From an uncultured Alphaproteobacteria bacterium (lineage in GTDB: Bacteria > Pseudomonadota > Alphaproteobacteria > HIMB59 > GCA-002718135): a stretch of DNA of 34,884 nucleotides. Below the pieces are notes generated by a model. That model searched no databases. It was not told the DNA's origin and worked only from the letters and a program-made list of their open reading frames with translations. The stretch spans positions 72,168 through 107,051 of the forward strand of contig CACHLW010000003.1 of the NCBI GenBank assembly GCA_902580765.1, in the 5' to 3' direction. The translations under genes were made by a program, and so were the position numbers. Of the stretch, positions 1 to 34,884 are shown piece by piece. Position 1 is the stretch's first letter. The number at the start of each line of letters is the position of its first letter.

Positions 1-491
1 CTGGTCATAATTTTGAACATGAAATTGCTTACGCAACTTCAAACAGCGCCTTAGGAAGCATTGATATCAATAGAGGTGATACTTTAATAGGTTGGGATAC
101 GGATCAATTCCCAAATAATCCTGCAGACTTAATTATGTCATTTTATTTTATTTTTAAAAATGGCGGCTTAGGTCAAGGAGGCATGAACTTTGATGCAAAA
201 ATAAGAAGACAATCTATTGACGCTGAAGATTTATTCCATGCTCATATTGGAGGCATGGATGTTTGTGCAAAAACACTTATTGCTGTTGAAAAATTAATGA
301 ATGATAATGTTATTCCTAAGTTTATTGAAGATAGATATTCAGATTGGAATAAAGAATTGGGTCAGCTTATTCATAATAAAGATACTGGATTAGATGATAT
401 AAATAAAAAAGTTATCGACGATAATATTGAACCAGAACCTCGTTCAGGAAGACAAGAATATCTGGAAAATATCTTAAATAAATATTTGTAG
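1..491 (+). CDS. xylA: Xylose isomerase, C-terminal part (5' end outside window)
   Basis: Converts D-xylose to D-xylulose (and often glucose to fructose) in the cytoplasm, using two divalent metals. The frame is open from base 3, upstream of the first ATG at 135, so the gene is cut by the window edge and does not start at 135. About 162 of the usual roughly 437 residues are visible. Family landmarks in order are GHNFEHE, LGSIDINRGD, GWDTDQFP, the metal-binding block NFDAKIRRQS and HIGGMD, then the usual ending GRQEYLE. These belong to the longer class II enzymes. Its upstream partners are not visible; ribF follows after 42 bases. Nothing suggests inactivation in the part seen. Confidence 0.96.
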   Translation, partial: GHNFEHEIAYATSNSALGSIDINRGDTLIGWDTDQFPNNPADLIMSFYFIFKNGGLGQGGMNFDAKIRRQSIDAEDLFHAHIGGMDVCAKTLIAVEKLMNDNVIPKFIEDRYSDWNKELGQLIHNKDTGLDDINKKVIDDNIEPEPRSGRQEYLENILNKYL

Positions 492-533
492 TTACTAACC
501 ATAAGTTTCTATACTAATTGATTTATAAATATT

Positions 534-1463
534 ATGAAAATTTATAAATTAGATACAGCATCAGATTTTGAAAAATTAAACCTTTGTCTTGCAATAGGTA
601 ATTTTGATGGAATACATAAAGGGCACCAAGAAATAATAAATAAAATTAAGGAGATTGCATCAAACAATAATTTATTATCTTCTATAATGAGTTTTAATCC
701 TCATCCTCGTATTTACTTTAATCAAATTAATGAGCCTTTTAATATTTATACTCAAAGTGATAAAATAAATTTTCTTGAACAATTGGGTTTAGATATATTT
801 ATAGATTTTTCTTTTGATAACAATCTATCAATATTATCAGCTGATGATTTTATAACTAAAATTCTAATTGATAAATTAAATATTAAATACTTAGTTATAG
901 GTTCTGACTTTAAGTTTGGAAAAGACAGAAAAGGTAATTTTAAAACATTAGAAAAGTATGCTGAAAAAAATAATTTTAAAATTCATTTAATCGATCCTAT
1001 TATGCTTGCTGATAAATCTGATAAATATTCATCTTCAATAATTCGATCACAAATAAAAGATGGTTATATGGAAGATGTTACTGAGTCTTTAGGAAGACCT
1101 TGGCATATGCATGGAACAATAATTGAAGGTGATAAAAGAGCTAGAGAAATCAATTTTCCGACTGCCAATATGATACCAGATCAACACATGTTACCCAAAA
1201 GAGGTGTTTACTGTGTGGAAGTGCTGTTAGAGGGTAAAAAATACAAAGGTGTTTCAAATTTTGGTTTAAGGCCAACAGTCGATGGAAGCAAACTCCTTCT
1301 AGAGACACATATGTTTAATTTTAGTGAAGAAATATATGGTAAAGAATTGACTGTTGAATTCCTTACATTTATTAGGTCTGAACAAAAATTTAATAATTTT
1401 GAAGAACTAACTAAGCAAATTAACAAAGATATAAATACAGCTAAAGAATATCATCAACTATAA
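534..1463 (+). CDS. ribF: Bifunctional riboflavin kinase / FAD synthetase
   Basis: Makes FMN from riboflavin and ATP, then FAD from FMN and ATP, in the cytoplasm. The 309-residue length is normal for RibF. The N-terminal nucleotidyltransferase half carries GNFDGIHKGH at residues 22-31, with the HxGH nucleotide-binding motif, and then SFNPHPR. The C-terminal riboflavin-kinase half begins near residue 186 with LGRPWHMHGTIIEGDKRAR and FPTAN. Its stop TAA (1461-1463) shares one base with the ATG of ileS, so the two are probably translationally coupled. The ribF-ileS-lspA order is common in bacteria. Confidence 0.97.
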   Translation: MKIYKLDTASDFEKLNLCLAIGNFDGIHKGHQEIINKIKEIASNNNLLSSIMSFNPHPRIYFNQINEPFNIYTQSDKINFLEQLGLDIFIDFSFDNNLSILSADDFITKILIDKLNIKYLVIGSDFKFGKDRKGNFKTLEKYAEKNNFKIHLIDPIMLADKSDKYSSSIIRSQIKDGYMEDVTESLGRPWHMHGTIIEGDKRAREINFPTANMIPDQHMLPKRGVYCVEVLLEGKKYKGVSNFGLRPTVDGSKLLLETHMFNFSEEIYGKELTVEFLTFIRSEQKFNNFEELTKQINKDINTAKEYHQL

Positions 1464-4237
1464 TGGAATATAAAGATACAATTTTTCTTCCCAAAACATC
1501 TTTTGAAATGAGAGCTAACCTTCCATCAAAAGAACCTGCAATAATAGAGGAGTGGGATAAAGAAAATATTTTTAAAAAGCTAAGAGATAAATCTAAAGGT
1601 AGAGAAAAATTTGTTCTTCATGATGGTCCACCATATGCAAATGGACATATTCATATGGGGACAGCTCTTAATAAAATTTTAAAAGATGTCATTGTGCGAA
1701 CTCAACAAATGGCAGGTAAAGACTCAATTTATGTACCTGGATGGGATTGTCACGGTTTACCAATTGAATGGAAAATAGAAGAAGAATATAGAAAAAAAGG
1801 AAAGAACAAGGATGATGTCCCAACTGTTCAATTTAGAAATGAGTGTAGAGAGTTTGCAGAAAAATGGATCGATATCCAAAAAAAAGAGTTTAGGCGACTT
1901 GGTGTTGAAGGAGATTGGGAAAATCCTTACCTCACAATGTCAAATCAAGCAGAAGCACAAATTGTTCGAGAGCTTGGAAAATTTTTACTTGATGAAAGTT
2001 TGTATAAAGGAGCAAAACCAGTTCTCTGGTCTGTTGTAGAAAAAACAGCTCTAGCTGACGCTGAAGTTGAATATGAAGATCATACGTCCAACACTATATA
2101 TGTTAAATTTTTAATTAAAAATTCTACGGATAAAGATTTAATTGATTCTAATATTGTTATTTGGACAACAACTCCTTGGACGATTCCAGGTAACAGAGCT
2201 CTGGCTTATGGTAAAGAATTAGATTATTCACTCATTGTTGTTGAAGAATTAGAAGAAAATAGTTTAGTCAAAAAAAATGATAAATTAATATTTGCATCAG
2301 AACTTTTAGAAAGTGTAACTGAAGAAATTGGAATAAAAAAATTTAGTACAAAAAAGAAATTTAAAGGAGATAATTTATCTTCGTGTGAATGTGAACACCC
2401 GTTTAAACAATTGGGATACGATTTTATTGTAAAACCATTTCATGGGGACTTTGTAAACTTAGAACAGGGTACAGGTGTTGTACATATAGCTCCTGGACAC
2501 GGAGATGATGACTATGTTTTAGGGATAGAAAATAATGTTGATATTGTTCAGACAGTTCAAGATGATGGAAAATATAATCAACATGCTGTTGGTTTTGAAG
2601 GTGAGCATATTTATAAAGTAGATCACAAAATTGCAGATAAATTAGAAGAATTTTCAAAATTATTATTTAAAGGGACGCTTCGTCATAGCTACCCACATTC
2701 ATGGAGATCTAAAGCTCCTCTTATTTATAGAAATACTCCACAATGGTTCATTTCCATGGAAAAAAATAATTTAAGAGACATTGCTCTTAAATCAATTGAT
2801 GAAACTATTTTCTATCCTCCTCAAGGCCAAACAAGGCTTAGATCAATGATTGAAACTAGACCAGATTGGTGTGTCTCCAGACAAAGAGTATGGGGTGTAC
2901 CTTTACCATTATTTGTAAACAAAAAAACGGGTCAGCCTTTAAGAGATGAAAATATTATCAATAGAATAGCTGACATATATGAAAAAGATGGAAGCAATAC
3001 ATGGTTTACTGAAGATCCACAAAGATTTTTAGGTGATGAATATTCACTTGATGATTATGAACAGGTAAAAGATGTCGTTGAAGTATGGTTCGATAGCGGT
3101 TCCACACATGCTTTTTGTCTAGAACAAAGAGAAGATTTGAAATGGCCTGCATCAATGTATTTAGAAGGAAGTGACCAACATAGAGGTTGGTTTCATTCAT
3201 CTCTTTTAGAGTCTTCGGGAACTAGAGGAAAAGCACCATATGAAAGTGTTTTAACCCACGGCTTTGTTGTTGATGGAAGAGGTCGTAAAATGTCTAAATC
3301 TCTAGGTAACGTTATTTCTCCAGATGATATTTTAAAAAAATATGGAGTAGATATTTTAAGATTGTGGGTAGTCGCATCTGATTATTATGATGATCTGAAG
3401 CTTGATAATGCTATCCTCCAATCACAAGCTGAGTCTTATAGAAGAATAAGAAATACCTTTCGTTTTTTAATTGGCAATTTAAATGAATTTACTAAAGAGG
3501 AAGTTATTGATGAGAGTGAGTTTCCAGAGTTAGAAAAATATCTTCTTCATCGATTGTGGGAAGTTGATCAAGTTGTTCAAAAATGTGTATCAACATTTAA
3601 CTTTCACTTGATGTTTACAACACTATTAAACTTTTGCTCAACTGATCTATCAGCTTTTTATTTTGATATTAGAAAGGACACTATATATTGTGATAGTAAA
3701 GAATCGGTTAAAAGAAGATCTACTAGAACTCTATTAAATATAATTTTTAATCATTTAGTAAGATGGTTTGCGCCATCTATTTCCTTTACCTCTGAAGAAG
3801 CGTGGAAAGCTATGGGCAATAAAGAAAGTATACACCTACAAGATTTTTTACATTGTAAAAATGAATATGAAGATAATCAATTAAATGAAAAATGGAATTT
3901 AATTAAAAATATTAGGAAAGTTGCCACTGGAGCAATTGAGAAAATCAGAGAAGAAAAAATTATACGTTCAAGCTTAGAAGCTCATTTAGATATATTTATT
4001 TCTAAAGAAAGTTTTGATAAAATTAATGACGTTATGTTTGATGAAATTGCTATTACTTCATCATATAAAGTACATGTACTTGATGAAAATAGCCAGGGCT
4101 TTTCAATAGATGAAATTGAAAATGTAAAGGTACAAGCATCAAAAGTTAGTGGTCAAAAATGTCAAAGATGCTGGAAATATGAACAAGAATTAATAAAAAA
4201 TGAAATTTGCAATCGTTGTAATGATGCAATAAGTTAA
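1463..4237 (+). CDS. ileS: Isoleucyl-tRNA synthetase
   Basis: Charges tRNA-Ile with isoleucine and edits misactivated valine. At 924 residues it has the normal bacterial length. The HIGH-type motif HIHMG is at residues 62-66 after GPPYANG. KMSKS is at residues 609-613. Between them lies the editing (CP1) insertion with WTTTPWTIPGNRAL. The C-terminus ends in a zinc-finger-like cysteine set (C900, C903, C916, C919) typical of bacterial IleS. The start overlaps the ribF stop by one base, and lspA follows with no gap, so this is a tight operon. Confidence 0.98.
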   Translation: MEYKDTIFLPKTSFEMRANLPSKEPAIIEEWDKENIFKKLRDKSKGREKFVLHDGPPYANGHIHMGTALNKILKDVIVRTQQMAGKDSIYVPGWDCHGLPIEWKIEEEYRKKGKNKDDVPTVQFRNECREFAEKWIDIQKKEFRRLGVEGDWENPYLTMSNQAEAQIVRELGKFLLDESLYKGAKPVLWSVVEKTALADAEVEYEDHTSNTIYVKFLIKNSTDKDLIDSNIVIWTTTPWTIPGNRALAYGKELDYSLIVVEELEENSLVKKNDKLIFASELLESVTEEIGIKKFSTKKKFKGDNLSSCECEHPFKQLGYDFIVKPFHGDFVNLEQGTGVVHIAPGHGDDDYVLGIENNVDIVQTVQDDGKYNQHAVGFEGEHIYKVDHKIADKLEEFSKLLFKGTLRHSYPHSWRSKAPLIYRNTPQWFISMEKNNLRDIALKSIDETIFYPPQGQTRLRSMIETRPDWCVSRQRVWGVPLPLFVNKKTGQPLRDENIINRIADIYEKDGSNTWFTEDPQRFLGDEYSLDDYEQVKDVVEVWFDSGSTHAFCLEQREDLKWPASMYLEGSDQHRGWFHSSLLESSGTRGKAPYESVLTHGFVVDGRGRKMSKSLGNVISPDDILKKYGVDILRLWVVASDYYDDLKLDNAILQSQAESYRRIRNTFRFLIGNLNEFTKEEVIDESEFPELEKYLLHRLWEVDQVVQKCVSTFNFHLMFTTLLNFCSTDLSAFYFDIRKDTIYCDSKESVKRRSTRTLLNIIFNHLVRWFAPSISFTSEEAWKAMGNKESIHLQDFLHCKNEYEDNQLNEKWNLIKNIRKVATGAIEKIREEKIIRSSLEAHLDIFISKESFDKINDVMFDEIAITSSYKVHVLDENSQGFSIDEIENVKVQASKVSGQKCQRCWKYEQELIKNEICNRCNDAIS

Positions 4238-4690
4238 GTGATAAAGATAGCTATACTAGTATCATTAATTTTTTTTGATCTTCTAACTAAGTATTTAATT
4301 CAAGATAATTTGTTTTTAAATCAATCAATAAAAATCAATGAATATTTTGATTTAGTTTATGTTCAGAACTTTGGTGTTTCTTTTGGTTTATTCTCTGGTT
4401 ATGTTTCTCATTGGATATTAATACTTATAGCCTTAATAGTTGTTATATTAATTTTTTATTTATTTATTAAATCAGATAAACAACTAGAAAAACTGGCTTA
4501 TTTCTTTGTTATAATTGGGGCTTTATCAAATATCATTGATAGATTGATAAATAGTTATGTTGTTGATTTTATCTTACTACATTATGAAAATTTTTATTGG
4601 CCAGCATTTAATCTAGCAGATATCTATATTACAATTGGAATTATCATGTTAATAATAAGTTTTTTTATAAAATCAAAAACTGTAAAATGA
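4238..4690 (+). CDS. lspA: Lipoprotein signal peptidase (SPase II)
   Basis: Inner-membrane aspartyl protease that removes signal peptides from diacylglyceryl-modified prolipoproteins. It has 150 residues with several hydrophobic segments. Conserved blocks are LTKYLI near the N-terminus, NFGVSFG (the NxGxxFG motif), SNIIDRL, VVDF (D110) and FNLAD (D128). D110 and D128 are the expected catalytic pair. The usual GN before IDR is SN here, a mild deviation. It starts with GTG at 4238, directly after the ileS TAA. Its TGA overlaps the ATG of the next gene, itself a lipoprotein and so a likely substrate. Confidence 0.95.
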   Translation: MIKIAILVSLIFFDLLTKYLIQDNLFLNQSIKINEYFDLVYVQNFGVSFGLFSGYVSHWILILIALIVVILIFYLFIKSDKQLEKLAYFFVIIGALSNIIDRLINSYVVDFILLHYENFYWPAFNLADIYITIGIIMLIISFFIKSKTVK

Positions 4691-5187
4691 AAAAAGTTAT
4701 TTTTGTAATAATCATTTCCTCAATTTTTCTATCTTCTTGTAATACTATAAGAAGTAGTGCTGGTGTAGAAAGAAAAGTAATAGATGAATATAATGTAGTT
4801 GAAAATCCTCCATTAGTAATTCCACCAAATTTTAATTTACTACCCCCTGATCAAATTAAATCAAAAGATATTGATGATACTGATAGTGAGCTTGCAAAGG
4901 AAATTCTCTTTGGTCTTGATGAAGAAACTGATGAAACACCTTCTGAAAATTCTGTTATCGACAATATTTTAAAAGAAACTGAAGCAGATCAAGTAGATAA
5001 TAGTATCAGGGAAGATCTTGATGGAAACTCAGAAGATGAAATAAGCCAAGATAATAAAGATGTTAAAAGTGAAAATATAGAAGAGCCAAAAAAGAAGAAA
5101 AGATTTTTCTTTTTCAACAGTAAAGAAGAAAATGAAGATGACGAAGAAGGTGAACCTAAAAAGAAAAAAAGATTTTTCTTCTTTTAA
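4687..5187 (+). CDS. DUF3035 / BamF-like outer-membrane lipoprotein
   Basis: Predicted lipoprotein: a basic start, a hydrophobic stretch and the lipobox LSSC, with the lipidated cysteine at residue 18. The following block (VIDEYNVVENPPLVIPPNF, then LLPP) matches alphaproteobacterial DUF3035 proteins, described in Caulobacter as BamF of the beta-barrel assembly machine. The family assignment is from memory of the motif. The tail from about residue 50 is acidic and probably disordered. The C-terminus carries the peptide KKKKRFFFF twice (residues 135-143 and 158-166), the second copy ending the protein. Charged lysines followed by four phenylalanines are very odd for a secreted lipoprotein tail. 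It overlaps lspA by 4 bases. Confidence 0.8.
   Translation: MKKVIFVIIISSIFLSSCNTIRSSAGVERKVIDEYNVVENPPLVIPPNFNLLPPDQIKSKDIDDTDSELAKEILFGLDEETDETPSENSVIDNILKETEADQVDNSIREDLDGNSEDEISQDNKDVKSENIEEPKKKKRFFFFNSKEENEDDEEGEPKKKKRFFFF
5089..5184 (+). repeat. Two in-frame near-palindromic A/T repeats encoding KKKKRFFFF
   Basis: Copies at 5089-5115 and 5158-5184. Each reads as A-rich codons, then AGA, then T-rich codons, so the lysine half and phenylalanine half are the two arms of an inverted repeat. In the second copy AAGAAAAA pairs with TTTTTCTT around a four-base loop. The second copy runs straight into the stop codon and a T-rich stretch, so as RNA it would form an A-U hairpin at the gene end. 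Whether this acts as a weak terminator before pgi is an inference. Confidence 0.7.
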
Positions 5188-5195
5188 TTTTATAA

Positions 5196-6395
5196 ATGGA
5201 AATAAAATACTTTAATTCAAATTTTGACAAAATTACTGAAAATAAAGATACTGATCAAAGTATAACTTATTTAATAGAAAAACTTCCTTCTCTGAATATT
5301 GTTTCAGATAAAAATTTATTAGAAGAAACCATAAAAATTTCAAATCAATTTAAAGAGAAAAAGGAAAAAATAATTGTATTTGGTACAGGAGGTTCAAATT
5401 TAGGAGCTAGAGCATTAAATAATATTATTTCCAATAATAAAATTATCTTAGAATTTTATGATAATGTTGACCCTATTAATTTTGAAAAAAATTTTCAAAA
5501 AATTAATTTTGATCTAACTGGCTTCTTGGTTATTTCAAAATCGGGTACTACACCAGAGACATTATCTCAATTTTCATGTCTCTATCAAAAGGCAATAGAA
5601 GCTAAAAAAGTTGAAGCATTTTTTTCAAATACTCTAATCATAACTGAATTTAAAGAATCACCACTTTATAAAATTGCAAAAGATAATAATTGTTTACTAT
5701 TAGAGCATCATAAAGATGTTGGAGGTAGATATTCTATATTTACCAATGTTGGTATAGTTCCTGCAATCATTTCTGGATTAAATATAGATGCACTTTTTGG
5801 TGGAGCATCTGAAGTAATTAATAATATTGATAATTACAAACCGTACGATCTTGGAAGATATTTAACTCAAAAAGAAAATGTAAAATTTACTAATAATGTT
5901 TTAATGACATATTCTGATTCACTTTATTTTTTTGGAAAATGGTATCTGCAACTTTGGGCAGAAAGTATTGGAAAAAATAATAAAGGTATTACAGCAATTC
6001 ATTCAGTAGGGACCACTGATCAACATAGTCAATTACAACTGTATTTAGATGGACCTAAAGATAAATATTTCACCTTTATCACTACAGATCATTCAAATAA
6101 GGGCATAAAAATTAATAATAATATGTTTGAAAATACCGATATTGACTATTTTAAAGATAAAACAATGGGAGATCTAATGGAAGCTGAACAGCGCGCAACC
6201 ATTGAAACTTTTAAATTAAATAATTTTAGTTTTAGAGAAATCTATATTCCTAAAATAGATGAACAAAACTTAGGTAAATTATTATCTTTTAGTATAATAG
6301 AAACAATTGCTTCCTGTATGTATTTAGATGTTGATCCTTTCGATCAACCTGCTGTTGAACAAGGTAAAAAACTAACTAAAACTTATTTAAGATAA
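5196..6395 (+). CDS. pgi: Glucose-6-phosphate isomerase
   Basis: Interconverts glucose-6-phosphate and fructose-6-phosphate in glycolysis and gluconeogenesis. The sugar-phosphate-binding SIS fold shows GTGGSNLGARAL (about residues 63-74), KSGTTPET (115-122) and the C-terminal signature DQPAVEQGKKLTK. At 399 residues it is much shorter than the roughly 550-residue E. coli-type enzyme, and resembles the compact forms of other bacteria. Its gene follows the lipoprotein by 8 bases and overlaps the 3' end of the opposing rsmD gene by 9 bases. With xylA just upstream, sugar-phosphate metabolism is represented at this end of the window. Confidence 0.95.
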   Translation: MEIKYFNSNFDKITENKDTDQSITYLIEKLPSLNIVSDKNLLEETIKISNQFKEKKEKIIVFGTGGSNLGARALNNIISNNKIILEFYDNVDPINFEKNFQKINFDLTGFLVISKSGTTPETLSQFSCLYQKAIEAKKVEAFFSNTLIITEFKESPLYKIAKDNNCLLLEHHKDVGGRYSIFTNVGIVPAIISGLNIDALFGGASEVINNIDNYKPYDLGRYLTQKENVKFTNNVLMTYSDSLYFFGKWYLQLWAESIGKNNKGITAIHSVGTTDQHSQLQLYLDGPKDKYFTFITTDHSNKGIKINNNMFENTDIDYFKDKTMGDLMEAEQRATIETFKLNNFSFREIYIPKIDEQNLGKLLSFSIIETIASCMYLDVDPFDQPAVEQGKKLTKTYLR

Positions 6396-6947
6396 TTTAA
6401 AAATATAAATTATTGTTTTACCGTAAGTTTTTTTTTGAAGCAGATTTAAATTTTCTGGAATTACAATATTATCTTTCACACCCGTTTCTAAACCAATCAC
6501 GGTAGTATTTTTAATGTTAGTTGATAAATTTTCTAAAAGATTTGTTAAATTATACTTTGCATATGGTGGATCAATATAAACAACTGAAATATTTTGAAAT
6601 TCTATTTCTAATTTAGAATGAATAAGGTCTTCTTCATAAATTTTAAATTGATTATTTTTACAAATACTTAAACAATTTTTTTTTAAAATTTTAAGAACTT
6701 CAATATTATTTTCAAAAAAAATTACTTCACTCATGCCTCTAGAAATTGCTTCTAAACCCATAGTGCCAATTCCTGCAAAAAGATCTAAAAAAATTCTATT
6801 TTTATATAATTCGATAGAATTTTTGATTGCATAACTTTCAATAATTGAAAAAAAAGCTTCTCTTTTTAGAGAAGAAGTTGGTCTTACAAAATCATTAATG
6901 CTAGCTAATTTTTTTTTCTTAAACTTCCCTCCAGTAATCCGTATCAT
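6387..6947 (-). CDS. rsmD: 16S rRNA (guanine-966-N2) methyltransferase
   Basis: Methylates G966 of 16S rRNA during 30S assembly using S-adenosylmethionine. It has 186 residues, normal for RsmD. Seen: start MIRITGGKFK, then VRPTSSLKREAFFSI, the SAM-binding loop FAGIGTMGLEA (57-67), and the catalytic DPPY (126-129). It is the last gene of a three-gene minus-strand run, overlapping the preceding pseudouridine synthase gene by 4 bases. Its 3' end overlaps pgi tail to tail by 9 bases. Confidence 0.94.
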   Translation of the reverse strand: MIRITGGKFKKKKLASINDFVRPTSSLKREAFFSIIESYAIKNSIELYKNRIFLDLFAGIGTMGLEAISRGMSEVIFFENNIEVLKILKKNCLSICKNNQFKIYEEDLIHSKLEIEFQNISVVYIDPPYAKYNLTNLLENLSTNIKNTTVIGLETGVKDNIVIPENLNLLQKKTYGKTIIYIFKLS

Positions 6948-7636
6948 TTGCTAATTGAATTTAATTTTTGAAATTGCCCTTCTTTAAGTCTTCCCAGCTT
7001 ATAAGGACCATATCGAATTCTTATTAATTTAATTATATTCCATGAAAAATAATTACAAATATTTCTAATTTCTCTATTTTTTCCTTCTGTAAGTTTAAAA
7101 ATTAACCAACTATGATTTTTTATCTTTTTTTCAAAGGCAACTTTAATTTTTTTATATTTTATTTCTTTAATTTTAATGCCTTTATTTATTTTTTGTAAAT
7201 CAGTATTTTGCACATTGCTATTTATACAAACTCTATAGACCCGCTCAACATTTGAAGATGGATGTTCTAAATATCTTGAATAATCACCATTATTAGTTAG
7301 TAAGATCAACCCTTCACTCATATAATCCAATCTTCCAACACTTATTAATTGACCGACATTTTTAGGTAATAAATCAAAAATTTTTTTTCTACCTAAATTA
7401 TCTTTTGTACTACAAATATATTTTATTGGTTTGTATAACTTCCATACTTCAATTTTATTTTCTTTTTTAACAATTTTATTATTAACTTTAATTATATCTA
7501 AATTACTTACTTTATGACTTGGATGAACGCATACTTTATTATTAATTTTAATTTTTTTTTCTACAATTAATTTTTCTGCTTCTCTTCGTGAACATATTCC
7601 AGCACTTGATAAATATTTTGAAATTCTAATATTCAC
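6944..7636 (-). CDS. RluB/RsuA-family rRNA pseudouridine synthase
   Basis: Isomerises a specific uridine in rRNA to pseudouridine. It has 230 residues. The N-terminal S4 RNA-binding domain covers residues 1-50 (RISKYLSSAGICSRREAE). The catalytic domain has GRLDYMSEGL at residues 101-110, with the catalytic aspartate D104, followed by LLTNNGD and EGKNREIRNICNYF. The family includes RluB, RluE, RluF and RsuA. An S4 domain with this length fits RluB or RsuA, but I cannot fix the target position. It overlaps its neighbours by 4 bases on both sides (ATGA junctions), so the three genes are likely co-translated. Confidence 0.92.
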   Translation of the reverse strand: MNIRISKYLSSAGICSRREAEKLIVEKKIKINNKVCVHPSHKVSNLDIIKVNNKIVKKENKIEVWKLYKPIKYICSTKDNLGRKKIFDLLPKNVGQLISVGRLDYMSEGLILLTNNGDYSRYLEHPSSNVERVYRVCINSNVQNTDLQKINKGIKIKEIKYKKIKVAFEKKIKNHSWLIFKLTEGKNREIRNICNYFSWNIIKLIRIRYGPYKLGRLKEGQFQKLNSISK

Positions 7637-8331
7637 TTTGTTTCACTAATAAAATTTTTAATTATTTTTATATCATATTTTGTAATTAAAAATTCAGGAT
7701 GCCATTGTAAGCCAATACACCATTTGTGTTTTTTATGCTCAATTCCTTCAATAACACCATCATTTGCTGTACATGAAACAGTTAAGTTCTTACCTACTTT
7801 TTTTACTGACTGATGATGTGCACTATTAACATTTATTTTTTGAGTTCCACATATTTTGTGTAGTTGAGTATTTTTTGAAATATTAATACTATGACTAGTT
7901 TGATTTCTTGGATTCATTTGTTCATGGTTTATCGGATCTCTTTTTAAATCTTGTATCAATGTTCCACCGCATGCAACGTTGATAAGTTGTGCACCACCAC
8001 AAATTCCCAATATAGGTTTTTTATATTTAAAAAATTTATTGAAAATATTTAATTCAAAATTTGTTCTTTTATTTTTAATGTTTTTAGATTGAGTATTACT
8101 TGTTTTATATAATTTGGGATTAATATCAAAATCTCCTCCAGTAATAATGAGACCATCAATTAAATGACAAAAATCATCAATATATTTTTTTTCATGTAAT
8201 AAAGGAAACGGAATAGCATTAAATTTTGTTAAAGAAGTTAAGTAATTTTCCCTTAATGCATACCATGGAAATTTTGAATATGTTTTCTTTTTTTCACTAT
8301 CAAGAGTTATTCCAATAATTGGTTTTTTCAT
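7633..8331 (-). CDS. Class I glutamine-amidotransferase-fold hydrolase, PuuD-like (peptidase C26)
   Basis: Probably hydrolyses a gamma-glutamyl bond, as PuuD does with gamma-glutamyl-GABA in putrescine breakdown. It has 232 residues. The nucleophile elbow GICGGAQ contains C111. The other triad members lie in QWHPEF (H211, E213). GLIITGGDFDINP near residue 60 is typical of the PuuD group rather than of biosynthetic amidotransferases. No other polyamine gene is nearby, so the substrate is inferred from the family only. It is first in the minus-strand run with rsmD, divergent from tadA across about 40 bases that must hold both promoters. Confidence 0.87.
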   Translation of the reverse strand: MKKPIIGITLDSEKKKTYSKFPWYALRENYLTSLTKFNAIPFPLLHEKKYIDDFCHLIDGLIITGGDFDINPKLYKTSNTQSKNIKNKRTNFELNIFNKFFKYKKPILGICGGAQLINVACGGTLIQDLKRDPINHEQMNPRNQTSHSINISKNTQLHKICGTQKINVNSAHHQSVKKVGKNLTVSCTANDGVIEGIEHKKHKWCIGLQWHPEFLITKYDIKIIKNFISETK

Positions 8332-8371
8332 TATAATTCAATTATAATGTACAACATAAGTGTGTTCCAGA

Positions 8372-8824
8372 ATGAACGTTGATTTTTTTATGAAAGAAGC
8401 AATTATTGAAGCAGGTAAAGCTTATAATTTAAATGAGGTACCAGTTGGGGGAATACTTGTTGATAATTTAACAAACAAAATTGTAGCCAGAAGTTATAAT
8501 TCAGTGAATAAAGATAAAAATGCTCTTAAGCATTGTGAATTAAATCTAATTCAAGAAACTTGCGAAAAACTAAAGCTTAAATACTTAGAAAATATGACAT
8601 TATTTGTTACATTGGAACCATGCACAATGTGCGCTAGTGCAATAAGTGAAGTACATATTAAAAATGTTTATTTTGGTGCGTATGATGAAAAAAATGGAGG
8701 AATTGAAAAACTTCGAGTTGCTTTTCAAAGAGAAAATATATTTACGCCAACCATTTATGGTGGCATTATGGAAAAAGAATGTAGTAATTTATTAAAAAAA
8801 TTTTTTAAAAATATAGATGATTGA
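8372..8824 (+). CDS. tadA: tRNA-specific adenosine deaminase
   Basis: Deaminates the wobble adenosine A34 to inosine, classically in tRNA-Arg(ACG). I chose the ATG at 8372 (150 residues), since MNVDFFMKEAI matches the usual TadA start. An in-frame GTG at 8360 would add four residues. Zinc-deaminase motifs are present: NEVPVGGILVDN, then HCE (ligand H and proton-shuttle E), and EPCTMC (two cysteine ligands). Most TadA proteins have HAE, so the cysteine in HCE is unusual although the functional H and E remain. GAYDEKNGGIE matches the later family block. It overlaps xseA by 8 bases. A related nucleoside or guanine deaminase is less likely. Confidence 0.9.
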   Translation: MNVDFFMKEAIIEAGKAYNLNEVPVGGILVDNLTNKIVARSYNSVNKDKNALKHCELNLIQETCEKLKLKYLENMTLFVTLEPCTMCASAISEVHIKNVYFGAYDEKNGGIEKLRVAFQRENIFTPTIYGGIMEKECSNLLKKFFKNIDD

Positions 8825-10145
8825 TAAAATAAATATACCTGAGTTTGAAGTTTCAGAATTTAATCAAGCATTTAAAGAAGTAATTGAATCCAATTTTAAC
8901 TATGTAAGAATTAAAGGAGAGATTTCTGAGGTTAAAACTGCAACAAGAGGTCAAATTTATTTAACACTAAAAGATGAAGATTCAATTTTAAGTGGAGTTA
9001 TTTGGGATCAGAAAAAAAAATATTTAGATATAAATCCAGAAATAGGGCTAGAAATTATAGCAACTGGTAGAATTACCACTTGGTCTCGCTATAAAACTAC
9101 TTACCAAATAGATATTGATAAAATTGAAATTGCAGGAGAGGGAGCACTTTTAAAACTTATTGAAGAAAGAAAAAAAAGACTTCAAAAAAAAGGTTATTTT
9201 GATGAAGATAAAAAAATTCCATTACCTTTTCTACCTGAGAGATTAGGTATTATTACCTCTCCCACTGGCTCTGTAGTTCACGATATAATTAATAGAGTGA
9301 ATGATCGTTTTCCAATGCCTTTAGATATATGGCCTGTTTCTGTACAAGGTGTTGATGCAGCAGATAGCATTATAAATGCTATTGAAGGTTTTAATAAACT
9401 TAACTCAGACAAACCAGATATTCTTATTGTTGCAAGAGGAGGAGGTAGTACGGAAGATTTAATGGCATTTAATGATGAAAATCTTGCAACAAGTGTTTTT
9501 GATTCAAAAATACCAATTATTTCCGCAATTGGTCATGAGACAGATACAACAATTATTGATTTAGTATCAGATTTGAGAGCATCCACACCTACAGCAGCAG
9601 CTGAAAAAGCAACTCCAGTAAGATTTGAATTGGTAGAAAAAATTAAAAATTTACAAGTCAGATTAAACACCAAATTAAATTCACAAATTCAATCCAAAAA
9701 AGAAAATTATGAATATTTAAATAAATTTTTCAAATCTCCAAGTTTGATAGTTAATAATTACAAGGAGAAGCTAATAGACGATTTTAAAAATTTAACATTA
9801 TCAATTGAAAATAAATTTAGTATATCAAAATTGAATCTTCTTAACTTAGGGAAATCTATTATTTCACCAGAGTCATCAATAAACTTGAAACAAACAAAGA
9901 TTAATAATCTCTCAAAAAATCTTAATTTAAATGTAGCAAATAATTATAAAGATAAGCTAGAGAAGTATAAATCAAATATAAGATTGCTCAATTCAAATTC
10001 TATTTCTTCAAATCTTAAAAAAGGATACTCAATTTTGATGGATAAAAAGAAAATTATTAAGACAAGAAAAAATATTTCAACTGATGATAAATTATCTGTG
10101 AAACTTGTTGATGGTACAATTGATATTAAGGTAACAAAAATTTAA
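8817..10145 (+). CDS. xseA: Exodeoxyribonuclease VII large subunit
   Basis: Large subunit of the single-strand-specific exonuclease used in DNA repair. It normally works with several copies of XseB, whose gene is not in this window. It has 442 residues. The N-terminal OB-fold covers roughly residues 1-100 (VRIKGEISEVK, GQIYLTLKDE, LSGVIW). The catalytic domain has LGIITSPTGSVVHDI, ILIVARGGGSTEDLMAFND and ISAIGHETDTTIID, then RASTPTAAAE. The rest is lysine-rich and coiled-coil-like, ending with KGYSIL. Its last bases overlap the opposing acyltransferase gene by 4. Confidence 0.96.
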   Translation: MIDKINIPEFEVSEFNQAFKEVIESNFNYVRIKGEISEVKTATRGQIYLTLKDEDSILSGVIWDQKKKYLDINPEIGLEIIATGRITTWSRYKTTYQIDIDKIEIAGEGALLKLIEERKKRLQKKGYFDEDKKIPLPFLPERLGIITSPTGSVVHDIINRVNDRFPMPLDIWPVSVQGVDAADSIINAIEGFNKLNSDKPDILIVARGGGSTEDLMAFNDENLATSVFDSKIPIISAIGHETDTTIIDLVSDLRASTPTAAAEKATPVRFELVEKIKNLQVRLNTKLNSQIQSKKENYEYLNKFFKSPSLIVNNYKEKLIDDFKNLTLSIENKFSISKLNLLNLGKSIISPESSINLKQTKINNLSKNLNLNVANNYKDKLEKYKSNIRLLNSNSISSNLKKGYSILMDKKKIIKTRKNISTDDKLSVKLVDGTIDIKVTKI

Positions 10146-11005
10146 CTAAATCTATTATGTTGCCAGAGCCACTGAGACGGTTCTGCTTTAATCCACTCTT
10201 CAATTTTTTTATGAATTTCTTCCATCATTTGAGTATCATTTATTTCTAAATTATTATGATAAAATGGCTCTAAAAATGTTAATTCAATATTTCCATTATT
10301 CATTCTTTTATTTTGTACTGGAACTATCGGCAAATTATATTTTCTGGCTATTTTTAAAAAACCTGTTTGTGTCTTAACTTTTTTATTAAAAAACATTACC
10401 TCTTCTCCTGAGGAATCTTTTTGATCTATTAATACTCCAATTGATAAAGAATTATTTATAGCATCAAGAACATCTTTAGCACTTTTCTTTCCCTTGGGAG
10501 TGTAAAAGCTAGTTTTAGAAACAAGCGAATTTTGCCTAATATTTAGTATTAGTTTATCTATAAAATTATTATTTATATGCCTATAGATACAACCAATATT
10601 AATTCCAATTCTATCTAAACCCGGAATCATTACTTCCCAATTAGATTGATGAATACTAATAAAAATTGCTTGTTTTTTATTTTTTATAAAATCTTCCATA
10701 TTTTCTAAATTGATATATTTTATTTTTTTTTTAATAAAAAAATCATTAATTCTTAGGAGTTCACAAATTGTAATCCCAAGATTATTCCAACTTTTTTCAA
10801 TAATATTTTGTATTTCTTCATCTTTAAGATTTGGGAAAACATGTCTACAATTACTTAAAGCTGTTTTATTAGCTCGTGAAAATTTACCAAAAGTTCCAAA
10901 TAAAAATGATGAAACTTTAACAGATAAATTTAGTGGTAAAATTTTATATAAAAAATAAATAATAATAAATCCTATATATTGTAAAAAATAAATTGCCTGT
11001 TTCAT
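10142..11005 (-). CDS. Lipid A biosynthesis acyltransferase (LpxL/HtrB family)
   Basis: Adds a secondary acyl chain to the lipid A precursor at the inner face of the inner membrane. It has 287 residues with one N-terminal hydrophobic segment. The catalytic HX4E motif is H119-QSNW-E124. Further blocks are GVLIDQKDSSGE and FFNKKVKTQTG, followed by IVPVQNKR. The last gene of the minus-strand envelope run, it overlaps lpxK by 4 bases. I cannot decide between LpxL-like and LpxM-like specificity from sequence alone. Confidence 0.9.
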   Translation of the reverse strand: MKQAIYFLQYIGFIIIYFLYKILPLNLSVKVSSFLFGTFGKFSRANKTALSNCRHVFPNLKDEEIQNIIEKSWNNLGITICELLRINDFFIKKKIKYINLENMEDFIKNKKQAIFISIHQSNWEVMIPGLDRIGINIGCIYRHINNNFIDKLILNIRQNSLVSKTSFYTPKGKKSAKDVLDAINNSLSIGVLIDQKDSSGEEVMFFNKKVKTQTGFLKIARKYNLPIVPVQNKRMNNGNIELTFLEPFYHNNLEINDTQMMEEIHKKIEEWIKAEPSQWLWQHNRFS

Positions 11006-12000
11006 ATTACTAAATCATTAATTTTATTCTCTAGTACATTGCTCAAAATCTCTTTAAGTAAATTTTCATCTTCAAATTTGATTTCACCATTAAGTGTACT
11101 GACTAAAGATCGATATGATTTTGGGATTCTTACAAAATCTTTTTTTGTAGTAACCAATACAGACTTTGTAAGATTGGCATTTTCTGCAAGATTTAACATG
11201 TCATTTTCATCAAATATATGATGATCTGGGTAGCTAATTTTTTTTTCTAAAATAGCGCCTTGCTCAATTAATGAATTATAAAATTTTTCAGGATAAGCAA
11301 TACCTGCAAAAGCTGTCACTTTTTGATTTTTATATATTTTATTATCTAAACTAATTTGAAATTTAGAATGAATAATTGGAACAGTACTTGGAATTTTATC
11401 CTTTACGTCTTGAGCAATTTCTCCAATTACAATTACTAAATTTGCTCTTGAAATACCTCTTGATATACTCTCCCTAAGAGGCCCAGACGGAATCACTCGT
11501 TTATTTCCAAATCCTTGTTCACCATTAATTACGATAATTGAAAAATCCTTTTGAAGACTTGGATTTTGAAACCCATCATCCATAACAATACAGTCAGCAC
11601 CTTTTTCTTTAGCTAAGAAAAAGGATTTATTCCTATTTTGTCCAATCCATGTAGGTGCAACTTCAGCTAATAATAAAGACTCATCCCCAACACTTTTTGC
11701 TGAATGCCAATCTTGAACAAGAATGTTAGATGTTTCAACTCCACCATAACCCTTTGAAACAAAGTGAGGATTATATCCATTAAGTTTTAATAAATTTCCA
11801 ATCTTTAATGCGACAGGTGTTTTCCCAGCACCACCCACCACTATATTTCCAATACAAATTACAGGAATCCTAGAAGATTTTTTCCTACTTACAAAATTTC
11901 TTATTTTCGTTCCGAATCTAAATAGTAATGAGAGTGGATATAATGAGTTAGACAAAAATGTATCATTTTTTTTATACCAAAATTTAGGAGCTTTAAGCAT
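11002..12000 (-). CDS. lpxK: Tetraacyldisaccharide 4'-kinase
   Basis: Phosphorylates the 4' position of the tetraacyldisaccharide-1-phosphate to give lipid IVA. It has 332 residues, normal for LpxK. The Walker A-like loop is within GNIVVGGAGKTPVAL (GGAGKT at residues 56-61). Other family blocks are SKGYGG, VGDESLLLA, DDGFQNPSL, and PSGPLRE. It sits between waaA (one-base gap) and the acyltransferase (4-base overlap), a usual alphaproteobacterial lipid A arrangement. Confidence 0.95.
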   Translation of the reverse strand: MLKAPKFWYKKNDTFLSNSLYPLSLLFRFGTKIRNFVSRKKSSRIPVICIGNIVVGGAGKTPVALKIGNLLKLNGYNPHFVSKGYGGVETSNILVQDWHSAKSVGDESLLLAEVAPTWIGQNRNKSFFLAKEKGADCIVMDDGFQNPSLQKDFSIIVINGEQGFGNKRVIPSGPLRESISRGISRANLVIVIGEIAQDVKDKIPSTVPIIHSKFQISLDNKIYKNQKVTAFAGIAYPEKFYNSLIEQGAILEKKISYPDHHIFDENDMLNLAENANLTKSVLVTTKKDFVRIPKSYRSLVSTLNGEIKFEDENLLKEILSNVLENKINDLVI

Positions 12001-12001
12001 T

Positions 12002-13222
12002 TTAATTTATGTACACTTCAATATCTTTAAAAAGTTTTTCCTTTTCAAAAAAAGAACTATTAGAAAATTCCAATGCGTTTTTTTGAATTCTATTAGTTTC
12101 ATAATTATTATTTAGTAATTTTCTCATCTTAATATCAATTTCTTCAAACTGATTTACAATTATACATGAATTTGCTTTTACCATATCTTCATAAATATTA
12201 GTCCAATTATCAACATATTTTCCACTAATAACAACACATCCAAAACTTGCTGCTTCTATAGGGTTATGTCCTCCAATATTTTTTAAAAAAGAACCACCTA
12301 AAATAACTAAATTACTAATTTTAAAATACTTATCTAATTTTCCAAAACTATCAATTATTACTATATTATTTTCATTATCTTCTTTTTTAGATTCTAAGCT
12401 AATACCAAATCCTTCTTTATTTAATTCATGCTTGATTGTATTAATTCTTTCTGGATGTCTTGGTGCAAGATAAATTTTTAAATTAAATTCACTAATTGTT
12501 TTTTTAATACTTTTAATTATCTCAATTTCCTCATTAGAATGAGTACTTGCTATCATAATTATATTTGATTGATTTTTATTTGTGACTGAATTAATATTTT
12601 TATTAGCTAATTTCAAATTTCCAATATAGTTTATCTGTAAGTTTGTTAATTCGTGAATTCTTTTTTTATCATCAGTGCTTTGTGCAAAAATTTTCTTAAA
12701 ATTCTTTAATGAATTTCTATAAAAATTTTTTGCATTTTTCCATTTTTTAAAAGAATTTGGAGAAATTCTCGCATTTAAATACAAACAATTGAAATCTTTC
12801 TCTCTAATCTTATTAAGCATATTAGGCCAAATATCTGATTCTATCCATAGGATTAAATTTGGATTCCAAAAGTTTAAAAATCTTGAACACCACATAGATA
12901 CATCAAATGGAATGTATTGATGGATAACTTTATTTTTATAAAATTCATTAATGTAATCTGCTGAAGATTTTGTTGTTGTTGTTACTAAAATATCGAATAC
13001 TTTATAATATCTTTCTATAATTAAATCTGAAGACTTAAATTCGCCAATACTAGCTGCGTGAATCCATAAAATTTTTTTTTCATTATTTTTTTTTACAGTT
13101 GGTTTTCCAAATCTTTCAACAAACCTTACTCTATCTTCTTTTTTCATATAAATCCTAATAAATATATTAACAATAATTAGTGGTAGGAAAAGATTAGTAA
13201 TTATTTGATATATTTTAAGCAT
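12002..13222 (-). CDS. waaA: Kdo transferase (3-deoxy-D-manno-octulosonic acid transferase)
   Basis: Transfers Kdo from CMP-Kdo to lipid IVA, starting the LPS core. It has 406 residues with the GT-B fold. The N-terminus has a membrane-associated stretch. WIHAASIGE ends at the expected catalytic E61. Later blocks are YLNARISP, LAPRHPER, and the donor-site region GGSFLKNIGGHNPIEAA. The gene overlaps the DUF374 gene upstream by 8 bases and precedes lpxK by one base. How many Kdo residues it adds cannot be read from the sequence. Confidence 0.95.
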   Translation of the reverse strand: MLKIYQIITNLFLPLIIVNIFIRIYMKKEDRVRFVERFGKPTVKKNNEKKILWIHAASIGEFKSSDLIIERYYKVFDILVTTTTKSSADYINEFYKNKVIHQYIPFDVSMWCSRFLNFWNPNLILWIESDIWPNMLNKIREKDFNCLYLNARISPNSFKKWKNAKNFYRNSLKNFKKIFAQSTDDKKRIHELTNLQINYIGNLKLANKNINSVTNKNQSNIIMIASTHSNEEIEIIKSIKKTISEFNLKIYLAPRHPERINTIKHELNKEGFGISLESKKEDNENNIVIIDSFGKLDKYFKISNLVILGGSFLKNIGGHNPIEAASFGCVVISGKYVDNWTNIYEDMVKANSCIIVNQFEEIDIKMRKLLNNNYETNRIQKNALEFSNSSFFEKEKLFKDIEVYIN

Positions 13223-13886
13223 TTAGATTTTTTTCTGCTGAATTCATACAATCGTTAATTTTTTCTTCCAAGAAATACCTATATTTAGTTAAATCATCAT
13301 CTTTTGTAGAAGAAGGAATAATAATTGGCTCACCCCAGACAAATTTACATTTTGAAAATGGGTATGTTATTGAAAATGAGTCCCAAGATTTAAGTTGATG
13401 ATTTTTGTTTGAAGCAAAACCAAGTGGTAAAATTGGAACTTGAGTATGAACTGCAATTTTTATTATTCCTTCTGAGACTTTTCTATTTGGACCCCTTGGG
13501 CCATCAGGAGTTATACCAATATAATTTCCATCTTTTAAAATTTTAAATACTTTTCTTAATGAAGGTGATTTATGTTTTGACATTATAGAAATATTTTTTA
13601 AATTAAAATACCTTCCAATATATGCGCCAAAGCGACCATCACTATGACTAGATGCTAACATATTTAAAACAACCTTACTTTTCCATACATATCCCAACAT
13701 CATTAATTGACCATGCCAAAAAGCTAAAATAAATGGTTTTTTTTCTCTCCAAAATTTTTCTGGTAATTCAGAATTTTTAATCTGTATATCAGAAGTATAT
13801 CCCACAAATAATATATATAAGTACCCTAAAAAAGCTAAAATTTTTTGAGATATAGAAAATTTAAAAATTCTTTTTTTAAAACTCAT
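13215..13886 (-). CDS. DUF374 lysophospholipid-acyltransferase family protein
   Basis: A membrane-associated acyltransferase-fold protein of unassigned substrate, regularly found next to Kdo transferase genes in alphaproteobacteria. It has 223 residues, with one hydrophobic N-terminal segment (about residues 13-30). AFWHGQLMM carries H58, the likely active-site histidine. SSHSDGR (79-85) and TPDGPRGP (127-134) match the DUF374 group. Context suggests a role in lipid A or Kdo-lipid modification or assembly, but this is inference. It overlaps the MsbA-type gene by 11 bases. Confidence 0.87.
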   Translation of the reverse strand: MSFKKRIFKFSISQKILAFLGYLYILFVGYTSDIQIKNSELPEKFWREKKPFILAFWHGQLMMLGYVWKSKVVLNMLASSHSDGRFGAYIGRYFNLKNISIMSKHKSPSLRKVFKILKDGNYIGITPDGPRGPNRKVSEGIIKIAVHTQVPILPLGFASNKNHQLKSWDSFSITYPFSKCKFVWGEPIIIPSSTKDDDLTKYRYFLEEKINDCMNSAEKNLNA

Positions 13887-15624
13887 TTTCCAACTGTTCT
13901 CTTAGTTGTAATTTTTTATAAATATTAGATTTTAAAATTAGCTCTTTATGTGAACCTTGGCTCACAATTTTGCCTTTTTCTAAAACGTATATTATGTCTG
14001 CATCTTCTATTGTACTTAATCTATGTGCAATTATTAATTTAGTTTTATTAATCATTAGATTGTTTATCGTTTCATGAATCTTTTTTTCAGTTATGTTATC
14101 AAGAGAAGATGTAGCTTCATCCATAATTAAAATTGGTGCATCTTTTATTAGAGCTCGGGCAATAGCAATTCTTTGTCGTTGTCCACCTGATAATTTTATT
14201 CCATTTTCTCCAATAACAGTATGTAGTTTTTGATCCAATTCTTCTGAAAAACTTTTCACACCAGCATTTTGAGCCACTAAATTAATCTCTTCATCACTTG
14301 CTTCAAGTTTTCCATATTTAATATTATTAGATATACTCTCGTTAAATAAAATTGTTTCTTGTGTTACTATTGAAACACTATTTCTTACATCTGTAAGATC
14401 TAGTTCTTTTATATCTTTAGAATTTATTAATATAGACCCTGAATAATTATCATATAGTCGCAAAATTATATTTGCTATTGTCGATTTACCAGAACCAGAT
14501 AAGCCAACTAATGCAACTTTTTTTCCCTTTGGAATTGTTAAACTTATTTTATCAAGCACTATATTATCGTTATACGCAAATGAAACATCTTTAAAAATGA
14601 TGTCTCCATCAAGATCTATGGTTTTTTTTGTAGAAATATTTTCCATATTTTTTTCACTTGTGTCTAAAAGTTTAAATATTCTCTCAGCTCCAGCTAGTCC
14701 TTCTTGGACGCTAATATTTAGATTCCCAAGTGCCTTTACAGGTTGATAAGCCAGAAGAAGACTTACTAAAAAACTCATAAATTGACCTGTTGTCATACTT
14801 TCATTTAAGACAAAAACTCCTCCAGCATAAATTGAAAGTGCTACAGCTAAACTTCCAATGAATTCCATTAAAGGACTTAAGCGATTGCTAATGAAAGCAG
14901 ATTTTGTAAAATATTTTTGAATGAAACTGATTGTTTCAAAAGCTCTTTGTTTTTCATAGTTTTCTCTAGAGTATGCTTTTACTTGTCTAATACCTTTAAT
15001 ACTCTCAGCTAATACATTTGAAAAAATCGCTATTTCGTTTTGGATAGTGTAAGTAATTTTTCTAATACTCTTTCCAATTTTTCTTATAGGCCAAATTGCT
15101 AGAGGGAATGCAAAAAAAGCAAAAAGAGTTAGGGTCCAACTTTGGTAAAACATGTTACCTAGCAAAAAAATAATAACTAAAACATCCTTTATAATTCCTG
15201 TTACAGATTTAACTATAGCAAGTCTTAAGAAGTAAGTATCATTGATGAGTCTTGAAATTAAATTACCTGACTTAGAATCATTATAGAATTTCATATTCAA
15301 ATACATGAGTTTTTCAAACATCTGAGTTTGAAGTTTTGCAATAATAGAATGTGCAACCTTACTCATTTGATAAGAGTGAGTATATGTTGCCAATCCTTTA
15401 CATAGGGTCACTATAATAATTGCAATTGGAATTAAAAATAACATTTCTTTATTTCCTTTGATTAAGACTTCATCAAGTGCAGGTCTTACTAACCAAGCAT
15501 GCAAACCTGTTGCTGCTGCTGAGATAACCATCATAAATAAAGCTAATACTATTTTGAGTTTATGACTCATTAAATAATGAAAAACTATTCTTGAAGTGAC
15601 TGACTGTTTTTTATCTGAAGACAT
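13876..15624 (-). CDS. msbA: MsbA-type lipid A / phospholipid flippase (ABC exporter)
   Basis: An ATP-driven exporter half-molecule that functions as a homodimer. In this context it most likely flips lipid A-core across the inner membrane. It has 582 residues. The membrane domain covers about residues 20-310. The nucleotide-binding domain has Walker A GLSGSGKST (374-382), Q-loop TQET, signature LSGGQ (478-482), Walker B ILIMDE (498-503) and the switch histidine H534. Placement beside waaA, lpxK and lpxL-type genes supports lipid A transport. A general multidrug exporter is the alternative. It overlaps the ubiA stop-start junction by one base. Confidence 0.88.
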   Translation of the reverse strand: MSSDKKQSVTSRIVFHYLMSHKLKIVLALFMMVISAAATGLHAWLVRPALDEVLIKGNKEMLFLIPIAIIIVTLCKGLATYTHSYQMSKVAHSIIAKLQTQMFEKLMYLNMKFYNDSKSGNLISRLINDTYFLRLAIVKSVTGIIKDVLVIIFLLGNMFYQSWTLTLFAFFAFPLAIWPIRKIGKSIRKITYTIQNEIAIFSNVLAESIKGIRQVKAYSRENYEKQRAFETISFIQKYFTKSAFISNRLSPLMEFIGSLAVALSIYAGGVFVLNESMTTGQFMSFLVSLLLAYQPVKALGNLNISVQEGLAGAERIFKLLDTSEKNMENISTKKTIDLDGDIIFKDVSFAYNDNIVLDKISLTIPKGKKVALVGLSGSGKSTIANIILRLYDNYSGSILINSKDIKELDLTDVRNSVSIVTQETILFNESISNNIKYGKLEASDEEINLVAQNAGVKSFSEELDQKLHTVIGENGIKLSGGQRQRIAIARALIKDAPILIMDEATSSLDNITEKKIHETINNLMINKTKLIIAHRLSTIEDADIIYVLEKGKIVSQGSHKELILKSNIYKKLQLREQLENEF

Positions 15625-16487
15625 TAAAAAGTATGTAAAAGTAAAAATAACATAATTGCAAAAAAATTATTTTGTCTGAAATAATAATTTGAACTTAACG
15701 ATGATGTTATATCCCATTTCTGAATTGCTATATACGTACAAATTGCGATAGTGGCTATAATAATTGAACTAAGTAAAAAATTTGAGGAATTCCATACAAA
15801 ATAAGACAATAAAATTAAGATAATAAGATAGCATGTTTGAACAAATCTTTTACCATTGCTATCAAAATAAACTGCAGTAGATTTGATTTTATTTAAAACA
15901 TCATCTGACCTATCTTGGTAGGCATAAATCGTATCATATGCTAATGTCCAAAAAATACATACAAAATACAATAAAAGAAAATCAAATGTAATTCGTGCAT
16001 TGAATTGCATTGAAACTATTAGCACACCCCAACTAAAAATAATTCCAAGGAATAATTGTGGGAAGAAAGTTATTCTTTTCATAAAAGGATATAAAATAAC
16101 AAATGGCACACTTAACAAACCTAATAAAATTGATTTAAAATTAAACTCGAGAAGAATCAAAAAACTAATTGCTAATAATATTATTAATAATAATATCGCT
16201 TCAGTAATTGAAATCTTTTTTGATGCTAAAGGTCTAAATTTAGTACGTTTAACTTTTTGATCAAAATCAATATCAATAATGTCATTAATTATACAACCTG
16301 CACTTCTCATTAAAAAAGAACCAATTAAAAAAAGTAAATACCAAAATATTAGTTTAGAAGTTTCTGTTTTTAATAACGCTAAACCAAACCAGCAAGGCCA
16401 CATTAATAGAAGGAAGCCAATAGGTTTGTTAAGTCTGATTAACTCACAATAATCAAATATTTTTTTTACAACTAAGTTATCCCACAT
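15624..16487 (-). CDS. ubiA: 4-hydroxybenzoate polyprenyltransferase
   Basis: Integral membrane prenyltransferase that attaches the polyprenyl tail to 4-hydroxybenzoate in ubiquinone synthesis. It has 287 residues, largely hydrophobic. The first aspartate-rich motif is NDIIDIDFD (68-76), followed by RTKFRPLAS; the second is YDTIYAYQDRSDD. LNKPIGFLLLMWPC near residue 20 is typical of UbiA rather than of the heme farnesyltransferase CtaB also present in this window. It is the first gene of the minus-strand run, divergent from rsmE across 35 bases. It supplies quinone for the respiratory chain whose terminal oxidase is encoded just downstream. Confidence 0.94.
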   Translation of the reverse strand: MWDNLVVKKIFDYCELIRLNKPIGFLLLMWPCWFGLALLKTETSKLIFWYLLFLIGSFLMRSAGCIINDIIDIDFDQKVKRTKFRPLASKKISITEAILLLIILLAISFLILLEFNFKSILLGLLSVPFVILYPFMKRITFFPQLFLGIIFSWGVLIVSMQFNARITFDFLLLYFVCIFWTLAYDTIYAYQDRSDDVLNKIKSTAVYFDSNGKRFVQTCYLIILILLSYFVWNSSNFLLSSIIIATIAICTYIAIQKWDITSSLSSNYYFRQNNFFAIMLFLLLHTF

Positions 16488-16522
16488 ATTTGAATATAAT
16501 GTTATAATTCTAAACTATTGTA

Positions 16523-17254
16523 ATGAAAATGTCTAAAACACGATTATTTGTATCAAAAAAATTATCAGCCAATATTTTAATTTATATAAAAAATAAGCAG
16601 CACCACTTTTTGAAAAATGTTCTTAGAATCAAAAAAGAAGATAACATAAATTTATTCGATGGTTTGACTGGTGAATGGTTATCTAAAGTAATTTCTATCA
16701 ATAGAGATAACATTGTTTTACAAATACAAAACAAATTGAGAGATATTCCTCAAGAATCTGATTTATGGCTTATATTTGCTCCAATCAAATCTTATAGAAT
16801 GAATATCACCATTCAAAAAGCTACCGAGCTTGGCATTTCTAGATTTATTCCAATTTTGACAGAATATACAAATCAATCAAAAATAAATTTTAAAAATTTT
16901 GAATTAAATATGATTGAAGCATCTGAACAATCTGAGAGATTGTCAATTCCGACTTTAGAAAAAATAATTAAACTAGATGATTTAGTTGACAATTTTCCGT
17001 CTGATAGAGGGTTAGTATTTTGTGACGAAGGAAATGAAAATTTACCAACTATTTATAATGCATTAATTAATGAAACAAAAAAATACAAAAAATGGTCTGT
17101 CATTATTGGACCTGAAGGTGGTTTTTCTGAAAAGGAACGAACAACCATCTCTTCTTTGTCTTCATGTATATCCGTCTCTTTGGGAAAAAGAATTCTTCGA
17201 TCAGACACTGCAACTACTTCTGCAATTTTTTCTATTCAATCGGTTATTGAATAA
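16523..17254 (+). CDS. rsmE: 16S rRNA (uracil-1498-N3) methyltransferase
   Basis: Methylates U1498 of 16S rRNA using SAM, with a SPOUT (knotted) fold. It has 243 residues. Seen: RLFV near the start, HHFLKNVLRIKKED, the block FAPIKSYRMNITIQKATELG, and the C-terminal SAM-site motifs IGPEGGFSEKE and LGKRILRSDTA. It starts with ATG at 16523; an ATG two codons later is equally possible. It stands alone on this strand between the divergent ubiA and the cytochrome oxidase operon, 98 bases downstream. Confidence 0.95.
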   Translation: MKMSKTRLFVSKKLSANILIYIKNKQHHFLKNVLRIKKEDNINLFDGLTGEWLSKVISINRDNIVLQIQNKLRDIPQESDLWLIFAPIKSYRMNITIQKATELGISRFIPILTEYTNQSKINFKNFELNMIEASEQSERLSIPTLEKIIKLDDLVDNFPSDRGLVFCDEGNENLPTIYNALINETKKYKKWSVIIGPEGGFSEKERTTISSLSSCISVSLGKRILRSDTATTSAIFSIQSVIE

Positions 17255-17352
17255 ATCATAATGAGCGACAACCTGTCCTAGAATTTTGCCTCTAAATCAC
17301 TGGTTAATTTACTGAATAATTTATTTATTAGTGTATACAATGACTAATTAAG

Positions 17353-19762
<2,410 letters not shown>

Positions 19763-19767
19763 TATAA

Positions 19768-20688
19768 GTGGATGCTAAGTCCTTAGAAGCTGGTTATAGC
19801 AATAATTTTCTTTTAAGAAAATTTAAAGGTTATTACGAACTAATGAAACCAAGAGTTATGTCCTTGGTTATCTTTACAGCGTTTGTTGGAATGTTTTTGG
19901 CACCTGGGCAGATAACATTTCTAAATAGTTTTCTTGTAATAGTTGCTATTGCTTTAGGAGCTGGTTCTTCAGCAGCAATCAATATGTGGTTTGATGAAGA
20001 CATTGATAAAACTATGGAAAGAACAAAACTAAGACCAATTCCACTTGGAGTAGTTTCCAAAAATGAGGCACTAGTTGTAGGAATATTAACAGGTACTGTT
20101 TCTTTAATTTTGATGCAATGGTTCTCAAATTCATTAGCAACAAGCTTACTTCTTTTTACAATTCTTTTTTATGTATTTATTTATACATTTTGGCTTAAAC
20201 GAACAACTTCATTAAACATAGTTATTGGAGGCGCAGCTGGAGCAATTCCTCCAATTATTGGATGGACTGCAGTTGTTCCAGAATTAAGTTTTTTACCAAT
20301 TAGTTTATTTGTAATTATATTTTTTTGGACCCCCCCACATTTTTGGGCCTTATCGGTATATAGATACAATGACTATAAAAATGCTAACGTGCCTATGTTA
20401 CCAAATGTAAGTAGTATTGATGATACAAAAAAACAAATTGTTTATTATGCTGTAATATTAATTCTATCTAGTTATCTTCCGTATTTAGATAGTAAAGTTG
20501 GAATAATATACTTAACTATAGTTTCTATATTAAATTTATTATTATTTAATAGCTCTTTAAAGTTGAAAAAATCTAAAGAAAAAAAATCCATACCAAACCC
20601 TGAAGGATTAAAATTTTTTGCCATTTCTATCCTTTACTTATTCAGTTTATTTTCAGCATTGTTGATTGATTATGTAGTATTAAGATGA
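19768..20688 (+). CDS. ctaB: Protoheme IX farnesyltransferase (heme O synthase)
   Basis: Converts heme b to heme o in the membrane, the first step to the heme a of the oxidase encoded here. It has 306 residues and starts with GTG at 19768, preceded by AAAGGAT at a suitable distance. NMWFDEDIDKTMERTKLRP is the first aspartate-rich prenyl-diphosphate motif. WTPPHFWALSVYRYNDYK is the CtaB-specific second one. No ctaA (heme a synthase) gene is seen in the window, so it must be elsewhere. Its TGA overlaps the ATG of the small CoxF-like gene. Confidence 0.95.
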   Translation: MDAKSLEAGYSNNFLLRKFKGYYELMKPRVMSLVIFTAFVGMFLAPGQITFLNSFLVIVAIALGAGSSAAINMWFDEDIDKTMERTKLRPIPLGVVSKNEALVVGILTGTVSLILMQWFSNSLATSLLLFTILFYVFIYTFWLKRTTSLNIVIGGAAGAIPPIIGWTAVVPELSFLPISLFVIIFFWTPPHFWALSVYRYNDYKNANVPMLPNVSSIDDTKKQIVYYAVILILSSYLPYLDSKVGIIYLTIVSILNLLLFNSSLKLKKSKEKKSIPNPEGLKFFAISILYLFSLFSALLIDYVVLR

Positions 20689-20792
20689 AAAATAGAAGAA
20701 GAAAAAATATTATCACTTTAATTATCTTACTTTGTATTGTCGCATTCTTTTATTTGTGGACTCTATTTAAGGCTAATATTTTTGGAGTATAA
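20685..20792 (+). CDS. CoxF-like small membrane protein of the cox operon
   Basis: A 35-residue frame in the 103 bases between ctaB and ctaG. It starts with ATG inside the ctaB stop (ATGA) and its TAA shares one base with the ctaG ATG, so it is perfectly fitted between both genes. The protein has a basic start (MKNRRRKN) followed by one hydrophobic helix of about 20 residues. In other alphaproteobacteria this slot is held by CoxF, a short single-helix protein with a charged N-terminus, so I assign it by position and shape. Sequence similarity alone would be too weak. Its role would be in oxidase assembly or as a small subunit. Confidence 0.72.
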   Translation: MKNRRRKNIITLIILLCIVAFFYLWTLFKANIFGV

Positions 20793-21307
20793 TGACAAAT
20801 ACTAGAATAGCTTTAGGATTATCATTAATTGTTTTAACAATGATTACTTTAGTTGCTTTCTCGGTACCCCTATATGACTTATTCTGCCGAGTTACTGGTT
20901 ATGGTGGTAAGACAAGTACATCTGAGTTCCTCTCATCATCAATTTTAGAAAGAGATATTGATCTTAAATTTAATGCTGATGTTAATGATAGTATAAATTG
21001 GACTTTTACTGCACCAGCAAATATTAAATTTAAAGTTGGTGAAAATAAACTTGTTAATTATAAAGCTACTAATCAATCTGACGTAGAAACAATCGGAACT
21101 GCGACATTTAATGTTCTACCAGAAAAGGTTGGTCCATATTTTATTAAAACACAGTGTTTCTGTTTCGAAAAGCAGGCTTTGAAACCAGGAGAAACAGTTA
21201 AAATGCCTGTTGTGTTTTATATAGACCCTTCAATTAATAAAGATCCAACAATGAAAGATGTTGAAGAGATAACGTTGTCATATACCTTTTTTAAATATAT
21301 AGAATAA
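20792..21307 (+). CDS. ctaG: Cytochrome c oxidase assembly protein CtaG (Cox11)
   Basis: Copper chaperone that delivers copper to the CuB site of subunit I. It has 171 residues: one N-terminal transmembrane helix (about residues 7-26), then a periplasmic domain. Landmarks are PLYDLFCRVTGYGG, the copper-binding C122-F-C124 inside QCFCFEKQ, and MPVVFYIDP. The stop is 3 bases before coxC. It belongs with ctaB and surf1 to the assembly set of the operon. Confidence 0.95.
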   Translation: MTNTRIALGLSLIVLTMITLVAFSVPLYDLFCRVTGYGGKTSTSEFLSSSILERDIDLKFNADVNDSINWTFTAPANIKFKVGENKLVNYKATNQSDVETIGTATFNVLPEKVGPYFIKTQCFCFEKQALKPGETVKMPVVFYIDPSINKDPTMKDVEEITLSYTFFKYIE

Positions 21308-21310
21308 TCG

Positions 21311-22156
21311 ATGGCTAATAAATCAACAACAGGGCAGAAACATCCATATCACTTGGTTGACCCAAGTCCTCTTCCATTCTTATCATCAATAGCCGGTCTT
21401 GCAATGGCTGCTGGTCTTGTATTTTATATGCATTATGGAACTTCTTGGCTTTTAATTCTTGGAACTATCGGTTTGTTAACCATTATGTTTCTTTGGTGGA
21501 GAGATGTTATTAAAGAATCAACTTTCCAAAAAGTTCATACACCTGTTGTAGAGCTGGGACTAAGATATGGAATGGCACTTTTTATTGCATCAGAAGTAAT
21601 GTTCTTTGTTGCTTTCTTCTGGGCTTTCTTTGATGCAAGTTTAACACCTAAATTACCTATAGAGGAATTCTCAGAAACTTTTGACAGCAATGGCGCTGTT
21701 GGAATTTGGCCACCAGAGGGTATTAAAACTTTTGATCCGCTTGATGTTCCTTTTTTAAATACATTAATATTATTAATGTCAGGTACTACTTGTACATGGG
21801 CTCACCATGCTGTTAGAGAAGGTCATAGAGATCAAGCCATTCAGGCGTTATGGTGTACTGTCGGTCTTGGAATTTTCTTCTCATTTATGCAGGGTGTAGA
21901 ATATTACGAGGCAGCTCATCATTATTTTAGTTTTACTGATGGAATATACCCGTCAGTATTTTACATGGCTACTGGTTTTCATGGATTTCATGTAATGGTT
22001 GGAACGGCATTTTTAGCTGTATGCTTGTATCGTGTTTATAAAAATCATTTTACTCCAGATAGGCATTTTGGATTAGAGGCTGCGGCATGGTACTGGCACT
22101 TTGTTGATGTGGTTTGGCTGTTCTTGTTTGTCTGCGTTTATGTTTGGGGTGCATAA
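21311..22156 (+). CDS. coxC: Cytochrome c oxidase subunit III
   Basis: Structural membrane subunit that stabilises proton pumping. It has 281 residues and starts KHPYHLVDPSPLPF, the classic subunit III opening. Further landmarks are RYGMALFIASEVMFFVAFFW with the conserved glutamate, TTCTWAHHAV, YYEAAHHYFSFTDGIY, FHGFHVMVGT, and WYWHFVDVVWLFLF at the end. Seven transmembrane helices are expected. The last codons (22140 on) also contain an out-of-frame ATG that may be the original start of surf1. Confidence 0.97.
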   Translation: MANKSTTGQKHPYHLVDPSPLPFLSSIAGLAMAAGLVFYMHYGTSWLLILGTIGLLTIMFLWWRDVIKESTFQKVHTPVVELGLRYGMALFIASEVMFFVAFFWAFFDASLTPKLPIEEFSETFDSNGAVGIWPPEGIKTFDPLDVPFLNTLILLMSGTTCTWAHHAVREGHRDQAIQALWCTVGLGIFFSFMQGVEYYEAAHHYFSFTDGIYPSVFYMATGFHGFHVMVGTAFLAVCLYRVYKNHFTPDRHFGLEAAAWYWHFVDVVWLFLFVCVYVWGA

Positions 22157-22846
22157 ATTAAAAACTTTCCAATAAAATTTTTTTTATTTAGTTTATTTTG
22201 TATTGCGCTGACAATATTTTTAGGAACTTGGCAATTACAAAGACTAGAATGGAAAGAAAAAATTATAGCAGAATTTAATGAACTAAAGGATCAAAAACCA
22301 CTTTCACTTTCAATGGGAAAAATGAAGTATCCAAACATTGATGAGTTTACTAAAGTTATCACTTTAGGAACTGTTGACAGAAGTAAAAAAATTTTTTTCC
22401 CTGCTAAAACATTGAATGGGATTTCTGGTGTTAGAATAGCTAGTTTACTGTCAGATAATCATGGTAATAATTATTTAATCGATGAAGGTTGGTTTGAGCA
22501 AAGTAGATATGATTATTTTAAAGATAATAATGAAATAATTAATGCTGAAATTCTAGGATACATCAGATATCCAACTCAAAAAAAGATGTTTACTCCCGAG
22601 AATTCTATCTCTTCAAATGAATGGTATTATTATGATTTGGGGCAAATTCAAACTTTCTTAAATGTTAAGATCAATCAGAAATTTTTTATTAAAAATATGA
22701 GCAATTATGCAGAGAATTTCTTATTACCATCATCTCAAAATCATAATTTTTCAAATAATCATTTGCAGTATGCAATTACATGGTTTTTGATGAGTTTTTC
22801 TTTTTTGATTATTTTTATAATTTATTTATTTAGGAAGAAAAAATGA
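22157..22846 (+). CDS. SURF1 family cytochrome oxidase assembly protein, start codon uncertain
   Basis: Membrane protein that helps insert heme a into subunit I. The frame contains GTWQLQRLEWKEK near the N-terminus, a SURF1 hallmark, upstream of the first in-frame ATG at 22313. NNHLQYAITWF and a second transmembrane helix lie at the C-terminus. Starting at 22313 would delete the first helix and the hallmark. The frame opens right after the coxC stop with ATT, giving 229 residues. Either ATT is the start (GGGG lies 7 bases upstream), or a base is missing from the A5 run at 22160-22164. With one more A, the ATG at 22140 would read MFGVHKLKNFP into this frame. Confidence 0.85.
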   Translation: MKNFPIKFFLFSLFCIALTIFLGTWQLQRLEWKEKIIAEFNELKDQKPLSLSMGKMKYPNIDEFTKVITLGTVDRSKKIFFPAKTLNGISGVRIASLLSDNHGNNYLIDEGWFEQSRYDYFKDNNEIINAEILGYIRYPTQKKMFTPENSISSNEWYYYDLGQIQTFLNVKINQKFFIKNMSNYAENFLLPSSQNHNFSNNHLQYAITWFLMSFSFLIIFIIYLFRKKK

Positions 22847-24321
22847 AAACATATTTAAAACTTAAAGAGATCTTTAATGAAGCTTCACTCACATCAGATA
22901 TTGCAGGTATTTTACACTGGGATATGGCAACAATGATGCCGAGTAGCTCGAGAGATCAAAGATCAGATCAATTAGCCTATTTATCAAAACTTAGTCATAG
23001 TAAAATTTCATCTTCTGAAGTTGGTGATTTAATTGAAGACTCAAAGAATCTTAATCTAAATAACAGTGATCAGAAAAACTTAAATGAAATGGATAGAGAA
23101 TATAAATTAGCTTCTGCTATTCCAACGGAGCTTGTAGAAAAAATTTCAAAATCTTCAGCTAAATGTGAAGGTGTTTGGCAAGAGGCTAGGGAAAAGTCAG
23201 ATTTTAATTTAGTAAAAAACGATTTAGAAGAACTTATAAATTTAACAAAAGAAGAAGCAAATATTCTAGGGGAAACTTTTAAAGTTTCTCCTTATGAAGC
23301 ACTAATAAATAAATTTGAACCTTCTTCAGAAGAAAATAAAATATCTGAAGTATTTGGTGATTTACAAAAATTTCTTACACCACTTATTGATAAAATTATT
23401 GATAAGCAAAAAAAAGAAGAAACATTTCAATTTGAAACAAGTATTGATGAAGAAAAGCAGAAAAATATTTCTGAATATATAATGAAACAAATAGGTTTTG
23501 ATTTTACAAGAGGAAGACTTGATAAAAGTGTTCACCCTTTTTGTGGAGGATCTACAAATGATGTTAGAATTACAACTAGATATAATAATGAAAATCCATT
23601 TTCATCTTTAGATGGTGTTATGCATGAAACTGGACATGCATTATATGAGTTAAACCTACCAAAAGATTGGATGCATCAGCCAGCAGGTAAATCTAGAGGG
23701 ATGGCCATGCATGAAAGTCAATCACTATTAATTGAAATGCAAATCACTAGATCTTTAGCTTTTAAAAAATTTTTATCTAATACTTTAAATAAAAAATTTA
23801 ATATTAAAGACAAAGCTACAAATCCAGACAATCTTTACAAATTAGGTACTCGAGTAAATAAATCTTTTATAAGAGTTGAGTCGGATGAAGTAACCTATCC
23901 CTTGCATATTATATTAAGATTTAATTTAGAAAGAAAAATTTTTAACAATGAAATAAATATTGCAGACATTCCAGATGCTTGGAATGATGAATTTAAAAAA
24001 TTATTTAATTTATCGATAAATAAAGACACTGATGGATGTTTACAAGATATTCATTGGTTTGCTGGATTATTTGGATACTTTCCAACATATTCATTAGGAG
24101 CACTCACTGCCGCTCAATTTGCTTCTCAATTGAGAACTGATCAAAAGGAATTAGATCAGGAAATAGAAAATGGTGAATTTTCAAATTTAGTAAATTGGCT
24201 TAAAAAAAATATTCATGAAAAAGCTAGTTTTTTTTCAACTAATGAGGTTTTAGAACAGGTTACAAAGTCGCCTTTAAATGCTAAATATTTCAAAGAATAT
24301 ATTACTAATCGCTATCTTTAA
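22843..24321 (+). CDS. Carboxypeptidase Taq (M32) family metallopeptidase
   Basis: Zinc carboxypeptidase removing C-terminal residues from peptides, likely cytoplasmic. It has 492 residues, normal for M32. The zinc motif HETGH is at residues 261-265. Family blocks are HWDMATMMP near the start, HPFCGG, DVRITTRY, HESQSL, ESDEVTYPLHI, DIHWFAGLFGYFPTY and LGALTAAQF. The start overlaps the surf1 stop by 4 bases, so it is translated from the cox operon transcript although it has no evident oxidase role. Confidence 0.95.
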   Translation: MKTYLKLKEIFNEASLTSDIAGILHWDMATMMPSSSRDQRSDQLAYLSKLSHSKISSSEVGDLIEDSKNLNLNNSDQKNLNEMDREYKLASAIPTELVEKISKSSAKCEGVWQEAREKSDFNLVKNDLEELINLTKEEANILGETFKVSPYEALINKFEPSSEENKISEVFGDLQKFLTPLIDKIIDKQKKEETFQFETSIDEEKQKNISEYIMKQIGFDFTRGRLDKSVHPFCGGSTNDVRITTRYNNENPFSSLDGVMHETGHALYELNLPKDWMHQPAGKSRGMAMHESQSLLIEMQITRSLAFKKFLSNTLNKKFNIKDKATNPDNLYKLGTRVNKSFIRVESDEVTYPLHIILRFNLERKIFNNEINIADIPDAWNDEFKKLFNLSINKDTDGCLQDIHWFAGLFGYFPTYSLGALTAAQFASQLRTDQKELDQEIENGEFSNLVNWLKKNIHEKASFFSTNEVLEQVTKSPLNAKYFKEYITNRYL

Positions 24322-25697
24322 TGAAATATTTAAGCACAAGAGATGATTCTCTAAGCAGATCATTCAACGACATTCTTTATCAAGGATTATCAAGAGATGG
24401 CGGTCTATATTTACCCCAAAGCTGGCCCAAAATAGACTTACTAAGTTTAAAAAATAAATCATACGAACAAGTGGCATGCGAAATTATTTTTCCTTATGTA
24501 ATTGAAAATATAGAAAAATTAGAATTACAAAAAATTTTAAATGAAACTTATGCAAATTTTAATCATGAAAAAATAGCTCCATTAGTAGAATTAGAAAATA
24601 ATAAATTTTTATTAGAATTAATTTATGGACCTACTTATGCTTTTAAAGATTATGCTTTACAATTTCTTGGTAACTTATTTTCTGCAAGTTTAGAGATTTC
24701 TCCAAAAAAAATTACTATTTTAGGCGCAACTTCTGGTGATACTGGTTCAGCTGCAATTCATTCTTTTAAATCAAAAAAAGATATAAATGTATTTATTCTA
24801 CATCCTCATAATAAAGTATCGCCTATTCAACAAAAACAAATGACCACAGTAATTGATAAGAATATTTTTAATATTGCTATAGATGGTAATTTTGATGATT
24901 GTCAAAAAATTGTCAAAGAATTATTTGTTGATGATGAAATACAACAGTCTACCTCTTTAACTGCTGTAAACTCTATAAATTGGGCACGATTAATTGCGCA
25001 AGTAGTTTATTATTTTTGGTCTTATTTACAAACTGATAAGCATCAAATAAATTTTATTGTTCCTTCGGGAAATTTTGGCAATATTTTTTCTGCCTTTGTT
25101 GCTAAACAAATGGGATTACCTATTGGTCATTTACATATTGCAACTAATTCTAATGACATCTTGAAGTCCATAGTAGACACTGGAGAAATGAAAAAAAAAT
25201 CTGTTTCTCAAACATATAGCCCTAGTATGGATATACAAGTTTCAAGTAACTTTGAGAGGCAAATTTTTGAAAGCCTAAATAGAGATAGCAAAAGAGTAAA
25301 TGAAGTATTTGAAAGCTTTTCATCAAAAGGTTTTTATCAATTTGATGACTCTGTTTTAGCTAAGTTTCAGCAAATATATAAAGCTTCCTCAATTGATGAT
25401 AACCAGACTCTGGAAACAATTAAACATGTATATGAAAAATATAATTATATTGCTGATCCACATACTGCAACAGGACTAAAAGTATTATTAGATAAAAAAG
25501 ATGATGAAGCCTGGATATCTTTGGTTTGTGCACATCCTGCAAAATTTGACAATGCTGTGAATAAAGCAATTAATAAAGAAATTGATATACCAAAAGAATT
25601 GAGCAATCTCTTTGATAAAGAGGAAAAGATGACTATATTACCCAATAGTACTATGGATGTAAAAAACTTCATCTTAGAAAAAATAAGCAATGCATAA
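24321..25697 (+). CDS. thrC: Threonine synthase
   Basis: Pyridoxal-phosphate enzyme turning O-phosphohomoserine into threonine. It has 458 residues, the longer class. The N-terminus SRDGGLYLP is diagnostic. The Schiff-base lysine is K109 in YAFKDYALQF. GATSGDTGSAA is the phosphate-binding region, and VPSGNFGN a further cofactor contact. It starts on the last base of the M32 stop and overlaps the M16 gene by 8 bases. thrC beside an M16 peptidase and the cox cluster is a recurring alphaproteobacterial order. Confidence 0.96.
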   Translation: MKYLSTRDDSLSRSFNDILYQGLSRDGGLYLPQSWPKIDLLSLKNKSYEQVACEIIFPYVIENIEKLELQKILNETYANFNHEKIAPLVELENNKFLLELIYGPTYAFKDYALQFLGNLFSASLEISPKKITILGATSGDTGSAAIHSFKSKKDINVFILHPHNKVSPIQQKQMTTVIDKNIFNIAIDGNFDDCQKIVKELFVDDEIQQSTSLTAVNSINWARLIAQVVYYFWSYLQTDKHQINFIVPSGNFGNIFSAFVAKQMGLPIGHLHIATNSNDILKSIVDTGEMKKKSVSQTYSPSMDIQVSSNFERQIFESLNRDSKRVNEVFESFSSKGFYQFDDSVLAKFQQIYKASSIDDNQTLETIKHVYEKYNYIADPHTATGLKVLLDKKDDEAWISLVCAHPAKFDNAVNKAINKEIDIPKELSNLFDKEEKMTILPNSTMDVKNFILEKISNA

Positions 25698-26943
25698 AAT
25701 TACAACACTAGAAAACGGATTAAGAATAGTAACCCAGAATATGCCAGGGCTGGAAACAGTATCAATGGGTATATGGAATTTTGTTGGCGGAAGAGATGAA
25801 ACAAAAGACATAAATGGTGTCGCTCACCTTTTAGAGCATATGGCTTTTAAAGGTACCTCAACTAAAAATGCTCTTCAAATTGCTGAAACAATTGAAAATG
25901 TTGGCGGAGATATTAATGCCTATACTTCAAAGGAAATAACAGCTTATTATGTTAAACTCTTAGCTGATGACCTACATTATGGAATAGATATTCTTACAGA
26001 TATTTTGCAAAATTCTACATTTGCTGAAGATGAACTTAATCGAGAAAGAGGAGTCATAATTCAAGAAATTGGCATGTACCTTGATACACCTGATGATATG
26101 ATTTTTGATTATTGGCAAGAAAAAGCATACCCGGACCAGCCAATGGGACGCTCCATATTGGGTAAAACTGATATTATTAAAAATATTTCAAGAGACGAAG
26201 TTAAAGACTTCATGATGAATCATTATAATCCAAAAAAAATGATTATAAGTGCAGCTGGCAAAATTGACCATGATCAATTTGTAGAATCAATTAAAAAATC
26301 ATGCACTAACCTACCATCTGGATTATCTACTGAAAGACAAAAAGCTGATTACAAATCTGGAGAATACAGAGAAGATAAAAAATTAGAACAGATTCACTTA
26401 CTACTTGGTTTTGAAGGCATAGATTATCACCATGATGATTACTATTCTTTATTGGTTTATTCTTCTTTATTAGGTGGAGGTATGTCATCAAGATTGTTTC
26501 AAGAGATAAGAGAGAAACGTGGTCTTGTATATGGTATTTCCTCTTTTAGTTCTTCTTACACTGACACGGGTGTTTTTGGTATTTATTGTGGAACAGGTGA
26601 AAATCAAATCCAAGAGCTCATACCTGTTTTATGTGATCAATTAAATGAAAGTCCTAATTCAATTACAGAAAAGGAAATAAATAGAGGTAAAGCTCAATTG
26701 AAAGCAAGCTTAATGATGGGGAGGGAAAGTGCATTTAGAAGATGTGAGAGTGCTGCTAGACAACTTCTAGTCTTTGATAGAATAATTGACCCATCTGAAA
26801 CTATTAAAAATATAGATAAAGTCTCTAAAGAAACTGTTCAAAAAATTGCTAATGAAATTGTAAAAGGACCAATAACTATATCAAGTATTGGACCATTATC
26901 TAAACTTGAAAATATTGATAAAATACAAAGTCGTATTATCTAA
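25690..26943 (+). CDS. M16 family zinc peptidase (processing-peptidase-like)
   Basis: Inverzincin-type protease related to the mitochondrial processing peptidase beta subunit. It has 417 residues, normal for the single-chain form. The inverted zinc motif H46-LL-E49-H50 lies within HLLEHMAFKGT, and the third ligand E126 falls 76 residues after H50, as expected. The C-terminal half has SRLFQEIREKRGLVYGISSF, the substrate-binding R/Y block. The natural substrates of these bacterial enzymes are not well defined. It closes the long run of overlapping genes that begins at coxB. Confidence 0.94.
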   Translation: MHKITTLENGLRIVTQNMPGLETVSMGIWNFVGGRDETKDINGVAHLLEHMAFKGTSTKNALQIAETIENVGGDINAYTSKEITAYYVKLLADDLHYGIDILTDILQNSTFAEDELNRERGVIIQEIGMYLDTPDDMIFDYWQEKAYPDQPMGRSILGKTDIIKNISRDEVKDFMMNHYNPKKMIISAAGKIDHDQFVESIKKSCTNLPSGLSTERQKADYKSGEYREDKKLEQIHLLLGFEGIDYHHDDYYSLLVYSSLLGGGMSSRLFQEIREKRGLVYGISSFSSSYTDTGVFGIYCGTGENQIQELIPVLCDQLNESPNSITEKEINRGKAQLKASLMMGRESAFRRCESAARQLLVFDRIIDPSETIKNIDKVSKETVQKIANEIVKGPITISSIGPLSKLENIDKIQSRII

Positions 26944-26966
26944 ATTCTTCAACATATTCAAAAAAA

Positions 26967-27173
26967 TTATTTTATTTTTAAATCTTCTTTAATTGAATGA
27001 TTAAGTTCTCCATCTTCAGATGATAAATTCATAGATACTTTTATGGATTCACCAATTTTGATACTTCCTGCAGTAAATTTTTTTCGTACGTAATTTTCTA
27101 TTTCACGTTGAGAACTAATACCAACTTGTTTAAGAAATTTTCTAATTTCTAGATTTAAATTATCTTCATCCAT
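26967..27173 (-). CDS. Small conserved protein, DUF6494-like
   Basis: A 68-residue protein starting MDEDNLNLEIRKFLKQVGI followed by SSQREIENYVR. This opening resembles the DUF6494 family of short proteobacterial proteins, as I recall it; no function is known to me. The rest (KIGESIKVSMNLSSEDGE) is predicted beta-like and charged. There is no signal peptide or membrane segment. It is convergent with the M16 gene (23-base gap) and divergent from the DNA methyltransferase gene (53 bases). Confidence 0.7.
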   Translation of the reverse strand: MDEDNLNLEIRKFLKQVGISSQREIENYVRKKFTAGSIKIGESIKVSMNLSSEDGELNHSIKEDLKIK

Positions 27174-27226
27174 GATTTACTATAAATTATTTTGATAGAT
27201 TCATTCAATAATGTTATTAATTTTAT

Positions 27227-27667
27227 ATGGAAACTGCTTCTTTTAAAACTAAACTCGGCTGGATTACGGTAAAAAAAAAGAGTGGCAGCGTCTTTTCACT
27301 GAGTTTTGGAAAAACAAATAAAAAAATTGATTTAATTAATATTAAGAATCAGATTAATTTATATGCTTCTGGAAAACTTAAAAATTTTAAGATTAACTAT
27401 TCTTTTGAAGGTTCCCCTTTGCAAAAAAAAATTTGGAAAGAGTTGTCTAAAATTCAATATGGTAAAGTTTCAACATATGGAGAAATTGCAAAAAAGGTTG
27501 GTACGTCTCCAAGATATGTAGGTAATGTTTGTGGACAAAATAAACTTTTGCTTATTATTCCCTGTCATCGCATAATTCGTAGTGATGGTAAACTTGGAGG
27601 ATTTTCTGGAAGAGGGGGGATCAAGTTAAAAAAAAGATTACTCAACTTAGAACAAAGTGTCTCATAA
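27227..27667 (+). CDS. ogt: Methylated-DNA--protein-cysteine methyltransferase
   Basis: Repairs O6-methylguanine by transferring the alkyl group irreversibly to its own cysteine. It has 146 residues, slightly short because the N-terminal domain is reduced. The C-terminal DNA-binding and active-site domain has the helix-turn-helix region VSTYGEIAKKVG, SPRYVGNVCGQN (where the family usually has AVG and a small residue then N), and PCHR with acceptor C113, followed by GKLGGFSG. Whether it belongs to the Ogt or Ada-C branch is unclear. It overlaps the next gene by 11 bases. Confidence 0.93.
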   Translation: METASFKTKLGWITVKKKSGSVFSLSFGKTNKKIDLINIKNQINLYASGKLKNFKINYSFEGSPLQKKIWKELSKIQYGKVSTYGEIAKKVGTSPRYVGNVCGQNKLLLIIPCHRIIRSDGKLGGFSGRGGIKLKKRLLNLEQSVS

Positions 27668-28385
27668 AATAATTATTCTTCAACATACGCCTTTAGTAAC
27701 ACCTGGATACTTTATAAAGTTAATGAATGAAGACTTAGTAGAAACAAATATAATTCGATTGGATAAAGAAGAAAAGATTCCTGTTAATCTTGATATATAT
27801 GATGGAATGATCTGTTTAGGTGGACCAATGGATACTTGGATGGAAGAACAATATCCATGGATGATTGATGAAAAAAATAAGATAAAGGAATTTGTTCTCA
27901 ATAATCAAAAACCATATCTCGGAATCTGTTTAGGCTGTCAATTTTTAGGAGAAATTCTTGGCGGTAAAGTAATTAAATCTAATCCTCCAGAAATTGGGGT
28001 TCTAAATATTAATATTTTAGATAATAAAAAAAAGGATCAACTTTTTCAAAATTTTGATAATCAGATTAAAGCATTACAATGGCATAGTTACGAGGTAAGT
28101 GAACTAAATAATTCTGATGTTACAATTTTAGGTTCATCAGATATTACAAAATTTCAAATTTTTAAGTATAAAAACCATGCTTATGGCATTCAATTTCATA
28201 TGGAAGTAGATGAAAACACAATCATTAAATGGTCCAAAATTCCTGAATTAAAAAATGCTTTAGAAAAATATTTAGGCAAAAACTCCATTGATAAACTAGA
28301 TAAATTGCTTAGAAATAATATTCAAGAAATGAACTATAATACTAAAAAATTATACGAAAATTTTAAAAATTTAATGACTACCTAG
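27657..28385 (+). CDS. Type 1 glutamine amidotransferase (GuaA-N-like)
   Basis: A stand-alone class I amidotransferase domain of 242 residues starting with GTG. The triad is complete: C91 in GICLGCQFLGE, then H181 and E183 in QFHMEV. MICLGGPMDTWME and ALQWHSYEV match the stand-alone GMP-synthase-like group (COG0518), whose members mostly have unknown substrates. It is translationally coupled to the alkyltransferase gene by an 11-base overlap. I cannot name a partner synthase. Confidence 0.87.
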   Translation: MSHKIIILQHTPLVTPGYFIKLMNEDLVETNIIRLDKEEKIPVNLDIYDGMICLGGPMDTWMEEQYPWMIDEKNKIKEFVLNNQKPYLGICLGCQFLGEILGGKVIKSNPPEIGVLNINILDNKKKDQLFQNFDNQIKALQWHSYEVSELNNSDVTILGSSDITKFQIFKYKNHAYGIQFHMEVDENTIIKWSKIPELKNALEKYLGKNSIDKLDKLLRNNIQEMNYNTKKLYENFKNLMTT

Positions 28386-28419
28386 CTGTTTCGTGTTTAA
28401 ATAATTATGGAGATTTAAT

Positions 28420-29472
28420 ATGAAAAAAATAAAAGGCCCTGCAATATTTCTTGCCCAATTTGTAAGTGATGATGAACCTTTTAACTCCTTAGAGTCAATA
28501 TCAAAATGGGCTTCTAATTTAGGATATAAAGGCGTACAGATACCTTCTTGGGATTCAAGATTAATAGATTTAAAAAAAGCATCTGAAAGTAAAGATTATT
28601 GTGATGATATAAAAGGAATTCTTGAAAATAATAATTTACAACTCACAGAGCTATCTACTCACCTTCAAGGTCAGCTTGTTGCTGTTCATCCTGCATACGA
28701 TATTCCTTTTGATGGATTTGCAGATGAAAAAGTAAGAGGCAATCCAAGTAAAAGAAAAGAATGGGCCATTGATCAATTAATGCAAGCAGCAATGGCTTCA
28801 AAGAACTTTGGACTAAATGCACATGCAACTTTTTCTGGTGCACTAGCTTGGCCATATTTATATCCATGGCCTCAAAGACCAGAAGGATTAGTAGATGAAG
28901 CTTTTAATGAACTTGCAAAAAGATGGAAACCAATTTTAAATAAATTCGACGAAGCTGGAGTAGATCTTTGTTATGAAATTCATCCTGGTGAAGACCTCCA
29001 TGATGGCATTACTTTTGAAATGTTTTTAGACAAGGTTGGTAATCATTCAAGATGTAATATGCTATATGATCCAAGTCATTTTATTCTTCAACATTTAAAT
29101 TATTTAGATCATATTGATATCTATCATGACAAATTAAAAATGTTTCATGTAAAAGATGCCGAATTAAATCCAAGTGGGAAACAAGGTGTATACGGAGGTT
29201 TTCAATCATGGATTAATAGAGCAGGTAGATTTAGATCATTAGGAGATGGTCAGGTTGACTTTAAATCTATTTTTTCAAAACTATCTGGTTATAATTTTGA
29301 TGGCTGGGCAGTTCTAGAATGGGAATGTTGTATAAAAAGTCCTCAACAAGGGGCAGAAGAAGGTGCAAAATTTATAAAAGAACATATCATCGATGTAACT
29401 GAAAAAGCTTTTGATGATTTTGCTGACTCAGGAATGGATGAAGAAACTAATAAAAAACTTTTAGGTATTTAG
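28420..29472 (+). CDS. Sugar phosphate isomerase/epimerase (AP endonuclease 2-like TIM barrel)
   Basis: Metal-dependent isomerase or epimerase of the xylose-isomerase-like TIM-barrel family (PF01261). It has 350 residues. Probable metal ligands in barrel order are E186 (CYEIHPG), D218 and H220 (YDPSH), H243 (MFHVKD) and E300 (VLEWE). The loop SLGDGQVDF is typical. A GGAG lies shortly before the start. It is followed after 12 bases by a Gfo/Idh/MocA dehydrogenase, a pairing common in breakdown of inositols, keto-sugars and rare hexoses. The substrate cannot be read from sequence. The first gene of a two-gene operon. Confidence 0.9.
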   Translation: MKKIKGPAIFLAQFVSDDEPFNSLESISKWASNLGYKGVQIPSWDSRLIDLKKASESKDYCDDIKGILENNNLQLTELSTHLQGQLVAVHPAYDIPFDGFADEKVRGNPSKRKEWAIDQLMQAAMASKNFGLNAHATFSGALAWPYLYPWPQRPEGLVDEAFNELAKRWKPILNKFDEAGVDLCYEIHPGEDLHDGITFEMFLDKVGNHSRCNMLYDPSHFILQHLNYLDHIDIYHDKLKMFHVKDAELNPSGKQGVYGGFQSWINRAGRFRSLGDGQVDFKSIFSKLSGYNFDGWAVLEWECCIKSPQQGAEEGAKFIKEHIIDVTEKAFDDFADSGMDEETNKKLLGI

Positions 29473-29484
29473 GAGGGAATTTAA

Positions 29485-30636
29485 ATGACAAAAAGATTAA
29501 AATTAGGAATGATAGGTGGTGGCCAAGGAGCTTTTATAGGAGCTGTTCATCGTCTATGTGCACGAATGGATGATAAATATGAATTTGTTGCTGGTTGTTT
29601 ATCTTCAACCCCTGAAAAAGCTGCAAAATCTGCTGAAGAAATTGGTCTCGATCCTTCAAGAAGTTACCCTGATTTTAAAACTATGGCTGAGGAAGAAGCT
29701 AAAAGAGATGATGGTATTGATGTAGTATCTATTGTTACACCAAATCATATGCATGCTGCACCAGCAATTGAATTTCTAAATAAAAATATTCATGTCATTT
29801 GTGACAAACCTATGACCTCTACAATGGAAGATGCTCATAAATTAGTTGATGCAGTTTCTAAATCTGATGCTCATTTTTTCTTAACTCATAATTACTCCGG
29901 TTATCCAGTCGTTAGAGGTATGAGATCACTTATTGAAAGTGGAGCACTTGGCAAAATAAGAATTGTTAAAGGATCATATCTTCAAGGCTGGCTCGGCTCA
30001 AAAGAAGAAGACACAGGTTCAAATAAACAAGCAGAATGGAGAACTGATCCTTCACGAAGTGGGGCTGCAGGAGGAGTAGGTGATATTGGTAGTCATACTA
30101 TGCATTTGTTAGAATTTATAACTCAATTAAAATTGCAATCAGTTAGTGCAGATCTTACAACTTTTGTTGAAGGAAGAAAATTAGATGATGATGCTTCAAT
30201 TATGATCAGATTAAATAATGGCGCTAAAGGATCATTATCTATTTCTCAAGTTGCGACAGGTGAAGAAAATAATTTTACTGTAGCTATTTATGGTGACAAG
30301 GGTGCATTAAAATGGAGTCAAGAAAATCCAAATTATGCAACATTTAGTCAAGTAGGGGAGGCAAGCCAGATAATAACTAGAGGTGGTTCAATTAAAGTTG
30401 AGGGAACTGAAGCTAATGTTAGAATCCCTGCAGGTCATCCAGAAGGGTATCTTGAAGCATTTGCACAAATTTACTCTGATGCTGCAGATGTTATCCAAAA
30501 TAAGGAAAATAAAGAGGAATTACTAAAGCTTCTTCCAAATATTGACGATGGTTTACACATAATGAAGTTTATAAACGCAAGTGTCGATTCTAGTTCAAAA
30601 GACTCAAAGTGGATAAATTTATCTGAAGTTATATGA
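29485..30636 (+). CDS. Gfo/Idh/MocA family NAD(P)-dependent dehydrogenase
   Basis: Oxidoreductase acting on a sugar or cyclitol. It has 383 residues. The N-terminal Rossmann fold has GGGQGAFIG (11-19), VTPNHMHA and CDKPM (the EKP-type motif, here DKP at 107-109). The C-terminal domain carries D200 and H204 in GDIGSHTMH, matching the catalytic DxxxH of the family. A strong ribosome-binding site GGAGGG (29472-29477) stands out from the weak sites of most genes here. Together with the upstream isomerase it probably forms a short sugar-catabolic module; 31 percent of the glutamate-rich C-terminal helix region is too generic to help with the substrate. Confidence 0.9.
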   Translation: MTKRLKLGMIGGGQGAFIGAVHRLCARMDDKYEFVAGCLSSTPEKAAKSAEEIGLDPSRSYPDFKTMAEEEAKRDDGIDVVSIVTPNHMHAAPAIEFLNKNIHVICDKPMTSTMEDAHKLVDAVSKSDAHFFLTHNYSGYPVVRGMRSLIESGALGKIRIVKGSYLQGWLGSKEEDTGSNKQAEWRTDPSRSGAAGGVGDIGSHTMHLLEFITQLKLQSVSADLTTFVEGRKLDDDASIMIRLNNGAKGSLSISQVATGEENNFTVAIYGDKGALKWSQENPNYATFSQVGEASQIITRGGSIKVEGTEANVRIPAGHPEGYLEAFAQIYSDAADVIQNKENKEELLKLLPNIDDGLHIMKFINASVDSSSKDSKWINLSEVI

Positions 30637-30690
30637 ATTTTCCTTAGTTTTCTTGTATTTTTTTATTCATGCAAAAAATGCATAGCAAAC

Positions 30691-30720
30691 TTTACTTAAA
30701 TATTCTTAATAAATTTTAAT
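30691..30720 (+). promoter_or_regulatory. Candidate promoter of the amtB transcript
   Basis: TTTACT (30691-30696) and TTTAAT (30715-30720) are separated by 18 bases and match the sigma70 hexamers at 4 and 5 of 6 positions. Transcription from it would start near 30728, a few bases before the first aptamer. In DNA this AT-rich such matches arise often by chance, so support comes mainly from position. I see no sigma54-type GG-GC pair. Confidence 0.35.
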
Positions 30721-30734
30721 AATAAAGTAAATCA

Positions 30735-30795
30735 GCATTACGTTCATCATTCTTATTGAATGACGGAAGTAGACGAATGTCGAAGGAACGCATGC
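30735..30795 (+). ncRNA. Glutamine riboswitch aptamer (glnA motif), copy 1
   Basis: Conserved blocks are CGTTCA (30741-30746), CGGAAGTAG (30764-30772) and CGAAGGAACG (30781-30790). These match the glnA RNA motif, the glutamine-binding riboswitch, as I remember its consensus. Pairing fits a three-way junction. P1 is CGTTC (30741-30745) with GAACG (30786-30790), extended by GCAT (30735-30738) with ATGC (30792-30795). P2 is TCATTC (30747-30752) with GAATGA (30758-30763) and a five-base loop. P3 is GAC (30772-30774) with GTC (30779-30781). It lies in the leader of the ammonium transporter, a sensible target for a glutamine sensor. Confidence 0.88.
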
Positions 30796-30808
30796 AAAGT
30801 TATAAAAT

Positions 30809-30857
30809 CGTTCAATTTGCAGTTTGCAAATCGGAAGTAGGTTAAACCGAAGGAACG
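30809..30857 (+). ncRNA. Glutamine riboswitch aptamer (glnA motif), copy 2
   Basis: Second copy, 68 bases after the first and separated from it by 13 bases. It has the same three blocks: CGTTCA (30809-30814), CGGAAGTAG (30832-30840) and CGAAGGAACG (30848-30857). P1 is CGTTC with GAACG (30853-30857). P2 is ATTTGCA (30815-30821) with TGCAAAT (30825-30831). P3 is GGT (30840-30842) with ACC (30846-30848). The junction bases are identical to copy 1 while the helices P2 and P3 differ completely but still pair. This covariation shows that structure is under selection, and is not a recent duplication of raw sequence. Confidence 0.88.
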
Positions 30858-30862
30858 CGGAT

Positions 30863-30946
30863 CTTAGTAATTAATTTCCATAGCTAAGCATGAAAAGTAA
30901 CACATGACTCAGTGTGAGCCATGTACTGTGAAATTTATAATGGAGG
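30863..30946 (+). promoter_or_regulatory. Possible riboswitch expression platform of amtB
   Basis: TTTCCAT (30875-30881) can pair with ATGGAGG (30940-30946), which includes the ribosome-binding site GGAGG of amtB (five Watson-Crick pairs plus two G-U). CTTAG (30863-30867) with CTAAG (30884-30888) would trap the same anti-site in a loop. A separate hairpin pairs ACATG (30902-30906) with CATGT (30920-30924) and CTCA with TGAG inside. No T-run follows, so control of translation is more likely than termination. The pairings are seen; the switching is inferred. Confidence 0.45.
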
Positions 30947-30950
30947 ATTA

Positions 30951-32237
30951 ATGTTAAAAAAATCTATATATTTCATTGGCATTGTAACTGTCTTCTTACT
31001 CTTTAGTTCATACGCAAGAGCAGAGGTAGATGGTGAAGTGCAATACATATTAAATACTTTCCTATTTCTTGTATCTGGGTTCTTGGTCATGTGGATGGCA
31101 GCAGGATTTGCAATGCTTGAATCAGGACTTGTTACATCAAAAAGTGTAGCAACAATTGCAGCTAAAAACATCGGCTTGTATTCAATTGCAGGAATAATGT
31201 TTTGGTTAGTCGGATACAATATGGCTTACGGTATACCCGCTGGTGGATTTATTGGATCTCCAATTCCTTGGAGTGATGGTAGTGCTGTCGATACAGGGTA
31301 TTCAGATGGTTCTGACTGGTTCTTTCAGATGGTATTTTGTGCAACAACTTGCTCAATTGTATCTGGAACACTAGCTGAAAGAATTAAAATTTGGCCATTC
31401 TTTATTTTTTGTGCTTTATTAACTGGTTTCATTTATCCAATCGAAATGGGTTGGCAGTGGGGCGGAGGATACTTAGCGGAAGCTGGTTTCTCAGATTTTG
31501 CTGGTTCAACTCTAGTACATAGTGCAGGAGCAGCAGCAGCACTTGCTGGTGCAATTTTATTAGGCCCAAGATTAGGAAGGTTCACTGATAGTGGTGAAGC
31601 AGCTCCAATGGAGCCTTTTGCAAATTCTTCAATACCTCTTGCAACTCTTGGTGTATTTATCCTATGGCTTGGATGGTTCGGATTTAATGGTGGATCACAA
31701 CTTGCAATGGGTACATTTGATGATGTTACAGCAGTAGCAACAATATATATTAATACTAACTTGGCAGCTGGTGCAGGAGTAATGGCTTGTGCAGTAATTT
31801 CAAGACTAGTAACTGGTAAAACAGATGTTGTTATGATGCTTAATGGTGCATTAGGTGGTCTAGTAGCAATTACAGCAGAACCATTAGCTCCATCACCAAT
31901 TTTAGCAATAATCATTGGTGCAGTTGGTGGTTTAATTGTCTTCTACGGTACTAGACTTTTAATATCTCTAAAAATTGATGACGTTGTAGGTGCAATTCCT
32001 GTTCACGGTTTTGCTGGAATTTTTGGAACATTAGTTGTTCCGATTTCAAACAGTGCTGCAAGTTTTGGAGCTCAACTCTACGGTATAATAGCAATTAATG
32101 TTTTCGTTTTTGTTGTATCATTTATTATTTGGTACATCATGAAAATGCTCTTTGGTATTAGAATTAGTGAAGAGGCTGAAAAACTTGGAACAGATAAATC
32201 TGAAGTAGGCGTAATGGCTTACAGCATCAGAGACTAA
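30951..32237 (+). CDS. amtB: Ammonium transporter
   Basis: Trimeric inner-membrane channel for ammonium uptake. I start it at the ATG at 30951, after GGAGG (30942-30946), giving 428 residues. The in-frame ATG at 30921 lies inside the leader hairpin and has no ribosome-binding site. The N-terminus is a signal peptide, MLKKSIYFIGI to SSYARA, as in E. coli AmtB. Conserved parts are WMAAGFAMLESGLV, KNIG, the pore twin histidines in LVHSAGA and VHGFAG, and GWFGFNGGS. No glnK gene is next to it, which is unusual. Its leader carries two glutamine-riboswitch-type aptamers, so expression probably follows the cell's glutamine level. Confidence 0.96.
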   Translation: MLKKSIYFIGIVTVFLLFSSYARAEVDGEVQYILNTFLFLVSGFLVMWMAAGFAMLESGLVTSKSVATIAAKNIGLYSIAGIMFWLVGYNMAYGIPAGGFIGSPIPWSDGSAVDTGYSDGSDWFFQMVFCATTCSIVSGTLAERIKIWPFFIFCALLTGFIYPIEMGWQWGGGYLAEAGFSDFAGSTLVHSAGAAAALAGAILLGPRLGRFTDSGEAAPMEPFANSSIPLATLGVFILWLGWFGFNGGSQLAMGTFDDVTAVATIYINTNLAAGAGVMACAVISRLVTGKTDVVMMLNGALGGLVAITAEPLAPSPILAIIIGAVGGLIVFYGTRLLISLKIDDVVGAIPVHGFAGIFGTLVVPISNSAASFGAQLYGIIAINVFVFVVSFIIWYIMKMLFGIRISEEAEKLGTDKSEVGVMAYSIRD

Positions 32238-32285
32238 TGAATTTAGTGATTAGCAAATCAACTCCTTATAGTTGGTCACTAATAA

Positions 32286-32309
32286 TTGGGAGAGCATTTG
32301 CTCTCCCAA
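32286..32309 (+). terminator. Strong hairpin after amtB, probable terminator
   Basis: TTGGGAGAGC (32286-32295) pairs perfectly with GCTCTCCCAA (32300-32309) around a four-base loop ATTT. Ten pairs with six G-C is exceptional for this AT-rich DNA. There is no clean T-run after it (AATTGCTAAAT), so it may stabilise the 3' end of the amtB mRNA or act as an imperfect terminator. The following gene begins 29 bases on. Confidence 0.6.
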
Positions 32310-32337
32310 AATTGCTAAATATTAGACAGAGTAATTA

Positions 32338-32712
32338 ATGACAGAAACAGAAATTATTAAAGAAAAAAAGAGAAATATATATTCCAGTTTTTTTTCAGAA
32401 GATTATGTTTCAAAATTTTTATTTAAATCAATTTTACATCATGTTATTTCATTAGAAATTTATGAAAATAATAGATTAAATGGAATTTCATTTGAAACAA
32501 TTTGTGCAAATATACCAAAGTCAATTGGTTCAAGATCATCTATTCAATCTATACTAAACGAGGCTTTGGAAAAAAATATTTTTACTAAAGAACAGAGTAA
32601 AACAGATAAGCGAATTAAAAATTATTACTTAAGTAATAACTTTTTCAATATGATTAATACTTGGTTACAGAAAGAGGGGTCTTATTTCAGTAAGTTGAGT
32701 CCAAGAAATTAA
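32338..32712 (+). CDS. Winged-helix (MarR-like) DNA-binding protein, putative
   Basis: A 124-residue soluble protein. I do not recognise the exact family. Residues 65-100 (SIGSRSSIQSILNEALEK, then a basic turn with SKTDKRIKNYYLS) look like the recognition helix and wing of MarR-like regulators, in which a DKR segment precedes the wing strand. The N-terminal part is helical. It lies 100 bases after amtB, behind the hairpin at 32286, so it may have its own transcript. A role in regulating amtB is possible but not shown. Confidence 0.65.
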   Translation: MTETEIIKEKKRNIYSSFFSEDYVSKFLFKSILHHVISLEIYENNRLNGISFETICANIPKSIGSRSSIQSILNEALEKNIFTKEQSKTDKRIKNYYLSNNFFNMINTWLQKEGSYFSKLSPRN

Positions 32713-32743
32713 TTTTAATTTAAATCAATCAGAGAAATTATAC

Positions 32744-32935
32744 ATGAAAACATCATTTATTATTAGCGGAAAGAAACATATTTTGAAATATGAAAGAAAA
32801 ATGCCTGAAAAAGAAGTAATTAAAATGAAATCATTTGTGACAAGTAAGGGTACTAAACTTACAAAAACTGCAAAATTTAAAATAAAAAAAGTTTTAGAAA
32901 AAGATAAAGAAAGGGTTTTTGATATTGTTCTATAA
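32744..32935 (+). CDS. Small basic hypothetical protein
   Basis: A 63-residue frame with ATG at 32744, very rich in lysine and lacking hydrophobic segments. No family is recognised. It begins 31 bases after the winged-helix gene and stops exactly one base before the stop codon of the opposing yqgE gene, a neat fit typical of this genome. The ribosome-binding site is weak (CAGAGAAA). A frame on the opposite strand over the same bases (32725-32973) overlaps yqgE and is less likely. In AT-rich DNA a lysine-rich frame of this length can occur by chance. Confidence 0.45.
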   Translation: MKTSFIISGKKHILKYERKMPEKEVIKMKSFVTSKGTKLTKTAKFKIKKVLEKDKERVFDIVL

Positions 32936-33487
32936 TTAACAATTTCCAGAGAATAATGAAAGTTTACTTGCATCTATTCCTAATAAATTAAATGCATCCT
33001 TCCACTTATTATTGACTTTTTCGTCAAAAATAAAATCACTATCTGCTTTTAGCGTCATCCAGCTATTTGAAGCTAATTCCTTTTCAATTTGTCCTGGACC
33101 CCATCCTGCGTATCCAAGAGCTAGGATACTATTCTTTGGGCCATTACCTTTTGAAAGATCTTCAAAAAATTCTGAAGTACTAGTCAACGCAACACCTTTA
33201 TCTATTGTTAAGGTTTCTTTTTGAATTACTTCATCAGAGTGTAAAACAAATCCTCTTCCACTTTCAACTGGGCCGCCATAACGAATATAGAGCTTTTTAT
33301 CCTCTAATGGCTTGTCTATACCTAATTGTTCAAGCAAATCGGGGTAAAGATCATAATCAATTTTCTTATTAATTATAATACCCATAGCCCCATCTTTTGA
33401 GTGTGCGCACATATAAATCACTGTTTTTTCAAATCTATCATCTTCTAATGAAGGCATTGAAATTAAGAACTGACCAGTTAAATTCAT
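32936..33487 (-). CDS. yqgE: YqgE/AlgH family protein (UPF0301)
   Basis: A conserved cytoplasmic protein of unknown biochemical role. It has 183 residues, normal for the family. The opening LTGQFLISMPSLEDDRFEKTVIYMCAHSKDGAMG is diagnostic in parts (QFLISMP, DDRFEKTVIY, GAMGIIINK). Later blocks are GGPVESGRGFVLH, LALGYAGWGPGQIEKEL and NSWM. In alphaproteobacteria it is often found beside a DsbD/ScsB-type thiol reductase gene, as here, where the two are divergent across 57 bases of AT-rich DNA. Confidence 0.94.
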   Translation of the reverse strand: MNLTGQFLISMPSLEDDRFEKTVIYMCAHSKDGAMGIIINKKIDYDLYPDLLEQLGIDKPLEDKKLYIRYGGPVESGRGFVLHSDEVIQKETLTIDKGVALTSTSEFFEDLSKGNGPKNSILALGYAGWGPGQIEKELASNSWMTLKADSDFIFDEKVNNKWKDAFNLLGIDASKLSLFSGNC

Positions 33488-33544
33488 ATAGTATATATAT
33501 TCGCGTTAATTTATATTTTTCAATATTGTATTGATTTATTTTAT

Positions 33545-34884
33545 ATGAACAAGGTAATAAAAGTTATAAGTCTCTTAAAAGTTGCAATAATACTTGCTCT
33601 TGGACTATTTAGCACAGCTGGCTACTCCTTATCTTCAGATTGGGCAATTAGTGAAAAATCAAAAGTTAGATTAATTTCACCAATGACTGCATCAAATAAT
33701 AATAATCAATTAATTTTAGCATTAGAATATCAATTAGAAGATGACTGGAAAACATATTGGAAATCTCCTGGAGGGGGAGGTTTCCCTCAAAAGATTATAT
33801 GGAATAATTCCTCAAATGTGAAAGATATTAAAATATTATGGCCAGAGCCAATAGAATTTGAAATACTAGGTTTAAAATCAATTGGATATACAGATAAAGT
33901 TATCTTTCCCTTGATTGTAGATCTAGAAGATAATCAAAAACAAACAAATTTAAATTTAAATATTAATTATTTAGTTTGTAAAGATGTTTGCATTCCAGGT
34001 AGTGCAGATATTTTTCTAAATATACCATCTGGAGATAGTGAATATACAGATTATTTTTTTGAAATTGAAAAAGTTCTATCTACTACATTAAATAATAATA
34101 TTGATTTTACACCTATTTCTAATTTCTCATTCAAGGCTATTGAAAACAACAATAGTGTTATTTTTGACATAGAAATATCAACTACCTCTTTTTTTGATGA
34201 TCCAAAAATTTTTATTCACACACCATTTGGACTACCTGTTGTAGCACCAATAAATAATTATTCCCTCGATTTCCAAAAATTGAATACCTTTTTATATTAC
34301 AGTGCCGATCAGTTTAATGAAAAAAAATTTCCAATAGAAATATTTTTTTATGATAATAATCACAGCTTTAAAGTTGAAAAAAGTGTAGAAATTGAAAATA
34401 TAGATAAAAATATTTCTATAAATACTAGTCTTATATACTTACTCTTAATTTCAATATTAGGTGGGTTTATTTTAAATCTTATGCCATGTGTTTTTCCGGT
34501 ATTATCGTTAAAATTATTATCTGTAATTAATACTGAGGATAAAAAGATTAAAAGTAGTTTTTTCATAACTGTATTGGGTATTATCTCTTCTTTTCTAATA
34601 CTCGGTGCATTTTTTGCTATCCTGAAACAAATTAATATTTCAATATCTTGGGGTATGCAATTTCAAGAACCTTACTTTTTAATGTTCATTTTGATAATTA
34701 TATCAATGTTTTTCTTGAACACTCTTGGTCTTTTCCAAATAAATTTACCAAGTTTTTTATCTTCATCAAAAATTTTAAATTCAGGAAACAATTTTTATAC
34801 AAAGAATTTTTTTAATGGTTTTTTTGCTACACTACTTGCTACACCATGTTCTGCACCTTATTTAGGCACAGCTGTAACGGCTGC
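33545..34884 (+). CDS. DsbD/ScsB-type protein-disulfide reductase, N-terminal part (3' end outside window)
   Basis: Membrane protein that passes electrons from cytoplasmic thioredoxin to the periplasm. The frame starts with ATG at 33545 and stays open to the window edge (446 residues seen). A signal peptide (about residues 1-28) is followed by a periplasmic domain with DDWKTYWKSPGGGG and a cysteine pair C145 and C149 (CKDVC). The membrane domain begins near residue 300 and shows the two intramembrane redox cysteines: C315 in LMPCVFPVLSLK and C435 in LATPCSAPYLG. The N-terminal domain resembles the ScsB branch of DsbD-like proteins. The expected C-terminal thioredoxin domain lies outside. Confidence 0.9.
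   Translation, partial: MNKVIKVISLLKVAIILALGLFSTAGYSLSSDWAISEKSKVRLISPMTASNNNNQLILALEYQLEDDWKTYWKSPGGGGFPQKIIWNNSSNVKDIKILWPEPIEFEILGLKSIGYTDKVIFPLIVDLEDNQKQTNLNLNINYLVCKDVCIPGSADIFLNIPSGDSEYTDYFFEIEKVLSTTLNNNIDFTPISNFSFKAIENNNSVIFDIEISTTSFFDDPKIFIHTPFGLPVVAPINNYSLDFQKLNTFLYYSADQFNEKKFPIEIFFYDNNHSFKVEKSVEIENIDKNISINTSLIYLLLISILGGFILNLMPCVFPVLSLKLLSVINTEDKKIKSSFFITVLGIISSFLILGAFFAILKQINISISWGMQFQEPYFLMFILIIISMFFLNTLGLFQINLPSFLSSSKILNSGNNFYTKNFFNGFFATLLATPCSAPYLGTAVTA

Follow-up and report, generated by a model that had tools for sequence, protein, structure and literature searches.

The 5′ leader of the ammonium transporter gene amtB in the DNA analysed here (the window, 34,884 nucleotides from an uncultured alphaproteobacterium) carries two predicted glutamine aptamers in tandem, and we consider it probable that this two-aptamer leader sets AmtB translation by the cellular glutamine level. 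A broader reading, which we put forward tentatively, is that an integrated riboswitch, in which two aptamers act via a conserved inter-aptamer helix on one pivot strand, took over from the protein glutamine-sensing cascade (GlnD, GlnE and a glnK gene before amtB) in controlling how ammonium is taken up and assimilated across an ocean family of Alphaproteobacteria, and that a like exchange took place separately before glutamine synthetase in SAR86-type Gammaproteobacteria. If true, this would be a case of an RNA sensor supplanting a signalling cascade made of proteins in bacteria with streamlined genomes.

Tandem aptamers in the amtB leader

The initial annotation had pointed to three sequence blocks lying in two copies, in register and 68 bases apart, and the indices read from the sequence agree: the blocks start at 30741 and 30809 (CGTTCA), at 30764 and 30832 (CGGAAGTAG), and at 30781 and 30849 (CGAAGGAACG). 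Its assignment of both copies to the glnA-type glutamine riboswitch (RF01739) is borne out by a cmscan search against Rfam 15, in which aptamer 1 (30739–30794, plus strand; 62.1 bits, E 1.4e-11) and aptamer 2 (30807–30861, plus strand; 59.7 bits, E 6.3e-11) match the model over its full length against a gathering score of 35. In the cmscan alignments, helices P1, P2 and P3 are formed in both aptamers with zero non-standard pairs marked, and P2 and P3 are unlike in sequence between the copies yet paired in both, as had been proposed. The CGGAAGUA core and GAAGGAACGC, which RF01739 requires, are present in both aptamers, and these columns are invariant over 36 non-redundant tandem sites, the patterns used for finding the sites having contained the same letters. 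By comparison, the Downstream-peptide family (RF01704), which had been named as a second model to consider, gives no match in the window at the gathering threshold and none in 30600–31000 at E ≤ 1; no Rfam family besides RF01739 was found in this interval at E up to 1. Membership in RF01739 suggests that both predicted aptamers would bind L-glutamine.

The pair sits in the 5′ leader of a nitrogen-metabolism gene. The frame behind it encodes an ammonium transporter of 428 aa (amtB, 30951–32237, plus strand; PF00909 Ammonium_transp, E 1.3e-97), preceded by the Shine-Dalgarno sequence AUGGAGG at 30940–30946, which was read from the sequence together with the ATG at 30951–30953 (30940–30953, plus strand). 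This ATG was chosen as the likely start, the longest open reading frame beginning at 30921. The feature extends beyond its earlier description, since a conserved linker and a conserved downstream segment carry it towards the start codon.

Between the conserved segment and the Shine-Dalgarno sequence, a hairpin of 13 pairs (30899–30927, plus strand) appears in the minimum free energy (MFE) fold and in a stem call on the minus strand, and it may act as a spacer. As an alternative to control of translation, transcription could end at the hairpin that separates the segment from the start codon; we regard this as improbable. Some glnA leaders (L203, L207 and L094) do have a long hairpin followed by a T run, but no T run follows the hairpin in the amt and ATP-grasp leaders, and the sole terminator-like site called in the window leader lies on the minus strand, with none on the plus strand, so that termination is not supported as the main mechanism in the window.

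A putative helix P0 and a possible pairing at the ribosome-binding site

The linker between the aptamers contains the putative 5′ strand of a further helix, P0 (CAUGC at 30791–30795 and AGUUAU at 30798–30803; 30791–30803, plus strand), which abuts the 3′ strand of aptamer 1 P1 (30786–30790). Its 3′ strand (AUAGCU at 30880–30885 and GCAUG at 30888–30892; 30880–30892, plus strand) is part of a conserved segment about 17–23 bases behind aptamer 2, in which CATARCTA is separated from GCATG by one or two bases. CAUGC would pair with GCAUG and AGUUAU with AUARCU, giving a helix of 11 pairs that would enclose aptamer 2. P0 is present in both the MFE and the centroid fold of the window leader, which was rejected as a proof of structure on its own, as its stability is no better than that of shuffles (z −0.32).

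We examined the linker and the segment over a collection of at least 224 sites, 154 of which remained after dropping identical leaders; most came from a pattern scan that demanded a tandem. Among the matches listed, the first downstream frame of the 154 distinct sites is amt at 54, glnA at 54, ATP-grasp at 29 and another frame at 17, site counts per target class carrying no information on frequency. The segment, nearly invariant over 13–16 bases, lies behind 125 of the 154 distinct sites among the matches listed (amt, 50/54; glnA, 45/54; ATP-grasp, 29/29; and one unassigned site). The leaders without it are nine of the SAR86 type before glutamine synthetase, three amt leaders with a single aptamer and other site types, and the SAR116 amt leader L035, which carries a variant, was scored as a miss; two sites were too short to judge. 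The linker is as conserved as the segment, and the two occur together, the three single-aptamer amt sites being without the segment.

An exact search of 14 genomes returned 25 matches to the segment, 24 of them just behind a tandem, and the reversed pattern gave zero matches in the same genomes. The remaining match, aptamer-free and inside a coding frame (G111), was taken as chance rather than as a real site, and the exact search found no segment in the RF01739-free genomes G002, G003 and G004. The near-invariance of the segment over its 13–16 bases would also suit a binding site for a protein or a small RNA that is no partner of the linker. We give this explanation a slim chance, as the segment is complementary to the equally conserved linker, and all matches but the one inside a gene lie behind tandem aptamers.

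Pairing of the linker with the 60 nt behind aptamer 2 reaches a mean of −11.8 kcal/mol over 36 non-redundant sites, as compared with −5.9 for shuffles; at each of the 36 sites at most 10 of 200 shuffles matched the real linker, and at 25 of them at most 2 of 200 did. Among the matches listed, 1339 of 1353 P0 cells over 123 sites are canonical, as against 10–32% when one side was slid; pairs were counted by script on hand-matched strands, MAFFT having placed the glnA linker one column off. No compensatory double change was found in P0 over the 123 sites, whose 9 strand combinations contain one-sided changes only. Furthermore, the GCAUG arm of P0 has a mean pairing probability of 0.32 (median 0.12) over 33 full leaders, P0 not being the main fold, and in glnA leaders a fold competing with P0 wins.

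These last results, together with the classing of tandem glutamine riboswitches as pseudo-cooperative (excerpts of PMC9481103), would fit two ordinary glutamine aptamers in series that act singly, with a linker and a segment that form no P0. This explanation is somewhat doubtful but deserves weight: against it stand the near-invariant, co-occurring linker and segment, complementary far beyond shuffles, and the near absence of the segment elsewhere in the genomes searched. We moderately favour a putative P0 that would link the aptamers. Since a conserved helix would be able to couple them, a steeper glutamine response from two aptamers, as the initial annotation had suggested, is plausible.

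The segment is also complementary to the start regions of its target genes: in amtB it matches the Shine-Dalgarno sequence and in glnA the start codon, while for ATP-grasp a single leader was checked, in which it matches the region where the leader frame starts. The candidate switching strand AUUUCCAU (30874–30881, plus strand) can pair either with the Shine-Dalgarno region, as in the RNAalifold helix, or with GGAAGU (30833–30838) of the aptamer 2 core, as in the MFE fold. In non-redundant subsets of the amt (17 of 19) and glnA (13 of 14) leaders, the only consensus helix given by RNAalifold joins the segment to the Shine-Dalgarno sequence in amt leaders and to the start codon AUGAAA in glnA leaders; no covariation was found in this helix in either subset. 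The pairing of the segment with its own start region is stronger than with swapped ones in glnA leaders (−7.2 versus −5.5 and −5.0) and in amt leaders (−6.8 versus −5.9 and −5.8), whereas in ATP-grasp leaders the own start region (−6.0, n = 2) has no advantage over the swap with amt (−6.5). The conserved segment thus looks like a pivot strand, engaged either in P0 or at the ribosome-binding site. As far as our searches of the open-licence literature reach, P0 and the pivot strand are new.

In the mechanism that we propose, the pivot segment would be held either in P0 or in a structure blocking the ribosome-binding site, and glutamine binding in both aptamers would decide between the two. In the absence of glutamine, the switching strand would be held by P0 and by GGAAGU of the aptamer 2 core, leaving the site open; upon binding, the ligand would take the aptamer core and the switching strand would close the site. 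High glutamine would then mean less AmtB and less glutamine synthetase, an OFF switch, as is expected from physiology.

The constrained folding does not support this direction. When both aptamers were forced to fold in 19 amt leaders, the probability of P0 rose from 0.55 to 0.95 and the accessibility of the start codon from 0.45 to 0.77, with 15 leaders more open and 2 less, pseudoknots and ligand energy lying outside the calculation; in glnA leaders there was almost no change. Because the amt result leans towards ON and the glutamine riboswitches studied so far, of type 1 and type 2, are ON switches that activate expression (excerpts of PMC6316151), we give OFF only modest odds. An ON switch, in which glutamine favours P0 and thereby frees the ribosome-binding site so that AmtB rises with glutamine, has both these observations in its favour and is still unlikely in our estimate: more ammonium uptake and glutamine synthetase at plentiful glutamine would be the reverse of usual nitrogen control, the glnA leaders are without such an effect, and nearest-neighbour folding ignores the ligand and tertiary contacts.

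Carrier genomes, target genes and the distribution of GlnD

The window belongs to a draft genome of 1.12 Mb (66% complete) in which four aptamers were found: besides the pair before amtB, another contig carries a pair ahead of an operon that combines circularly permuted ATP-grasp, Alpha-E and transglutaminase-like genes. Among 150 genomes of the order, RF01739 is present in 95 of the 98 sampled from the family of the window (f1; the 98 being these 95 and 3 without it) and in none of the other 52, of which 51 belong to the sister family f2 and the remaining one (G095) is not f1. Tandems precede amtB in related genomes too. The presence of RF01739 in 95 of 98 genomes of the family, the RF01739 matches in the window and the Amt domain uphold the original description of tandem glnA-type aptamers before amtB in what looked like a small-genome alphaproteobacterium. 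Across the class, RF01739 was found in 6 of 385 genomes, namely the window genome, G001 and four genomes of family f10 with a single aptamer each. A search that required no tandem covered 12 hand-chosen genomes of the order, 10 of which have matches; of the 50 aptamers in these, 48 are paired in tandem; the two unpaired ones are in G021 and G098.

Within f1, RF01739 lies before amtB, a second amtB, glnA and the circularly permuted ATP-grasp operon, and the fullest genomes have four pairs, before the two amtB genes, glnA and ATP-grasp. The glnA-associated pair is located between glnB and glnA; in the sister-family genome G002, the glnB–glnA gap is 44 bases and holds no aptamer. In G008, also of the sister family, a second PII gene (glnK) directly precedes amtB; among the amtB loci read, none with an aptamer pair has this arrangement. 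The definition of the carrier family and the list of its target genes are new within the open-licence literature that we searched.

Several observations concern individual loci. In the window, a frame for a 124-aa protein (32338–32712) separates amtB from the place of the second amtB; the protein has 89% identity in G001, where the second amtB with its own tandem comes after this small frame; the stretch is missing from the window (32338–32935 region), in which a minus-strand gene (32936–33487), 98% identical to the G001 neighbour, lies 223 bases past the small frame. In L005, L204 and L208, a lone aptamer that has neither a linker partner nor the segment is followed by another Amt type (427 aa, MTLEELNVFV...). 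The single RF01739 aptamers of f10 (L218, L219, L220 and L221) stand before the gene of a 468-aa protein with 61–62% identity to the circularly permuted ATP-grasp protein of the window genome, and two alphaproteobacterial families therefore put this operon behind a glutamine riboswitch, which gives a lead on the role of the operon. The ATP-grasp leaders contain a frame of 17–20 codons whose end coincides with the ATP-grasp start or lies close to it (five leaders; L034, 11536–11632), and translational coupling is possible there.

Outside these families, triple glutamine aptamers precede a protein of 202–203 aa, outer-membrane-porin-like by eye, in L043 and L096. In Gammaproteobacteria, SAR86-like and others, tandems whose linker measures 11 bases (L039, L073, L074, L092, L113 and L135) precede a frame of 53–55 aa that ends in FFPYYL and whose Shine-Dalgarno sequence can pair just behind P1; as a guess, this frame is perhaps an analogue of the cyanobacterial factors that inactivate glutamine synthetase. 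The SAR86-type glutamine synthetase leaders (L058, L062, L093, L117, L130 and others) have a different linker of 24–27 bases, and a downstream hairpin, GUUAAAC...GUUUAAC, stands where P0 would be.

Enteric bacteria sense glutamine through the uridylyltransferase GlnD, which in turn sets PII (excerpts of PMC6316151). A GlnD match (TIGR01693) was found in 42 of the 150 genomes analysed from the order, each of them a member of the sister family (42/52 versus 0/98 in f1), and GlnE in 9 of 10 sister-family genomes as compared with 0 of 15 of the family of the window; the genomes are incomplete, and GlnD and GlnE together amount to one evolutionary contrast. A second contrast comes from eight SAR86-type genomes that have the riboswitch before glutamine synthetase and no GlnD match, while GlnD is present in 11 of 12 genomes with the tandem before a small frame. 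PII is kept in f1, in one copy in the matching genomes, and the T-loop sequence ELYRGAEY is found in 4/4 sister-family sequences versus 0/13 of f1.

Three further candidates were discarded. A loss of the uridylylation tyrosine from PII does not hold, a tyrosine standing at the aligned Tyr51 in 6 of 7 aligned sequences and, by eye, in 12 of 13. NtrC (TIGR01818) does not separate the families, with 0/25 over the curated cut-off and weaker matches in 25/25, nor does GlnE separate riboswitch types outside the order, where it is present in 1 of 26.

Several genomes speak against a simple rule: the SAR116 genome G531 combines GlnD with a tandem before amt, RF01739 and GlnD stand together in 3 of 4 f10 genomes, the f1 genome G003 has neither, and 4 of 17 other Alphaproteobacteria are likewise without GlnD and RF01739. 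On the basis of gene content, we infer that in f1 the RNA does the work of the GlnD and GlnE of the sister family. The reciprocal pattern of RF01739 and GlnD appears to be new, to the extent of our open-licence literature searches.

Comparison with known systems

The class itself is not new, because earlier work had come upon glnA RNAs in tandem ahead of ammonium transporter genes: in 2010, glnA RNAs, some in tandem, were described before PII, glutamine synthetase, glutamate synthase and ammonium transporter genes in environmental DNA (excerpts of PMC2864571). A census of tandem glutamine riboswitches counts 157 doublets and 4 triplets (PMC9481103, in part), and marine phages also carry glutamine riboswitches (PMC9004378, in part). 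The window type shares with type 1 RF01739 the core sequence, the three-helix fold, the tandem layout and the association with nitrogen genes including ammonium transporters (PMC2864571). As compared with the excerpted descriptions of RF01739, it adds the conserved linker, the segment and the pairing at the ribosome site (PMC2864571, PMC6316151). In addition, where these excerpts name cyanobacteria and marine sequences as taxa (PMC2864571), a defined alphaproteobacterial family carries the window type. The excerpted review places the glutamine synthetase, PII and ammonium transporter cases solely in environmental sequences from strains not in culture (PMC6316151); relative to this placement, the carrier family and its targets are now given, and gene content ties the RNA to the apparent loss of the usual protein glutamine sensor.

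The gifB riboswitch of Synechocystis likewise has a glutamine aptamer of type 1 in a 5′ leader related to nitrogen. It acts as an ON switch on a glutamine synthetase inhibitor, whereas the window type lies before amtB and glnA themselves, for which OFF would be expected (PMC6316151, in part). The GlnD–GlnE–PII cascade also adjusts glutamine synthetase to glutamine (PMC6316151, in part), but it is a protein cascade, and the family of the window has GlnD in 0/98 and GlnE in 0/15 genomes. The Downstream-peptide RNA (RF01704), the type 2 glutamine riboswitch, has a similar core (PMC2864571, in part). By comparison, the window leader is without a match to the RF01704 model at E ≤ 1.

The tandem glycine riboswitch combines two like aptamers with a conserved linker, a P0 helix and a linker interaction. 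The window type resembles it in its two like aptamers, its conserved linker and a possible helix outside the aptamers. It differs in ligand and fold, and its P0 would surround aptamer 2, in competition with the pairing at the ribosome site.
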